NCBI RefSeq assembly: GCF_000177375.1
Contig: NZ_ADFR01000003.1
Location: forward strand, 124,001-188,000
Direction: 5' to 3'
From: Bulleidia extructa W1219
GTDB taxonomy: Bacteria; Bacillota_I; Bacilli_A; Erysipelotrichales; Erysipelotrichaceae
DNA length: 64,000 nt
Shown: positions 1 through 64,000 of the stretch, in pieces
Position numbering within the stretch: position 1 is the first letter of the stretch
Layout: each line of letters begins with the position of its first letter
Notes under the pieces: model-generated
Database searches by the model: none
What the model was told of the DNA's origin: nothing
The model's input: only the letters and a program-made list of their open reading frames with translations
Made by a program: the position numbers and the translations under genes

Positions 1-722
1 TTATCATTGGTGGAGACGGTTCTATGAACTTAGCGGTGAATGCCATTCAAGATTTTTCCAAGGTTCGTTTAGGATATATTCCAAGTGGATCAGGAAATGA
101 TTTCGGTCGAGGAATGGGCATTACACGTGATATTACGATAGCATTGGAATCCATTTTAAAAAAAGGATATCGAGAAGTGGATGTTCCAATGATTCATATT
201 CTACAAGGAGATAAACCGCAAAGACGAAGATTTTTGATTTCTTGTGGAATCGGGTATGATGCGCTAGCTTGTTATCACGTTTCAAAAAGTCGTTGGAAGG
301 CACGTTTGAATAAAGTGGGTATGGGACATTTGGTGTATCTTGCTTATGGGGCTTTATCCATGTTTGAATATCAACCGTTCTCTTTAAGAGATGAAAAAGA
401 AGACGTGGCTTTTATTGCGGTGATGAATCAGCCTTATGAAGGCGGTGGTTTCTTATTTAGTCCTAAAGCCAGTGCTCAGGATGGGTTGTTGGATTTTGTT
501 AAAATATCGGAAATTAAACGTTTTCGGATGGTTGGCTTGATTCCTAGTGCGCGTGAGGGAAAACATGTTGAAACTCCGTATGTCCATATTGAACAACATT
601 CCTATCAATCTTTTGAATTTGATCAACCGGTTTATCTTCATGTCGATGGTGAGACGTTAGGAAAAGCCGTCAGGGTGGAATTTTCTATCTTAAAAGACAA
701 AATGATCTTATTGAACAATTAG
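1..722 (+). CDS. Diacylglycerol kinase / YegS-type lipid kinase, 3' part
   Basis: The window cuts this gene; its frame is open from base 3 and ends at the TAG at 720-722, leaving about 239 residues. The first visible residues are the GGDGS nucleotide-binding motif of the diacylglycerol kinase catalytic domain, followed by SGSGNDFGRG and, near the end, HVDGET, all hallmarks of the DagK/YegS/BmrU family. These enzymes phosphorylate diacylglycerol or related lipids with ATP at the inner face of the membrane and return diacylglycerol to phospholipid synthesis. About 60 to 70 N-terminal residues are probably missing. The exact lipid substrate cannot be told from sequence. Confidence 0.88.
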   Translation, partial: IIGGDGSMNLAVNAIQDFSKVRLGYIPSGSGNDFGRGMGITRDITIALESILKKGYREVDVPMIHILQGDKPQRRRFLISCGIGYDALACYHVSKSRWKARLNKVGMGHLVYLAYGALSMFEYQPFSLRDEKEDVAFIAVMNQPYEGGGFLFSPKASAQDGLLDFVKISEIKRFRMVGLIPSAREGKHVETPYVHIEQHSYQSFEFDQPVYLHVDGETLGKAVRVEFSILKDKMILLNN

Positions 723-861
723 GTGATAGGATTCAATTTTGGAATGTGGTAGTCATTAAAAGATGAAGGGACAAGTGGGAATAATCGAACAGATACGGAC
801 GTATATTTTCTTTTTCATAGAGGGAAATTTTGAAAATTAAAAAACAATAGGAGGAAATAAG

Positions 862-999
862 ATGCTTAAAAAGATGATCGGTGGATTTCTTGTCATTTTA
901 ATGGGGATTGGGCTAACCGGTTGTATTGATGTGAAACAAAAAACAGGAAAAGTAACCGATATGAAAGGAAATTTTGAAACGGTCAATACAAATCACTAA
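862..999 (+). CDS. Small lipoprotein (45 residues)
   Basis: An ATG follows a clear ribosome binding site (AGGAGG, about seven bases upstream). The product has a basic start (MLKKM), a hydrophobic core and a lipobox LTGC with the cysteine near residue 21, followed by only about 24 polar residues. It is therefore probably lipidated and held on the outer face of the membrane, where it is little more than a tethered peptide. A strong hairpin terminator lies eleven bases after the stop codon, so it is probably a complete gene rather than a fragment. No family is recognised. Confidence 0.7.
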   Translation: MLKKMIGGFLVILMGIGLTGCIDVKQKTGKVTDMKGNFETVNTNH

Positions 1000-1009
1000 T
1001 AAGATGATG

Positions 1010-1046
1010 GAAGAACGTTATCACAAGAGGATAACGTTCTTCTTTT
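1010..1046 (+). terminator. Rho-independent terminator after the small lipoprotein gene
   Basis: A 13-bp inverted repeat (GAAGAACGTTATC / GATAACGTTCTTC) with a seven-base loop is followed by TTTT. It closes the plus-strand lipoprotein transcript. Confidence 0.8.
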
Positions 1047-1057
1047 AGAAAGAAGTA

Positions 1058-1091
1058 TTAAAAAAGCTTGTTGATTATGGTATCAACAAGC
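1058..1091 (-). terminator. Terminator downstream of tRNA-Arg
   Basis: Read on the minus strand, GCTTGTTGAT / ATCAACAAGC forms a 10-bp stem followed by a run of six Ts. A second weaker stem (ACACTT / AAGTGT) lies between it and the tRNA 3' end. Confidence 0.7.
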
Positions 1092-1121
1092 TAAAACACT
1101 TTGAACCAAGTGTCTTTTAAG

Positions 1122-1195
1122 TGTGCTCGATGAGACTCGAACTCACAACCTTTTGATTCGGAATCAAATGCGCTATCCAATTGCGCCACGAGCAC
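1122..1195 (-). tRNA. tRNA-Arg (anticodon CCG)
   Basis: The minus-strand sequence folds as a cloverleaf: acceptor stem GTGCTCG / CGAGCAC with discriminator A, anticodon stem TTTGA / TCAAA around loop TTCCGAA, and a T arm containing GTTCGAGTC. The anticodon CCG reads the arginine codon CGG. CCA is not encoded. Total length is 74 bases, and a terminator lies downstream on the same strand. Confidence 0.93.
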
Positions 1196-1228
1196 ATATC
1201 TACAATATTATAGCATGATTCATATCAG

Positions 1229-1257
1229 TTGAAAAAGAATAGTTGATATGATAGACT
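1229..1257 (+). promoter_or_regulatory. Promoter of the iron-complex ABC operon
   Basis: TTGAAA (1229-1234), a 17-base spacer and TAGACT (1252-1257). The same unusual -10 hexamer with the same spacing precedes feoA at 36598-36626. Confidence 0.6.
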
Positions 1258-1265
1258 CGGATTTG

Positions 1266-1281
1266 GTTAGTTATGTCTAAC
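1266..1281 (+). promoter_or_regulatory. Candidate metal-repressor operator GTTAG-N6-CTAAC
   Basis: A perfect 5+6+5 inverted repeat, GTTAGTTATGTCTAAC, lies eight bases after the -10 box, where a bound repressor would block transcription start. The same repeat with a different central hexamer sits at 36634-36649 before feoA. The TTAG/CTAA half-sites recall DtxR/MntR-family operators; the regulator is not in the window, so its identity is inference. Confidence 0.6.
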
Positions 1282-1338
1282 TTCCCGTGGTTTTATGACC
1301 GATGGTTGAAACCAAAATGCCATAGAGAAGGAAAATAA

Positions 1339-2358
1339 ATGAGTTTAGAAAAGTCATATAGAAACTTGTTATATAGAAAAGTGTTATACATCTTATTGTT
1401 ACTGATTATTTTGTTTATCAATATACTCATTTCCGTGAATATGGGTTCTTCCGAGATGACCATTCAAGAAAGTCTATTAACTTTGTTGGGAAAGGGAACC
1501 GATATTACAAAACATATTGTTTTTAATATAAGGTTGCCAAGAATTTTGGGAGGATTGTTTATCGGCATGAATTTAGCCATGTCAGGTATGATTATTCAAT
1601 CGGTATTAAATAATCCACTAGCTTCGCCATCAACTCTTGGTATTTCTAATGCTTCTGTATTAGGAGCCAACATAGCGCTTATCGTATTTTCGGGTATGGG
1701 AATAGAGGTTGGAATGGCAACAACAGGGATATTATCTTTTGTTTTTGCGATGATTTGTACCTTAATAGTTCTCTGGTTTTCATCTTTGAAAAGAGCCAAT
1801 CGATCAACTGTATTGTTACTTGGAGTTGCTTTGAACGCTATGTTTTCAGCAATGACCATACTCATTCAGTTTTTTTCCACAGATGAACAAATTGCATCAG
1901 CTGTGTCTTGGACGTTTGGTGATTTGGGGCGAATTAATTATTCTCAAATTTTAATAGTTGGAATGGTTTTCATACTATCATCGATGATTATCTATCAATT
2001 TAGATGGAAGTATAACGCCATGGATATGGGAGAAAGTGTGGCTCATTCTTTAGGAATCAACATCCGGTTTATGAGGAACCTTTCCATACTGCTTGCTTCT
2101 CTCAATACCGGAATAGGGGTGGCTTATGTTGGAATCATCGGTTTTGTTGGCTTATTGGCCCCTCAGTTGACAAGAATCATCATAGGAGATGATAAACGTT
2201 TTATGTTCCCGGCGACCGTGCTTTTAGGAGCGGTTATTGTTTTGTTTAGTGATACATTGGCCAGGGTTATCGTAAAGCCGAGTATTTTACCGGTTGGAGC
2301 GATTACCTCTCTAATAGGAGCTCCTTTTTTCTTGTATATGCTAATCAAGGAGAGGTAA
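1339..2358 (+). CDS. Iron-complex ABC transporter permease (FecCD family)
   Basis: This 339-residue, strongly hydrophobic protein has the FecCD/BtuC layout of about ten membrane helices. Landmarks are RLPRILGGLFIGMNLAMSG near residues 65-85, NPLASPSTLGISN near 95-107 and the C-terminal GFVGLLAPQLTR motif near 265-277 that contacts the ATPase. It would form the membrane channel for a ferric siderophore, haem or corrinoid-like complex. A ribosome binding site AAGGA precedes the ATG. The ATPase gene begins at the base after its stop codon, and a binding lipoprotein and a methyltransferase follow. A single permease gene suggests a homodimeric channel. A candidate iron-responsive promoter and operator lie directly upstream. 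Confidence 0.92.
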   Translation: MSLEKSYRNLLYRKVLYILLLLIILFINILISVNMGSSEMTIQESLLTLLGKGTDITKHIVFNIRLPRILGGLFIGMNLAMSGMIIQSVLNNPLASPSTLGISNASVLGANIALIVFSGMGIEVGMATTGILSFVFAMICTLIVLWFSSLKRANRSTVLLLGVALNAMFSAMTILIQFFSTDEQIASAVSWTFGDLGRINYSQILIVGMVFILSSMIIYQFRWKYNAMDMGESVAHSLGINIRFMRNLSILLASLNTGIGVAYVGIIGFVGLLAPQLTRIIIGDDKRFMFPATVLLGAVIVLFSDTLARVIVKPSILPVGAITSLIGAPFFLYMLIKER

Positions 2359-3111
2359 ATGAGTGTTATCAAAATAGATCGTTTATCATTTAAATATGAT
2401 AAAGAAATTTTAAAAAATATAAGTGTTGATATTGAAGCAGGAGCATTTGTTTCATTGTTGGGTATCAATGGAGCCGGTAAATCCACATTACTCAAAAATT
2501 TGAATCAGATTTTAAGCCCTTATAAAGGAACGATTTACATAAGAGGCGAAAATTTGAAACATATGAAACGTTCGCAATTAGCAAAGAAAATGGCGTATGT
2601 CAGTCAACAAAATGAAGCGCCTCAAAATACTGTTTTCGATAGTATTTTGATTGGAAGAGTCCCATACATAAAAGGAAAGGCCACCAAAGAAGATTATGCG
2701 ATAGTTCAAGAAATTATAGGTCGTCTCAACTTAAATGACTACGCTATGAGAGAAGCTACTTCTCTAAGTGGTGGAGAATTTCAAAAGGTGGTATTGGCTA
2801 GAGCCTTGGCTCAAGAACCTGAAATATTACTGTTGGATGAGCCGACTAGTAATTTAGATATTAGAAATCAAGTAGAAGTGATGAAATTGATGAAACAATA
2901 TTGCAAGGATAAACAAATATCCGTTATTGTCAGTATTCATGATATGAATTTATCGTTGCAGTTTTCAGATAAATATCTAATGTTAAAAGATGGTGAGGTA
3001 TTCAAATATGGTTCAAAGGAGATTATCACAAGGGAAAATATACGAACTGTGTATGGTTTGGATGTTGACATTCTAAAGTACAAAAATAGGAAAATCGTTA
3101 TATTAAATTAG
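2359..3111 (+). CDS. Iron-complex ABC transporter ATPase (FecE/FhuC-like)
   Basis: This 250-residue ABC ATPase has Walker A GINGAGKST near residues 36-44, a Q-loop in YVSQQNEAPQ, the signature LSGGEFQKVVLARAL near 137, Walker B ILLLDEPTSNLD near 157 and the switch histidine in SIHD near 195. This is the FepC/FhuC subtype that pairs with FecCD permeases. It would hydrolyse ATP on the cytoplasmic side to drive uptake of an iron complex. The start codon abuts the permease stop codon and its ribosome binding site (AAGGAGAGG) lies inside the permease gene, so the two are probably translated together. Confidence 0.93.
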   Translation: MSVIKIDRLSFKYDKEILKNISVDIEAGAFVSLLGINGAGKSTLLKNLNQILSPYKGTIYIRGENLKHMKRSQLAKKMAYVSQQNEAPQNTVFDSILIGRVPYIKGKATKEDYAIVQEIIGRLNLNDYAMREATSLSGGEFQKVVLARALAQEPEILLLDEPTSNLDIRNQVEVMKLMKQYCKDKQISVIVSIHDMNLSLQFSDKYLMLKDGEVFKYGSKEIITRENIRTVYGLDVDILKYKNRKIVILN

Positions 3112-3124
3112 GAGGGTGTAGACG

Positions 3125-4255
3125 ATGAAACAGAAATCAAAACTATTTTTGCTCGTTTTGTTAGCCGGAGTATTAACTCTTTCAGCATGTACGGGTAAAA
3201 AGGAAAAGACGCAAGAAAACACGAAAGCAACTGCGAAAAAAGGGACTTTCACGGTGACGGATATCAAAGGAAGACAAGTGCATTTTAATAAAGTGCCTGA
3301 AAAAGTAGTGACCATAGGTCATGGTGCTTTGAAATATTATACATACGTATGCGGTGATAAGAATCTTGTAGGGATAGAAGAGACTGAGAAAAAAGGTCAT
3401 TCCGTAAAGGGACAATCCATTCATCACGCTTATCCAAATTTGAAAAACATAAAATCAGTTGGCAATGGTGGACCAAAATTGTCACCAAATTATGAGAATC
3501 TTGCCTTTGTTAAACCAGATGTAATTTTTGCGGCTTATGAAACTAGTAAAGAAGATTTTGATAAATTACAGGAAAAAACTAAAGTTCCGGTTGTAGCTAT
3601 CGGCACCATTATGAAAGGTAATATCTTTGATAAAGAAACCTATGATACTTTTTCAATCATTGGAAAAACAATGCAGAAAGAAAAGAGAGCCAATGAAATT
3701 ATCCAAACCATAAAAGATGTTGAAAGTGATTTGAAAAAGCGATCAGAAGGTATTTCCAAACCATTAGAAGCTTATATAGGAGCTACTACTTTTAAGGGAC
3801 CTCAAGGGATTTTATCTACCAAAACAAAGTTAGATTTATTAAAAACGGTAGGCGTCAAAAATGTGATGGATAAAATCACGAATAAAAGATCCATCATATT
3901 GGATAAAGAAAAGCTATTGGAAATTAATCCAAAGCTGATGCTTCTTGATATGAGCGGTAAAACGCCTTTATTAGAGGATATGAAAAAAGATCCAACTTTT
4001 TATAAAAAATTAGAAGCGTTTAAAACAGGAAAAGTATATGGACTAATGCCATACTTTACCTATGGAATGAATTATGATACGGCATTAATTAATATGTATT
4101 ATATTGGTAAATTAGCTTATCCGGAAAAGTATCAGGATATAGATATAGAAAAGAAGGCTAGAGAAATATATACAAAGTTTGTCGGAAAAGATGTCTTTGA
4201 TTCTATGAAAAAAGTGCATCCGGAAAGCTTTAAGGAATTTAAAATCCATGAATAG
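3125..4255 (+). CDS. Iron-complex ABC transporter substrate-binding lipoprotein
   Basis: This 376-residue protein begins with a basic signal peptide and a lipobox LSAC (cysteine near residue 22), so it should be anchored outside the membrane. The mature part opens with TDIKGRQVHFNKVPEKVV, typical of the start of class III (FecB/TroA-like) binding proteins, and contains FVKPDVIFAAYETS in the first lobe. It would capture the ligand for the neighbouring permease and ATPase. The ligand is not determined by sequence. The C-terminal region with MPYFTYGMNYDTALINMYY resembles binding proteins often annotated only as iron-siderophore binding. An AGGAGG site precedes the start. Confidence 0.88.
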   Translation: MKQKSKLFLLVLLAGVLTLSACTGKKEKTQENTKATAKKGTFTVTDIKGRQVHFNKVPEKVVTIGHGALKYYTYVCGDKNLVGIEETEKKGHSVKGQSIHHAYPNLKNIKSVGNGGPKLSPNYENLAFVKPDVIFAAYETSKEDFDKLQEKTKVPVVAIGTIMKGNIFDKETYDTFSIIGKTMQKEKRANEIIQTIKDVESDLKKRSEGISKPLEAYIGATTFKGPQGILSTKTKLDLLKTVGVKNVMDKITNKRSIILDKEKLLEINPKLMLLDMSGKTPLLEDMKKDPTFYKKLEAFKTGKVYGLMPYFTYGMNYDTALINMYYIGKLAYPEKYQDIDIEKKAREIYTKFVGKDVFDSMKKVHPESFKEFKIHE

Positions 4256-5039
4256 TTTACGAGAATTTTGTTATGAAAAACTGAATAAGGATCCCCAGGA
4301 TTTAATGAAATCCAATAGAATGTGGGATAAAAGGGCAAAAGAATTTTCTAAATCTTCGAAAAAAAACGAAGTGAATTATGTAGATTATTTGAAGCACTTT
4401 GTTGATTTAAAAGGTGCCAGTGTCCTTGATGTCGGATGTGGAACTTCAGATTATTTAAAAATCCTGTTAGATGAATCGGCTGTAGTAGAGGGGTTAGAAC
4501 CTTCAAAAGAAATGAGAAAAATAGGATTAAACTATTTGAAAGATAACGGATATCCGAATGTGACCATCTATCATTCTTCTCTACAAGATTTTGAAGTGTC
4601 AAAGAAATATGAATATGTTTTTATTGCAAACAGTCCAGCGATTTCTTATTATGAAAATTACGAAAAAATATTATCTCTTGCTGAAAAGGGAATATTAATA
4701 GGCTCGTGGTTGGATAGTAGTGATTCTTTATTAGATGAAATTGCTAGAAGGCTCCATATCGTCCCAAAGAAACATGGAGGAAAGGATATTTTGTATTTCT
4801 TCAATCTTTTGTTGGAAGACGGATATAAAGCCAACTTTCAAACCGTGACTCGTCAATCTTCTGTAATGGAAAATGCGTTGAATAGTCTGGAAAGATACAC
4901 CAGTTGGTTTTATGGCCCGGATTATAATTATGATGACTTGAATCGAGTTAAAGATATTATCATGGAACTATCTAATGAAAAGGGTGAGGTACTCATTCAC
5001 AAAGAAGCGACCAATGCGATTGTGTTTGCAGAAAAATAA
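4248..5039 (+). CDS. SAM-dependent class I methyltransferase
   Basis: This 263-residue protein carries the SAM-binding motif I VLDVGCGTSDYL near residues 58-69, then an acidic post-motif region (VEGLEPSKEMRKIG) and FIANSPAISYY in the motif IV position. The ATG lies inside the end of the binding-lipoprotein gene, overlapping it by eight bases, so translation is probably coupled. Being the last gene of an iron-complex importer operon suggests a role with the imported ligand, for instance methylating a metallophore or cofactor, but nothing in the sequence names the substrate. It could also be a small-molecule methyltransferase that is merely co-regulated. A bidirectional terminator follows 35 bases later. 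Confidence 0.82.
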   Translation: MNSLREFCYEKLNKDPQDLMKSNRMWDKRAKEFSKSSKKNEVNYVDYLKHFVDLKGASVLDVGCGTSDYLKILLDESAVVEGLEPSKEMRKIGLNYLKDNGYPNVTIYHSSLQDFEVSKKYEYVFIANSPAISYYENYEKILSLAEKGILIGSWLDSSDSLLDEIARRLHIVPKKHGGKDILYFFNLLLEDGYKANFQTVTRQSSVMENALNSLERYTSWFYGPDYNYDDLNRVKDIIMELSNEKGEVLIHKEATNAIVFAEK

Positions 5040-5074
5040 TATCAAAAGAAGTTCGATCAGTAAGAAAGGTATAT

Positions 5075-5101
5075 AAAAGGGTCAAAATGATTGACCCTTT
5101 T
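5075..5101. terminator. Bidirectional terminator between convergent genes
   Basis: An 11-bp stem AAAAGGGTCAA / TTGACCCTTTT with a five-base loop, A-rich on one side and T-rich on the other. It can stop the ABC operon on the plus strand and the gene at 5111-5611 on the minus strand. Confidence 0.8.
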
Positions 5102-5110
5102 AAAATTTCA

Positions 5111-5611
5111 TTAATGTTCTTGACAAACTCGAATATAAGCGGTTGAAATGCCTTCCCCTGTCAAAGAGAGTGGAATTTCTAAAATACAGGTATCTACTTC
5201 ATCTTTAGAATGGTTTTTTCGTTCTTCTTCGGAGTAGAAATACAACCCGGCATAGTAGCTGTGACCTGCTTCTAAAGTGACTTCAAAGTGTATATTTTCT
5301 GTTTTAACGTTCCGTGTTTTCAAACCTCTATTTTCAGTAGATTGAAAAACGGCTTCAATGGTATGCGAAACTGGAGTTAACGCTACCACTTTTTGTAGAT
5401 TTTCTCCTGTGGTATGAGGAAATTCGGAGAGATCTTTCCCATCTATTTTGATTTTTGTGCCATATAAATGAAGAATGGCTTTGTCTTGATGATCGGCATA
5501 AAAACCCTTGGCTTTCTGATTCCTCTTTTTACCGAAAACCATAAACACACCGAATAAAACAGCCCATAAAACAACAACGCACAAAATGATCAATATCGTT
5601 TTTTGATCCAT
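5111..5611 (-). CDS. Membrane-anchored protein of unknown function
   Basis: This 166-residue protein has one N-terminal membrane segment (about residues 5-27, ILIILCVVVLWAVLFGVFMV) followed by basic KKRNQK, which predicts that the rest is cytoplasmic. The soluble part is rich in predicted beta strands (KAILHLYGTKIKIDG, HTIEAVFQST, HFEVTLEAGHSYYAGLYF). It resembles no family I can name. A GGAG site eight to nine bases before the ATG supports the start. It is convergent with the methyltransferase gene and shares its terminator. The next gene upstream on the same strand encodes a membrane HTH regulator, with an 86-base gap. Confidence 0.6.
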   Translation of the reverse strand: MDQKTILIILCVVVLWAVLFGVFMVFGKKRNQKAKGFYADHQDKAILHLYGTKIKIDGKDLSEFPHTTGENLQKVVALTPVSHTIEAVFQSTENRGLKTRNVKTENIHFEVTLEAGHSYYAGLYFYSEEERKNHSKDEVDTCILEIPLSLTGEGISTAYIRVCQEH

Positions 5612-5697
5612 ATATAAACTCCTATCTATTTATGAAATATTCTACTTATCCTTATAGCATTTTTATATGTAAAAAGCAATGGATCGTTCTGTATTGT

Positions 5698-6693
5698 TTA
5701 GGCTTTATTTCGAATGAGTTTGAATAGACCGATAATAACGCCATAAGAGACACCGGCAATAGGCCAGAAAATCCAGCTGATATGCCATTGTTGAGTTATA
5801 AAACTATAGGCAAGATAGATGGATATGGTCAGACACCAATAAATGGTTGTGATGGGGGCGTTTCTACGTTGCTCTTCTTTGTGAAGACGTGTGTAATCTT
5901 CTCTTTCTAAAAGCATATTCATTCCACCCCAAATGATGCTGGAATGAACGATTAGAAATACACCAAAACCAACCAGTATTAACATCAATGGAATTGCGAT
6001 CATATCAGCCAATTTCTCATTTTCTTTGAAAAGGATCATGGATAAGAAAAGATGAGGAATGACAGAGATGAGACAGAGAATAATTCCTATTGTGATTTGA
6101 AAGGTATAGGAGGTTTGAAATTTTTCTCGTTTTTCCAATACCATTCCTTTAACACCATAAGCTGTATCCAGGCTTTCTTTTTCGAGATAGTTATATCGAT
6201 TTCCTTGTATGGATGTAGTGACAAATAAAGCGACAGCTATACCGACCAGTATCAATAGTACAGTCATCCCTATTCCTATTACTTGTTCTTCAGATATGGA
6301 AAGAAAATGATTTTCTTGAAGAAAATCCAAAAGAATGAGTACTATAGGAGAAAAAATGCAGAGCATTACCCCTAAGGCAATCCGTGAAGATGAAATGTTT
6401 TTAAACTGTAGAAAAGCGTTTGCTTCTTCCATAGACACAGAAACTTCAGCCGAATGGTTATCTGTTTCGGGTTGAGTTTCATTTTCCGCTATCACGATTT
6501 CATCTTTTAATAAGTAATCGGTACTAACTCCGAAAACTTTTGATAATTTTAAAATCTTATTCATGTCAGGTATGGATTGAGCCCCTTCCCATTTGGATAC
6601 GGATTGGCGGCTGACTTCAAGTTGATCGGCCAATTCTTCTTGTGACCATCCATTTTTCTTTCTTAAAGTAATGATTTTATCAGCAAGTATCAT
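5698..6693 (-). CDS. XRE-family HTH regulator with six membrane segments
   Basis: The N-terminal 60 residues form a Cro/XRE helix-turn-helix (ADKIITLRKKNGWSQEELAD, then VSRQSVSKWE and GVSTDYLLKDE), followed by an acidic linker and about six membrane helices. This HTH-plus-membrane layout is common in Firmicutes membrane-bound regulators; the signal sensed is unknown. The frame is open 18 bases further upstream to a TTG, but the ATG at 6693 has AAGGAG seven bases before it and is taken as the start, giving 331 residues. It is divergent from the DUF4241-like gene. Confidence 0.82.
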   Translation of the reverse strand: MILADKIITLRKKNGWSQEELADQLEVSRQSVSKWEGAQSIPDMNKILKLSKVFGVSTDYLLKDEIVIAENETQPETDNHSAEVSVSMEEANAFLQFKNISSSRIALGVMLCIFSPIVLILLDFLQENHFLSISEEQVIGIGMTVLLILVGIAVALFVTTSIQGNRYNYLEKESLDTAYGVKGMVLEKREKFQTSYTFQITIGIILCLISVIPHLFLSMILFKENEKLADMIAIPLMLILVGFGVFLIVHSSIIWGGMNMLLEREDYTRLHKEEQRRNAPITTIYWCLTISIYLAYSFITQQWHISWIFWPIAGVSYGVIIGLFKLIRNKA

Positions 6694-6711
6694 ATCGGTT
6701 CTCCTTGGCAA

Positions 6712-7088
6712 TTTTGCTAATGAAACAATATCAAAACCAATAGTTGCAGACTACCAAGATCACTTTACAATTTGGCGACTAAAGGTTGCTTTTTCATATT
6801 GCTTTTTGTTTGATTGTTTAGCTGAGTGATGGCTTTTTTATGCTTGATTTTGCGGTTTACCATCTTTATATTATTGTGACATAGTGAATGATCGTTTTCT
6901 ATGAAATTCTTCAAGGCTTTTAGATAATATTCGAATTCACTATTTTATTTTGTATAATTAACTTAGTCGTTTAAAAGCACAATTTAATCACATAGAACAT
7001 GAAGTATAAATAGATCTATGCGGTTTCAAGGAATTTGTAGAAGAGATAGTCGGATAACGATAGAGAATAGAAAAAGGAGGATGAACCG
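6712..7088. other. 377-base intergenic region
   Basis: This AT-rich spacer lies between divergent genes. The only supported element is the promoter at 6930-6958. A 32-codon minus-strand frame at 6765-6863 has no ribosome binding site and is not called. Confidence 0.5.
6930..6958 (+). promoter_or_regulatory. Promoter for the DUF4241-like gene
   Basis: TTCGAA (6930-6935), a 17-base spacer and a perfect TATAAT (6953-6958), about 125 bases before the GTG start at 7089. Confidence 0.45.
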
Positions 7089-7811
7089 GTGGAAAAAATT
7101 CAACCAACTCGAGAATGGCTTGCAAAGTATGAAGAGGTGAAACACTTTCTGGTATCACCAATCAATTATGCAACATGTTTTGAGATGAATGAAATTCAAG
7201 GTAAAGAAGTAGTTGTACTTGATATGGGAGAGGTGAGTTTTCCAAGTGGCGAAATTTTGGTAAGAGATCCATTGGTCTGGTTGCGTAAAGATGAAAAACC
7301 ATATTTACAATCGGTTCCGGTAGGTAGATATAAATTGGAAACCTTGGTGATTAAGATAGAAGAAGAACATGATAGATATATGGCAACTAGGGTTAAATTT
7401 ACTGACAAAAAACCGATCATCTATCAAGAAGCGTTAAGGGGGGATGAGGATCTTTCCTCGGTTCAAGAAGGTAGTTTTTTTGGCTTTGAAGTAGATGCAG
7501 GACTTGCAACCATTGTTGATGTACAGACAAAAAATGTATACTGTGATTTTGAAAAAAGGTGGTATCAGGAACATCCTGACAAGAATATCTACGATGATTT
7601 TTTTGCGGAAGTATTTCGACAAAACGCATTGAAATACCCGTTATATCAAAGAGAAGGTGGAGATTGGATCAACTTTGAAATTCCAGGTACGGAATTATCT
7701 ATCCCGATGATTCAATCGGGATTTGGAGATGGGGTATATCCGGTGTACTTTGGATATGATAAAAATGGTCATCTTTGTGATGTCGTGATGGAATATATTT
7801 TAGTGGGTTAA
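7089..7811 (+). CDS. DUF4241-like protein
   Basis: This 240-residue soluble protein starts with GTG behind AAGGAGG. The composition and conserved patches (LDMGEVSFPSGEILVRDPLVWL, split here as LDMGEVSFPSG then EILVRDPL; VDAGLATIVD; and the C-terminal GFGDGVYPVYFGYD followed by a hydrophobic strand) match my recollection of the DUF4241 family. That family is often found singly or near toxin and immunity genes; its biochemical role is not established. It stands at the left edge of an accessory segment of small, low-GC genes. The family call is by recognition only. Confidence 0.62.
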   Translation: MEKIQPTREWLAKYEEVKHFLVSPINYATCFEMNEIQGKEVVVLDMGEVSFPSGEILVRDPLVWLRKDEKPYLQSVPVGRYKLETLVIKIEEEHDRYMATRVKFTDKKPIIYQEALRGDEDLSSVQEGSFFGFEVDAGLATIVDVQTKNVYCDFEKRWYQEHPDKNIYDDFFAEVFRQNALKYPLYQREGGDWINFEIPGTELSIPMIQSGFGDGVYPVYFGYDKNGHLCDVVMEYILVG

Positions 7812-7822
7812 AAGTGGGAAAT

Positions 7823-7936
7823 ATGAATATCATTGGGCAAGTCATTGGCTATATTCATGATCCAAATGAAGTGACATATGTCGCATTGGGCATTGAGGAG
7901 CGGGTTTCAGAGATTGATTTTATGAAAGAAGTTTAA
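7823..7936 (+). CDS. Very small ORF (37 residues), possibly a gene remnant
   Basis: ATG at 7823, eleven bases after the DUF4241-like stop codon and behind a weak GTGGGAA site, opens a 37-residue frame that looks like the start of a folded protein (MNIIGQVIGYIHDPNEVTYV) and then ends. Its last 17 bases overlap the 3' end of the convergent NERD gene. It may be the surviving N-terminus of a gene truncated when the neighbouring DNA was rearranged, or a genuine micro-protein. No family is recognised. Confidence 0.3.
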   Translation: MNIIGQVIGYIHDPNEVTYVALGIEERVSEIDFMKEV

Positions 7937-8555
7937 TGATTTTTTCTTTCGTTTTTTTGGTTATTTTATTGTTAGTTCCTAAATGGATTGCCGTATGAAT
8001 ATCTTTTTGAGTATTTAATACATAGGAACTGTTGATCGGACTATTATTTTCCACTAAAAAGGTATATCCTTCCACCCAAATAAAAACCCCATTTTCTCGT
8101 AAATACTGAGATAAGATACTAATTTGGCGCTTGACTTGTTTGATCGGATTTTTGACCATTTTATGATAAAAAATTCCGGCTTCTGTTTCTTTATTTTTGA
8201 TCCATTCAAAATCGTCTTCATCTCCCGATAGGGTTCCACTATAATTTTTTACTTCAATAATAAAAACACCACGGTTATTGATAATAACATCGTCTAATTC
8301 TGTTTCTCTATCTTCAAAAGAAATTTTCACATTAGTTAATAAAACATCCTTTTCATTAAGAATTTCTTGTATCAAGTGAATGGCAACCCGTTCCCCATAA
8401 CGGCCTGCTTTTTTCTGGCCATCTTCAAAGGATGATTGATACTGGAGTGATTTGTGTGAATTAGAAAATGAAGATGATATCAAGTATGAAAGAAAAATAA
8501 CGAATATAATCATTATCACTATTACAATCATCATCACTATCAATTCGTATTCCAT
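7920..8555 (-). CDS. Membrane-anchored NERD-domain protein
   Basis: An N-terminal membrane segment (about residues 6-30) is followed by a nuclease-related domain: GRYGERVAIHLI, then TELDDVIINNRGVFIIEVKNYSG (given here as TELDDVII and VFIIEVKNYSG), with the D, E and K of a PD-(D/E)XK-like core. NERD proteins are suspected DNA-processing or defence proteins, but most are uncharacterised. Two ATGs are possible: the one at 8567 touches the AAAGG site, while the one at 8555 lies 12 bases from it, so 8555 is preferred at 211 residues. It is convergent with the small ORF before it. Confidence 0.75.
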   Translation of the reverse strand: MEYELIVMMIVIVIMIIFVIFLSYLISSSFSNSHKSLQYQSSFEDGQKKAGRYGERVAIHLIQEILNEKDVLLTNVKISFEDRETELDDVIINNRGVFIIEVKNYSGTLSGDEDDFEWIKNKETEAGIFYHKMVKNPIKQVKRQISILSQYLRENGVFIWVEGYTFLVENNSPINSSYVLNTQKDIHTAIHLGTNNKITKKTKEKIIKLLS

Positions 8556-8722
8556 TTTATAGATCATCCTTTCTTTATCATTTATATTATCGTTTTTGGA
8601 GCTTAAACCGGAGTGATTTAGGATAGAGGTATCACGACGATTGCCTTCATTTACTTGTGATGATCCAAGACCATTTAAAAATTTTTGATTTTATAGTCAT
8701 CCCTTATACCATCTTTTTTAGT

Positions 8723-9366
8723 TCAAGAACAGTCGTATAAATTTTCCAATAATTTCATCTCTTTTTGCAATATTTTTTTCGTTTCTAACACTTTCAGCAA
8801 TTCTTTTAATTGAATATCTGAAATATAAATGCTTCTATTATTTTCTTGTGATAAATCATAACATTGTCTGATAGCTATCCCAATATGAGACAATGTCAAT
8901 TTGTCTTTTTTTGTTTTAAAACTTCTATAAAAAGATCCCAAACAAACGTTTGTCTATATATCCAAAAAAATGATGCAATTCCTTGTAATACTTTAGGATG
9001 TATCTGTTTTTTAAGCAGATCATAGGCATATTCTTGACTTCTTTCTTCAAAATTTTGAATAGTATCTTCTGTCATGATATCTGAGTCAATGATATACAGA
9101 TGATTTAAATGAAGATATCTTGCACAAAAATTTTGTAATGTATATAGATATATCCATATCATCTCAGGGTCTGTTTCTTCTTTTATAGCGGACAAATAAT
9201 TTTCTGTATTGACAATAAACCATTCTTTTACAGGTTTTGTATTTTTAGTTCCAAGCTCAGCACAAGCAGCTCTCATAAAAAATGTTGCGGCTTTTTTGCG
9301 CTCTTTTATATCCTTGCTTTGTAGGTTGTCTAAGGCAGTGTCCAGTATCTCCATTGTATATTTCAT
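8723..9366 (-). CDS. Helical protein of unknown function joined across a -1 frameshift
   Basis: Two minus-strand frames overlap. The first runs from the ATG at 9366 (AGGAG eight bases upstream) to a TGA at 8896, 156 residues. The second is open from 8941 to 8723 and continues the same helical character, but its only start is a TTG with no ribosome binding site. Shifting by -1 at the heptamer A AAA AAG (8911-8905) yields a continuous product of about 214 residues passing through LKQKK-DKLTLSHIG. A perfect 9-bp hairpin lies 8 bases downstream. So this is either a programmed frameshift or a gene broken by a homopolymer indel. The product is almost all alpha-helical, perhaps HEAT-like. It follows the TPR gene by 14 bases. 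Confidence 0.55.
8861..8911 (-). promoter_or_regulatory. Candidate -1 ribosomal frameshift signal
   Basis: On the minus strand the slippery heptamer A AAA AAG (8911-8905) is in frame with the upstream ORF. It is followed by an 8-base spacer and a perfect 9-bp stem ACATTGTCT / AGACAATGT (8896-8888 with 8869-8861) around an 18-base loop. The zero-frame stop TGA (8898-8896) falls where the stem begins. Confidence 0.5.
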
Positions 9367-9380
9367 ATAAATGACTCCTA

Positions 9381-10496
9381 TCAAAATTTATGCCTAACAC
9401 AGTCCACCATATAACATGAATACTCTGGATATAACTTCAATTCCATTGCCGGTCTTGGCGCATTCTTCTTGATGCGGGATATCATTTCCTCAAAATCCTC
9501 TTGATCTTTTTTCCAGCTTGCGATAGTGTTTTGTTTTTCTTCTTCGCTATCGTAATCTTCATCGGCTATAGCCTCTTTTATCGTCTCATCAAAGTAGGTT
9601 CTATTCTTTTCTTCAAGTTTGGAAAATCGCTCCATTTGTCCTTTTATCCATAGAGTATAAAATAAATGATCCCAATTTGCTGTATAACAATCGTTGTCTA
9701 CTTCTTCAATACAATAAGATAGAAATGTATCGTATTCTTCCAGTGCATAATAGGCATCAAAAATTTGATACTCTGAGATATCATCCGTGCTCAAATCATA
9801 ATGATCATCTTGTCCGGGCCTTATCTGTTCTAAATAGAAAATCGCTTTCTCTTTGTTTCCAAGATTTACTTCACAATAAGCAATACATAGCTTAAGCCAC
9901 ATTCTGTCTGGATTATTTCTAAGCAAGTTCAAGAATAGTTCCTTTGCTTTGTGGTATTCTTTCAGTTCATAGAGAGATACCGCATAATTTAAAGAATACG
10001 CATAGTTTTCATTCATATTTTTGGCTATTTTAAAATATTCATGACTGATTGATATGTTTTTTTCGTTTCTATAGAACTCGTATTCAGAAAAATAGTAAAG
10101 TCCAAGAGCGGTGTATGTTTCTGCAAATGGTGATTTTAAATCTTTCGCTTTATTCAAATACTCTAATGCTTCTTTAGAATAATCTTTGCCAAACGCAATG
10201 TTTGTATAAATTCTTGCTTTCTGCTTGTGATTTAAAATTTCCCAAAACTGATCCAAAAACTCTTCTAGTAATTTTATATATTCCAATTCACCAGATCCAA
10301 GCTCTAACTGCACGGACGCAAGTGTACATATCGTATCGACATCTGAGGGGTATTTTTTATGCCTTGCCAGAAGATAACTTTTCATTTTTTCAAGATATTC
10401 TTTTGAACTTTGAAACTCTTTTAAAAACGGTTTGTTATATTTATTTTCATACTCTGTTTTTAATTGATGCCAATAATTTTTGATTTCATCTAACAT
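9381..10496 (-). CDS. TPR-repeat protein
   Basis: This 371-residue cytoplasmic protein contains tandem tetratricopeptide-like helical pairs over about residues 90-235, such as SPFAETYTALGLYYFSEYEF, NYAYSLNYAVSLYELKEYHK and DRMWLKLCIAYCEVNLGN. TPRs mediate protein binding. The C-terminus is acidic (ADEDYDSEEEK) and then basic. An AAAAGGATA site lies about 11 bases before the ATG. The frameshifted helical gene follows 14 bases downstream, so the two are probably co-transcribed. Paired helical-repeat genes of this kind often act as immunity or regulatory partners in accessory loci, but no function can be assigned from sequence. Confidence 0.65.
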   Translation of the reverse strand: MLDEIKNYWHQLKTEYENKYNKPFLKEFQSSKEYLEKMKSYLLARHKKYPSDVDTICTLASVQLELGSGELEYIKLLEEFLDQFWEILNHKQKARIYTNIAFGKDYSKEALEYLNKAKDLKSPFAETYTALGLYYFSEYEFYRNEKNISISHEYFKIAKNMNENYAYSLNYAVSLYELKEYHKAKELFLNLLRNNPDRMWLKLCIAYCEVNLGNKEKAIFYLEQIRPGQDDHYDLSTDDISEYQIFDAYYALEEYDTFLSYCIEEVDNDCYTANWDHLFYTLWIKGQMERFSKLEEKNRTYFDETIKEAIADEDYDSEEEKQNTIASWKKDQEDFEEMISRIKKNAPRPAMELKLYPEYSCYMVDCVRHKF

Positions 10497-10613
10497 GTTT
10501 ACTAATATCCTTTTTGTTGTATTTGTTTTTTTGTTTTAAGTTTTTCGACATTTGCCAAAATCACCAAAAAATCTTACTTTAATAATTCAGATCGTGTCAT
10601 CATTTTTTATACA

Positions 10614-10938
10614 TCAACTCTCTACCCACTTTTCAATATCCTCTACTGGTATAGTTGATGAAAGTAGTTTTTGATCTGTATCATTTTCATCCACTAAAAC
10701 CACTTCTTTTTCTTTTGGAAAATATGTCCTTATCCATAAAATAAAATTTGCATAGTCTAAAATTCTATGATTTGAATGAAAATAAAATAATCGATTGCAA
10801 ATGTACATCGTTTTCTATCTATTCTTAACTCAAACTGATATTGATCCGAATATTTTTCCTTAATAGCTCTATTAAATTTTTCATATCAAAATCACTATTT
10901 TCACTTTCTTTTAAATGAATAAAACGGGTGATAGACAT
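10614..10938 (-). pseudogene. Small protein gene broken by two frameshifts
   Basis: An intact ribosome binding site (GGAG) and ATG at 10938 start MSITRFIHLKESENSDFDMK in one frame. Coding-like sequence continues as KEKYSDQYQFELRIDRKR in a second frame and as HSNHRILDYANFILWIRTYF through to EDIEKWVES in a third, ending at 10614. Two single-base changes, one near a TT run at about 10866 and one in the T-rich stretch near 10780, would restore one protein of about 107 residues. The family is not recognised. Either the gene is decayed or the assembly has homopolymer errors here. Confidence 0.55.
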
Positions 10939-11319
10939 TCTCAACTCCAATCATTGTTAACGTTTGATTGATTCGATGCTTTGATATGGTACATCATCTT
11001 CAAAACAACACTCTCTATATGATGAAACGAGTGAACACTATGTATGTCAAGTAGTCCTGTTTGTATGTGGAAACATATCTATAAACATTTTAACGATAGG
11101 TAGTAGTTATCATTAAGTTAAAATGTATCAGACTATAATGGCCCAATGATATAGGCCACTTTTTAGGGCATGTTTTAATGAATCTGATTCTGTTTGTGAA
11201 AATATATCTTAAGAACTATTCAAGTTGTTTACAGTACTTCTTGATTATTCTATCATATGTGTCTTTGTTGAAATCTTGCCGTGTAATATACAATTTATAT
11301 CTTTTTAAAAATTGATCAT
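10939..11319. other. 380-base region without an intact gene
   Basis: It holds the frame-shifted C-terminal extension of the nuclease-like gene (11216-11322) and a terminator-like hairpin at 11139-11165. I see nothing else supported in the remainder. Confidence 0.5.
11139..11165 (+). terminator. Terminator-like hairpin without an obvious gene
   Basis: A TGGCC / GGCCA stem with a ten-base loop is followed by CTTTTTAG. Its right side resembles the terminator before the uracil permease gene (GGCCACTTTTT then AGGGC), but no PyrR-type site precedes it. Confidence 0.35.
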
Positions 11320-11322
11320 TTA
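11216..11322 (-). other. Out-of-frame C-terminal extension of the nuclease-like gene
   Basis: Immediately after a seven-T run (11328-11322), the -1 frame stays open for about 35 codons with coding character (TRQDFNKDTYDRIIKKYCKQ) to a TAG at 11216-11218. It looks like the native C-terminus separated from the main frame by a one-base indel. Confidence 0.5.
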
Positions 11323-13080
11323 AAAAAATTTTTCTATTGCACAATATGGGCTTATTTCATAATTATTGTTTTTTCTAAGAAAATCGATAAATGTATTTGC
11401 TCTTTTATTTATAAATAATTCTAGAGATAACATCCTTATTATGAAATATTTCTTATTTATATTATCAATATAATGTATCACGGGATTATTGGCAGTAATA
11501 AAATTGTATAATTTTGTATCTTTTAAAATATATATTCCCTCTCTTTCAACAAAGGAATAAGAAATATTTGTTAATAAAACCGGGACTACATTTACATTAT
11601 TTATATTGCAATTAATGGCATTAAGCTTTGAATTGATGCTTTTCTTACCATTTTCATCCTCGGTAAAATATTTTAAATTACGTTTAAATTTATCAATGTA
11701 ATAGTCTAGTTCCTGAATATTGCGACAATATCCTCTCACATTATCATGCTGAAATTGAGTTTTGCACTCAATGACAAATAATGTATTATCTATATATAGT
11801 AAAATATCTAATTCGTAACTCTCACCATTACTACTCGTATTGACATTCTTAATAGCACTAAGATTGTATCTTAATAATAACTTATGTATGTAATCTTCAT
11901 ATTTGGAACCCTTTTTCGATATTTCATTATTATTGGTAAAAAGAACCATTAGACTTTTTAGTGGTTCAATCATTTTTATTATTGATGGAAGTAAAAGTAT
12001 AAAATTGTTGTATTCAATTAAAAATGATGAGAATAAATCATTTTTGCTTTTACCAAATACCAGATGATTAAAAATAGCCTTTATTTCATCTACACTAAAT
12101 TTGTTTTGAAATAAATCATTTTTTAATTTTTCTTTATCTATTTTTAGTACGTTTTTTTCATTAATAGCTAGTTTGTAGAAGTAAGTGTAGATGGAAACCC
12201 ATCTTTCCAGTTTTATGCCTAGGTATTCTTCAGTTAAGTCATCACTATAAAAGAATTCTTTTAATTTTTCTCTAAAGGCATTTGAATATTTAATTATCTC
12301 ATTTCCATTATCAAAATCTTTCAAAGTTTTAACATGATTTAAATTATAATATTCTAAAAATGAAAATATTCTATCTGTAATTATTCCATGGTTTTCACTA
12401 ATATATAATTTATTAAATAATCTAGTATTTACTTTCACATCTCCGAACATCCAATTACCGATTATATCATTTACTAAATTGAGTAACTGAATTAAAACTA
12501 GGATATCATTTACATCTTTATCATCAGCATTTTGATCATATGGCAACTTGCCATTTATAAATCCATTTCTAAGCAATGTTCCAAATCCTAAAATGATATT
12601 TTCGCTAGAAGCTAGATATTGTTGTTGCTCATACTCAGATGAAGTTTTACTTAATTTATCTAAATTTATAGATATTTGATCATTAAACCTTTCCACCAAG
12701 TTTAAATATGAACACTTCATCAGTTCAATTTTTAATATATCTTTTTTTATTTGATTTCTTTTTTTATTTAGTTTATCACCCTCTTTAGATAATCGTCTAA
12801 ATTTCTTATAACTATTATCTGAAAGGTTATCTTTAACCCAATTTTTTATTATACGTTTAGTATCGTTACTAAATAATGTTTCATTTCTATCTGTAACAAA
12901 AAAACCAGAGTATTTTAAAACTTTTAGTATTTCTTCCTCATTTTTGTTTTTGTTAATATAATCCAAATAGTCTAAAGGATTTTTCTTTATATTTCTTTCA
13001 ATTGAATTTATTCTCACATCATTGTATTTCTTACTCATATGAATACCCATATTATTTTGCCAACATTTATCAATTTCCAT
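11320..13080 (-). CDS. Large protein with a PD-(D/E)XK-like nuclease motif
   Basis: This 586-residue protein is rich in Asn, Lys and Ile. A long helical N-terminal part (about residues 1-385) precedes a restriction-endonuclease-like core: GSKYEDYIHKLLL near 392-404, YELDILLYIDN near 420-430 and FVIECKTQF near 434-442, i.e. the E, D and E-x-K of a PD-(D/E)XK nuclease. Such proteins are often defence or DNA-repair enzymes, but the family is not identified. In-frame ATGs at codons 1, 11 and 15 all lack a clear ribosome binding site; the longest is given. The stop codon follows a T7 run and 35 coding-like codons continue in the -1 frame to 11216, so the C-terminus may be truncated by an indel. 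Confidence 0.6.
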   Translation of the reverse strand: MEIDKCWQNNMGIHMSKKYNDVRINSIERNIKKNPLDYLDYINKNKNEEEILKVLKYSGFFVTDRNETLFSNDTKRIIKNWVKDNLSDNSYKKFRRLSKEGDKLNKKRNQIKKDILKIELMKCSYLNLVERFNDQISINLDKLSKTSSEYEQQQYLASSENIILGFGTLLRNGFINGKLPYDQNADDKDVNDILVLIQLLNLVNDIIGNWMFGDVKVNTRLFNKLYISENHGIITDRIFSFLEYYNLNHVKTLKDFDNGNEIIKYSNAFREKLKEFFYSDDLTEEYLGIKLERWVSIYTYFYKLAINEKNVLKIDKEKLKNDLFQNKFSVDEIKAIFNHLVFGKSKNDLFSSFLIEYNNFILLLPSIIKMIEPLKSLMVLFTNNNEISKKGSKYEDYIHKLLLRYNLSAIKNVNTSSNGESYELDILLYIDNTLFVIECKTQFQHDNVRGYCRNIQELDYYIDKFKRNLKYFTEDENGKKSINSKLNAINCNINNVNVVPVLLTNISYSFVEREGIYILKDTKLYNFITANNPVIHYIDNINKKYFIIRMLSLELFINKRANTFIDFLRKNNNYEISPYCAIEKFF

Positions 13081-13299
13081 TTCTTGAGTATTATCAAAGC
13101 ATAATTATTGTTTTTACAATATATAAATTTTTGCATCTATCCCATCAACTGCACCTGTCCGTTTTCATTTTGTCAACTCAACCATACTACAATTTCTCAA
13201 TGGATAACTTTCTATAAAACAATAACAAAAAGAATACTGAGACCAAAATCACCTGCTTCAACTCCCGGATTTCTTTGATTTCGAGATTTTTCTAGCCTT

Positions 13300-14610
13300 T
13301 CACTTCTGTACTTTTGACAGTAAACAAAGACACTCTACATGTGGGGTTTGAGGGAACAAATCAAAGGCTTGAATCGTTAAAATTTGATATTTCCACTTTA
13401 ATACAGCTATATTTTTGGCTAAAGTGGCTGGATTGCATGAGATATAAATAATTCGATCCGGTTGGCTTTTTAAAATAGCTTCTAACATGGCTTCATCTAA
13501 ACCGCTACGGGGAGGGTCAATCAGTAAAGTATCAATTTTTTGTTTTTTGGCAATCTTGTATAAACCATCAGCGGCATCCGCGCATTCAAAATGACAATTA
13601 TCTAAGTGGTTTAGTTCAGCGTTTCTTTTTGCATCTTGAATGGCATGCGGATTTAATTCGATACCATAGACTTGTTCTGCTTTTGAACTGGCTAATAAAC
13701 TCATCACCCCAATGCCGCAATAGGCTTCTACTAGGATATGACAAGGATCAACTTTCGAAACGGCATAGTGATAAAGAGCTTCCGCTTGTTTTGTGTTTAA
13801 TTGAAAGAATGCTTCCGGGGATACGTGTAAGTAAATGGATGAAAAAGGAATGAGAAGATGTTTTTTACCAAAGAGTAGTTTTGTTCTTTCGCCAAAGAAT
13901 TGAAGACTCTGTTTGGAAGTGTTCCAAGATTGATGTAAGGAATGTAAATGGGGAATTTTCTTGAAATCATCTATCAAACATTTATTTAATGTGTCTTTTC
14001 CGGTAATTAAAGTAGCTTGACTGATACCATGGATACAGCGAATGACGATGTAGCGTAATCCCTGTTTGGTTTTGTGAGAGTAAGCAGGGAAATGATGTTG
14101 ATTGAGAATAGCTAATAATTCCTTACGAATTCTTTCGACTTCTGGATCGTGAGTTAAGAAGTGATGTACCACTTGAAATTGGTTGGAGTTAGGGGAAAAT
14201 AAACCACAAACCAATTTTCCTTGTCTTTCTTGAATAGGTAGTTTACATTGGTTACGATAAGAAAATTCATTTTCAGAAGGATTGATTTTACGAACCCAGT
14301 GGCGTTTGACTTTAGCGTATTTCCAAAGAGCTTCTGTCAATAAATCTAATTTAAAGGTCAATTGCTTCTCATATTCAATACCAAAGAAAGGATGACCTAG
14401 TTGTTCTTCGATAGGGGAAGGACTTGGGCGACGATAATGGGCTTTTTGCAGTATTCGATTGATTTTGGCATGGGCATAATGAGCTTTTTTTTCACTGATG
14501 GTTGCTTCAACGACTTCGCCCGGAAAAGTTCCTGGAACAAAGACAGGCTTTTTTTGATCATAGGCAATCCCCTCGCCATTGATTCCTATTTTTTTGATTT
14601 CTAGTTTCAT
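13300..14610 (-). CDS. rlmD: 23S rRNA (uracil-5-)-methyltransferase, RlmD/RumA family
   Basis: An N-terminal TRAM domain (GINGEGIAY, VFVPGTFPGEVVEA) that binds RNA is followed by a SAM methyltransferase domain: SPEAFFQLN, VEAYCGIGVMSLL (motif I), LLIDPPRSGLDE (motif IV) and YISCNPATLAKN with the catalytic cysteine. The enzyme makes 5-methyluridine in 23S rRNA; in low-GC Gram-positives one enzyme may modify both m5U sites (RlmCD). The four iron-sulfur cysteines of E. coli RumA are not evident. The frame opens at an ATG at 14625, but the ATG at 14610 is preferred, giving 436 residues; it sits six bases after a perfect TATAAT with no ribosome binding site. Confidence 0.9.
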   Translation of the reverse strand: MKLEIKKIGINGEGIAYDQKKPVFVPGTFPGEVVEATISEKKAHYAHAKINRILQKAHYRRPSPSPIEEQLGHPFFGIEYEKQLTFKLDLLTEALWKYAKVKRHWVRKINPSENEFSYRNQCKLPIQERQGKLVCGLFSPNSNQFQVVHHFLTHDPEVERIRKELLAILNQHHFPAYSHKTKQGLRYIVIRCIHGISQATLITGKDTLNKCLIDDFKKIPHLHSLHQSWNTSKQSLQFFGERTKLLFGKKHLLIPFSSIYLHVSPEAFFQLNTKQAEALYHYAVSKVDPCHILVEAYCGIGVMSLLASSKAEQVYGIELNPHAIQDAKRNAELNHLDNCHFECADAADGLYKIAKKQKIDTLLIDPPRSGLDEAMLEAILKSQPDRIIYISCNPATLAKNIAVLKWKYQILTIQAFDLFPQTPHVECLCLLSKVQK

Positions 14611-14622
14611 AGAATTATTATA
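14611..14622 (-). promoter_or_regulatory. -10 box six bases before the rlmD ATG
   Basis: On the minus strand TATAAT lies exactly six bases before the ATG at 14610. Transcription would then start at or next to the A of ATG, suggesting a leaderless mRNA. The -35 match (TTGAAA) is only 14 bases away, so it is weak. Confidence 0.4.
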
Positions 14623-14626
14623 CATT

Positions 14627-14642
14627 TTGAAAGTGCTTTCAA
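14627..14642. promoter_or_regulatory. Candidate CcpA (cre-like) operator
   Basis: TTGAAAGTGCTTTCAA is a perfect inverted repeat around a two-base centre and differs from a strong cre core (TGAAAGCGCTTTCA) at one central base. It lies between the divergent rlmD and nucleoside-binding lipoprotein genes, close to the rlmD start. Confidence 0.5.
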
Positions 14643-14690
14643 TATTAAAAAATTATATTTTAAATAGTTCACACAATTTTCACAATTTGG

Positions 14691-14719
14691 TTGAATTTCT
14701 ATATATTCCTATTTATTAT
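14691..14719 (+). promoter_or_regulatory. Promoter of the nucleoside-binding lipoprotein gene
   Basis: TTGAAT (14691-14696), a 17-base spacer and TATTAT (14714-14719); the ATG follows 32 bases later behind AGGAGG. Confidence 0.6.
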
Positions 14720-14751
14720 GAAATAAGAACGGAAAACGTTTAGGAGGAAAA

Positions 14752-15948
14752 ATGAGAAAATTATTCAAGGCTGCTTTAGCCGGTCTTCTTTCCTTAAGTA
14801 TGGTAGCTTGTGGAAGTAAAGATTCAGGTAAACCAACCGACAAAAAGAAAACAGATATGAAGGTGGCCATGATCACTGACTCTGGTGATATCACAGACCA
14901 ATCTTTCAACCAAGCAACTTATGAAGCTGCTAAGGCATGGTCTGAGGAAAATGGAGCTAAGTTCAACTACTTTAAGCCGGCAGGAGATAATACAACAGAC
15001 CGTGTGGCGATGATTGAAAAAGCGGTTGACGAAGGCTATAACGTTATTGTTATGCCTGGTTATTTGTTTGCAGGAGCTATCGTTGAAGTGGCTGGACAAG
15101 AAAACATGAAAGATGTTAAGTTCGTAGCTCTTGACGTAGCGGCTGGTGATTTAATTGAAGCCGGTAAAAAGAAGAAGGGTGAAAAGTATGACTTTAATCC
15201 TGCTAATTGGGATGTAAAGAAGTACTATAATACTAAGAACGTTTATTCAGCTGTTTATCACGAAGAAATCCCTGGGTATATGGCAGGTTATGCAGCTGTT
15301 AAGTTAGGCTATAAGAAACTTGGCTTTTTAGGTGGTATGGCGGTTCCAGCTGTTGTTCGTTATGGTTATGGATTTATCCAAGGTGCGGAAGCAGCTGCTA
15401 AGGAATTGGGTATTAAAGATGTTGAAATCAAATATGCTTATGCCAACCAATTCAAGGGCGATGCTGATATCACAGCAGCTATGGATACTTGGTACAAGGG
15501 TGGAACAGAAGTTGTCTTCTCTTGCGGAGGCGGTATCTTTACATCTGTTGCAGAAGCAGCTAAAAAAGCTAAAGGTAAGATCATTGGTGTGGATGTTGAC
15601 CAAAAAGCAACGATTGACGGCACTTATGGAAAAGGTTTAACAGTTACTTCAGCTATGAAAGCATTAGGTACAACAACCAAAGATACTTTATCTGCTATTA
15701 AAGATGGTAAGTGGGCTGATTATGTAGGCAAGATTGATAATTTGGGCGTTGTTTCTGCTGATAATGCAAAGAACTATGTTGGTTTACCAGAAACAACACA
15801 ATTTGGTAAGGGCTTTACAAAAGAAGATTATGCTAAGTTGGTGAAAGATATTTACGAGAAGAAATTGACGATCTCTTCTGATACAAATACAAAACAACTT
15901 CCAAAGACAGAATTTGTTAAAGTGTCAAATTTAGGCAATATTAAGTAA
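14752..15948 (+). CDS. bmpA: BMP/PnrA-family nucleoside-binding lipoprotein
   Basis: The 398-residue product has a signal peptide with lipobox MVAC (cysteine near residue 20) and the Med/BMP/PnrA fold: KVAMITDSGDITDQSFNQ near 37-54, then VDEGYNVIVMPGYLF and KFVALDVAAGD. Members bind purine and other nucleosides outside the membrane and hand them to ABC transporters of the NupABC/RnsBACD type. The three transporter genes follow, separated by a weak terminator that would let this high-demand component be made in excess. It has its own promoter and a cre-like site upstream. The start follows AGGAGG. Confidence 0.92.
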   Translation: MRKLFKAALAGLLSLSMVACGSKDSGKPTDKKKTDMKVAMITDSGDITDQSFNQATYEAAKAWSEENGAKFNYFKPAGDNTTDRVAMIEKAVDEGYNVIVMPGYLFAGAIVEVAGQENMKDVKFVALDVAAGDLIEAGKKKKGEKYDFNPANWDVKKYYNTKNVYSAVYHEEIPGYMAGYAAVKLGYKKLGFLGGMAVPAVVRYGYGFIQGAEAAAKELGIKDVEIKYAYANQFKGDADITAAMDTWYKGGTEVVFSCGGGIFTSVAEAAKKAKGKIIGVDVDQKATIDGTYGKGLTVTSAMKALGTTTKDTLSAIKDGKWADYVGKIDNLGVVSADNAKNYVGLPETTQFGKGFTKEDYAKLVKDIYEKKLTISSDTNTKQLPKTEFVKVSNLGNIK

Positions 15949-15967
15949 TTTAAGCCGATTAGAAATT

Positions 15968-15994
15968 AGGGGCTATGAAAATAGCCTCTTTTTT
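15968..15994 (+). terminator. Attenuating terminator between the binding protein and ABC genes
   Basis: AGGGGCTAT / ATAGCCTCT (one G-T pair) with a four-base loop, followed by TTTTTT. It probably ends most lipoprotein transcripts before the ABC genes. Confidence 0.65.
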
Positions 15995-16009
15995 ATGAAA
16001 ACGCTTAAA
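15995..16009 (+). promoter_or_regulatory. Second cre-like site, before the nucleoside ABC genes
   Basis: ATGAAAACGCTTAAA matches the cre consensus WTGNAANCGNWNNCW at all fixed positions except one. It overlaps the putative -35 region of the ABC promoter, a position that would repress. Confidence 0.4.
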
Positions 16010-16033
16010 TTTATGTAAAAATTATTTTATAAT
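16005..16033 (+). promoter_or_regulatory. Promoter of the nucleoside ABC transporter genes
   Basis: A weak TTAAAT (16005-16010), 17 bases, then a perfect TATAAT (16028-16033), 28 bases before the GTG start. Confidence 0.5.
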
Positions 16034-16060
16034 AGTAAAAACAACAAGGAGGATTCGAAC

Positions 16061-17608
16061 GTGCAAACTCCATATGCAATTGAGATGTTACACATTACGA
16101 AACGATTTCCTGGCATTATAGCAAATGACGATATTACACTTCAACTGAAAAAAGGTGAAATCCATGCGCTGTTGGGTGAAAACGGAGCTGGTAAGTCAAC
16201 TTTGATGTCAGTTCTTTTTGGCTTGTATCAAGCTGAAGAAGGAGAAATCCGAAAAGATGGTGAAGTGGTTACCATTCAAGATCCAAATGATGCGAATCAT
16301 TTAGGGATTGGAATGGTGCACCAACACTTTAAATTGGTGCAGTGTTTTAGTGTTTTGGATAATATTATTTTAGGGGTTGAAACAACCAAAAATGGTTTTC
16401 TGGAAAAGGCAGAAGCGAGAAAAAAAGTATTAAATTTATCCAACCGATATGGGTTGAAAGTAGATCCGGATGCCCTAATTGAAAATATCACGGTTGGTAT
16501 GCAACAGAGAACGGAAATTCTGAAGATGCTTTATCGAGATAACGATATCTTGATTTTTGATGAGCCAACAGCGGTTTTGACACCACAAGAAATTGAGGAA
16601 CTCATGCAAATTATGAAAAACTTAGCTCATGAGGGTAAAAGCATTTTATTCATTTCACATAAATTAAATGAAATTATGGAAGTGGCTGATCGTGTGTCTG
16701 TGTTACGCCGTGGTAAATATATCGGAACGGTGGATATTCAAGAAACCAATGAACAGGAGTTATCTAAGATGATGGTAGGTCGTGATGTTCAATTGGTTGT
16801 GGATAAAGTGGAAGCGAAGCCAAAGAAGGTAGTTCTTTCCGTGAAAAATATAACAGTTCCTTCTAAACAACATAAAAATAATGCGGTAAAGAATGTTAGT
16901 TTTGATGTTCGCTCTGGTGAAATTGTGTGTATTGCCGGTATTGATGGAAATGGACAAAGCGAGTTGGTTTATGGAATTACAGGCCTAGAGGCGATTAGTT
17001 CTGGTGAAATTATTTTGAATGGAAAAGACATTAGCAAAGATAGTATTAAACAACGTTCTAAGTATCTTAGTCATATTCCGGAAGATCGTCAGAAACATGG
17101 ATTGATTTTGGATTATCCATTGGATTACAACATGGTTTTACAACGGTATGATGAAGAAATGTTCACGAATAAAATCGGCTTTTTGAAGAAAGGTGAAATT
17201 CGGGAATATTCAGATAGGTTGATTGAAAAATTTGATGTTCGCTCAGGGCAAGGTTCCTCTTCCATCGTTCGTTCGATGTCAGGTGGTAACCAACAAAAAG
17301 CGATTGTGGCTCGTGAGTTAGATAAGAAACATGATCTTTTGGTGGCGGTACAACCGACACGTGGTCTGGATGTCGGAGCGATTGAATATATTCATAAACA
17401 ACTGGTTCAATCTCGTGATCAAGGAGATGCAGTTTTATTAGTGTCTTTAGAACTGGAAGAAGTGATGAATTTATCGGATCGTATTTTAGTCATGTATGAA
17501 GGAGAAATTGTTGGGGATTTGAAGCCGAAAGAAACGACCGTGGAAGAATTAGGTCTATACATGTCTGGTGCAAAGCACCAGGAGAAAGGAGTTGTTCATG
17601 AAGCGTAA
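16061..17608 (+). CDS. nupA: Nucleoside ABC importer, tandem ATPase
   Basis: This 515-residue protein contains two fused ABC ATPase domains, as in sugar and nucleoside importers (RbsA/NupA type). The first has Walker A GENGAGKST near residue 42, a degenerate signature (ITVGMQQRTEILKML) and DEPTAVLTPQE. The second has GIDGNGQSEL in place of Walker A, the signature SMSGGNQQKAIVAREL and a divergent Walker B region VQPTRGLDVGA. Only the first P-loop is canonical, which is normal for this family. It energises nucleoside uptake through the two permeases that follow. It begins with GTG behind AGGAGG and overlaps the next gene by 11 bases. Confidence 0.93.
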   Translation: MQTPYAIEMLHITKRFPGIIANDDITLQLKKGEIHALLGENGAGKSTLMSVLFGLYQAEEGEIRKDGEVVTIQDPNDANHLGIGMVHQHFKLVQCFSVLDNIILGVETTKNGFLEKAEARKKVLNLSNRYGLKVDPDALIENITVGMQQRTEILKMLYRDNDILIFDEPTAVLTPQEIEELMQIMKNLAHEGKSILFISHKLNEIMEVADRVSVLRRGKYIGTVDIQETNEQELSKMMVGRDVQLVVDKVEAKPKKVVLSVKNITVPSKQHKNNAVKNVSFDVRSGEIVCIAGIDGNGQSELVYGITGLEAISSGEIILNGKDISKDSIKQRSKYLSHIPEDRQKHGLILDYPLDYNMVLQRYDEEMFTNKIGFLKKGEIREYSDRLIEKFDVRSGQGSSSIVRSMSGGNQQKAIVARELDKKHDLLVAVQPTRGLDVGAIEYIHKQLVQSRDQGDAVLLVSLELEEVMNLSDRILVMYEGEIVGDLKPKETTVEELGLYMSGAKHQEKGVVHEA

Positions 17609-18713
17609 AAATAGCGTTGGTCTATCGGAGTCCATGCAGACAATTCTTTCTTCTTTGATTTGTATTTTAATCGGTTTGTTTATCGGATTCTTGGTTTTAT
17701 TGGCCATCAATCCACAAGGAGCTTTTCGTGGTATTATCACCATTATTGAAAACTTTATGACTTTCTCTAAGAGTGCTTCTCGTTTGAAATACTTTGGAAC
17801 GACGTTGGTGAAGACAGCTCCGTTAATTCTTTGTTCTTTGTCAGTTTGTTTTTGTTATAAGGTTGGTTTATTTAATATCGGAGCGGCTGGTCAATATACC
17901 ATCGGCATTGCGACCTCTCTTTATTTGGCTTTAGCTTTCCATATGCCTTGGTATATTTGTTTGCTTGGTGCCTTAATAGTAGGAGCTTTTGTTGGTTTCA
18001 TTATTGGTGTTTTGAAGGCCTACCAAAATGTGAATGAAGTCATTTCCGGCATCATGTTAAACTGGATTATTTTATATGGAACGAATACTTTATTGGCTAA
18101 GGTGAAACAACCTGCTTCTCCATATACCTTTGGCTTAGAAAGCACAAAAGCGATGTTGCCTACTTTGGGCTTGGATAAGTTGTTTGGTAATAAATACATG
18201 ACGATTGCTGTTCCTTTATCCATTTTAATCGCGGTTTTGGTTTGGATTGTCTTAACTAAAACGAAGTTTGGTTATGAATTGAGAGCGACCGGTTACAATA
18301 AAAATGGTGCTCGTTATGCCGGTATGAAGGAAAAGAAGAATATCATTGTGACATTAATGATTGGTGGAGCATTAGCGGCGTTAGGGGCTTCCTTATTGTA
18401 CTTGACGGATTTTGAACAATGGGCTACGACCTCTTCTTCTGTTCCTAGTATGGGTTTTGATGGGATTGCGGCTACATTCTTAGGAGGCTTGCATCCAATC
18501 GGCTCTATTTTCTCCAGTTATTTCATTGAACATATTACTTTGGGTGGATCTTATTTGGATAAGTCTTTGTATCCATCGCAAATTGCAGATTTGATTTCAG
18601 CGACGATCATTTATTTTAGTGCCTTTGTGCTATTTATGAAAGTTTGGTATAAGCATCATCAACAGATGAAACTAGAGAAAAAACAAGAATTACAGAAAGG
18701 AGAAGAAAAATGA
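17598..18713 (+). CDS. nupB: Nucleoside ABC importer permease 1
   Basis: This 371-residue membrane protein of the BPD_transp_2 family (RbsC/YufP type) has about eight to ten helices. Landmarks are FNIGAAGQYTIGI near residues 93-105, VNEVISGIMLNWI near 145-157 and GFDGIAATFLGGLHPIG near 287-303. An upstream open frame exists, but the ATG at 17598 has GGAG-rich sequence before it and is the natural start. It overlaps the ATPase gene by 11 bases and the second permease by four, so the three proteins are translationally coupled. Confidence 0.92.
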   Translation: MKRKNSVGLSESMQTILSSLICILIGLFIGFLVLLAINPQGAFRGIITIIENFMTFSKSASRLKYFGTTLVKTAPLILCSLSVCFCYKVGLFNIGAAGQYTIGIATSLYLALAFHMPWYICLLGALIVGAFVGFIIGVLKAYQNVNEVISGIMLNWIILYGTNTLLAKVKQPASPYTFGLESTKAMLPTLGLDKLFGNKYMTIAVPLSILIAVLVWIVLTKTKFGYELRATGYNKNGARYAGMKEKKNIIVTLMIGGALAALGASLLYLTDFEQWATTSSSVPSMGFDGIAATFLGGLHPIGSIFSSYFIEHITLGGSYLDKSLYPSQIADLISATIIYFSAFVLFMKVWYKHHQQMKLEKKQELQKGEEK

Positions 18714-19651
18714 CTTTATTAATTCAATATACGTTAGTCTTCGCTTCTGTTCTTCTATTAGTGGCTTTAGGAGGAGCTTTTTCAGAACATTCCGGAGTCA
18801 TCAACTTAGGGTTGGAAGGTATCATGGTTATGGGAGCTCTTGGTGGAGCGCTGGCAATGAAGTATGTACCGGTGAGTGTCGGTCCATTTGGCATGTTGGC
18901 GGCAGTTGTTTTAGCTTCAGCTCTTTTCGGTTTCTTGTTTAGTTGTTTGTTGGGGATTGCTTCTGTTAATTTGAATGCGGATCAGACATTAGTCGGAACA
19001 GCAATGAATATGATTGCAACAGCAGCGGCAACAGTCATTGTTAAGGCGATCAACCAAGCTGAAAATCCGGATAATGTATCAGCTACTTTAAAATATGTGG
19101 AACAAAAGCAGTTTTTCTTGATTCATGTGGGTGGATTTGAATTGACTTGGTTCATGGTTCTGGCAGTGATTTTATTGATTGTAGCGTTCTATTTGATGTA
19201 TAAAACGAAATTTGGATTACGTCTAAGAGCGTGTGGAGAAAATCCTCATGCGGCTGATTCAGTCGGTATTAATGTCTATAAAATGCGTTGGGCAGGCGTA
19301 TTGATTTCAGGTATTTTAGGTGGATTAGGTGGTCTTGTATACATTACTTCAGGTGTTTCAGAATGGAAGTTTGAAACAGGAGTTGCCGGCTTTGGCTTCT
19401 TGTCTTTAGCTGTTATGATTTTTGGGCAATGGAAACCATTGAATATTGGTTTAGCTGCCTTATTGTTTGGTTTCTTTAGAGCACTAGGAAATGTTTACCA
19501 AGGCTTCTCTTGGTTAACGGCTCTTCATATTCCGTCAGCGGTTTATAATATGATGCCTTATATCGTATCTTTGGTTGTCTTAGCTTTTACATCTAAGAAT
19601 TCTAGGGCACCTAAAGCGGAGGGTATTCCTTACGATAAGAGCGTGAGATGA
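18710..19651 (+). CDS. nupC: Nucleoside ABC importer permease 2
   Basis: This 313-residue partner permease (YufQ type) carries HSGVINLGLEGIMVMGAL near residues 26-43, LRACGENPHAADSVGINV near 178-195, and GFGFLSLAVMIFGQWKP near 243-259. It forms the heterodimeric channel with the preceding protein. The ATG overlaps the upstream stop codon (ATGA). The stop codon itself lies within the stem of a strong terminator, so the transport operon clearly ends here. Confidence 0.92.
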   Translation: MTLLIQYTLVFASVLLLVALGGAFSEHSGVINLGLEGIMVMGALGGALAMKYVPVSVGPFGMLAAVVLASALFGFLFSCLLGIASVNLNADQTLVGTAMNMIATAAATVIVKAINQAENPDNVSATLKYVEQKQFFLIHVGGFELTWFMVLAVILLIVAFYLMYKTKFGLRLRACGENPHAADSVGINVYKMRWAGVLISGILGGLGGLVYITSGVSEWKFETGVAGFGFLSLAVMIFGQWKPLNIGLAALLFGFFRALGNVYQGFSWLTALHIPSAVYNMMPYIVSLVVLAFTSKNSRAPKAEGIPYDKSVR

Positions 19652-19672
19652 CAAAAAAGTCATCTCTTTTTT
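19645..19672 (+). terminator. Terminator of the nucleoside transport operon
   Basis: GAGATGAC / GTCATCTC with an A6 loop and a six-T tail; it contains the permease stop codon. Confidence 0.9.
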
Positions 19673-19798
19673 ATTTGGACAAATGATGTATTTTCTTTCT
19701 GTATCAGTTTTTAATGGGTAAAAAGTTAGGAATCGGTATGTTGTTTTAACTAACTAAAAGGAGTAAAGTAAAAGTAAGACAGTAAAGGCAGTGTATTG

Positions 19799-20863
19799 AT
19801 GAAAAAAACAAATAAGGCGTTATGGAGTGTTCTTTTTTTGGCTCTTGGTGTTTCACTTTATCATTTCGTCACCAGAAAAGTAGAGAAAAAAAAGATATTG
19901 ATTTATGGGGCAGGTGTTATCGGCTCATTTTTAGCTCATGTTTTATGCCAAGAAGGTCATGATGTTAGTATTCTCGCTAGAGGAAAGCGTTATGAACAAT
20001 TAAAGAAGGACGGTCTTATAACAAAAGATTATGTGACTAATATCGTTCATCAAGATCATCCCACCATTCTAAAAGAAATAGGGGATGAGAAATATGACAT
20101 TGTTTTTGCGGTGATGCAGTATACTCAAATAGCGAATGTTTTGCATGCTCTAGCTAGGATTCATACACCAAGAATTGTCTTGGTTGGTAATAATTTAGAT
20201 GCCCATCGGATGCAAGAATATGTCATGCAAAATGGAGGATCTGAGAAACAAATTTACTTTGGATTTCAAGTGACAGCCGGCAGTCGTGAAACTTCTTATA
20301 CTAATTTAATTTCTCTTGGTAAGGGTTGTATGTATATTGGTAGTCTTGGCTCTTCGGTATCACAAAATGATAAGGATTTTATTTCTAATTTAAGTTTCTG
20401 TTTTCGATTTAAATGGATAGCGAATATGGATAATTATTTAAAACACCATTTGGATCTCATTTTGCCGATTATGTATATCGCCTATCGTTATGGTTGTGAT
20501 TTGAAAAAGGCAACGAAGGAAGATATTCAGCTTTTGTTGGATAGTGCTCAAGAAATAAAAGAGGCTTGGGTTCAGAAAGGTGTTTCTGTTGAACCGAAAG
20601 AGGAAGTGGAATTCTATGAACCGGGTTTTAAACGAGATGTGCTTTTTAAAAAAATGTTAGAACTTGTTTTCCATACTAAAATAGGAGAGTTGATCATTAG
20701 CCATCATTGCCGCCATGCTCTGATTGAAATGAGGGCATTAGATGAAAGTTTTTGGGAAATGATGAAGGGTGTTTCATTGATGAAAACCAAACTTTTACGA
20801 TCTAAAATGCCATCTTGGGAAGAATTGGAGAAGTGTGATTTATATAAATCTAACGGGTGTTAG
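19799..20863 (+). CDS. PanE/ApbA-like ketopantoate reductase family protein with an N-terminal membrane anchor
   Basis: An N-terminal hydrophobic segment (about residues 7-24) precedes a Rossmann fold, KILIYGAGVIGSFLAHVL, with the GxGxxG dinucleotide loop, then HDVSILARGKRYEQLKKDG, the pattern of the ketopantoate reductase family. True PanE reduces 2-dehydropantoate with NADPH for pantothenate synthesis and has no membrane anchor. The C-terminal half is divergent and the substrate is uncertain, so panE is not assigned. The ATG at 19799 directly follows an in-frame TTG; an AAAGG site lies ten bases upstream. It appears to be a single-gene unit. Confidence 0.72.
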   Translation: MKKTNKALWSVLFLALGVSLYHFVTRKVEKKKILIYGAGVIGSFLAHVLCQEGHDVSILARGKRYEQLKKDGLITKDYVTNIVHQDHPTILKEIGDEKYDIVFAVMQYTQIANVLHALARIHTPRIVLVGNNLDAHRMQEYVMQNGGSEKQIYFGFQVTAGSRETSYTNLISLGKGCMYIGSLGSSVSQNDKDFISNLSFCFRFKWIANMDNYLKHHLDLILPIMYIAYRYGCDLKKATKEDIQLLLDSAQEIKEAWVQKGVSVEPKEEVEFYEPGFKRDVLFKKMLELVFHTKIGELIISHHCRHALIEMRALDESFWEMMKGVSLMKTKLLRSKMPSWEELEKCDLYKSNGC

Positions 20864-21082
20864 CTAATTTTAAAGATAGAGAGAATGAGTTATTTAGATT
20901 CTTGAATATGAGAAATACCATCATCAAATACATGCCAATTTATGATAGATAAAGTTATTGTTATTAGAAATGTTTTTAGAAATCGTTTATCGTGGAACTA
21001 AAAGTGTGGGATGGGTAAAAAAGTTTAAAAATGAGCTTAAATTAAATGGATTTCCAAGTCTATAGAGAATAAAAATCTTTTA

Positions 21083-21110
21083 TTGTGAAGCTTCAAATAG
21101 GTCGTATAAT
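21083..21110 (+). promoter_or_regulatory. Promoter of the M32 carboxypeptidase gene
   Basis: TTGTGA (21083-21088), 16 bases, TATAAT (21105-21110), with the ATG 18 bases downstream behind AGAGGT. The preceding 220 bases show nothing else. Confidence 0.6.
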
Positions 21111-21128
21111 AGAAAAAAGAGGTAGAAT

Positions 21129-22625
21129 ATGACTAAAGAAGAATTGTTGAAAAATTATCAAGATTGGAGATTTTCCTGTTCGGCTTATGAAATGGCTTTA
21201 GCCATCATTGGCATTGATAAACAAACCGTCGCCCCAAGTGCCGGAGCATCTTATCGTGATTCAAGAACAGCATATTTGGCTGGTGTTGCTTTTGAAAAGA
21301 GAAACGATCCTAAGATGAAGGAAATCATGGAGGCTCTTTTAAAAGAAGACTTAGATGAAACATTTCGAAAAGAAGTCGAAATGGAGTTAAAAGAGATAAA
21401 GAAGTACCAATCTGTTCCACAAGACTTTTATGTGGCTCATTATGAAAGAAGTGATGCGTCCTATGATGCTTGGTTGAAAGCTAAAAAAGAAGAAAATTTT
21501 GAAAAGTTCAAACCTTATATCCAAGGTATTATTGAAGATCAAAAAACATTGATTTCTTATCGGGATAGTCAAAAAGAGGTTTATCATCAATTACTGAATG
21601 ATCATGAAAACGAAGTGTCGATTGAATTCTATGATGAATTCTTCGCTACGATCAAGAAAGAATTAGTACCACTGATTCAAAAACTTCAAGCCGCAAAGCA
21701 ACCGGACACTTCTTTTTTAGAGAAAGAATACCCTATCGCAAAACAAAAAGAATTCATGGAAGAAGTATTAAAATACATTCATTACACTAAAGATTGGGGC
21801 TATCAAAATGAATCGGAACATCCATTTACAACGGGCATTTGTGAAAACGATTTACGGACAACCACTAAATATCTGATTAACAATCCGGTCAGTTCCGTTC
21901 TATCGACGGTACATGAATGTGGACATGCGTATTTTGAGCACAACGTACATCCGAAATTTGATGGAACTATTTTGGCAAAGAATATTAAGATGGGTATACA
22001 CGAATCACAATCTCGGTTATTAGAAAATTATTTAGGTCGAAGTGAAGCTTTTTGGCAATACTTATATCCGAAATTCCAAGAAATTTTTCCTGAACAGTTA
22101 AAAGAAGTTCCGCTTAAGCAATTTATTTGGGCTATTAATCGAGTGAAACCAAGTTTAGTTCGTACAGAAGCGGATGAAGTCACTTATCCTTTACATATTT
22201 TGATTCGGTATGAATTGGAAAAAGAAATCTTTTCGAATCGTTTAAATGTAGATGAATTAGAACAAGCTTGGAATGCGAAGTATCAAGAATATCTGGGTAT
22301 TCATGCGGATAAACCAAGCGAGGGTATTTTACAAGATGTGCATTGGTCCGGAGACGGTTATGGGTATTTTCCTACTTACGCTTTAGGATCGGCTATTTCA
22401 GCACAAATTTTTCATACAATGGAACAGCAGATTGATGTCACAGAAGCATTAAGAACCGGTCATTTTGAAATCATTATGAACTGGTTAAAAGAAAATGTGC
22501 ATCAATATGGGGCTTCATTATCTTTTCAAGAAATTTTGGAAAAGTGTACGGGAGAACGCTTCAACATTCAATATTATATTGACTATCTAAAAATTAAATT
22601 TAATCATTTATACGATTTGGATTAA
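21129..22625 (+). CDS. Carboxypeptidase Taq, peptidase family M32
   Basis: The 498-residue length and mostly helical composition fit family M32. The zinc site HECGH near residue 261 (HEXXH) is followed by the family motif MGIHESQSRLLEN near 290-302 and later the active-site region GDGYGYFPTYALGS near 411-424. The enzyme removes C-terminal residues from peptides in the cytoplasm with a divalent metal. It has its own promoter and a terminator, so it appears monocistronic. No signal peptide is seen. Confidence 0.94.
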   Translation: MTKEELLKNYQDWRFSCSAYEMALAIIGIDKQTVAPSAGASYRDSRTAYLAGVAFEKRNDPKMKEIMEALLKEDLDETFRKEVEMELKEIKKYQSVPQDFYVAHYERSDASYDAWLKAKKEENFEKFKPYIQGIIEDQKTLISYRDSQKEVYHQLLNDHENEVSIEFYDEFFATIKKELVPLIQKLQAAKQPDTSFLEKEYPIAKQKEFMEEVLKYIHYTKDWGYQNESEHPFTTGICENDLRTTTKYLINNPVSSVLSTVHECGHAYFEHNVHPKFDGTILAKNIKMGIHESQSRLLENYLGRSEAFWQYLYPKFQEIFPEQLKEVPLKQFIWAINRVKPSLVRTEADEVTYPLHILIRYELEKEIFSNRLNVDELEQAWNAKYQEYLGIHADKPSEGILQDVHWSGDGYGYFPTYALGSAISAQIFHTMEQQIDVTEALRTGHFEIIMNWLKENVHQYGASLSFQEILEKCTGERFNIQYYIDYLKIKFNHLYDLD

Positions 22626-22649
22626 AGAGATGATATGGTCTTGGTACAC

Positions 22650-22679
22650 AAGAAGTTTACTTAGGTAGGCTTCTTTTTT
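22650..22679 (+). terminator. Terminator after the M32 carboxypeptidase gene
   Basis: AAGAAG / CTTCTT with an inner TAC-TTAG-GTA helix and a T-rich tail. Confidence 0.65.
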
Positions 22680-22760
22680 GATTGGAAATGTAAGTCCTTA
22701 CTTTTTGTTGGTAAAAAATCTTTTTTCTATCTTAAAAAACGGTTTTGGAGGGTTAAAAAT

Positions 22761-22769
22761 TGATATAAT
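22761..22769 (+). promoter_or_regulatory. Extended -10 promoter of the glycogen operon
   Basis: TGATATAAT is an extended -10 (TGN plus TATAAT) 53 bases before the glgB ATG. The -35 region is poor, as is usual for extended -10 promoters. Confidence 0.5.
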
Positions 22770-22822
22770 AAACATATAAGCTGATTAAAACTAATATGAG
22801 GTTAAAATTGGGGTGATAATTT

Positions 22823-24733
22823 ATGAACAACTATCTGAATCCGTCAGAACAATACTGGTATAAAGAAGGAACTTGGTCAGAAGCCTATACTCGATTTGGG
22901 GCTCATCCGGCTGTGATAAATGATCAAAAAGGTTATGTTTTTTCGGTGTGGGCACCCCACGCTAAAGCCGTTTATGTGACTGGAGATTTCTGTGATTGGC
23001 AAGCGTTTCGTTATCCTATGAAACATGATGTCGATCAAGGAATCTTTTCTTTATTTATAGCAGGTGCTGAAGAGGGGCAATGTTATAAATATGTGTTGGA
23101 AGATGAAACGGGTGAATTGTTTTATAAAGCGGATCCTTATGCAAATTATGCACAACAACCACCGGAGACAGCGTCCCGATTGATAGACTTATCTAAGCAT
23201 CGCTGGAAAGATAAAAGGTGGTTAAATAAACGTCGTAAAACCAATCATATGGAACAACCACTAAATATCTATGAAGTGCAACTGGGATCTTGGAAACGTA
23301 ATGAAGATGGTTCGTATTATAGTTATGAACAACTGAAAAAAACTTTGATTCCTTATGTCAAAGAAATGGGATATACCCATTTGGAATTGATGCCGGTGAT
23401 GGAATATCCTTTCGATGGTTCTTGGGGTTATCAGATTACAGGATACTATGCTCCGACAAGTCGTTTTGGAAGTCCGAGTGATTTTATGGCTTTTATTGAT
23501 GCTTGTCATCAGGAAAACATTGGTGTGATTTTGGATTGGGTACCAGGTCATTTTTGTCAAGATAGTCATGGATTATCTATGTTTGATGGTAAAAAACTCT
23601 ATGAAAAAGAGAAACATGCTCAATGGGGAACTTTGAAATTTGATTTTTCCAAAGGAGAAGTTAGGAGCTTTTTACTATCCAATGCGATGTTCTGGTTAAA
23701 AGAATTTCATGTGGATGGCTTACGAGTGGATGGGGTCACTAGCATGTTGTATCTTAACTTTGGGATAGATGATCCACAATTAAAAAAATTTAATGAAAAA
23801 GGAACAGAAGAAGATTTAAGGTCGATTCAATTCATTCAAAAATTGAATTCGACGGTTGGGGAAAAGTTTCCTGATGTCATGATGATTGCAGAAGAAAGTA
23901 CAGCTTGGCCTTTGGTGACTTATCCGCCAAAAGATGGTGGTCTTGGATTTCATTATAAATGGGATATGGGCTGGATGCATGATACGTTGCATTATATGCA
24001 AACGGATTTTCCATGGCGACCAGGCAATCATCATTTATTGACTTTTTCTATGATGTATAACTTTAATGAAAATTTTGTATTGGCTTTAAGCCATGACGAA
24101 GTGGTTCATGGCAAATGTTCTTTGATCGGTCGAATGCCGGGAGACTGGTGGCGTCAATTCGCCGGTATGAGAGCTTTAGCCTTTTATCAGATGACTCATC
24201 CTGGTGCAAAGCACAACTTCATGGGGAATGAATTTGCACAATTTATTGAATGGCGGGAATACGAAGGATTGCAGTGGTTTATGTTAGATTATGATACTCA
24301 TCAACACCTACAAGATTTCAATCGTGACCTAAATCATTTCTTCTTATCCTCCAAAGCTCTTTGGCAAGAAAATTATTCTTGGGAGGGATTTGAATGGATG
24401 GATGCAGATAATGAAAAACAATCCACTCTTCTATATCGTCGTAAAGGAAAACTGGATAGAGATGAGGAAATCATCCTTATTAATTTTGTGCCTGAAGTGT
24501 ATGATGAGTACCGCATTGGTGTTCCTAAAAAAGCTTGGTATAAAGAAGTTTTTAATACCGATGCTAAGGAATATGGTGGCAGTGGTCGAATCAATACAGG
24601 CTATTATAAAGCTGAAAAAATTCCGATGCATGGTCAATCATACTCTATTTGTATCAAGACACCACCCATTGGTGGCATGGTGATTCAAAGAGTTGGTCCA
24701 AAAGAAGTCAAAGAGAAGATTTTAAAGAAATGA
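22823..24733 (+). CDS. glgB: 1,4-alpha-glucan branching enzyme
   Basis: The 636-residue protein has an N-terminal CBM48/early-set domain (FSVWAPHAKAVYVTGDF near residues 37-53) and a GH13 barrel. Catalytic landmarks are FHVDGLRVDGVTSML with the nucleophile Asp near 301, MIAEEST with the acid Glu near 356 and ALSHDEVVHGK near 417. It moves alpha-1,4 chains to alpha-1,6 positions while glycogen is built. It opens a run of six carbohydrate genes on the plus strand with short gaps (18, 25, 11, 5 and 25 bases). The start lies behind GGGGTG. Length and motifs are normal for the family. Confidence 0.95.
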   Translation: MNNYLNPSEQYWYKEGTWSEAYTRFGAHPAVINDQKGYVFSVWAPHAKAVYVTGDFCDWQAFRYPMKHDVDQGIFSLFIAGAEEGQCYKYVLEDETGELFYKADPYANYAQQPPETASRLIDLSKHRWKDKRWLNKRRKTNHMEQPLNIYEVQLGSWKRNEDGSYYSYEQLKKTLIPYVKEMGYTHLELMPVMEYPFDGSWGYQITGYYAPTSRFGSPSDFMAFIDACHQENIGVILDWVPGHFCQDSHGLSMFDGKKLYEKEKHAQWGTLKFDFSKGEVRSFLLSNAMFWLKEFHVDGLRVDGVTSMLYLNFGIDDPQLKKFNEKGTEEDLRSIQFIQKLNSTVGEKFPDVMMIAEESTAWPLVTYPPKDGGLGFHYKWDMGWMHDTLHYMQTDFPWRPGNHHLLTFSMMYNFNENFVLALSHDEVVHGKCSLIGRMPGDWWRQFAGMRALAFYQMTHPGAKHNFMGNEFAQFIEWREYEGLQWFMLDYDTHQHLQDFNRDLNHFFLSSKALWQENYSWEGFEWMDADNEKQSTLLYRRKGKLDRDEEIILINFVPEVYDEYRIGVPKKAWYKEVFNTDAKEYGGSGRINTGYYKAEKIPMHGQSYSICIKTPPIGGMVIQRVGPKEVKEKILKK

Positions 24734-24751
24734 ACAAGAAGAGGGGGATAT

Positions 24752-27148
24752 ATGTTTAAAACGAAGAAGGAATTTAAGAAAGAATTTGAGAATGCTTGTT
24801 TAGTGGTTGTGGGTAAGGATTTTGAGGATTGTTCTACGGAAGAAAAATATTTTGCCTTAGCGAAATTGATTTCCAGTCAAGCTGGTGAATTACATGAACA
24901 AAAGATTGCTCATAAAAAAATTTACTATTTTTCCATGGAATTTTTGATTGGAAAACTCTTGGAAAATTATTTGATGAATTTAGGATTAACAAAGACTGTA
25001 TCAGAAGGTTTGAAGGATATGGGAGAATCCTTGGAAGATTATTTTGATATTGAAAAAGATCCTGGTTTAGGAAATGGTGGTCTAGGGAGATTGGCGGCTT
25101 GTTTTATGGACTCCCTTGCCTCTTTAGGCTATGAGGCACAAGGAGTGGGGATTCGATATCGCTTCGGTCTTTTTAAACAGAGGATTGAAGATGGTCGGCA
25201 GGTAGAAGATCCGGATAACTGGTTGGAAAAGGATTATCCATGGGAAGTGAAGCATTTAGAAGCTGCGGTTCCGGTCAAATTTGGTGGCCGTGTGGAAAAG
25301 AGTTATGACGGTAATGAAATGCACTATCAATGGATTCCGGAAGAAACCATCTTAGCGGTTCCTTATGATATTCCTATGGTTGGCTATGATGGGAAACAAG
25401 TGAATACCTTACGTATATGGTCGGCCAAACCGATGGAAGAAGGGTTCGATATGGACGCTTTCAATCGGGGAGATTATGCACATGCGAATAAACATCGTGC
25501 GGATGTACAAGCAATTACTGATATTCTTTATCCTAATGATCAGTCTTTATCAGGGCGGATTCTTCGTTTAAAACAAGAATATATGTTTACGGCAGCGGGG
25601 ATCATGGATATTGTGAATAACTTTAAGAAACAATATGGAAATCATTGGGAAATCTTTAGCGAAAAAGTAGCGATCCATACCAATGACACACATCCGGCTG
25701 TTTGTGCTCCTGAATTGATGAGAGTTTTGATGGATCAAGAAGGATTGGGTTGGGATGAATCATGGAAAATTGCCAGTGCTAGTGTTTCATATACCAATCA
25801 CACCATTTTACCGGAAGCTCTGGAAAAGTGGCCAATTGATATGTTTAGAAACCTATTGCCACGTTTATACGATATTATTGAAGAAATTGATCGTCGCTAT
25901 CGAGACAGCTTTCATAAAAATGTAGATGGTTGGCAAGAACAGCTTAAAAACACAGCTATTTTATGGGATGGTCAGGTTCATATGGCTAATCTTTCGGTGA
26001 TTGTTTCTCATCATGTGAATGGGGTGGCTGATTTACATACTGAAATTCTAAAAAATATTGTCTTAAAAGATTTCTATACATTGGTTCCGGAAAAATTCAA
26101 TAATAAGACTAATGGCATCAGTCATCGTCGCTTCTTTGCTCAAGCTAACCCTAGCTATCGAAAGCTTTTAGAGGAAACGATCGGGAAAGGATGGATTCAT
26201 CATCCGGAAGAATTGGAAAATTTGAAAAAATATGAAGAAAATGTCTCTTTCTTAGAAAAAGTGGAAGCTAGCAAAAAAGAAAATAAGATTCGTTTAGCCA
26301 ACTATATTAAGAAAATGACAGGAATTGAGGTCAATCCGAACTCTATCTTTGATATTCAGGTCAAGCGGTTTCACGCCTATAAGAGACAATTGTTGAATGT
26401 GTTAAAGATTATGGATTTGTATAATCGCTTATTAGCTGATCCAAATTTCCATATCCATCCGGTGACGTTTATCTTTGCAGGAAAAGCGGCCCAAGGCTAT
26501 ACGTTTGCGAAAGATGTCATTCGCTTAATTTGTGCGATTGCGGATGTGATCAATCATGATGATCGAGTAAATCGAATGATCAAAGTGGTGTTTATCCCTA
26601 ATTTTTCTGTTTCAAACGCTCAAATCATTTATCCGGCCGCCGAAATTTCCGAACAGATTTCAACGGCGGGGATGGAAGCTTCGGGTACAGGAAATATGAA
26701 GTTTATGATGAATGGAGCTATTACATTAGGAACTTTAGATGGTGCTAATGTTGAAATTACTCAATTGGTTGGATCTGATAACATTAAGATCTTCGGTTTA
26801 AAAGCTCATGAAATTGAAACAATGAGGCATCAAGGCAGTTATCTGGCATGGACGTTGTATCATGAAAACCAACGGATTAAAAAAGTGTTGGATCAATTGA
26901 TGGATGACACCTATAGCCATTTATCCGGTGGATTTGACCTGATTTACGATAGTCTACTAAGAGATAATGACAGCTTTTTTGTCCTGAAAGATTTTGAAAG
27001 CTATATGAATGCTTTTGAAGAACTGGTTGGTCTTTATGAGGATAAGAAAACTTGGTGGAAGATGTCCGTTCATAATACCGCTTGTTCAGGTTACTTCTCT
27101 AGCGATCGAACCATTGAGGAATATGTTCAAGAAATTTGGAAACTCTAA
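24752..27148 (+). CDS. glgP: Glycogen phosphorylase
   Basis: The 798-residue GT35 enzyme shows GLGNGGLGRLAACF near residues 109-122, WEVFS-like IHTNDTHPAVCAPELMR near 307-323 and the pyridoxal-phosphate site EASGTGNMKFMMNGA with the Lys near 649, followed by TLDGANVEI. It releases glucose-1-phosphate from non-reducing ends of glycogen. Its place as second gene, between the branching enzyme and the synthesis genes, ties breakdown and synthesis to one transcript. A GGGGGAT site precedes the ATG. Confidence 0.96.
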   Translation: MFKTKKEFKKEFENACLVVVGKDFEDCSTEEKYFALAKLISSQAGELHEQKIAHKKIYYFSMEFLIGKLLENYLMNLGLTKTVSEGLKDMGESLEDYFDIEKDPGLGNGGLGRLAACFMDSLASLGYEAQGVGIRYRFGLFKQRIEDGRQVEDPDNWLEKDYPWEVKHLEAAVPVKFGGRVEKSYDGNEMHYQWIPEETILAVPYDIPMVGYDGKQVNTLRIWSAKPMEEGFDMDAFNRGDYAHANKHRADVQAITDILYPNDQSLSGRILRLKQEYMFTAAGIMDIVNNFKKQYGNHWEIFSEKVAIHTNDTHPAVCAPELMRVLMDQEGLGWDESWKIASASVSYTNHTILPEALEKWPIDMFRNLLPRLYDIIEEIDRRYRDSFHKNVDGWQEQLKNTAILWDGQVHMANLSVIVSHHVNGVADLHTEILKNIVLKDFYTLVPEKFNNKTNGISHRRFFAQANPSYRKLLEETIGKGWIHHPEELENLKKYEENVSFLEKVEASKKENKIRLANYIKKMTGIEVNPNSIFDIQVKRFHAYKRQLLNVLKIMDLYNRLLADPNFHIHPVTFIFAGKAAQGYTFAKDVIRLICAIADVINHDDRVNRMIKVVFIPNFSVSNAQIIYPAAEISEQISTAGMEASGTGNMKFMMNGAITLGTLDGANVEITQLVGSDNIKIFGLKAHEIETMRHQGSYLAWTLYHENQRIKKVLDQLMDDTYSHLSGGFDLIYDSLLRDNDSFFVLKDFESYMNAFEELVGLYEDKKTWWKMSVHNTACSGYFSSDRTIEEYVQEIWKL

Positions 27149-27173
27149 TCATTAACATAAACAGGAGGAAATT

Positions 27174-28307
27174 ATGAAAAGAGGGAAAGAATGTATTGCT
27201 ATGTTACTGGCAGGTGGCCAAGGCAGTCGTTTAGAAGCCTTAACGAAAGCCACTGCAAAACCGGCTGTATCTTTTGGAGGGAAGTTTCGAATTATTGATT
27301 TTTCTTTATCGAATTGTGCCAATTCCAACATTGATACTGTAGGTGTTTTAACGCAATACCGTCCTTATGTGTTGAATAATTACATTGGTAGTGGAAGGGC
27401 ATGGGGCTTAGATTCAAAAACCGGTGGTGTTTCTATTTTACCCCCTTATGCGACGGAAAGTGGGGGCTCTTGGTATGAGGGAACAGCGGATGCTATCTAT
27501 CAAAACTTGGACTATATTCGCTTGCATCGTCCAAAGTATGTGGTGATTTTATCTGGCGATCATTTATATCGAATGGATTATCAGAAAATGTTGGATTTCC
27601 ACATTCATCATGAAGCGGATCTAACCATTGCTGTAAAGCCGGTCCCAATGGAAGAAGCTTCTCGCTTTGGGATTATGTCTACCAATAAGAGTGGTCGAAT
27701 TACTAAATTTGAAGAAAAGCCGGAACATCCGGAATCCAATTTAGCTTCTATGGGAATTTATATTTTTAGTGCCGATTGTTTAGAAAAAGCATTGATGGAA
27801 GACCATGAAAAAGAGGAATCTGAACACGATTTTGGTAAAAATATTATTCCGACTTTATTAAAAGCTAAGGGAAGAATCTTTGCGTATGAATTTTTCGGCT
27901 TTTGGAAGGATGTGGGAACGATCCCTAGTTACTATCACACCAGTATGAATCTTTTAAGTAAGCATCCGGAATTAGATTTGTATGATAGTACATTTCCTAT
28001 CTATAGCAATGAAGACGTTAGTCCGGCCCATTATATTTCCAAAGAAGCGGATGTGAATAATTGCATTATCGGTAATGGATCGGAGATTTTTGGAAAAGTA
28101 CATCATTCCATCCTCAGTAGCGATTGTTATATTGGAGAAGGAGCGGTTGTAACTGATTCGATTTTATTACCAGGATCTTGTGTGGAAGCGGGAGCCATAG
28201 TGACTCGTAGTATTATGGGGGAAAATTCGGTGGTGAAAAAAGGAGCTAATCTTGGTGCGGAAAAAGGACGTATTACCGTTATTGGTGATGCGCAAGTGAT
28301 TGAATAG
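27174..28307 (+). CDS. glgC: Glucose-1-phosphate adenylyltransferase, catalytic subunit
   Basis: The 377-residue protein has the nucleotidyltransferase motif [14 protein letters not shown] near residues 11-24, then [12 protein letters not shown], the metal-binding GDHLYRMDY near 127-135 and [19 protein letters not shown], and a C-terminal left-handed beta-helix ([19 protein letters not shown]). It makes ADP-glucose from ATP and glucose-1-phosphate, the committed step of glycogen synthesis. GlgD follows 11 bases later; the two probably form a mixed tetramer. AGGAGG precedes the start. Confidence 0.96.
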
Positions 28308-28318
28308 GAGGAACATGT

Positions 28319-29413
28319 ATGGATAATGTCATTGGAATTATTTCAGCAAATTTTGATACGCCTGAATTGGATGAATTGACCAAAGATCGTTCGGTTTCGG
28401 CTTTACCGTATGGTTCTAGATACCGTTTAATTGACTTTGCTTTATCCAATATGACGAACTCAGGAATTAATAGTGTCGGTATTATAACGCCTTATTCCTA
28501 TCGTTCCTTATTAGATCATGTTAGTTCGGGTGAATATTGGAATCTGACAAAGAGAAATGGTGGGTTGTTTATATTGCCGGGAGCCGTTTATGGTCCTAAT
28601 AATAAACGATCTCATTTATTGTTGCGTGATATTCGTAAGAATTCGATTTATTTGAAACGTTCACAAGCTGAATTTGTACTCATCACAGCTAGTAATGTCA
28701 TTTACAATATGAATTTTCAAGAGATGATTCATCAGCATAATGAATCCGGTGCTGATATGACTCTGTTGTATAAAATAGCTTCTAAAAATATGCCGGATTC
28801 AACCAAAATAGAACTGAAGAAGAATCGCATCATAGACTTCGATCGTAATGTCGAAAAGGGAGATGCCATGTTGATTCCGACGGTTGTGATTAACCGTAAG
28901 CTTCTCTTGAAGGTGTTGGATTGGTATGCCAATGTAGATTATATGGATTTACAAAGTTTCTTAAACAACAATACCAAGAATTTAGTCATGGAAGGATATC
29001 AATTTGATGGCTATATGCACCTTGTTTCTTCAATGAATGATTACTATCAAATGACGATGGACTTATTGAAGAATGATATTCGCCATGAATTGTTTTCAAA
29101 AGAAAATCCAATTATGACAAAAGACAGAGATCGTTCATCTACGCAATACAAGGACGAAGCGAAGGTATCCAATTCTTTAGTGCCGGCTGGTTGTGTGATT
29201 GAAGGAACGGTTGAAAATTCAGTGTTGTTTAGAAATGTGAAAGTTGGTAAGGGGGCCGTGGTTCGTAACTCCATTATTCTTCAATCTTGTGTGATTGAAG
29301 AGGGAGCGAAAGTGGAGTACGCTGTGATTGATCGTCGAAATGTGGTGGCGAAAGACAGTGTTTTAAAAGGTACCGTCAAGCATTTATTGGTATTGCCGAA
29401 AAAAGGAGATTAA
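28319..29413 (+). CDS. glgD: GlgD, regulatory subunit of ADP-glucose pyrophosphorylase
   Basis: The 364-residue paralogue of GlgC keeps the fold (LPYGSRYRLIDFALSNMTNS near residues 28-47 and the C-terminal beta-helix with CVIEGTVENSVLF) but lacks the GGxGxRL pyrophosphorylase signature at its N-terminus, which reads MDNVIGIISANFDTPELDE. It also has SNVIYNMNFQ where GlgC has the metal-binding GDHLYRMDY. These losses identify it as the non-catalytic GlgD subunit that modulates GlgC in Firmicutes. It is adjacent to and co-oriented with glgC and glgA. Confidence 0.94.
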   Translation: MDNVIGIISANFDTPELDELTKDRSVSALPYGSRYRLIDFALSNMTNSGINSVGIITPYSYRSLLDHVSSGEYWNLTKRNGGLFILPGAVYGPNNKRSHLLLRDIRKNSIYLKRSQAEFVLITASNVIYNMNFQEMIHQHNESGADMTLLYKIASKNMPDSTKIELKKNRIIDFDRNVEKGDAMLIPTVVINRKLLLKVLDWYANVDYMDLQSFLNNNTKNLVMEGYQFDGYMHLVSSMNDYYQMTMDLLKNDIRHELFSKENPIMTKDRDRSSTQYKDEAKVSNSLVPAGCVIEGTVENSVLFRNVKVGKGAVVRNSIILQSCVIEEGAKVEYAVIDRRNVVAKDSVLKGTVKHLLVLPKKGD

Positions 29414-29418
29414 TAACG

Positions 29419-30966
29419 ATGAAAAGAAATGTTCGAGTTTTGTTTGCTACGTATGAAGCAGCCCCGTTTCTAAAGATTGGTGGCTTAGGGGATGTGGCTG
29501 GATCTTTACCGCTTGCTTTAAAAGAGAATCATTGTGATGTACGAGTGATTTTACCCAAATTTTCAATGATTCCAAGCGAATATTTAGAACAAATGCGTCA
29601 TGTTGGTGAATTTCAAGTTCCCTTGGGATGGCGCCAACAATATTGTGGTATTGAAGAATTGCAATACAAAGGAATCACTTGGTATTTTGTAGATAATGAA
29701 TATTATTTTAAGCGAGATGGTGTTTACGGTTATTTTGATGATGGGGAAAGAATTGCCTTCTTTTCCAAGGCATTGGTTGAAGCAATCCAATATTTAGATT
29801 TTGAACCGGATGTTCTTCATTGTCATGATTGGCATACGGCTTTATCTTCTGTCTTCTTAAGAGAATTTTATCGTGGAATTGAGAAATATGATCGTATTAA
29901 AACGGTTTTTACTGTTCATAATCTTAAGTTTCAAGGGCAAATGTCGGATAATGTTTTAGGAGATATTCTTGGTTTATCGGATATTCCGGCGGCTGTGAAT
30001 CAGCTTAGAATGGATAAAGACTCAGTGAATTTTATGAAAGGGGCTGTATCGTATAGTGATGTCTTGACCACCGTGAGTCCAAGTTATGCTTTGGAGATTC
30101 AAACACCAACTTATGGGGAACATTTGGAATATATTTTCCAAAGAAGAAATTCTATTTTACATGGTATTTTAAACGGTATTGATACAGTCGCTTATAATCC
30201 AAAGACGGATCCATGGCTTAAGAAAAATTATAGTATTCAAGATTTATCCGGTAAGCAAGAATGCAAAAAAACGTTGCAACAAGAGGTAGGCTTAGAAGTC
30301 AACATAGATAAGCCGTTGGTGGCTGTTATTTCACGTTTGACCAGACAAAAAGGCTTGGATTTAGTTATTAATAAACTTCCTGAATTTTTAAATCACAATA
30401 TTCAATTGGTAGTTTTAGGAACGGGAGACAGGGATTATGAAGAAACCTTGAAAGCATATGCGTTAGGATCTAATGGTCAGATATCAGCACAAATTTGTTT
30501 TGATGAAGGCTTAGCTCATCGAGTATATGCCGGAGCAGATATGATTTTAGTCCCTTCTTTGTTTGAACCATGCGGTTTAACACAAATGATGGCACAAGCC
30601 TATGGTACTTTACCGATTGTTCGGGAAACAGGGGGCTTAAAGGATTCCGTCATTCCATACAACCAATTCACAGGTGAGGGAGATGGTTTTAGTTTCGCGA
30701 ATTTCAATGCCGAAGAAATGTTTGACACTGTTTTGAATGCGGTAGACGTTTATGATCACCATAAAGAGGCTTGGTTGAATTTAATGAAAGCAGCTATGAA
30801 AAAAGATCATTCTTGGAATCGATCTGCTAAGCAATATGCCGAGATTTATTATGGGTTACATCCTGAACTGGAAAGAGAAGATCCAATAGTTCAAAAGAGA
30901 ACAGGTAAGGCGGCTAAGAAGGTAGCCGGAGAAGAAAAAAAGGCTGAAAAACCAAAAAGAAAATAG
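29419..30966 (+). CDS. glgA: Glycogen synthase (ADP-glucose dependent)
   Basis: The 515-residue GT5 enzyme has the ADP-glucose site KIGGLGDVAGSLP near residues 19-31, HCHDWHTALSSVF near 134-146, TVHNLKFQG near 165-173 and the C-terminal VPSLFEPCGLTQMMAQAYG near 375-393. It extends alpha-1,4 glucan. A Lys/Arg-rich tail of about 30 residues after the catalytic domain (GKAAKKVAGEEKKAEKPKRK) is not needed for catalysis and is an unusual addition. The start follows AAAGGAG. Confidence 0.95.
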   Translation: MKRNVRVLFATYEAAPFLKIGGLGDVAGSLPLALKENHCDVRVILPKFSMIPSEYLEQMRHVGEFQVPLGWRQQYCGIEELQYKGITWYFVDNEYYFKRDGVYGYFDDGERIAFFSKALVEAIQYLDFEPDVLHCHDWHTALSSVFLREFYRGIEKYDRIKTVFTVHNLKFQGQMSDNVLGDILGLSDIPAAVNQLRMDKDSVNFMKGAVSYSDVLTTVSPSYALEIQTPTYGEHLEYIFQRRNSILHGILNGIDTVAYNPKTDPWLKKNYSIQDLSGKQECKKTLQQEVGLEVNIDKPLVAVISRLTRQKGLDLVINKLPEFLNHNIQLVVLGTGDRDYEETLKAYALGSNGQISAQICFDEGLAHRVYAGADMILVPSLFEPCGLTQMMAQAYGTLPIVRETGGLKDSVIPYNQFTGEGDGFSFANFNAEEMFDTVLNAVDVYDHHKEAWLNLMKAAMKKDHSWNRSAKQYAEIYYGLHPELEREDPIVQKRTGKAAKKVAGEEKKAEKPKRK

Positions 30967-30991
30967 TCTTAAAGAAGCGGATATAATATTT

Positions 30992-32926
30992 ATGGAAATG
31001 ATACACAATACACGCCAAAAGCAGTTTCGCAGTCCGTTTGGTGCTATACCGGTTGGAAAGCAAGTGGAATTAGCTTTATGGGTTAAAGACACAGATGTTC
31101 AAAAGTGTGAATTAAGAATTTGGATTGATGATCAAGGGGAACAATTGATGCCCATGGAAGTAGATGAAAGGGGATTTCATCTACTTTTTCCCTGTCAACA
31201 AAAAGCCATTGTTTGGTATTATTTTAAATTAACTTTAATGGATGGTTCAACGCTCTATTATGGAGCCAGACAGGGTTATCAAGGGGGAATTGGGCAAATT
31301 TATTCTTATGAACCACCTTCTTTTCAATTGACTGTTTATCAACCTCGCTCTATTCCGGATTGGTATAAAAAATCCGTTGTTTACCAGATTTTTCCGGATC
31401 GTTTTTATCGTGGAAAAGATTGGCAAGCGTTAACTAAAAAGGCTTTGTCAAAGGAAAGAAAAGGCCCTGGTCATCGATTGGTAGAAGATTGGAATACCGT
31501 TCCCGGTTATGATAAAGATGAACAAGGGCGGATTCGAAATTGGGATTTTTATGGAGGGACGCTTTCAGGAATTCAAGAAAAGCTTCCGTACCTTAAAGAA
31601 TTGGGAATTCAAGTGATTTATTTAAATCCCATCTTTGAGGCTTCTAGTAATCACCGCTACGATACAGGAAATTATCTTCATGTTGATGACATGTTAGGAG
31701 GAGATGAAGCGTTTACTTCTCTAGTAAAAGATGCTGAGAAATATGGTATTTCCATTATTTTAGATGGTGTTTTCAATCACACAGGTTGTGATTCTGTATA
31801 TTTTAATCGCTATGGAAATTATCCTGAAATAGGGGCCTATCAATCCGAACAATCGAAGTATCGAGATTGGTTTTATTTCCGAGAAGATGGCTATTATCAT
31901 TCTTGGTGGGGAGTGGATGATTTGCCGGCTTTGAATCAAGACAATGAAGCGTATCGACGTTTAATTTGCCAAGATCAAGAGGGTGTGATTCGTAAATGGT
32001 TAAAAACCGGGGTTAAAGGTTGGCGTTTGGATGTTGCAGATGAATTGAAAGAAGAGTTCATTGTTGAAATCAAGAAAGCGGTTGAGGAAACGATCGGTGA
32101 TCAAGGGCTTTTAATTGGTGAAGTTTGGGAAGATGCGTCCAATAAAATCAGTTATGGAAAATTGCGACATTATTTTTTAGGAGATGAATTGGATGGTGTG
32201 ATGAATTATCCATGGCGTGATGGTATCCAGCGATTTCTTTTAAAAGAGATCAACGCTTATGATTTGTGCGAAATCATTACTTCAATTCAAGAAAATTATC
32301 CACCGGAAAACTTACAAGGAAATTTAAATATGATGAGTTCCCATGACTCCATTCGTTCAATAACGAAATTGGGTGGGGCTCCAATGTATCTGAGTGAAAC
32401 AGAAAAGAAAAATTACCGTTTATCTGATGAACAACGACAGCTGGCAAAATCACGAATTTGGTTGATGGTTTTATTACAAATGACATTACCGGGAGTTCCA
32501 TCCATTTATTATGGAGATGAAGCAGGCTTGGAAGGATTTGAAGATCCATACAATCGTGCCAGTTATCCTTGGGGGAAAGAAGATTCGGATATTCTAACCA
32601 TGTATCGCAATGCGATCGCTTTAAGGAATTGTTTAGATGTATTCCAAGAAGGTAGTTTATATTGCTTTGCATTGAATGAAGATGTCTTAGGTTATTATCG
32701 AGAGGATAAAGACACTAAGTGTGTTTTTTTAGTGAATCGTAGTCTGAGTCAAACGCATTCTTTTGAATTGGAAGCGAAGTCTTTTCATGGTTTTGATCTA
32801 TTAAGTGGGGATCGTTTTGATTGCTCGGATGGGCAATTAAGAGGAGACATTTGGCCAATGCAGGCAAAATTGATCTCTTTCTTAAATGAAGAGGAACAGG
32901 AAAGAAAGATAGAGAAGATTTTTTAA
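30992..32926 (+). CDS. GH13 alpha-glucan hydrolase (neopullulanase/alpha-glucosidase type)
   Basis: The 644-residue protein has an N-terminal beta domain (about residues 1-120) and a GH13 barrel: VYQIFPDRFYRG near 130-141, DGVFNHTG near 254-261, GWRLDVADEL with the Asp nucleophile near 347, LIGEVWED with the acid Glu near 373 and MMSSHDSIRS near 448. No signal peptide is present, so it acts in the cytoplasm on maltodextrins or glycogen-derived chains. The exact specificity cannot be fixed. TATAAT at 30982-30987, just upstream of the start and with only a weak ribosome binding site, could be an internal promoter. Confidence 0.88.
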   Translation: MEMIHNTRQKQFRSPFGAIPVGKQVELALWVKDTDVQKCELRIWIDDQGEQLMPMEVDERGFHLLFPCQQKAIVWYYFKLTLMDGSTLYYGARQGYQGGIGQIYSYEPPSFQLTVYQPRSIPDWYKKSVVYQIFPDRFYRGKDWQALTKKALSKERKGPGHRLVEDWNTVPGYDKDEQGRIRNWDFYGGTLSGIQEKLPYLKELGIQVIYLNPIFEASSNHRYDTGNYLHVDDMLGGDEAFTSLVKDAEKYGISIILDGVFNHTGCDSVYFNRYGNYPEIGAYQSEQSKYRDWFYFREDGYYHSWWGVDDLPALNQDNEAYRRLICQDQEGVIRKWLKTGVKGWRLDVADELKEEFIVEIKKAVEETIGDQGLLIGEVWEDASNKISYGKLRHYFLGDELDGVMNYPWRDGIQRFLLKEINAYDLCEIITSIQENYPPENLQGNLNMMSSHDSIRSITKLGGAPMYLSETEKKNYRLSDEQRQLAKSRIWLMVLLQMTLPGVPSIYYGDEAGLEGFEDPYNRASYPWGKEDSDILTMYRNAIALRNCLDVFQEGSLYCFALNEDVLGYYREDKDTKCVFLVNRSLSQTHSFELEAKSFHGFDLLSGDRFDCSDGQLRGDIWPMQAKLISFLNEEEQERKIEKIF

Positions 32927-33137
32927 AAAAGGACTGGGCCGGCTTTTTAAAAGAGACATGAATACGTTAAATTTAGAAAGTGCTTTGCTTTAGTTCGTTC
33001 TTTGATGGATAAATGTGTTTCAATGAATCATGGAAAAATTTTAAGAAAAAGTGAAAGATTCTTTTTGAACGGTTTGAAATATACAAAGTGTCTTTTCTAT
33101 GACAAGATGATCTTATAGGAAGAAAAAGGGAATGAGG

Positions 33138-33854
33138 ATGAAGCAAGCGATAGAAAAATTTTATGAAATCATTCAGCAAGGACATAAAATCGTATTTTTT
33201 ACAGGAGCTGGTGTTTCTACAGCTAGTGGAATCCCTGATTTTCGTAGTCAAGATGGCCTATATCATCAAAAGTACACTGATCCACCGGAAAAGATTTTAA
33301 GTCATTCTTACTTTATGGAACATACGGCGGAATTTTTTGAATTTTATCGTGATAAAATGTTGTATTTAAATGTTCGTGATTCCTATGTGCATCAATTCAT
33401 AGCTCAGTTAGAAAAAGAGGGAAAGTCGGTCAATGTTATCACTCAAAATATTGATGGACTTCATCAAAAGGCGGGTTCCGGTCATGTTTTAGAATTGCAT
33501 GGATCTGTTTTGCGGAATTATTGTATGAATTGTCATCAAGCAAGATCAGCTCAATTTATAAAAGAGTCTGTAGGAATTCCAAAATGTTCGATTTGTGGCG
33601 GGATCATCAAACCGGATGTGGTCTTATATGAAGAAGGGTTGGATGAAAAAATCTTATATCAAGCGATACGGGTTTTGGATGAAGCAGATGTTTGTGTGAT
33701 TATGGGGACTTCTTTAGTAGTGTATCCGGCTGCCGGATTATTACGTTATTTTCATGGTGATACATTGGTTTTGATCAATCGAGAAATAACTCCCTATGAT
33801 GATCAGGCTGATTTAGTGCTGCACATGGATTTTAAGGAAATTTTTCAAAAATAG
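33138..33854 (+). CDS. cobB: Sir2-family NAD-dependent protein deacylase
   Basis: Sirtuin motifs are complete: FFTGAGVSTASGIPDFRS near residues 21-38, ITQNIDGLHQKAG near 106-118 with the base His in ELHGS, and a four-cysteine zinc site CMNC...CSIC near 131-157. It removes acyl groups from protein lysines using NAD. The length of 238 residues is normal for bacterial CobB. Two in-frame ATGs exist (33132 and 33138); the second leaves seven bases after AAGGG and is preferred. A link to the NAD salvage operon later in the window is functional only, not positional. Confidence 0.93.
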   Translation: MKQAIEKFYEIIQQGHKIVFFTGAGVSTASGIPDFRSQDGLYHQKYTDPPEKILSHSYFMEHTAEFFEFYRDKMLYLNVRDSYVHQFIAQLEKEGKSVNVITQNIDGLHQKAGSGHVLELHGSVLRNYCMNCHQARSAQFIKESVGIPKCSICGGIIKPDVVLYEEGLDEKILYQAIRVLDEADVCVIMGTSLVVYPAAGLLRYFHGDTLVLINREITPYDDQADLVLHMDFKEIFQK

Positions 33855-33866
33855 AAGTATAAAAAA

Positions 33867-33875
33867 TGGTATAGT
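33867..33875 (+). promoter_or_regulatory. Extended -10 six bases before the GDPD ATG
   Basis: TGGTATAGT is an extended -10; its last base is exactly six bases before the ATG at 33882, and no ribosome binding site is present. This suggests a leaderless mRNA. Confidence 0.45.
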
Positions 33876-33881
33876 AGTTCT

Positions 33882-35612
33882 ATGAAAAAATGGTTAGCGA
33901 ATACAAATATCTGGATTAAAGCATTCTTTCGCTTTTTAAGTATGAGTCTTGTACTGTATCCGATTTATACAATCTTTTTAAAAGGAATGTTAACGTATGT
34001 TTTTCGTCAAATCATTCATTATTCCGGCTTTTATATTTTGAATAAAGAAAATCTGTTGCATATTTTCCGACAACCAGTGATGGTGCTGGCGTTTATTTTA
34101 TTTGCGTTAGTATCTTGTGCCATCATTTTTTCAGAGTTTTCATTATTGTTATACTCTGTGATGGATGAGCTGCATTGGAAGGAGTTAACTAAATTTTTTA
34201 GAGATAGAATTTGGTCAAAATGTAAACAATTATGTGGTCCGGGGATTTTCTTTTTTATTCTATATTTGATTTTAATGATTCCTTTGGCTAATTTAGGGTT
34301 AAGTTCTAGTTTAATAGCGAAATGGAAAATTCCGGATTTTATTGGAGATGAATTGATGAAGAGTACCGCCGGTATTTTGGGATATGGAGCGATCATGCTT
34401 TCCGTTGCTTACATCAATTTACGTTTGTTGTATTTTTTGCCTTTATTTTCCTTAACAAAAAGAGGTCCTAAAGAAGCTTTATGGGATTCATGGCAGGAAA
34501 CAAAAGGGAAAACCTTGCTTCATATTGCCTATATTTTGTTATATGGTATTTTTGCTGTCATTGTTATTGTATCTGTCTACGCATTAAGCGCCATTATTTT
34601 TAGTAAATGGGATCCATTTGGAACTTCCTTAATGAAAGAGGGTCTCTTTTATTCTATTTTAATGGGTACGAATTATGCCATCCATATGGGACTGAAATTT
34701 GTGTTGATTATGATGATGATTCAAATTCACAATCAACCGTTTTCTCGTAAAAAAAGACCTCTTTATCAAAATGTTCGTTTATGGATTGTGGTGGCAGGAA
34801 TTTTTTCATTATTTGTGTCGGGGTATATACAATTATCCTTATTAGAAGATCATCCGACAGCTTTAAAAATTTCTCATCGAGGAGACAGCTCGAATTTTGT
34901 TGAAAATAGCTTAGAAGCCCTTGAATCAGCTCATCAAAAAAAGGCTGATTTTGTAGAAATGGATGTTTTAATGACTAAGGATAAACAATTTGTGGTCTTT
35001 CATGATCGAACGTTAAAACGTATGGCTGGTTTGAATCGGAAAGTATCTGATTTAACTTTAGAACAGCTACAAAGAATTTCTATTCGTAATGAAGCAGGAA
35101 TGACTAGCCGCATCCCCAGTCTTAAGGAATATATTGAAAAATCCAATCGTTTGAAACAGCCTCTATTGATTGAATTAAAGCCGGAAAAAGGGAAAGTTCA
35201 GGAATTTATGAAAGCTTTTTTAAAGCAATATAAATCGTTAAATCCCTTGAATCAAAATCGCTTCATTTCTCTTTATTTGGATGCTTTACTAGAAGCAAAA
35301 AAGGCATTACCTTCGATTCAAACGGGGTATATTATCCCTTTTCAATTGGGATCTTTAGAAAATTATCCGGTGGATTTTTATTTGGTGGAAGAATTTAGTT
35401 ATAACCATTTATTTGCTTTATCAGCTAAGAAACAAAAAAAACAAGTTTTTGTTTGGACCATCAATAAAGAAAACAAAATGAAAGAGCTGTTATTAAATGG
35501 TGTAGACGGTCTTTTAACAGATGATGTTTCACTTCTTTCGATGATTATGAAAGAAATTACAGGACAAAATTATTATGAAAAAGCACTACGATTGATAGAA
35601 GCCAAAAGTTAA
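33882..35612 (+). CDS. Membrane glycerophosphodiester phosphodiesterase
   Basis: The 576-residue protein has an N-terminal membrane domain of about eight helices (residues 10-320) and a C-terminal GDPD domain: SHRGDSSNFVENSLEAL near 329-345, ADFVEMDVLMTKD near 353-365 and VVFHDRTLKRMAG near 369-381, covering the catalytic His and the metal-binding Glu and Asp. It would cleave glycerophosphodiesters or act on lipoteichoic acid-type polymers. The membrane-plus-GDPD fusion is known in Firmicutes. There is no Shine-Dalgarno; a -10 box lies six bases upstream. Confidence 0.9.
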   Translation: MKKWLANTNIWIKAFFRFLSMSLVLYPIYTIFLKGMLTYVFRQIIHYSGFYILNKENLLHIFRQPVMVLAFILFALVSCAIIFSEFSLLLYSVMDELHWKELTKFFRDRIWSKCKQLCGPGIFFFILYLILMIPLANLGLSSSLIAKWKIPDFIGDELMKSTAGILGYGAIMLSVAYINLRLLYFLPLFSLTKRGPKEALWDSWQETKGKTLLHIAYILLYGIFAVIVIVSVYALSAIIFSKWDPFGTSLMKEGLFYSILMGTNYAIHMGLKFVLIMMMIQIHNQPFSRKKRPLYQNVRLWIVVAGIFSLFVSGYIQLSLLEDHPTALKISHRGDSSNFVENSLEALESAHQKKADFVEMDVLMTKDKQFVVFHDRTLKRMAGLNRKVSDLTLEQLQRISIRNEAGMTSRIPSLKEYIEKSNRLKQPLLIELKPEKGKVQEFMKAFLKQYKSLNPLNQNRFISLYLDALLEAKKALPSIQTGYIIPFQLGSLENYPVDFYLVEEFSYNHLFALSAKKQKKQVFVWTINKENKMKELLLNGVDGLLTDDVSLLSMIMKEITGQNYYEKALRLIEAKS

Positions 35613-35637
35613 AAAGAGAAGCTTAAGCTTCTCTTTT
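35612..35637. terminator. Bidirectional terminator shared with the degV reading frame
   Basis: A perfect 26-base palindrome with arms AAAAGAGAAGCTT / AAGCTTCTCTTTT lies between convergent genes. The degV stop codon and last codons (KREA) are encoded inside it. Confidence 0.85.
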
Positions 35638-36507
35638 CTTTCCTCTATAAGCAATTCCGATAAAATCAGGACCGACATGACTGGCAATGGTTGGACCAAG
35701 ACTGGTGATGATGACAAGATCAGGTTTCAGTTTTGGGTAGAGAGATAATAATTCTTCCCGTATTTTTTGAGCTTCTTCTAAACAATCGGCATGGATGATA
35801 GCCAATTCTTCTTGATAGGTATTTTCAGTAAAATCTTCTTCAATCCAAGTTAAAAGTTCTTTTAGACAATGTTTCCTTCCCCGAACGGTACGCTTGGAAA
35901 TTAAAGCTCCGAATTGATCTAAGTAGATTAGCGGTTTAATAGAAAGAAGGGATCCGACAATTGCAGAAGCGTTGGATAAACGACCACCTTTTCTTAACCA
36001 TTTCAAATCTTCCACCATAAAGTGATGCACATATTCCAGAGCATGATCTTTGGCCCATTGAACGCATTCTTCATAAGAGGATCCGGTCTCTTTTAAGTGA
36101 ACTAAGTGTTTAACTAATAGCGCTAAGCCAGCGGTGATGGAATAGCTTTCTACCATTTGAATTTGAATATTTGGAAATTCTTGAGCAACCGTTTGGATAG
36201 CTTTTTCGGCATTGTGAATGGACTTGGATACAGCACGAGCCATATCCATAAAAAGAATATCTTTTCCTTGTTTAGCAAGGTTACGGAAAAATTCTTCATA
36301 GGCATATTCAGAAATTTGTGATGTGTTTGGTTGGATACCTAAGCGCATAGCGTTAAACAAGCGACGTTGGGATTCTTCACTACAATCATCCAAATAAATA
36401 TGATCATTTAATGTATAGGAATAAGAGATAAATGGAATCTGGTGTTCTTTTAGATATGTGATAGGTAAATCAGCTGTTGAAGCTGTAGCAATCATAAATT
36501 CTTTCAT
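35623..36507 (-). CDS. DegV-family fatty-acid-binding protein
   Basis: This 294-residue protein shows the DegV pattern: ATASTADLPITYLKEHQIPF near residues 6-25, then ISYSYTLNDHIYLDD, TSQISEYAYEEFF and the C-terminal TSLGPTIASHVGPDFIGIAY near 270-289. DegV/FakB proteins bind a fatty acid and present it to the FakA kinase; which ligand this one binds is unknown, and no fakA is in the window. The frame opens 24 bases earlier, but the ATG at 36507 lies behind GAGG and matches the family start. The gene ends inside a bidirectional terminator. Confidence 0.92.
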   Translation of the reverse strand: MKEFMIATASTADLPITYLKEHQIPFISYSYTLNDHIYLDDCSEESQRRLFNAMRLGIQPNTSQISEYAYEEFFRNLAKQGKDILFMDMARAVSKSIHNAEKAIQTVAQEFPNIQIQMVESYSITAGLALLVKHLVHLKETGSSYEECVQWAKDHALEYVHHFMVEDLKWLRKGGRLSNASAIVGSLLSIKPLIYLDQFGALISKRTVRGRKHCLKELLTWIEEDFTENTYQEELAIIHADCLEEAQKIREELLSLYPKLKPDLVIITSLGPTIASHVGPDFIGIAYRGKKREA

Positions 36508-36597
36508 AGATAACCTCAATTCTATTACCATATTTTACACGTTAATTTTGAAAGAAACAATTTTTTTAGCAAAGTCAAAAGGGGTTAAGAAGGTTCA

Positions 36598-36626
36598 TTG
36601 ACAAGGGGTGGACGTAAGTATAGACT
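36598..36626 (+). promoter_or_regulatory. Promoter of the feo operon
   Basis: TTGACA (36598-36603), 17 bases, TAGACT (36621-36626), the same -10 hexamer and spacing as the promoter at 1229-1257. Confidence 0.65.
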
Positions 36627-36633
36627 AACTATA

Positions 36634-36649
36634 GTTAGAGCCATCTAAC
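36634..36649 (+). promoter_or_regulatory. Candidate iron-repressor operator of feo
   Basis: GTTAG-AGCCAT-CTAAC, seven bases after the -10 box. A third half-site CTAAC at 36625-36629 forms a second inverted repeat CTAACTATAGTTAG with the first arm. The layout matches the site at 1266-1281. Confidence 0.62.
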
Positions 36650-36665
36650 CTGGGGGAGGACATGA

Positions 36666-36878
36666 ATGATGCCATTGAGTTTTGGCAATATAACGCAATT
36701 ATATGCGATTAAAAAAATTGGTGGTGACGCAAACACTCGGAAACATCTTCAGGATTTGGGCTTTACCCAAGGAACCATTGTCCAGATTATATCGAAAAAT
36801 GGCGGGGACCTCATTGTTAAAGTGAAGGAGACTCGGGTTGCCTTGGGCGCCTCTATGGCGGCGAAAATTTTGATATAG
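36666..36878 (+). CDS. feoA: FeoA-domain protein (first copy)
   Basis: This 70-residue protein is a single FeoA SH3-like domain: ANTRKHLQDLGFTQGTIVQI near residues 22-41, then DLIVKVKETRVALGASMAAKI. FeoA proteins are small cytoplasmic partners of the FeoB ferrous iron transporter. GGGGGAGG precedes two adjacent in-frame ATGs (36666 and 36669). A second feoA and feoB follow with gaps of 9 bases and a four-base overlap, forming one operon behind a promoter with a putative metal-responsive operator. Confidence 0.9.
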   Translation: MMPLSFGNITQLYAIKKIGGDANTRKHLQDLGFTQGTIVQIISKNGGDLIVKVKETRVALGASMAAKILI

Positions 36879-36887
36879 GAGGATAGA

Positions 36888-37109
36888 ATGACGTTAAAGG
36901 AAGTAGCGATTGGCGAAAAAGCTGTCATCAAAAAACTCCATGGTGAAGGGGCTGTGCGTCGGCGCATCATGGACATGGGGATTACCAAAGGAACTGTTGT
37001 GACCATCCGCAAAGTTGCTCCGCTAGGAGATCCAATTGAATTGACTGTTCGTGGATATGAATTATCAATTCGTAAGGAAGATGCGGAAATGATTGAGGTG
37101 GAATCATGA
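36888..37109 (+). CDS. feoA: FeoA-domain protein (second copy)
   Basis: This 73-residue protein is again one FeoA domain (VRRRIMDMGITKGTVVTI near residues 23-40, LGDPIELTVRGYELSIRKED near 46-65). It differs clearly from the first copy and is closer to the classic FeoA consensus, including the LGDPIEL-type strand. Two FeoA proteins upstream of FeoB occur in several Firmicutes; the division of labour is not established. It overlaps feoB by four bases (ATGA), so it should be translated with it. Confidence 0.93.
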   Translation: MTLKEVAIGEKAVIKKLHGEGAVRRRIMDMGITKGTVVTIRKVAPLGDPIELTVRGYELSIRKEDAEMIEVES

Positions 37110-39541
37110 GTGACCATAAGATGATCATTGCGCTTGCCGGAAATCCAAACAGTGGAAAGACCACTCTTTTTAATGCGTTAACCGGATCTAATCAAACGGT
37201 TGGTAACTGGCCAGGTGTGACAGTAGAAAAGAAGGAAGGTAAACTGAAGAAACATAGTGATGTGATCATTGAAGATTTACCTGGTATTTACTCTTTATCT
37301 CCCTATACACTAGAAGAGGTAGTATCCCGTAACTATTTAGTGAAAGAAAAACCGTCGGCTATTTTGAATATTATTGATGGTACCAATCTTGAACGAAATA
37401 TGTATTTGACTTCACAACTGATGGAACTCGGTTTACCGGTTGTGGTGGCTGTCAATATGATGGACTTAGTTGAAAAACAAGGGGATACGATTGACTTGGT
37501 TGCCCTACAGTCAAAATTAGGATGCCGGGTAATGCCTATTTCAGCTTTAAAGGGAACGGGTGTTCATGAGGTGGCACAAGCGGTTTTAGAAGCGGCTAAG
37601 AAGAAAGAAATGCCAGCGATTCATCATTTTAATGACAAAGTTGAAAATTTCTTAACTTCTTTAGAAGAACAATTGAGTTCAATTCCGACTGAACAAAAAC
37701 GGTGGTATGCGATTAAATTGTTTGAAAAAGATGAAAAAGTCCTGGAATCGATTCATTTTAATGAGGATCAAAAGAAAAAATTATTAGATGCCATTGAAAC
37801 ATTAGAAACGGAATTGGAAGATGACAGTGAATCCATTATCACTAATGAACGGTATCAATATATCACCAATTTATTAGCCGGTATTTATAAAAAGAGTCAT
37901 CCGGAGGAAAAAAGTATTTCTGATAAAATTGACTCGGTAGTTACCAATCGTTGGTTGGGATTACCAATCTTTGCGTTAATTATGTTTATTGTTTACTTCT
38001 GTTCGATCCAAACATTTGGGACTAAAGCAACGGATTGGGTGAATGATGGTTTATTCGGTGATGGTTGGTTTTGGTTTGGTCAGGGTCGTGAAGCCTTTGA
38101 TGAAGCCAGCTCAAATTTCAACATGAATTCAGAAGCGAAGGATGCTTTCGTGGATGGAGCTGTTGAAAAGGGTTATATGAAGAAGAATGGTGAAGAAGTT
38201 GAAATTTTAAATCAAAAAGCACTGGAAAACTTTACCGTTTCAGTAGAAATTCATGATGAAAAAGGGAAAGTGGTAGAAACGCGTCAGGTCGATTACAAGA
38301 TGTATGAAAAATATGCGGCTGAAGAAGAACCGGATGCCCATAATTTTGGACCTTATCAAGTTGGTTTACCGGTAATCTTAGGAGATTTTTTGAAGAGTCT
38401 TCATACTTCGGAATGGGTACAGGGTTTGGTTTTGGATGGTATCTTAGCTGGGGTTGGATCTGTTTTGGGTTTCTTACCGCAGATGTTGACACTATTTTTC
38501 TTCCTGGCTTTCTTGGAAGGTTGTGGATATATGGCTCGTATCGCTTTCGTATTAGACCGCTTATTTAGAAGATTTGGTTTATCAGGAAAGAGTTTTATTC
38601 CCATGCTGGTGGGTACAGGATGTTCGGTTCCGGGAATTATGGCCTCTCGTACGATTGAAAGTGATCGTGACCGTCGTATGACAGTCATGACAACCTCTTT
38701 TATGCCATGTTCCGCAAAGTTACCGGTCATTGCTTTGATTTCGGGTGCTTTCTTTAAGGAATCCGGTTTGGTCGCAACAAGTGCTTATTTCTTAGGCATT
38801 GCTTCAATTATTGTATCAGGTATCATGTTGAAGAAGACTAAGCGTTTTGCTGGCGATCCGGCTCCGTTCGTGATGGAATTACCAGCTTATCATTGGCCAA
38901 CGCTTTCTTATATTTTTCATTCAATGTGGGAACGTGGTATTTCCTTTGTGAAAAAAGCCGGAACGATTATTTTCTTAGCTTCTGTCTTTATTTGGTTGAC
39001 ATCTCACTTTGGCTTTACTTCAGAAGGATTCGGTTTGGTCGAAGAAGCGGATTCTCTATTGGCGATGTTTGGTAATGCGGTTAAGCTTATTTTTGCTCCA
39101 CTTGGTTTTGGAGATTGGCGTGCTACTGTGGCGACAGTCACCGGTTTGATTGCTAAAGAAAATGTGGTGTCCACGATGGGTGTGTTATATGGTGCTGGTG
39201 AAGTCAGTGAAAATGGCTGGCAGATTTATCAATCAATGAACGCAGCTTTCTTTGGATCGGCATTGGCTGGCTATTGTTTCTTGGCTTTCAATTTATTGTG
39301 TGCTCCATGCTTTGCGGCCATCGGAGCCATGCGTCGTGAAATGAACCATAGAGGTTGGACTTGGTTTGCGATTGCTTATCAATGCGGATTTGCGTATGTC
39401 GTGGCTTTGATGATTTATCAATTTGGTTCGGCTATGCAAGGTAACATTCATATGGTTGGCTTCATGGTTGCTTTAGTGATAGCGGTTGCTATGTTGTACC
39501 AACTTTTCAAGCCGATGAAAAACCCATCTATGGTTAAATAG
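37106..39541 (+). CDS. feoB: Ferrous iron transport protein FeoB
   Basis: This 811-residue protein has a GTPase domain, ALAGNPNSGKTTLFNALTG near residues 9-27 (G1), EDLPGIYSL (G3) and VVVAVNMMDL (G4), a helical spacer, and a membrane domain with the two Gate motifs (GFLPQMLTLFFFLAFLEGCG near 454-473, then GTGCSVPGIMASRT). It imports Fe(II), with GTP hydrolysis regulating transport. Between the first and second membrane segments there is an acidic soluble insert of roughly 90 residues (about 318-411) that ordinary FeoB proteins lack or have much shorter. No C-terminal FeoC-like domain is seen. Confidence 0.95.
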   Translation: MSDHKMIIALAGNPNSGKTTLFNALTGSNQTVGNWPGVTVEKKEGKLKKHSDVIIEDLPGIYSLSPYTLEEVVSRNYLVKEKPSAILNIIDGTNLERNMYLTSQLMELGLPVVVAVNMMDLVEKQGDTIDLVALQSKLGCRVMPISALKGTGVHEVAQAVLEAAKKKEMPAIHHFNDKVENFLTSLEEQLSSIPTEQKRWYAIKLFEKDEKVLESIHFNEDQKKKLLDAIETLETELEDDSESIITNERYQYITNLLAGIYKKSHPEEKSISDKIDSVVTNRWLGLPIFALIMFIVYFCSIQTFGTKATDWVNDGLFGDGWFWFGQGREAFDEASSNFNMNSEAKDAFVDGAVEKGYMKKNGEEVEILNQKALENFTVSVEIHDEKGKVVETRQVDYKMYEKYAAEEEPDAHNFGPYQVGLPVILGDFLKSLHTSEWVQGLVLDGILAGVGSVLGFLPQMLTLFFFLAFLEGCGYMARIAFVLDRLFRRFGLSGKSFIPMLVGTGCSVPGIMASRTIESDRDRRMTVMTTSFMPCSAKLPVIALISGAFFKESGLVATSAYFLGIASIIVSGIMLKKTKRFAGDPAPFVMELPAYHWPTLSYIFHSMWERGISFVKKAGTIIFLASVFIWLTSHFGFTSEGFGLVEEADSLLAMFGNAVKLIFAPLGFGDWRATVATVTGLIAKENVVSTMGVLYGAGEVSENGWQIYQSMNAAFFGSALAGYCFLAFNLLCAPCFAAIGAMRREMNHRGWTWFAIAYQCGFAYVVALMIYQFGSAMQGNIHMVGFMVALVIAVAMLYQLFKPMKNPSMVK

Positions 39542-39546
39542 TGCTT

Positions 39547-39568
39547 AAAAACTTCCCTAGGAGTTTTT
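39547..39568 (+). terminator. Hairpin directly after feoB
   Basis: AAAAACT(T)CC / GGAGTTTTT with one bulged base, six bases after the feoB stop codon. Confidence 0.55.
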
Positions 39569-39581
39569 AAATGAATATATG

Positions 39582-39610
39582 AAAAGCCGGTGATTTAAAC
39601 ACCGGCTTTT
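39582..39610. terminator. Bidirectional terminator shared with the RNase J reading frame
   Basis: AAAAGCCGGTG / CACCGGCTTTT with a seven-base loop. The RNase J stop codon (TAA) is in the loop and its last codons (KAGV) lie in the stem. Confidence 0.85.
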
Positions 39611-41436
39611 GGTTTTCTATGAACAGGACGATTGTTACTTTTCTGTTTATTCAATTTAGCTTTTCCTTGAATTTCTTTCATAGCTTCTTTTTGATTCAAG
39701 ATAACAGGGATGATGATAGGGGCTCTCTTAGTTTTTTGGAATAAGAATGGCTCCAAAGAAGTCTTAATGCAAGACTTGATTTCACCAAAAGTCGTTCGAT
39801 TTTGCATCGTCTTTTTAAGAGCTTCATAAACGATCAATTCCGCTTCTTTTAATAAAGTATGGGAATCTTTAATGTACACAAATCCCCGTGAGACAATGCT
39901 TGGTCGACATAGAATTTTATTGTAGCGAGAATCAATAGTCACAATAACAGAAACCAAGCCGTTTTCAGATAGAATTTGGCGATCTTTAATGACTGAAGTG
40001 CTTAGCCCTGAAATATCATTTCCATCAACATAAATAGCATCAGTATGAACTTTTTCATTGGCGATAAAGGCTTCATGATTTCTTAACACGACCACATCTC
40101 CGTTGGTACAGACAAAACAATGATCTTCGGGAACGCCTGTTAGAACGGCGGTACGGCAATGTTCAACCAGCATCTTATATTCGCCATGATTTGGCATGAA
40201 CCATTTTGGTTTGATGAGGTTTAACATCAGTTTTTGTTCTTCAACAGGAGCGTGACCGGTTGTATGAAAAGAAGTTAGTGGAGAGTTGGTCACTACATTA
40301 GCTCCGACTTTGGTTAATTGATTGATTACTTCACCAACCGATTGTCCATTTCCCGGAATGGGGGAAGAAGAAAATAAGACGGTATCTCCAGGAAGAATTT
40401 TAATAAAACGATGCGAACCATTCGCAATTCGGCTTAAAGCAGCCATCGGTTCTCCTTGTGAACCTGTGCACACAATACAAATTCGATTGGCCGGAAGGGT
40501 GTTTAACTCATTGCCAGAAATGAAACTGGATTTAGGAATATTAATGACCCCTAATTCACGACCAATTTCGACGACATTTTCCATAGATCTACCAAATACT
40601 GCAATTTTTCGATTACAAGCAACTGCCGCTTCTAAAATTTGGTTAACACGTAAAACATTAGAAGCAAAAGTGGAAACCAATAAACGACCGGGGGTCTTTT
40701 TCATTTGGGAAAGAATGGCTTTCGCCACCATTCGTTCAGAAATGGAAGAACCCGGAACGGATGAATTGGTGGAATCGGATAATAATAAATCAACACCAAT
40801 TTGACCAACATAAGCCATTTTTTGAAAATCTGATGGTTTTCCAACCGGAGAGTAATCAAATTTAAAATCCCCTGTTTCCACAATGCGCCCATTAGGTGTA
40901 TTAATCAAAACTCCCAATGAATCGGGAATGGAGTGAACCGTATCAAAGAAACCAATATTGAAATACTTTGTGTTGATAGAAGAGTCTGAATCAATTTCAA
41001 TGATTTTACAAACTCTTGTTAAACGATGTTCTTCTAATTTTTTTTCAATCAACCGTTTTGCAAAGCGAGGGGCATAGATTTCTTTTAGACGAATCGTCTT
41101 TAAAAAGAAAGGAATACCGCCGATGTGATCTTCATGGCCATGGGTGATCACCATGGCTTTGATTTTAGTTTGATTTTTAACTAAATAAGAAAAATCAGGA
41201 ATTACATAATCCACTCCTAATAATTCATTTTGTGGAAATAAAACACCACAATCAATAATAACGATCTCATCATTGTGTTCGACACAATACATATTCATTC
41301 CGATAGCGCCTAATCCCCCCATGGCATAAACCATGGTATCGGTTTCATGACGAATGGATTTAGAACGATCTTCGTTTTGAATGACTTTCTTATATGGATT
41401 TGTTCTTCTTGGATAATTTGTTTTTGTTTCAGACAT
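39595..41436 (-). CDS. rnjA: Ribonuclease J
   Basis: The 613-residue metallo-beta-lactamase/beta-CASP nuclease shows ITHGHEDHIGGIPFF near residues 97-111 (HxHxDH), SDSTNSSVPGSSISERMV near 221-238, FHTTGHAPVEEQK near 391-403 and PNHGEYKML near 418-426. RNase J provides 5'-3' exonuclease and endonuclease activity in mRNA decay and rRNA maturation of Gram-positives. It is preceded by def with an 11-base gap, so the two are co-transcribed. It ends inside a bidirectional terminator opposite feoB. Whether it is the J1 or J2 type cannot be decided here. Confidence 0.94.
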   Translation of the reverse strand: MSETKTNYPRRTNPYKKVIQNEDRSKSIRHETDTMVYAMGGLGAIGMNMYCVEHNDEIVIIDCGVLFPQNELLGVDYVIPDFSYLVKNQTKIKAMVITHGHEDHIGGIPFFLKTIRLKEIYAPRFAKRLIEKKLEEHRLTRVCKIIEIDSDSSINTKYFNIGFFDTVHSIPDSLGVLINTPNGRIVETGDFKFDYSPVGKPSDFQKMAYVGQIGVDLLLSDSTNSSVPGSSISERMVAKAILSQMKKTPGRLLVSTFASNVLRVNQILEAAVACNRKIAVFGRSMENVVEIGRELGVINIPKSSFISGNELNTLPANRICIVCTGSQGEPMAALSRIANGSHRFIKILPGDTVLFSSSPIPGNGQSVGEVINQLTKVGANVVTNSPLTSFHTTGHAPVEEQKLMLNLIKPKWFMPNHGEYKMLVEHCRTAVLTGVPEDHCFVCTNGDVVVLRNHEAFIANEKVHTDAIYVDGNDISGLSTSVIKDRQILSENGLVSVIVTIDSRYNKILCRPSIVSRGFVYIKDSHTLLKEAELIVYEALKKTMQNRTTFGEIKSCIKTSLEPFLFQKTKRAPIIIPVILNQKEAMKEIQGKAKLNKQKSNNRPVHRKPKAGV

Positions 41437-41447
41437 AGATTAACTTT

Positions 41448-42014
41448 CTAGATGACTAAAGCGCCATCAATTTTTTTTAATGGATTTTTTTTGTCGATTC
41501 GGTCGTAGAATAGATGCCCGTCAAAGTGATCTAATTCATGTTGAAGAACGATAGCTAAGTATCCTCTGGCACGAATAGAAACCATCGAGTCCGTGATTAA
41601 ATCATAAGCCTCAACAGTCACTCTTGCTTTACGAATCACATAACCGGGATGATCTTGTACCACGGATAAACAGCCCTCACCAGAGCTTAAATAAGCCGGT
41701 TGAGCACTTTCACTAACAATTTTAGCGTTAGCTAACATATATTCATAATGAATTGGGTTCCCATTTTTATCAATATCATCAACCACTACGGCCATCATAC
41801 GTTTGGGGATGCCCACTTGAATCGCACTAATACCAACAGCCGGTCTTAAATTATATTTCTTCGCTTTTTCTTCATCGGTGGAATCTTGTACATACTTTAA
41901 CATATCACGTAATAAAGAAGCGTCTTCTTCACTTAAGGGTAGCTTCACTTCCTTCGATTTTGTCCGGATGATCGGGTTATTATCTTTGACGATGGTATCA
42001 TTATTTATCAACAT
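41448..42014 (-). CDS. def: Peptide deformylase
   Basis: This 188-residue protein has the three deformylase motifs in order: VGISAIQVGIPK near residues 60-71 (motif 1, with SA-I in place of the usual AA-P), EGCLSV near 113-118 with the metal-binding Cys, and QHELDHFDGHLFYDR near 157-171 with HExxH. It removes the formyl group from nascent proteins. An ATG with GAGGTAAA upstream fits the family start. It is the first gene of a minus-strand unit with RNase J, divergent from ftsW. Confidence 0.94.
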   Translation of the reverse strand: MLINNDTIVKDNNPIIRTKSKEVKLPLSEEDASLLRDMLKYVQDSTDEEKAKKYNLRPAVGISAIQVGIPKRMMAVVVDDIDKNGNPIHYEYMLANAKIVSESAQPAYLSSGEGCLSVVQDHPGYVIRKARVTVEAYDLITDSMVSIRARGYLAIVLQHELDHFDGHLFYDRIDKKNPLKKIDGALVI

Positions 42015-42036
42015 AAAAACATTTACCTCAATTCCA

Positions 42037-42045
42037 TTGTACCAT
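42037..42045 (-). promoter_or_regulatory. Extended -10 promoter of def-rnj
   Basis: On the minus strand TGGTACAAT is an extended -10 box, 22 bases before the def ATG; the -35 region is AT-rich without a clear match. Confidence 0.5.
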
Positions 42046-42090
42046 TTATTTTATTTTATTAAATAAACACAATTCTTTTCGTGCTACTAT

Positions 42091-42096
42091 TATAAC
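42091..42096 (+). promoter_or_regulatory. -10 box six bases before the preferred ftsW ATG
   Basis: TATAAC ends exactly six bases before the ATG at 42103 and abuts the earlier ATG at 42097. There is no ribosome binding site, which suggests a leaderless mRNA starting at the second ATG. Confidence 0.42.
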
Positions 42097-43293
42097 ATGA
42101 GTATGAAAAAGAAGAGAAGAATCCATCTATCTTTTTATAGAGCTACCAGCGGGGCTGATCTGGCCATTCATTTTTGTATGATTGGACTAATGATTTTCGG
42201 TTTGATTGCAATTGTCTCTGCTTCTATGGGTTTGGTCAATGGAGATAATAAAAAATTGATTTTAGTGGCCGCTAAACAAATTTTTTTCTTAATAGTTGGC
42301 TATGGATCCATGCATTTTATGAGCAAGCATTTCCATCTTTCTTTTTTGAAGTCCAGGTTATTTAATACACTGATCGTGGTTACATTGATATCTTTATTAG
42401 TGCCATTGGCTTTCACGGCGGCCGGTGGGGCAAAAGCATGGATTCGTTTCGGCGGTTTTACGATCCAACCTTCTGAATTTGCGAAAATCATGACGGTTTT
42501 AATCATGGCTCGTTTTTTAGGAGATAATCGTAGGCAGTATCATAGTTGGCTTAAGATGGCAGCTCGTCCTTTCGGATATGTTCTATCTATTTTCTTGATT
42601 GTTTTTATTTTGGAAAATGATTTAGGATCTGCCTTAATTATTTTCATTATTTTTGGTGTTGTTTTTTTGATTCCGAAACATCCTCAATTAAAAGGTGTAC
42701 AACGGTTTTTTAAGACGGCTTTCTGGACCGGGGTCGTGGCTAGTTATGGTTTATTGTATACCGGATTTGGAGAAAAGATCATCTCTTCAGTTGTAACGGG
42801 ATATAAGAAAGCTCGTTTTACAGCTATGTTTAATCCTTTCCATGATACCTATGGAGCTGGGTATCAGCTGATCAACGGTTTAATATCTTTTGCGACTGGT
42901 GGTTTAAAGGGGAGAGGGATTGGTCAATCCATTCGGAAATATACGGATTTTCCAGCCTCGAATACAGACTTTATTTTAGCCATAGTTGTAGAAGAAACGG
43001 GAATGCTTGGGTTTGGTCTTTTGATGTTATTATATGGAACCATTTTAATTCAATTATTCCGCTATGCCATTAAAATGAAGAGTGAAGCAGGGAAGATGAT
43101 TTTAATTGGTACAGCGATGTATCTGTTGGTTCATATGGTTTTTAATATCGGTGGAGCAACGGGTTTGATCCCATTAACAGGAGTTCCTTTGTTGATGATT
43201 TCTGCCGGTGGTTCCAGTACTTGGTCTTTTATGATGTGTATAGGTATTTCACAAGCCATCATTTCTCAATTCAATCGAGGAGAAATTCAATGA
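42097..43293 (+). CDS. ftsW: FtsW/RodA-family cell-cycle lipid II polymerase
   Basis: This SEDS-family membrane protein has about ten helices and the conserved GGAKAWIRFGGFTIQPSEFAK near residues 109-129 (split: GGAKAWIRFGG, QPSEFAK), NDLGSALIIF near 173-182 and the C-terminal GVPLLMISAGGSSTW near 364-378. It polymerises glycan strands from lipid II with a partner class B PBP. FtsW is favoured over RodA by the following rsmD-coaD division-adjacent context, but the choice is not certain. The start may be 42103 rather than 42097. It overlaps rsmD by four bases. Confidence 0.88.
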   Translation: MSMKKKRRIHLSFYRATSGADLAIHFCMIGLMIFGLIAIVSASMGLVNGDNKKLILVAAKQIFFLIVGYGSMHFMSKHFHLSFLKSRLFNTLIVVTLISLLVPLAFTAAGGAKAWIRFGGFTIQPSEFAKIMTVLIMARFLGDNRRQYHSWLKMAARPFGYVLSIFLIVFILENDLGSALIIFIIFGVVFLIPKHPQLKGVQRFFKTAFWTGVVASYGLLYTGFGEKIISSVVTGYKKARFTAMFNPFHDTYGAGYQLINGLISFATGGLKGRGIGQSIRKYTDFPASNTDFILAIVVEETGMLGFGLLMLLYGTILIQLFRYAIKMKSEAGKMILIGTAMYLLVHMVFNIGGATGLIPLTGVPLLMISAGGSSTWSFMMCIGISQAIISQFNRGEIQ

Positions 43294-43841
43294 GAATTAT
43301 TGCCGGAAAGTTTCGCTCAAGGGTGATTGAAGCCCCAAGGGGAACGGACACCAGACCAACCTTAGATCAGGTAAGAGAATCGGTTTTCTCGATTTTAATG
43401 AATGACATTGTGGATGCTTCTTTTTTGGATTTATATGCCGGAAGTGGTGCCAATGGATTGGAGGCCTTATCAAGAGGAGCTAAAAGAGCTGTTTTTGTAG
43501 ATAAGGACAGACAAGCCCAACGGGTCATTCAAAAGAATATAGAATCTCTTGATGTGATGGATCAAGCGACTTTATTAAGGGTGTCTGCTAAGCAGGCATT
43601 GGATATCTTAGTGGGTCAGTCCTTTGATTTGGTGTATTTAGATCCACCTTATAAGAAACAAGAAAATGTATGGATTATTAAACAATTAGTTGAAAAAGAA
43701 TTATTAAATTCAAATAGTATTATTATGATCGAGGCTGATCGAGCAGATCGTTATCCGGAAAAAATTGAAGATCAAAAATTATGGAAAAAGAAAGAGTACG
43801 GTAGAAGTCAACTCTTATTTTATCGAAAGGAGATTATATGA
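43290..43841 (+). CDS. rsmD: 16S rRNA (guanine(966)-N2)-methyltransferase
   Basis: This 183-residue protein starts with the family hallmark MRIIAGKFRSR, then DTRPTLDQVRESVFSIL near residues 20-36, SAM motif I FLDLYAGSGANGLEAL near 47-62 and the catalytic LDPPYKK near 117-123. It methylates G966 of 16S rRNA. The frame opens earlier inside ftsW, but the ATG at 43290 follows GAGGAG and gives the exact family start. Four-base overlaps with ftsW and coaD show translational coupling. The rsmD-coaD pair is conserved in many bacteria. Confidence 0.96.
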   Translation: MRIIAGKFRSRVIEAPRGTDTRPTLDQVRESVFSILMNDIVDASFLDLYAGSGANGLEALSRGAKRAVFVDKDRQAQRVIQKNIESLDVMDQATLLRVSAKQALDILVGQSFDLVYLDPPYKKQENVWIIKQLVEKELLNSNSIIMIEADRADRYPEKIEDQKLWKKKEYGRSQLLFYRKEII

Positions 43842-44341
43842 AAGCTTGCTATCCGGGAACTTTTGATCCTATCACCAATGGGCATTTAGACATTATTGAA
43901 AGAGCAAGTAGGATGTTTGAAGAATTGGTGGTTATGATTATGGATAATCCCCGTAAAAAATGCACCTTCAGTGTTGAAAAGCGTAAGGAAATGATTGAAA
44001 AAAGTTTAGCAGATATTGATCATCCTAGGAATGTGCGAGTGGAAATTGGCTATGGCCTAACGGTGAATTATGCCGAACATTTAGAGTGTGGAGCCATCAT
44101 TCGTGGGATTCGAGCTGTTTCGGACTATGAATATGAACTTCAACAAGCGACGGCTAATTTAAGCCTGAACGATCAAATTGAAACTTTATTCTTTATTGCT
44201 AGACCGGCATATTCGTTTTTAAGTTCTTCTGTTTGCAAAGAGATTGCCATGAATGGTGGTAAGCTGGATGGCTTTATCCCAACCACTATCATTCAAGAAG
44301 TGATGAAAGAACTCTATGTTCCCATGGAGAAATTAAAATGA
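43838..44341 (+). CDS. coaD: Phosphopantetheine adenylyltransferase
   Basis: The 167-residue nucleotidyltransferase has YPGTFDPITNGHLDII near residues 5-20 (T/HxGH motif), RGIRAVSDYEYELQ near 90-103 and the C-terminal FLSSSVCKEIA near 127-137 (ISSTxVR-like). It makes dephospho-CoA from 4'-phosphopantetheine and ATP. AAAGGAGA precedes the ATG. It overlaps the neighbours on both sides by four bases. Confidence 0.96.
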   Translation: MKACYPGTFDPITNGHLDIIERASRMFEELVVMIMDNPRKKCTFSVEKRKEMIEKSLADIDHPRNVRVEIGYGLTVNYAEHLECGAIIRGIRAVSDYEYELQQATANLSLNDQIETLFFIARPAYSFLSSSVCKEIAMNGGKLDGFIPTTIIQEVMKELYVPMEKLK

Positions 44342-45300
44342 AATGGGGAATTCTTGGCTCAGGGAATGTAGCTAAGAGGTTCTTAGCCTCTCAACCAAAG
44401 AAAGTGTCTGCGATTTCGGGTCGTACAAAAAGGAAGTCGCTATGGCTTCAAAAAGAATTTTCAATTCCGGTGGTTTATGACAGTTATGAGGAATTATTGA
44501 AAAGCGATGTAGAAGCAGTATATATAGCTTTGCCTCATGGCCTTCATTATAAGTATGCCTTAGAAGCTATGGATGAAGGAAAAGCGGTTCTTATTGAAAA
44601 ACCGCTAGCTTTAAATGAGTGGGAAGTACAAGCGTTGACTTTAAAAGCTAAAGAAAAGAATGTGTTATTGATGGAAGCTATGAAAACACGTTATTTTCCA
44701 GCTTATCAAGCATTAAAAAAAGCTTTAGAACAAGAGGTTATCGGGACGATTCAATCCATACAATTATTTTTTTATTCTGAGGTGTCTGATTCTTTTTTGA
44801 AACAATCGTATCTTGGAGATTCCATTCAAGGAGGTGTTCTTTTAGACGTAGGCTGCTATGGAGTAAATTGGTTGGTGGATGTGTTGAAAAGTCAACTTCA
44901 TTTGAAAGAAGTAGCGGTCCGGTTCAGACAAGGGATAGACTCACATGTAGTGGCTATTTTTGAAAAGAATGAGATTTTCTTTCAAATGGAAATCAGTTTG
45001 GAAAAACCATTGAATCGTTTAGCTCTCATTCAAGGAACGAAAGGCAGCATCGAAATTCCAAATTTTCATCGACCATCGCACTTTGTTCTTAAGAAAGGAA
45101 AAGAAGAAAAAATCTTGGAATATCTCTATGAAGGTAATGACTTAACGGGGGAAGTAAGAGCTTTTGAGAGGGCTTTTGCGTTAGGTTTGATAGAAGAGCC
45201 ATCCATGCCTTGGACGGATAGCTTGAAGATGGCTCGCGAATTGGATCGGATTAGGGATGCTTTTACCCCGGATCCGGATGCGTCCGTCTACCGTATGTAG
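44338..45300 (+). CDS. Gfo/Idh/MocA-family oxidoreductase
   Basis: This 320-residue protein has an N-terminal Rossmann fold (KWGILGSGNVAKRFLAS near residues 2-18), the family EKPLALNEWE near 88-97 and a C-terminal alpha/beta domain with LLDVGCYGVNWLVDVL near 166-181. Members oxidise or reduce sugars and related compounds with NAD(P). The substrate is not deducible; similarity in layout to dimeric dihydrodiol or glucose-fructose oxidoreductase-like enzymes is usual. It is the last gene of the ftsW-rsmD-coaD unit, overlapping coaD by four bases, which is probably a matter of transcription rather than shared pathway. Confidence 0.88.
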   Translation: MKWGILGSGNVAKRFLASQPKKVSAISGRTKRKSLWLQKEFSIPVVYDSYEELLKSDVEAVYIALPHGLHYKYALEAMDEGKAVLIEKPLALNEWEVQALTLKAKEKNVLLMEAMKTRYFPAYQALKKALEQEVIGTIQSIQLFFYSEVSDSFLKQSYLGDSIQGGVLLDVGCYGVNWLVDVLKSQLHLKEVAVRFRQGIDSHVVAIFEKNEIFFQMEISLEKPLNRLALIQGTKGSIEIPNFHRPSHFVLKKGKEEKILEYLYEGNDLTGEVRAFERAFALGLIEEPSMPWTDSLKMARELDRIRDAFTPDPDASVYRM

Positions 45301-45376
45301 AATCAATTCTATTGATGGATAAAAATGAGGACGAGTTTACCAGAAGAAAGAATCATTTAAAAAGGAGGAATAGATC

Positions 45377-45847
45377 ATGAGTTGGTTTAGTAAAAAGAAA
45401 GAATGGGATGTGGCAAAGTCTGAGGCTAATAAAAATAGATTAAGAGAATTGTTTCATAAAACCGTGGAAGATGGGGATTCGTATCAGGTAATTTATGGCT
45501 ATGCTTTAGAGATCAAAAACAGTAATTATATCGTAGCTCGTAAAACGACCTATACTTACACCAGTTTGATCATCGGTTATCGCGAATCTGATATGAGTAT
45601 CGTATTATTGCAAACAACTCCGGAATTAGAGGACTGTAGTGAAGCGGAAATTTTCAAACAAGATACCATCAAAAAAGCAAAAATGTCTACGGGGATGTAT
45701 ACGATTTATCATCAAGGTGGCTGGACAGCCGGCTACACACAATTTGCGGTTTTAGAGGAAAACGATGAAAACTTCCTGGTTTATGTTTGTCAAAGGGAAG
45801 AAGCTGAGAAGTTCAATGAATTTTTCAAGAAATTTGCAGGAAAATAA
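45377..45847 (+). CDS. Protein of unknown function (156 residues)
   Basis: This soluble protein without signal peptide or membrane segment is preceded by AAAAGGAGG. Alternating hydrophobic strands (YQVIYGYALEIKNSNYIVAR, TSLIIGYRESDMSIVLLQTT, QFAVLEENDENFLVYVC) and a final amphipathic helix (EKFNEFFKKFAG) suggest a PH-like beta fold capped by a helix, but this is inference. I do not recognise the family. It precedes the DUF3137-like and LemA genes, with which it may be expressed. Confidence 0.65.
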   Translation: MSWFSKKKEWDVAKSEANKNRLRELFHKTVEDGDSYQVIYGYALEIKNSNYIVARKTTYTYTSLIIGYRESDMSIVLLQTTPELEDCSEAEIFKQDTIKKAKMSTGMYTIYHQGGWTAGYTQFAVLEENDENFLVYVCQREEAEKFNEFFKKFAGK

Positions 45848-45938
45848 TTCGTTAAGATGAGTTGAAAAATAGATAATCTTGAATATAGAAATCTATTTGG
45901 ATCAAACCGGTATATCAAGGAAAATTGGATTTGTGATA

Positions 45939-45944
45939 TATAAT
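45939..45944 (+). promoter_or_regulatory. -10 box upstream of the DUF3137-like gene
   Basis: A perfect TATAAT lies 28 bases before the preferred TTG start at 45972, within what would be the N-terminal extension if translation began at 45879. No good -35 match is seen. Confidence 0.35.
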
Positions 45945-45971
45945 AATAGAAACATAGAAAGGATGTGTTTA

Positions 45972-46922
45972 TTGACGACGAAAAAGCAACATCTTTTTTC
46001 GAATAAAGAAGTTTTGAGAAAAATTCAAGAGGCGGAAAAATCTCCTGAGAAACAAGCTATCTTAAGGTCTGTCAAGGAAGAAATGAGTTTAAATCGTTCT
46101 AAGAATCAAACACAGCTTCTTTTATTAGTTTTTGTTGTGTTTATTCTGATGGCTTTCTTTAAAATTCTTGGTTTTGTTCTGGGGATGGTTTTATTGATTT
46201 TTTCAGGCAATTGGTATCAAAAAAGAAATAAAAAGAATCACATCTCTTATGTAGATTACTTCTTGCTACCTGTCCTTAGAGAAATTCTTCCTAATATCGA
46301 GATAGATTATGAGGGAGGAATTGAAGAAGCTATTTTTGACCTGGTGACCCCAAGTGCCGGTACCTACCAACCGAATTGTCATATTTTGTTTAAAGATGAA
46401 TATAACACAGAATTTTGCAATTTGTATTCTTATCATACCAATCAAGATTCAGAAGGGAATACAACGGTCATAGAAGACTTTAAAGGTCAGGTTTTGATGG
46501 CGAAATATGCTACCGGTTTAGTGGGACATGTTCGAATTGTTCCAACAAGTAGGGGATTCTTTGGTCGAGAATTTCAAGTGGGATATAAAAAAGCTGAAAA
46601 TGGCGAAAAAAAGATAGAAACAGAAGATATTCATTTTAATGAAACTTTTAATGTATATGGTACGGATGAGGTTTCCAGTCGCACTTTATTGAACCCTTAT
46701 TTATTAACTGTTCTTTCGGAATATAGAGAAAAATATCCAGTGACGATATGGATGGATGAGAACAAAGTTTCTGTTTCTTTTTATACCGGTTATCAAATTC
46801 TACAAGCACCAAGTTGCCGGAAAGATATTGAAAATCTTTCGTTGAGTACAGAATATGAAAAAGTACAAGATAGTTTAAGCGATTTTTATGATTTATTAGA
46901 TACCATAAATACACAACTATAG
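45972..46922 (+). CDS. DUF3137-like membrane protein
   Basis: The frame opens at a TTG at 45879, but the TTG at 45972 has AAAGGA eight bases upstream and a TATAAT further up, so it is taken as the start (316 residues, LTTKKQHLFSNKE). A helical N-terminus is followed by a hairpin of membrane helices (LLLLVFVVFILMAFFKILGF and the following stretch, about residues 45-80) and a soluble beta-rich C-terminal domain (HILFKDEYN, GLVGHVRIVPTSRGFFGREF). This layout and the LemA gene directly after it fit the DUF3137 family, whose members often sit beside LemA. The function is unknown. Confidence 0.68.
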   Translation: MTTKKQHLFSNKEVLRKIQEAEKSPEKQAILRSVKEEMSLNRSKNQTQLLLLVFVVFILMAFFKILGFVLGMVLLIFSGNWYQKRNKKNHISYVDYFLLPVLREILPNIEIDYEGGIEEAIFDLVTPSAGTYQPNCHILFKDEYNTEFCNLYSYHTNQDSEGNTTVIEDFKGQVLMAKYATGLVGHVRIVPTSRGFFGREFQVGYKKAENGEKKIETEDIHFNETFNVYGTDEVSSRTLLNPYLLTVLSEYREKYPVTIWMDENKVSVSFYTGYQILQAPSCRKDIENLSLSTEYEKVQDSLSDFYDLLDTINTQL

Positions 46923-46937
46923 AGGGAGGGAAAAGGT

Positions 46938-47498
46938 ATGAATTATCATTATGTTTGGTATGCGGTTGGTTTGATCATCATTCTATTGGTTGTATGGATG
47001 ATTGGAAAAAGCAATCAATTATCTCGATACCAGGTCGTAATTGAAGAATCTAAAAAAAATGTGGATATTGCTTTAGTGAAACGGTATGATACCATCATGG
47101 AAATGTTGAAAATAGCGAAATCCTATGCTCAACATGAAGAAAAGGTGTTTGTGAATTTGGTAAAATTACGCCAAGGAGCCAGTTTTGCAGAAACCAATGA
47201 AGCCTTACAATCACAAGATCAAGTTTTGAAACAGATTTTTGCGGTCGGTGAGAATTATCCACAAATGTTATCTTCTCAGCAATTTTTAAATCTTCAAGAT
47301 GAAATCAGTAAGGAAAATGATCAGTTGGCAGCTTCCAAACGCATAGTCAATAGTAATATTAGTATGATAAATCAGGTGATCGTGACGTTTCCATCTTCCT
47401 TTGTGGCTTCTTTGAAGGGATTAAAACAAATGGAATTTTTAAAAGAAGAAGACGTCGAAAAAAAGAAATCGATAAATGAGTTTGATTATCATGTTTAA
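46938..47498 (+). CDS. lemA: LemA family protein
   Basis: This 186-residue protein has one N-terminal membrane segment (about residues 6-22) followed by a four-helix-bundle LemA domain: YQVVIEESKKNVDIALVKRY near 33-52, where LemA proteins typically show a W-V-A-N-Q-L-K-R-R-like helix, and LNLQDEISKENDQLAASKRI near 121-140. The bulk of the protein is expected to be on one side of the membrane as a coiled bundle. The role is unclear; it is probably a partner of the DUF3137-like protein 15 bases upstream. GGGAGGG precedes the ATG. Confidence 0.85.
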   Translation: MNYHYVWYAVGLIIILLVVWMIGKSNQLSRYQVVIEESKKNVDIALVKRYDTIMEMLKIAKSYAQHEEKVFVNLVKLRQGASFAETNEALQSQDQVLKQIFAVGENYPQMLSSQQFLNLQDEISKENDQLAASKRIVNSNISMINQVIVTFPSSFVASLKGLKQMEFLKEEDVEKKKSINEFDYHV

Positions 47499-47523
47499 AT
47501 GAGCCTAAATAGCTCATTTTTTT
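47498..47523 (+). terminator. Terminator after lemA
   Basis: AATGAGC / GCTCATT with a seven-base loop and a T-rich tail; it overlaps the lemA stop codon. Confidence 0.75.
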
Positions 47524-47547
47524 ATGGTTATTCAATTAAAAGAACCG

Positions 47548-48207
47548 TTAAAACCCTGATTCTAATACAGAAAGAATATCTTGGTAATCTTGAATGTAAG
47601 CTTTGATATTAGGATGATGAAAATTCCTTAGTACTGGAGTATCAATAGCAACCACATCGGCTCCTATTTCTAAGGCTCCTTTAACACCGTTGATGGAATC
47701 CTCGAAGATGAGAATATGATCTTGAACCTTCAGATTTTTCTTGGCTTGTTGATACATTTCTTTTTTGTTTGCATAAGTACCATCATCGTAAACAATACTT
47801 TTCGGATCTATCCATTGATCTAGGTGGAAGTGATGGATATAGAAATCAATATTTTCTTTGATTGAAGCGGAGGCAATGGTAAAAGGAATGTGTTCTTTTT
47901 TTAGGTAGTCAAAGAAAGTAGGGACGCCATGAACCAATTGACAAGTAGGATCAGCTTTGACATAAGAGCGATACAAGAATTCTTTTTTCTTGGATAATTG
48001 TTGATATTCTTCATCTGTATAGCGATGATCTGTTAATCCTTTTAGTAAACCGATGTTGTTTAAACCCCAATATTTTGTGAGGATGGTTTCTAGAGTAATG
48101 GGACCGCAATGCAAACTTTTGGAAATGGTATCCCAAGCTTTGATGTGAAGAGGGGTATCGAAAATAAGAGTTCCATTAAAATCAAAGATGACGGCTTGAT
48201 AATTCAT
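47548..48207 (-). CDS. HAD-superfamily hydrolase (beta-phosphoglucomutase-like)
   Basis: This 219-residue protein has a HAD core with a helical cap: FDFNGTLIFDTPLHIKAW near residues 8-25, FTIASASIKENIDFYIHHF near 108-126 and LIFEDSINGVKGALEIGADV near 163-182. The first motif is DxN rather than the usual DxD, so the general acid/base aspartate is replaced by asparagine, which makes ordinary phosphomutase or phosphatase chemistry uncertain. The ATG at 48207 follows AGGAGG. It is divergent from the hrcA operon. Confidence 0.85.
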   Translation of the reverse strand: MNYQAVIFDFNGTLIFDTPLHIKAWDTISKSLHCGPITLETILTKYWGLNNIGLLKGLTDHRYTDEEYQQLSKKKEFLYRSYVKADPTCQLVHGVPTFFDYLKKEHIPFTIASASIKENIDFYIHHFHLDQWIDPKSIVYDDGTYANKKEMYQQAKKNLKVQDHILIFEDSINGVKGALEIGADVVAIDTPVLRNFHHPNIKAYIQDYQDILSVLESGF

Positions 48208-48283
48208 AAAAACCTCCTGATAGATATGTCTATCATACAAGGAGAGGGATATTTTAAGCAAACGGGAAAAATGTTTGAAATTT

Positions 48284-48310
48284 TTAGCACTTATCTGTTG
48301 ACAGTGCTAA
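48284..48310 (+). promoter_or_regulatory. CIRCE operator 1
   Basis: TTAGCACTT-N9-CAGTGCTAA matches the HrcA operator TTAGCACTC-N9-GAGTGCTAA except for the innermost base pair. It overlaps the -35 box TTGACA. Confidence 0.9.
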
Positions 48311-48326
48311 ATGAATGGAGTACGAT
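48298..48326 (+). promoter_or_regulatory. Promoter of the hrcA operon
   Basis: TTGACA (48298-48303), 17 bases, TACGAT (48321-48326): a strong SigA-type promoter embedded between the two CIRCE elements. Confidence 0.75.
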
Positions 48327-48327
48327 A

Positions 48328-48354
48328 CTAGCAGATATTCAATCAGAGTGCCAA
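48328..48354 (+). promoter_or_regulatory. CIRCE-like operator 2 (degenerate left arm)
   Basis: CTAGCAGAT-N9-GAGTGCCAA keeps the 9-9-9 spacing; the right arm matches CIRCE at eight of nine bases and the left arm at five. It covers the transcription start region. Confidence 0.55.
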
Positions 48355-48372
48355 TAAGGGAGGTGATGATGG

Positions 48373-49398
48373 GTGCTAACGCCAAGAAGAATTCAAATCT
48401 TCAAAGCCATCGTCGATGAGTTTATTAAAACAGCAGAACCGATCGGGTCCAAGGCCTTACAAGAAAGATATCACCTTGCTTATTCCAGTGCTACGATTCG
48501 AAACGACATGCAAGTGTTAGAAGAAATGGGATATTTAGAAAAAACACATACTAGTAGTGGTCGGATTCCAAGCACGATGGGCTATCGTTTCTATTGTGAA
48601 GCTTTACTGGATGAATCCAATTTAGATAAGCGTATGGAAGTGGCGATTCGTGATGCTTTTGAGGCATCTGCCATGAATGTAGATGAAGCGATTCGCCAAA
48701 GTTGCGAGATTGTTTCCGAGATGACGAATATGACCGCCGGTGCTATTGGTCCGGATGCTTCTAAACAGCGTTTGGAACACATTAAATTATTCCCGTTAGA
48801 CGAAAAGAATGCGGTATGTGTCTTCATTACTGATCAAGGGCATACGGAAACGAGAAACTTTCATTTCAATCAATCTGTCTCTGTTCAAGATTTAGAGACA
48901 ACAACGGATATTCTGAATCGTCGATTAAAAGGAGTGGCTCTAACGGCTTTAGCTTCTCGATTAGAGGATGTGAAACCGGAGCTGGGAGCTGTGGTACAAA
49001 GACACGATGTCTTATTCACGGCTTTTCTAAGAGCTTTCATTCGTTTTGCCAATGATACAGTTTACTTCTCCGGAAAAGATAAAGTTCTCTTCCAACCTGA
49101 ATTTGAAGATATCAATAAGATGAAAAAGTTGATGGGGATGTTTGAAGATGAAAATGTTTGGAAGCAAATGGATGAGAATGCGAATGCGGTTGCTTTGACG
49201 ACTAGGGGCGGATCACAATTGACTTGGGTCAATGATCTGGCGGTGGTTCGTTCAAAGTTTCGCTTAAATGAGGAGGATAGTGGTGAATTAATGGTGGTCG
49301 GTCCTAGTCGTATGGAATATGATCGGATTGTTCCACTGTTGGATTATGTGGCACGAATGATTGAAGAGGCCTATCGAAAAGGAGATGACCATGACTAA
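48373..49398 (+). CDS. hrcA: Heat-inducible transcription repressor HrcA
   Basis: This 341-residue protein begins LTPRRIQIFKAIVDEFIKTA, the typical HrcA winged-helix start, with GSKALQERYHLAYSSATIRN near residues 25-44 and EKTHTSSGRIPSTMGYRFY near 57-75, then a GAF-like and inserted dimerisation domain. It represses this operon by binding CIRCE and is kept active by chaperonins. The start is a GTG behind GGGAGGTG. It overlaps grpE by eight bases. Both operator sites lie in its own leader, so autoregulation is expected. Confidence 0.96.
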   Translation: MLTPRRIQIFKAIVDEFIKTAEPIGSKALQERYHLAYSSATIRNDMQVLEEMGYLEKTHTSSGRIPSTMGYRFYCEALLDESNLDKRMEVAIRDAFEASAMNVDEAIRQSCEIVSEMTNMTAGAIGPDASKQRLEHIKLFPLDEKNAVCVFITDQGHTETRNFHFNQSVSVQDLETTTDILNRRLKGVALTALASRLEDVKPELGAVVQRHDVLFTAFLRAFIRFANDTVYFSGKDKVLFQPEFEDINKMKKLMGMFEDENVWKQMDENANAVALTTRGGSQLTWVNDLAVVRSKFRLNEEDSGELMVVGPSRMEYDRIVPLLDYVARMIEEAYRKGDDHD

Positions 49399-49918
49399 GA
49401 AAAAGGAAAAAAAGGTAGAAAAAAAAGTAGAAGAAAGTTCTGTAGAAGAAGTGGCATTGAGTGAAGAAGAAAAATCTCAAGCTCAGATCACGGCTTTAAA
49501 AGAGCAAGTTGCTATATTAAAAAATGAGTATGCAAAGGCTTATGCGGATGCGGAAAATATGAAGAAACGTCTACAAAATGACTTTGAACAAAGAACAAAG
49601 TTCCAAATGGCTGCTTTTGCAAAAGAGTTACTACCGGTTTTAGATAACTGTGAAAGAGCTTTGGCTCAAGAAACACAAGATGAAGCTTATCGAAAAGGGG
49701 TTGAAATGATTTATAGTCAACTGAAAAATACCTTGGCGAAAGAAGGAGTTCAGGAGATTGAAGCATTGAATCAACCGTTTGATGGTCATTTTCATCAAGC
49801 TTTGATGAGCGAGGCAAAAGAAGGTATAGAGCCAAATATGGTGATTGAAATTCTACAAAAAGGATATGTCATTAAAGATCGGTTATTAAGACCGGCAATG
49901 GTGAAAGTTTCAGAATAA
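49391..49918 (+). CDS. grpE: Nucleotide exchange factor GrpE
   Basis: This 175-residue protein has a charged N-terminus (KKKEKKVEKKVEES), a long coiled coil (EEKSQAQITALKEQVAILKN onward) and the GrpE C-terminal beta domain with FDGHFHQALM near residues 136-145 and VIEILQKGYVIKDRLLRPAM near 155-174. It releases ADP from DnaK. The ATG at 49391 lies seven bases after AAAAGGAG; the in-frame ATG two codons earlier is too close to that site. The gene overlaps the end of hrcA and is followed by dnaK after 13 bases. Confidence 0.96.
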   Translation: MTKKKEKKVEKKVEESSVEEVALSEEEKSQAQITALKEQVAILKNEYAKAYADAENMKKRLQNDFEQRTKFQMAAFAKELLPVLDNCERALAQETQDEAYRKGVEMIYSQLKNTLAKEGVQEIEALNQPFDGHFHQALMSEAKEGIEPNMVIEILQKGYVIKDRLLRPAMVKVSE

Positions 49919-49928
49919 GGAGGACTAG

Positions 49929-51749
<1,821 letters not shown>

Positions 51750-51751
51750 AG

Positions 51752-51777
51752 AGCGGAAGTCTAACTTCCGCTTTCCT
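51752..51777 (+). terminator. Weak hairpin between dnaK and dnaJ
   Basis: AGCGGAAG / CTTCCGCT with a five-base loop, then a T-rich but interrupted tail (TTCCTTT). It is better read as an attenuator or mRNA-stabilising hairpin than a full terminator. Confidence 0.5.
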
Positions 51778-51794
51778 TTAGAAAGGTAGGCAAT

Positions 51795-52934
51795 ATGGCC
51801 GATAAAAGAGATTATTATGAAGTCCTAGGAGTGGCTAAATCAGCCGGTGCTGATGAAATTAAAAGAGCGTATCGGCGTTTAGCGAAGAAATATCATCCTG
51901 ATGTCAATAAGAGTCCTGGTGCTGAAGAGAAATTTAAGGAAATTAATGAAGCTTACGAGATTTTGTCAGATCCATCCAAGAAACAAAGCTATGATCAATT
52001 TGGCTTTGCGGGTGTTGATCCAAACCAAGCTGGCGGTTTTAGCTCCGGTTTTGCAGGAAGTGGCTTTGGTGATTTCAGTGATATCTTCGGATCTTTCTTT
52101 AACGGCGGTTTTGGTTCAAGTTTTACAGGGTCAAGCCGACAAAGTAATCGATCCATGAAGGGGGAGGATCGCTATATGCGGATCAATCTTTCTTTTATGG
52201 AGGCTTGCTTTGGGAAGAAAGAAACATTGAGTTTAGAAGTGGATGAAACTTGTTCTCATTGTCATGGGACGGGTGCAGAGAGTCCAAAGGATGTAGAAAC
52301 TTGTTCAAGATGTCATGGGTCAGGAAGAGTGGTTGGGGTTCAACAAACTATTTTTGGAACCATGCAGACAGAAACCACGTGTCCGGATTGTGGTGGAACA
52401 GGGAAAAGGATTCGGAAAACTTGTCATCAATGTCATGGAGCCGGTTATACACACCAACGAGAAAGTGTGGATATCACTATTCCGGCGGGGATTAATGAAG
52501 GACAATCCCTTCGTGTCAGCGGAAAAGGAGAAAGAGGAAGAAATGGGGGACCAAATGGGGATCTTTACTTGGAAGTCCATATTCTTCCCCATAAACGATT
52601 CTTGCGGGAAGGCAAAAATATTCATTTGGAGATTCCTGTTTCAGCGGTGGATGCAACATTGGGTTGTGAAATTGATGTACCCACCATCCATGGGGATGTC
52701 ACCATGAAAATTCCGGCCGGAACGCAAGATGGTACAATGTTACGATTACGTGCAAAAGGGGTTGTGGATATTCGCAATAAGAATCAATATGGCGACCAAA
52801 TTTGCACAATAAAAGTTCAAGTGGATCAACATTTGACCAGAAAAGAGAAAGAGCTTTATCAACAGTTGGCGGAAATTCAACGTTCTGGAAAAGGGGAAAC
52901 CCTTTGGGAAAAGTTCAAGAAACAATTCTCTTAA
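51795..52934 (+). CDS. dnaJ: Chaperone DnaJ (Hsp40)
   Basis: This 379-residue type I J-protein has a J domain with [20 protein letters not shown] near residues 29-48 (HPD motif), a Gly/Phe-rich linker ([20 protein letters not shown] near 74-93) and four zinc-finger CxxCxGxG repeats ([32 protein letters not shown]) near 151-214, then the C-terminal substrate domain. It delivers substrates to DnaK and stimulates its ATPase. GAAAGGTAGG precedes the ATG. Confidence 0.97.
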
Positions 52935-52946
52935 GGAGGAATGAAT

Positions 52947-55493
52947 ATGAATATTGATCAAATGACAGAAGCTCTACAGGAGCTTCTTTCTCTTTCGATA
53001 GAGTTGGCGAAAAAATTAAAGCATCCGGAAGTTCAAGTCTTACATTTTTTACAAAGTTTAGTGGATCGACATGACTTTGATTCTTTATGGTCTGACTTGG
53101 GAATTGATACCAGAGATTTCATTCAAGAAATAGCGAATGCTTTACACAAAGTAGCCAAAGTAGAAGGAAACGATGAACCACGCTTATCCCAAGGTTTATA
53201 TCAAGCCTTTCAAGATGGACAAGCTTGGGCTAGTCAACAAGGAGATACCTACTTGAGTCAAGGAGCGGTTTTGGTCGGTCTTTTTCAAGGAAAGGATTAT
53301 TTCATTCAAAGTTGGCTAAAGAAACATCAACTAACAAAAGCCCAAATAGAAGCGGCTGAAATAAAAAGAAGGGGAGGTGTTAAAATGGAGGAAAAAACAT
53401 CAGAAAGTCAAGTAGAAGCTTTAAAAAAATATGGTCATGATATTGTTCAAGACGTCAAAGACGGCAAGATTGACCCGGTGATCGGACGGGATGAAGAAAT
53501 TCGTCGAGTGATGGAAATTTTATCACGTAAGACTAAAAATAATCCTGTTTTAATTGGGGAGCCGGGAGTTGGTAAAACGGCGATTGTTGAAGGGTTAGCT
53601 TGGCGTATTATGAATAACGATGTCCCTTTAGGATTACAAAATAAGAAACTCATTGAACTGGATATGGGAGCTTTAATTGCCGGAGCAAAGTATCGTGGAG
53701 AATTTGAAGAGCGCTTGAAGGGTGTCTTAAAAGAAGTTAAGGCGGCCACCGGGGAAATTATTTTATTTATTGATGAGATTCATAATTTGGTTGGAGCCGG
53801 TAAAACAGAAGGATCCATGGACGCGGCTAATTTATTAAAGCCAATGTTGGCTCGTGGAGAGCTGAAATGTATTGGTGCAACCACCTTTGATGAATATCGT
53901 TTATACATTGAAAAGGATAGAGCCTTAGAAAGACGTTTTCAAAAAATCATGGTGGACCAACCATCGGTAGAAGATACAATTTCCATTCTCCGTGGTTTGA
54001 AAGAGCGTTTTGAATCGCATCATGGTGTTCGTATTAAAGATGAAGCTATTATTGCGGCCGCTACTTTATCCAACCGATATATTACAGATCGTTTCTTACC
54101 GGATAAGGCCATTGATTTAATTGATGAAGCTTGTGCCACCATTCGGGTGGAAATGGATTCCATGCCGGCTGAATTGGATGAATTATCTCGTAAAATCATG
54201 ACTTTGCAGATTGAAGAAACTTCTTTGAAAGAAGAATCAGATCCCAAAGCGAAACTTCGTTTGGAAGAAATTCAAAAGGAAGTAGCCAATTTATCCGAAC
54301 AACAGGCTTCTTTAATGAGCCAATGGAAAGAAGAAAAAGCCAAAGCTGATGAAGTAAAATCAGCGAAAGAACAATTGGAAAAGGAAAAGTTAGCCTTAAA
54401 TCAAGCTCAAAATGAAGCCGATTATGAAAAGGCGGCGAAATTGAAATATGAAACCATTCCCAATTTAGAAAAGAAGATTCAAGATGCGGAAGAAAACAGT
54501 CAAAATACCTTGATTCAACAAGATGTGGATGAAGATATGGTGGCTAAGATTGTATCCAATTGGACACATATTGAGGTTTCAAAACTTTTGAGTACCGAAA
54601 GACAAAAGGTTCTTCATTTGGCAGACCATTTACGCCAAAGAGTGATAGGGCAAGATGAAGCTTTGGAGTTAGTAAGTGATGCCATACTAAGAGCAAAAGC
54701 CAATATTCAAGATGAGCATCGGCCTTTAGGTAGTTTCTTGTTCTTAGGGCCAACAGGAGTCGGTAAAACAGAAGTGGCGAAAGCTTTGGCAGAACAATTA
54801 TTTGATGATGAAAATAAAATCATTCGTATTGATATGAGCGAATACATGGAAAAATTCTCTGTTTCTCGTTTGATTGGAGCCCCTCCGGGTTATGTTGGTT
54901 ATGAAGAGGGTGGTCAATTGAGTGAGGCGGTTCGGAGAAATCCGTATTCTATTGTTTTGTTGGATGAAATTGAAAAGGCACATCCGGATGTCTTTAACAT
55001 TCTTTTACAAGTATTGGACGATGGTCGCATCACGGATTCTAAGGGAGTTACAGTAGACTTTAAGAATACTATTATCATTATGACCTCCAATCTTGGTAGT
55101 CAATATGCTTTCCAAGAAGGAAATCAAGAAGAAAATTATAGACGTGAAGTACAAGCTCATTTCAAACCGGAATTTGTGAATCGTATTGATGATATTATTA
55201 TCTTTCATCCTTTAGATCAGGAAGTTTCTAAGAAGATTGCTATGAAGTTCTTAGCTCAACTACAAAGTCGTTTGGCGGATAAAGATGTGCAACTAGAAGT
55301 GACCGATGCCGCTAAAGAAAGAATTGTGGAAGTCGGAACGGATCCTGAATATGGAGCTAGACCAATGAAACGTCATATTCAAAAAGAAATCGAAACAGGA
55401 GTGGCTCGTGTTTTATTAGAAAACATGGATGTTCATGGTAAAAAAATAGTCGTTGATGCGGATACGTCCGGGTATCGAATTCAATTGGTTTAA
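52947..55493 (+). CDS. clpB: Disaggregase ClpB
   Basis: This Hsp100 protein (about 848 residues) has an N-terminal Clp repeat domain (about 1-140), NBD1 with [16 protein letters not shown] near 206-221, a long coiled-coil M domain (about 400-520) that distinguishes ClpB from ClpA and ClpC, and NBD2 with [19 protein letters not shown] near 600-618 and [17 protein letters not shown]. It threads aggregated proteins apart with DnaK. The ATG at 52947 leaves six to seven bases after AAGGAGG; an ATG at 52941 is too close. A strong internal start is present at 53385. Confidence 0.95.
53370..53387 (+). promoter_or_regulatory. Internal ribosome binding site and ATG inside clpB
   Basis: GGGGAGGTG followed eight bases later by an in-frame ATG (53385) starting [17 protein letters not shown]. 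It would make a ClpB lacking the N domain, as known for E. coli ClpB. Confidence 0.6.
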
Positions 55494-55500
55494 AATGGAA

Positions 55501-55527
55501 GGGTAGTTTAAAAAGCTACTCTTTTTT
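55501..55527 (+). terminator. Terminator of the heat-shock operon
   Basis: A nine-pair stem from GGGTAGTTT to AAGCTACTC (with two G-T pairs) followed by six Ts, eight bases after the clpB stop codon. Confidence 0.7.
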
Positions 55528-55562
55528 GTTATATTAATGACTGATTTAGAAAGAAGGTTTTT

Positions 55563-56048
55563 ATGAATCATGTTTCGTTTCAATGGATGATGATAGTTGT
55601 ATTCGGATTTTTGGAGGTATATATCGGGTATTTGAATTTTAAATGTGCTTCAAAAATAAAGATTAAAGATCGTCAATGGACGGTGCTTCGCATCATGATG
55701 ATTGTGTTTGGAATTTTGAGTGCTTTAGAATTTTTCGGTGGTTTTTCGATGTTATTGTTGCTGCGCTATATTGTAACAGTGACTGCTTGTGTCATTTTCT
55801 TCTTTAGTCATGATGGTATTGGGGAAGATGGTTTTGTTTCGGGATTTCATTTTCACTCTTATCAAGAAGTAGAGGCTTATGATATTTATGAACAAACCAA
55901 GTGGTTAACGGTCATTTTTGTCATTCAAAAAAAGGATCACAAGCGTAAAGCTGAAGAAGTGACTTTTGAATTGAAAAACAAAAAAGCAGTGGAGCAATTG
56001 TTAAAAGAAAAAATTGCTAAAAAGTATCGTCGTTTAAAGAAGGGTTAA
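55563..56048 (+). CDS. Small membrane protein of unknown function
   Basis: The 161 residues include three hydrophobic segments (about 8-25, 43-62 and 64-82) and a cytoplasmic-type C-terminal part with beta strands (EVEAYDIYEQTKWLTVIFVI) ending in a basic, lysine-rich helix (KKAVEQLLKEKIAKKYRRLKK). The shape resembles DUF5673-like membrane proteins with a small C-terminal domain, but this is a guess. GAAAGAAGG precedes the ATG. It lies between two terminated units and is probably transcribed alone. Confidence 0.6.
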   Translation: MNHVSFQWMMIVVFGFLEVYIGYLNFKCASKIKIKDRQWTVLRIMMIVFGILSALEFFGGFSMLLLLRYIVTVTACVIFFFSHDGIGEDGFVSGFHFHSYQEVEAYDIYEQTKWLTVIFVIQKKDHKRKAEEVTFELKNKKAVEQLLKEKIAKKYRRLKKG

Positions 56049-56076
56049 ATTTCCTTTGGTGATATATGAAGGCTCT

Positions 56077-56106
56077 TTAGACAAAAAAATGATTCTTTAG
56101 TATAAT
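56077..56106 (+). promoter_or_regulatory. Promoter of the surface protein gene
   Basis: TTAGAC (56077-56082), 18 bases, TATAAT (56101-56106), with the ATG 38 bases downstream behind GGGAGGGGAG. Confidence 0.5.
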
Positions 56107-56144
56107 GGAACCGTATTTTCTCAATAAAATGGGAGGGGAGAATA

Positions 56145-57941
56145 ATGAAAAGATTCATTCAAAAATTAATGATGGCTATGGTGGCTCTATTAATGGTGTT
56201 TAATGTATTCGCTAATACGATAAAAGTAGTGGCTGAAGAGATGCCGGATGAATACAAAGAGAAGACGAAAGATAATTATTGGGCTGAACTTGTGTGGTAT
56301 AAAGACAGTGGTTATCGTGCTGTCATACCATCATACTTAACGGATTATTTTGCCAGTAGTAGGGTTAAATGGGTTAATTCCTTAAACGTCCAATATGATC
56401 CAGGTTTTCCTCATGCTGGAATTTCCAGTGATCCCAATCTTTCAAATGACATAGCTGCAGCGATGAATGCTTTGGATGTATATGCACAGGATTTACCACA
56501 TAAGGAACCTAAAGATCCGTCATTGAACAGATGGCAGGGTGGTAAGCAATGGAATCCATATAACTTCGACTATTCTACTGATCTTGTCACCAAGAATACA
56601 AAAGACTACAATGTGCGTGGAGATATTGCGGAAAGAGGTCTTTCCAGTACCGCTATCTCTAATCATCGCATTGGCGATAAGATTAATCTTGATTTTCATT
56701 TAGATTTATCACTGTTTAAAAAAATAAAAAACACTGTACTGATTGCGATTATTAACTCAGAGTTCCCGGCATATTATATGATGAAAAATAATATGCCTGA
56801 AACGGCTATCACACAATCTGATGCTGAATTGGTGTTTGTGTTAGACTTGCCAAAAGGTTTGGAATCTTTGGATACAACTAAATATAAATTATCCGGTATT
56901 GACGGATTTAATGAGTTATCTGTGACAAAAGAAAAGAGTGGTAGAAGAATTGTTGTGAAGGCAAGACTGAAGGCACCACATACTTATGAAACATTAAAAG
57001 AATTATATAAAAAGATTCAAAAGGTAAAATCGGTTACTTTAAGTGTGGATGGATTACAAGTAACGTCTGATGTGGAAGTTAATAAGAATAATACAGTTAC
57101 AGGATATGCTTATGGAGTACATGAGAATATCTTTACGACGGATAACGATGCCATCTTCAACAAAGATGCTTCAGCGATTCAAAATGATGATAAACATGAT
57201 TTCTTCCGTCAAACAATTGTTTATGCGGCTAAACAATCTGTTGCTGGTCGAGATGAAGCCGGTGATGTTAATAAACCGAATTTGATGACTTATACTTTTA
57301 GAGTGAATCATAAAAAGGTAACTTTCATGAATGAAGGTGCGACACATGCGACTGTTGATGTGGAACAAGGGAAAGCCATTGATACGGATCATTTAACGAG
57401 TCAATCTATGCCGGCTCATCCAAACAAAGCAGGATATACTTTTAAGGAATGGAATACATCTGCTGATGGGACGGGGATGAAGTTTACCGGTACTACAGTT
57501 GTGAATCAAGATACAACAGTATACGCTATTTACAGTAAGAATCTTTCTTTAATGAATGAAGCTCCAAAGCTTGAAGTGAAAAATGCGACAATCAAGCAAG
57601 GGGAAGACTTTGATTTATTTACGCTTATTGTATCGGCTATTGATAAAGAAGATGGCGATTTAAAGAGTCAAGTTAAAATGATTGATATGGGCGGCTTTGA
57701 TAAGAATAAAGTCGGAAAATATAACATTACTTTTAAAGTGACGGATTCACAAGGTGCCAGCATGATGAAAAAAGCCACTATTACAGTGGTTAAAAAGGAT
57801 CATCCTACTCTAAAGCCTACTCATAAAACGAGAAATCCAAAAGTAGGAGACAATACGAGTGTTCTACCGTATGTTGTATCCATGATTTCAGCGGGAATAG
57901 CTTTTATTATAATGAGAATTAAGAAGAAAGAAGAGAACTAA
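56145..57941 (+). CDS. Surface protein with InlB-type repeat, Ig-like domain and sorting-like C-terminus
   Basis: This 598-residue exported protein has a signal peptide (about residues 1-28), a large N-terminal domain with no recognised family, one Listeria-Bacteroides (InlB B) repeat over about 390-470 (KVTFMNEG, AGYTFKEWNTSADGTG, TVYAIYSKN) and a DUF5011-type Ig-like domain over about 475-555 (IKQGEDFDLFTLI, NITFKVTDSQGAS). The end has NPKVGD, a hydrophobic segment and KKKEEN, the layout of a sortase substrate, but the expected Thr of an LPxTG/NPxTG motif is Val. It may be sorted by an unusual sortase or simply held by the C-terminal helix. It has its own promoter and terminator. Confidence 0.82.
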   Translation: MKRFIQKLMMAMVALLMVFNVFANTIKVVAEEMPDEYKEKTKDNYWAELVWYKDSGYRAVIPSYLTDYFASSRVKWVNSLNVQYDPGFPHAGISSDPNLSNDIAAAMNALDVYAQDLPHKEPKDPSLNRWQGGKQWNPYNFDYSTDLVTKNTKDYNVRGDIAERGLSSTAISNHRIGDKINLDFHLDLSLFKKIKNTVLIAIINSEFPAYYMMKNNMPETAITQSDAELVFVLDLPKGLESLDTTKYKLSGIDGFNELSVTKEKSGRRIVVKARLKAPHTYETLKELYKKIQKVKSVTLSVDGLQVTSDVEVNKNNTVTGYAYGVHENIFTTDNDAIFNKDASAIQNDDKHDFFRQTIVYAAKQSVAGRDEAGDVNKPNLMTYTFRVNHKKVTFMNEGATHATVDVEQGKAIDTDHLTSQSMPAHPNKAGYTFKEWNTSADGTGMKFTGTTVVNQDTTVYAIYSKNLSLMNEAPKLEVKNATIKQGEDFDLFTLIVSAIDKEDGDLKSQVKMIDMGGFDKNKVGKYNITFKVTDSQGASMMKKATITVVKKDHPTLKPTHKTRNPKVGDNTSVLPYVVSMISAGIAFIIMRIKKKEEN

Positions 57942-57956
57942 TATTTAGTTAAAAAG

Positions 57957-57986
57957 GTCTATCGTTTCGTTAGGATAGACTTTTTT
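57957..57986 (+). terminator. Terminator after the surface protein gene
   Basis: GTCTATC / GATAGAC with a ten-base loop and a six-T tail. Confidence 0.8.
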
Positions 57987-58040
57987 AATGGCTTATTAGA
58001 ATTTGTAAGTAGGGAAAATAGATTTCTATTTGCATAAAGA

Positions 58041-58068
58041 TTGACTATTTTAGCGAATGAGGTATTAT
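58041..58068 (+). promoter_or_regulatory. Promoter of the NAD salvage operon
   Basis: TTGACT (58041-58046), 16 bases, TATTAT (58063-58068). The predicted transcription start is only a few bases before the likely nrtR start codons. Confidence 0.55.
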
Positions 58069-58071
58069 TTA

Positions 58072-58088
58072 ATAGTCAAAATGACTAT
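58072..58088 (+). promoter_or_regulatory. Candidate NrtR operator
   Basis: ATAGTC-AAAAT-GACTAT is a perfect inverted repeat just after the -10 box, overlapping the putative start codons of nrtR. Another GACTAT arm lies in the -35 region (58043-58048). Binding here would shut off the nrtR-pncA-pncB-nadD-nadE transcript. Confidence 0.5.
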
Positions 58089-58938
58089 GAAAAAGATATT
58101 AAATGAGCAAGGAGAAAGCTTAGAAGAATTTCTTCAGAAATACGATAGTTCTCATTATGAGAAAGCAAGTCAGACAGCCGATTGTCTGGTTTTTACCGTG
58201 GATCAGGGAAAACTGAAGGTTCTTTTGATTCAAAGAAGAAATCATCCCTTTATTCATGATTGGGCGATGCCGGGTGGTTTTATGAATATTGATGAGGATT
58301 TAGATGATGCAGCATTAAGAGAGTTGCAAGAAGAAACTTCTTTATTTGAAAATATCTACTTTGAACAATTGTATACCTTTTCCAAAGTCGATCGGGATCC
58401 GCGAACCAGAATTATTACAACGGTTTATCTAACGATGGTGCCACCATCTTCGATTCCATTAACAATGGCTAATGACGATGCTTTGAATGCGACTTGGTTT
58501 GATATTCGCAAGGAAGTTAAGACGGTAGACGATCAGAAACGAATTTCTACTTTAATTTTAGAACATGATTCTATTTCTATTCGTTATGAAATTTGCGATA
58601 AGGTAAAAGAAAACTATATTCAAACCAATTCCACTTTATTAACAGAAACAAAATTAGCTGGTGATCATTATAAAGCCATTAATCGAGCGATGGATTATTT
58701 GCAAGATCGGGTAATGAGTGATGGACTTCTCTTTCATTTATTACCACCAAAATTTAGTTTGAAAGCAGCTCAATTAGCCTATGAAGCCGTTTTGAATAAA
58801 AAAGTCGATACGCCGAATTTTCGAAGAGATATGCGTAAGTATGTGACAGATATTCATCACTTTGAACTCCAAAGAGGAAGAAGAGTGAAGTTATACCAAT
58901 ATAATCCATTAACAAAATGGGGGAGGAACTTGAAATGA
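58081..58938 (+). CDS. nrtR: NrtR-type regulator of NAD synthesis (Nudix domain plus winged helix)
   Basis: A Nudix domain (CLVFTVDQGKLKVLLIQRR, DWAMPGGFMNIDEDLDDAAL near residues 60-79 and RELQEETSL) is fused to a C-terminal winged-helix domain (FHLLPPKFSLKAAQLAYEAV near 220-239, then RDMRKYVTDIHHFE). That architecture and its place at the head of NAD salvage genes identify NrtR, which senses ADP-ribose-type metabolites and represses niacin salvage. In the Nudix box the conserved glycine after EE-x is serine, so catalysis may be lost. Possible starts are 58057, 58081 and 58087, none with a ribosome binding site; 58081 is given. It overlaps pncA by four bases. Confidence 0.87.
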   Translation: MTMKKILNEQGESLEEFLQKYDSSHYEKASQTADCLVFTVDQGKLKVLLIQRRNHPFIHDWAMPGGFMNIDEDLDDAALRELQEETSLFENIYFEQLYTFSKVDRDPRTRIITTVYLTMVPPSSIPLTMANDDALNATWFDIRKEVKTVDDQKRISTLILEHDSISIRYEICDKVKENYIQTNSTLLTETKLAGDHYKAINRAMDYLQDRVMSDGLLFHLLPPKFSLKAAQLAYEAVLNKKVDTPNFRRDMRKYVTDIHHFELQRGRRVKLYQYNPLTKWGRNLK

Positions 58939-59462
58939 AACGTTGTTTGGTTGTGGTGGACATGCAAGTGGATTTTATATCCGGTAGTTTAGGAACGAAA
59001 GAAGCACTTGAAATTTTAGAAACAGCAAGACATATTATTCAACAACCGTATGATGAAATTTATGTGACCATGGACACCCATGATGAACATTATCTATCAA
59101 GCCATGAGGGTCAACAGTTACCGGTTGTGCATTGTGTGAAAGATAGCCCCGGTTGGCAATTGGAAACCTCTATTGAGAAGGAATTAAAAAAGAAGGCTTT
59201 TGTCAGGATTGAAAAAGGACAATTTGGAAGTTTGGATTTAGTGGAAGCCTTAAAGAAAAGTCAACCGGATGAAGTAGATATTATTGGTATTTGTACAGAT
59301 ATTTGTGTGGTCAGCAATGCGTTATTGGTGAAGGCGGCTTTACCGGAAATTATAGTAAGAGTTTATGAAAATGCGACTAGTGCAACCAGTCCATTGATGA
59401 AACAAGAGAGTTTAGATGTATTAAAAATGAATCAGGTGGAGATAAAGGAGTTCTTGGTATGA
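58935..59462 (+). CDS. pncA: Nicotinamidase
   Basis: This 175-residue cysteine hydrolase of the isochorismatase fold has the catalytic triad regions: LVVVDMQVDFISG (Asp), EKGQFGS (Lys) and GICTDICVVSNALL (Cys), plus a metal-binding DTHDEHYLSSHEG. It converts nicotinamide to nicotinate, the first step of niacin salvage. The true ATG at 58935 follows GGGAGG, and it overlaps both nrtR and pncB by four bases. It feeds directly into the following phosphoribosyltransferase. Confidence 0.93.
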   Translation: MKRCLVVVDMQVDFISGSLGTKEALEILETARHIIQQPYDEIYVTMDTHDEHYLSSHEGQQLPVVHCVKDSPGWQLETSIEKELKKKAFVRIEKGQFGSLDLVEALKKSQPDEVDIIGICTDICVVSNALLVKAALPEIIVRVYENATSATSPLMKQESLDVLKMNQVEIKEFLV

Positions 59463-60979
59463 GCAATATTCAGGTGGATGTGTATATTCCGGACGAAGAT
59501 TATGATAATCCGGCGATGGTAACGGATTTTTATGAATTTTCAATGGCCAATTCATTATTTTTACATGGTTATAAAGATACCATCATGGTTTTTGATATGT
59601 TCTTTAGGGATAATCCGGATGACTTAGGCTATGCGATTTCAGCTGGTCAACATAAATTATTACGCTTTTTAAAAAACTATCATTTCAATGATCGGGATAT
59701 TCGTTGGCTTCTTTACAAAGGAATGAGTCCAGAATTTTGTGAGTATTTAAAAACCTATCGTTGGAAGGGCAACGTTCATATGTTAAGAGAAGGAACGGTT
59801 TGTTATCCACAAGTTCCAATGGTGCGGATTGAATGTGATATGGTGGGAGCGATTCTGATTGAAACTTATTTATTGCAAACAATGAATTTTCATAGTCTAA
59901 TTACAACCAAAGCCACCAAGATTACCGGTCTAAGTACGAATCATGAACGTAATGTCATGGAGTTTGGAACCCGAAGAGCGCAAGGAGAATCAGCTGGTAA
60001 TGATGGGGCGTATGCGGCCATGTTGGGAGGCTGTATTGGAACAGCTAATTGCTTAGCTGAAATGAAGTATGGATCCGATGTACCGGCGGTAGGAACGATT
60101 GCTCATTCTTATGTAGAATTTTTTGCTAGCGAATATGAAGCTTTTGAAGCTTATGCAGAAACCTATCCGGAGAATGTTTCTTTGTTGTTAGATACGTATA
60201 GTATTTTCAATTCCGGACTACCAAACTTAATTAAATTAGACGATGCGATGATAGCAAAATATCCTGATGATCCTAATAAGCGTGTGAAATCTGCCCGGAT
60301 TGATTCGGGAGATTTGGCTCGTGGATATAAGAAATTAAGAAAGGCCTTGGATGCAGTAGGTAAAAGTTATATTAAATTGGTGGCTTCAAATTCGTTGGAT
60401 GAAAAGAAAATGTCCAATATGGAATTATATGAAGGAGCGAAGTTTGATGCTTATGGAGTGGGTGAAAAACTCATTACTTCCGCTACTGATCCGGTCTTTG
60501 GCGGTGTCTATAAGTTAGTCGCTATTAAGAATCTAGATGGAACCTATACACCAAAAATGAAATTTTCCGATTCAGCTTCTAAGGCCATCATTCCGGGTAA
60601 ACTTATGGCTTGGCGGGTCTTTGATGAAGAAGGAAAAGGGCAATGTGACATCATTGCTTTAGACGATGAAGTTTTTGAAAATGGAAAAGAAATTGAATTG
60701 GTGAATTTAGATCCAGATGCCATTGAACCGATGATTCGTATCGTTCCATTCCATGTGGAAAGAATTCTCGTGCCTCATATGATTAATGGTGAAATTGTGA
60801 TTGATTTACCTGATATTCGAGCTAAGAAAGAATACATTCGTGAACAACTTCAATATCGCGTTTGGGAGTCTGAATTGAGAACGGAATTGCCACATCGTCA
60901 TTATGTGGATCTAAGTCCGAAATTGGCGAAGTTGAGATCTGACCTATATGAAAAACTATATAAGGAAACAGGAAAATGA
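59459..60979 (+). CDS. pncB: Nicotinate phosphoribosyltransferase
   Basis: The 506-residue protein shows MVTDFYEFSMANSLFLHG near residues 20-37, FGTRRAQGESAGNDGAYAAM near 170-189, GTIAHSYVEFF near 213-223 and SARIDSGDLARGYKKLR near 279-295, the NaPRTase pattern. It joins nicotinate and PRPP to nicotinate mononucleotide with ATP. Length is normal for the Gram-positive type. It overlaps the neighbouring genes by four bases on each side. Confidence 0.95.
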   Translation: MSNIQVDVYIPDEDYDNPAMVTDFYEFSMANSLFLHGYKDTIMVFDMFFRDNPDDLGYAISAGQHKLLRFLKNYHFNDRDIRWLLYKGMSPEFCEYLKTYRWKGNVHMLREGTVCYPQVPMVRIECDMVGAILIETYLLQTMNFHSLITTKATKITGLSTNHERNVMEFGTRRAQGESAGNDGAYAAMLGGCIGTANCLAEMKYGSDVPAVGTIAHSYVEFFASEYEAFEAYAETYPENVSLLLDTYSIFNSGLPNLIKLDDAMIAKYPDDPNKRVKSARIDSGDLARGYKKLRKALDAVGKSYIKLVASNSLDEKKMSNMELYEGAKFDAYGVGEKLITSATDPVFGGVYKLVAIKNLDGTYTPKMKFSDSASKAIIPGKLMAWRVFDEEGKGQCDIIALDDEVFENGKEIELVNLDPDAIEPMIRIVPFHVERILVPHMINGEIVIDLPDIRAKKEYIREQLQYRVWESELRTELPHRHYVDLSPKLAKLRSDLYEKLYKETGK

Positions 60980-61581
60980 AAGCTCTCTTATTTGGTGGTG
61001 CTTTTAATCCTGTTACCAGAGCTCATGTGGAATTGGCGCAGTTAGCTTTAGAAAAAACAGGAAGGGAATGTGTCATTTTCTTACCAAGTCAAAGTCATTA
61101 TATTGAAAAAGATGAACAAAAAAATTATGCCTTAAGTGAAAAACAGCGGCTATACTTGCTTAAAAAATGCCAAGAAAGTCGTCCTTGGATGAAAGTATCT
61201 CATTATGATTTAGATCAAGAGAGTCAACCTCGCACGTATCAAAGTCTTCAAGCGATGAAAAAAGAGGGATATGATTGCGCTTTGTTGATGGGGGATGATC
61301 AATTTCTAAAAATGGAAAGTACTTGGTTGTATGGAGAAAATATTGCCAAAGAATTTGGTATTGTTTGTTTGGAAAGAGAAAAAAAGGTGTTGGAAGAAGT
61401 TAAAAAGCATCCTTTCTTGATGAAATTAATGCCTTATGTGCAAGTGATTGTTAGCCCTGGTTGGTCAAGGACGGTTTCATCAAGTCAGATACGTTTTTGG
61501 CTTCAAGATATGGATAGTTATAAAGAGGAATTGGAAAAGGTGTTGCCTTTTTCTTTAGCGGTATTACAGGAGGTTTTATGA
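60976..61581 (+). CDS. nadD: Nicotinate-nucleotide adenylyltransferase
   Basis: This 201-residue nucleotidyltransferase has FGGAFNPVTRAHVELAQLAL near residues 6-25, with the T/HxGH motif present as TRAH (Ala for Gly), a GDDQFLKMESTW motif near 106-117 and the C-terminal TVSSSQIRFWL near 168-178 (ISSTxIR-like). It makes nicotinate adenine dinucleotide. It is more divergent than usual NadD, but operon position between pncB and nadE makes the role secure. It overlaps both neighbours by four bases. Confidence 0.9.
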   Translation: MKALLFGGAFNPVTRAHVELAQLALEKTGRECVIFLPSQSHYIEKDEQKNYALSEKQRLYLLKKCQESRPWMKVSHYDLDQESQPRTYQSLQAMKKEGYDCALLMGDDQFLKMESTWLYGENIAKEFGIVCLEREKKVLEEVKKHPFLMKLMPYVQVIVSPGWSRTVSSSQIRFWLQDMDSYKEELEKVLPFSLAVLQEVL

Positions 61582-63506
61582 AAAATCCTTTTATCAAAGT
61601 AGCCAGTGTTTCTTTAGAAACAGTTTTGGGAAATGTGATGGAAAATGTGATCCAAATAAAACAGTCTTTGGCAGAAACCGATGCTAAAATAGTTGTCTTT
61701 CCGGAACTTAGTTTAACAGGATATAGCTTGGGAGATTTATTTTATCAAGATAGTTTATTACAAGAAGTGGTGAATGGATTGCAGGAATTAAAGAGTGTTA
61801 GCCGAGGTTATCCTCATCAGTTAGTGGTGGTCGGAGCTCCTTTGGTACAAAAAAACCGTTTGTATAATACCGCTGTCTTTATTCAAAATGGGCAGTATCG
61901 ACTAGTGGTTCCCAAAAGCTTTTTACCAAATTATCATGAATTCTATGAAGGTCGTTGGTTTGATAGTGGTCGTTGGATCGATTGGGATTTGATCCAAATC
62001 GGGAAAGAGGAAGTAGCCTTTGGGACAAAGTATTTATTGGCATACGAAGACATCAAGATCGGTTGTGAAATTTGTGAAGATCTTTGGGTCACCAATCGTC
62101 CTTCCAATGCTTTAGTAGACAATGGGGCGAATGTGGTTGTAAACTTATCCGCTTCCAATGAAATAATTGGAAAAGAGGAGTATCGCCGTAATTTAGTTCT
62201 TCAACAAAGTGCTGTTGGAAATTGTGCCTATATTTATGCTTCAAGCGGGTTGGGGGAAAGTAGTACCGATCTTGTTTTTTCGGGTCATTGTATCATTGCC
62301 AGTCTTGGTCATTTGTTAAAAGAATCTATTTGGCCAACCAAGAGAACTATTTTAGAAGGTATTGTCGATATAGAACAAATCCAAGCAAGCCGTCGCAGTC
62401 AAAATACTTTTGACAATAAGCGCATTTATCGCTCTATTCCGGTGGATTTTAAGCAAACAGAACAAACAGTAGAGGAACTGGTTTCTTTCTTACGAGAAAA
62501 TCACTATGAAATAGATCCACTTCCATTTGTTCCAACAGAGTTGGAAGAACGTTTGGCTAGAAGTCATGCCATCTTACAAATCCAATCCCGCGGTTTATAT
62601 CAGCGCTATCGGTCAACGGGTTTAAAGACGGCCGTCATCGGGATTTCAGGTGGCTTGGATAGTACTTTGGCTTTGTTGGTATTGCATGAAACCAAAAAAT
62701 TATATCCTGATTTAAGAATTATTGGAGTCACCATGCCATCAGCCGGTAATACCACAAACGATACTTATCAAAATGCTTTGGCTTTGATGAATGCTTTGTC
62801 TATTGAGATAAGAGAGATTCCTATTCAGGCAATGGTTCAAGAACACTTAAAAGCGATTGGTCATCCGGATGGTTATCAAGGCAAGAAAGATACGACATAC
62901 GAAAATGCACAGGCCAGAATGAGGACGTATTTATTGATGGATATAGCGAATCAAGAAAATGGTCTGGTGATTGGGACGGGAGATCTTTCCGAATTAGCTT
63001 TGGGTTGGTGTACGTATAATGGAGATCACATGTCCATGTATGGTGTTAATAGTTCAATTCCAAAGACCTTAGTAAAATATCTATGTGAATCCTACGCATT
63101 GGAAAGTGAAAATAAAGCTTTGACCGATGTGTTGTATAAAATTGTGAATACTCCTATATCACCGGAATTAACACCAAATAAAGATGGGGAAATAGTACAA
63201 AAAACAGAAGAAACCATTGGTAAGTATGATTTGAATGATTTCTTCTTATACCATATCATTCGTTTTGGAAGTGGTGTTAAAAAAATGCTGGTTTTGGCTT
63301 TATTAGCCTATCCGACACAAAGTAAAAAGGAAATCAAGATTGCTTTAAGAAGATTCTTAACACGGTTTTTCAGTCAACAATTTAAGCGCTCTTGTTTGCC
63401 GGACGGGCCGAAGGTTGGCACGATTTCTTTATCACCAAGAGGTGATTGGCGTATGCCAAGTGATGTTGACGCTCAACTTTGGCTAAAGGAATTGGATCGG
63501 TTATAA
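61578..63506 (+). CDS. nadE: Glutamine-dependent NAD synthetase
   Basis: This 642-residue enzyme joins an N-terminal nitrilase-type glutaminase domain (FPELSLTGYSLGDLF with Glu near 48, PKSFLPNYHEFYE with Lys near 113, GCEICEDLWV with Cys near 160) to a C-terminal ATP pyrophosphatase synthetase domain (VIGISGGLDSTLALLVLHE near 352-370, TGDLSELALGW near 467-477). It amidates nicotinate adenine dinucleotide to NAD using glutamine-derived ammonia. It closes the salvage operon, overlapping nadD by four bases. Confidence 0.96.
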   Translation: MKNPFIKVASVSLETVLGNVMENVIQIKQSLAETDAKIVVFPELSLTGYSLGDLFYQDSLLQEVVNGLQELKSVSRGYPHQLVVVGAPLVQKNRLYNTAVFIQNGQYRLVVPKSFLPNYHEFYEGRWFDSGRWIDWDLIQIGKEEVAFGTKYLLAYEDIKIGCEICEDLWVTNRPSNALVDNGANVVVNLSASNEIIGKEEYRRNLVLQQSAVGNCAYIYASSGLGESSTDLVFSGHCIIASLGHLLKESIWPTKRTILEGIVDIEQIQASRRSQNTFDNKRIYRSIPVDFKQTEQTVEELVSFLRENHYEIDPLPFVPTELEERLARSHAILQIQSRGLYQRYRSTGLKTAVIGISGGLDSTLALLVLHETKKLYPDLRIIGVTMPSAGNTTNDTYQNALALMNALSIEIREIPIQAMVQEHLKAIGHPDGYQGKKDTTYENAQARMRTYLLMDIANQENGLVIGTGDLSELALGWCTYNGDHMSMYGVNSSIPKTLVKYLCESYALESENKALTDVLYKIVNTPISPELTPNKDGEIVQKTEETIGKYDLNDFFLYHIIRFGSGVKKMLVLALLAYPTQSKKEIKIALRRFLTRFFSQQFKRSCLPDGPKVGTISLSPRGDWRMPSDVDAQLWLKELDRL

Positions 63507-63570
63507 AAGAAAAAAGTAGAAGTTATCCTTAAAAATTTTTTTCTGACTAGTCAAACAAGCTAAAATCTGG

Positions 63571-63576
63571 TAAAGT
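63571..63576 (+). promoter_or_regulatory. -10 box of the uracil permease leader
   Basis: TAAAGT preceded by TG-G (extended -10 form). The predicted start of transcription falls just before the PyrR-type site. Confidence 0.35.
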
Positions 63577-63585
63577 ACTGGTGGG

Positions 63586-63617
63586 TCCTTTAAATTGACA
63601 CGAGAGGTCAGTAAGGA
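63586..63617 (+). promoter_or_regulatory. PyrR-type binding loop (anti-antiterminator)
   Basis: The arms TCCTT / AAGGA and TGAC / GTCA enclose the conserved purine-rich loop ACGAGAG, as in the PyrR sites of Bacillus pyr leaders. Binding of PyrR with UMP would favour the terminator that follows. Confidence 0.78.
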
Positions 63618-63640
63618 AAATGAAAAGAATGTCATTTATA

Positions 63641-63667
63641 GTGGCCTGAATAGGGCCACTTTTTTTA
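63641..63667 (+). terminator. Attenuator terminator before the uracil permease gene
   Basis: GTGGCC / GGCCAC with a seven-base loop and a seven-T tail, 24 bases after the PyrR-type site and 20 before the ATG. Confidence 0.82.
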
Positions 63668-63686
63668 GGGCCAAAAAGGAGGAAAG

Positions 63687-64000
63687 ATGAAAGAAAATAA
63701 TGAGATGATCTTGGATGTGCGAGATAAGCCGGAAGTGTCAAAATGGTTTTTCTTAAGTTTCCAACACGTTTTTGCGATGTTTGGGGCAACGATTTTAGTG
63801 CCTATTTTAACCGGTTTTCCGGTTTCGGTGGCGTTATTTGCTTCGGGTCTTGGAACGATTATTTATTCCTTTATAACACAATTCAAAGTGCCGGTTTATT
63901 TGGGAAGTAGTTTTGCTTATATTGCGGCTGTTCAAATTGCAATTAAAGCTATGGGTGGTGCTAAGGACGCGGCTCTTTCAGGACTGTTTTTAGTCGGTCT
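63687..64000 (+). CDS. uraA: Uracil permease (NCS2 family), 5' part
   Basis: The frame from the ATG at 63687 (AGGAGG upstream) is open to the window end, 104 residues. It begins with a short polar N-terminus, then KWFFLSFQHVFAMFGATIL near residues 18-36, VPILTGFPVSVALFASGLG and YLGSSFAYIAAVQIAIKAMG, the QHxxAMFGAT and GSSFAYI motifs of UraA/PyrP uracil:proton symporters. The PyrR-type attenuator directly upstream supports uracil rather than xanthine as substrate. The rest of the gene lies outside the window. Confidence 0.92.
   Translation, partial: MKENNEMILDVRDKPEVSKWFFLSFQHVFAMFGATILVPILTGFPVSVALFASGLGTIIYSFITQFKVPVYLGSSFAYIAAVQIAIKAMGGAKDAALSGLFLVG

Follow-up and report, generated by a model that had tools for sequence, protein, structure and literature searches.

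Does the gene on the minus strand between positions 9366 and 8723 of the window (the whole 64,000-nucleotide stretch of DNA analysed here) produce two proteins by programmed −1 ribosomal frameshifting, or is it a single gene that has been broken by a change in the length of an A run? An earlier note proposed the former from the layout of the site and named an indel in the A7 run as the alternative. Here we examined the anatomy of the site, the coding potential of its downstream frame, the chance level of its signals, and other genes of the same assembly that break in a similar way.

The frame-0 ORF (9366..8896, minus strand) encodes 156 aa, starting at an ATG at 9366 with a good Shine-Dalgarno (SD) sequence, AGGAG, approximately 8 bases 5′ of it, and ending at a TGA stop at 8898-8896. 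It overlaps an open stretch in the −1 frame (8953..8723, minus strand), and joining the two frames gives a 214-aa fused product, to which the part of the −1 stretch after the A run contributes the C-terminal 60 residues. The junction is the sequence C-AAAAAAA-G (8913..8905, minus strand), read as CAA AAA AAG, so that the A7 run and its G (8905..8912, minus strand) form the heptamer A AAA AAG in register, as in the X XXY YYZ slippery sequence of a dnaX-type signal. After an 8-base spacer, ACAAATTG (8904..8897, minus strand), comes a hairpin (8861..8896, minus strand) in which ACATTGTCT (8896..8888) pairs with AGACAATGT (8869..8861) in a perfect 9-bp stem with an 18-base loop. This places a candidate stimulatory structure within the 5–8 bases downstream that a dnaX-type signal calls for, and the 46 bases after the heptamer have a predicted fold of −12.0 kcal/mol. 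Upstream of the heptamer, the nearest thing to an SD-like stimulator is a GAAG approximately 10 bases 5′, in TAGAAGTTTTAAAAC. The −1 tail lacks an ATG at its start and a search for an SD-like site found none, although a TTG in the −1 frame overlaps the frame-0 TGA stop (ATTGA). The heptamer in register at the overlap, the spacer and stem, the second ORF devoid of its own ATG or ribosome binding site, and the fused product of about 214 residues were all described in the earlier note, and each was borne out by the sequence.

The −1 tail is coding. With a codon model trained on 453 long ORFs from a 714-kb sample of the same genome, the tail scores +0.17 bits per codon when read in the −1 frame, whereas the +1 frame gives −0.18 and frame 0 gives −0.71. 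The median for 60-codon stretches of real genes is 0.25 bits per codon, and the tail stands at the 28th percentile of real gene segments. Its score beats 99% of off-frame open segments (99% of which fall below 0.10 bits per codon) and was reached by 0 of 5,000 random open sequences. Since the tail has gene-like codon usage, the two frames make up a single gene, and one 214-residue protein is or was encoded across both. Such a tail is expected under recoding and under an indel alike, and it decides between neither.

The source assembly is a 1.42-Mb draft genome in 16 contigs, and break rates were taken from the 714-kb sample of it. We screened the sample for coding composition that switches frame at a homopolymer and added a tblastn search with the proteins of G096, a closed, one-contig genome of the same genus. 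Ab initio listing of overlapping frames let through too much at first, and the list was cut down before use. At least eight other, mostly conserved, genes in the sample are split at A6–A8 runs: recN (L035:10862), a divIB/ftsQ-like gene (L045:12483), priA (L051:6337), an ATPase subunit C-like gene (L053:2763), a serine dehydratase gene (L057:5535), rqcH (L058:9868), dusB (L060:17504), and a HAD phosphatase gene (L061:17137), where L numbers denote pieces of this genome. For recN, dusB, serine dehydratase, RqcH (NFACT), and the HAD phosphatase, the two pieces align with successive parts of the same family. The ATPase subunit C-like split rests on tblastn, while the priA and divIB/ftsQ-like (POTRA domain) splits rest on one half of the gene together with coding composition.

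The tblastn comparison gave 10 breaks per 288 kb aligned in this assembly and 2 per 299 kb in G096 (Fisher p ~0.02), with four of the ten clean and some doubtful. The excess arises partly because this assembly has more long runs, 226 of length 7 or more in conserved coding sequence against 129 in G096. Two of the tblastn breaks were discarded, one in L048 with a start codon downstream of the apparent break and one at L060:8974 that may reflect a gene fusion in the relative, and those in L046, L052, L056, and at L060:3908 were set aside as unclear.

The serine dehydratase gene is the most direct counterpart of the site. It is split at GAA AAA AAG, where A AAA AAG, its register, and the direction are all as at our locus; in more than 20 relatives it is one uninterrupted frame of 402–420 codons. 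Since this gene is broken at the same heptamer yet intact in relatives, the heptamer is not diagnostic and adds little to the case for recoding. It is also common, with A AAA AAG occurring in frame 119 times in the 714-kb sample among ORFs of 100 aa or more.

These observations bring the site close to the alternative that the earlier note had raised, which fits better than recoding in view of the eight other genes split at A6–A8 runs. Both frames belong to a single coding unit, and breaks at similar sites occur in other genes of the assembly. At our locus the frame changes exactly at the homopolymer, with coding sequence on either side, and conserved genes split at similar runs elsewhere in the assembly are intact in relatives. 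We infer that the defect lies in this particular A7 run. The locus would then be one gene for a helical protein of approximately 214 residues, split by a one-base defect in run length, most likely a homopolymer-length error in the draft assembly and less likely a real, recent indel turning the gene into a pseudogene. A one-base defect would by itself leave an in-register A AAA AAG wherever an A7G run has this register and direction, and the hairpin would be coincidental. Altogether, the best explanation of the site is very probably a homopolymer-length defect at the A7 run, introduced most likely in assembly. The likelihoods we attach to this and to the other readings are our judgement and not computed values.

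The literature points the same way. In a survey of 1,106 genomes, frameshift genes occurring as singletons were mostly explained by sequencing errors, indels, or overlapping genes, and recoding was credited with 146 of 19,430 clusters (PMC3711429); this is the only prior specific to ORFans that we found. Our locus resembles the singleton frameshift genes that this GeneTack survey reports from draft genomes, being a single gene split at an A run without a conserved split family (PMC3711429). It likewise resembles the survey's homopolymer breaks in that other genes of the assembly are split alike, and differs from them in the stable hairpin that follows the site.

That hairpin is the sole remaining argument for recoding, and it counts against the indel reading to the extent that a correctly spaced 9-bp stem is uncommon. 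At a spacing of 5–10 bases, a perfect 9-bp stem follows 0.15% of conserved coding positions and an 8-bp stem 0.38%, while a fold of −12.0 kcal/mol or more stable is reached by 3.4% of 46-base coding stretches. Apart from our site, the sample has 118 in-frame A AAA AAG heptamers, two of which are followed by a stem of at least 8 bp. One of the two lies in a prmC-like gene, so named from sequence (L061:13154-14005, minus strand), where the stem has 8 bp and the fold is −12.3 kcal/mol. The −1 frame of this gene closes after six codons, so heptamer and hairpin stand together there without recoding, and the combination therefore arises by chance in this genome. The folds at the other eight break sites range from −1.4 to −6.7 kcal/mol, none comparable to that seen here.

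Programmed −1 frameshifting, in which a hairpin-aided slip at A AAA AAG yields products of 156 and 214 residues at a set ratio, accounts for the heptamer in register, the spacer, the 9-bp stem with its stable fold, the stop codon soon after the site, and the coding tail in the −1 frame. The position of the stem also suits it, as stimulatory structures usually begin 5–8 bases past the motif (PMC4066793). Against it stand the serine dehydratase gene, whose break shares heptamer, register, and direction with our site and which is intact in relatives, and the prmC-like gene with its chance heptamer and equally stable hairpin. In addition, A AAA AAG is absent from the dnaX gene of this genome, and no homologue of the split gene was found, hence none that keeps the signal. 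The lack of a clear SD-like stimulator upstream weighs on the same side, though such an element is not required in all frameshift signals (PMC4066793). We consider recoding unlikely, and retain it at that level mainly because the hairpin is uncommon and the other eight break sites lack a comparable fold. Thus, of what the earlier note had proposed, the anatomy and the single coding sequence stand, whereas frameshifting itself is not favoured, given eight other A-run splits that include the serine dehydratase at the same heptamer.

Known frameshift signals offer a partial likeness. Our locus shares with E. coli dnaX the in-register A AAA AAG and a downstream stem. In E. coli dnaX, frameshifting makes the shorter product, with an SD-like element upstream; here the shift yields the longer product and a clear SD-like element is not seen. 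In the orfA/orfB pairs of the IS3 family, which use A AAA AAG with a stem or pseudoknot, the shift also yields a longer fusion product. However, neither part of our gene has similarity to a transposase in Pfam or NCBIfam. There is a slim chance that the locus is a genuine −1 frameshift of the dnaX type, by which an accessory gene that has no known relatives makes short and long ARM/HEAT-like helical forms in a fixed ratio. If the recoding were real, a chromosomal accessory gene would join the few bacterial −1 frameshift genes on record, as a rare case in a bacterial chromosome that is neither an IS element nor dnaX. As it stands, A AAA AAG in register where a gene is broken counts for little as evidence when the genome is an AT-rich draft, since a one-base defect in an A7G run, given the right register and direction, creates it and this assembly has several A-run breaks in conserved genes. 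Frames at A runs in this assembly should not be trusted without reads.

Two further readings fare worse. In transcriptional slippage, RNA polymerase would insert or skip a base while copying the A run. A fraction of the transcripts would then carry the full-length reading frame, and the same process might rescue the other genes split at A runs. Several conserved genes of the assembly split at A6–A8 runs would fit this. Bacterial slippage on A or T runs has been described, often on runs of eight or more (PMC3711429), and is also treated in PMC1088944. However, seven A's are short for efficient slippage and the split genes are intact in relatives, as errors would predict, making this reading very improbable. 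Least credible of all is a pair of translationally coupled proteins, with termination at the TGA and restart at the −1-frame TTG overlapping it (ATTGA), as a TTG start with no SD-like site upstream would make a product of just ~58 residues without a family match.

The protein itself has little to compare with. The fused 214-aa sequence has no homologue in its own genome, in 60 relatives, or in samples of genomes from the order (316), class (395), and phylum (392), and none in genome contigs, viral contigs, phages, or plasmids; the searches returned just weak partial matches at the level expected by chance. Pfam, NCBIfam, and PADLOC assigned it to no family. Single-sequence structure prediction of the 156-aa product gave an all-helical model of low confidence (pLDDT 68.9). 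Foldseek matches of this model in the PDB were weak and ARM/HEAT-like, none with E ≤ 0.001, and were not used as evidence.

The split gene adjoins the gene for a TPR-repeat protein (9381-10496), with which it is probably co-transcribed. In G096 the corresponding place, beside the RNA methyltransferase gene, holds other genes, and the split gene is therefore accessory. The closest named matches of the neighbouring RNA methyltransferase gene are in Erysipelotrichaceae, for example in Breznakia and a Solobacterium MAG, and the genome is accordingly placed in that family. From this setting one might guess at an accessory immunity- or scaffold-like role for the split gene.

Positions 8578-13080 of the window, flanked by a NERD-domain gene and the RNA methyltransferase gene, form an AT-rich island whose GC skew is reversed. 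Besides the TPR protein, the island encodes a 586-aa protein with a weak CARF-PDDEXK/NERD-like match. Elsewhere in the window, at 7089-7936 on the plus strand, a DUF4241 gene (7089-7811) is directly followed by a 40-codon ORF in its −1 frame. This ORF has coding-like composition and no SD sequence, and is perhaps a gene remnant.
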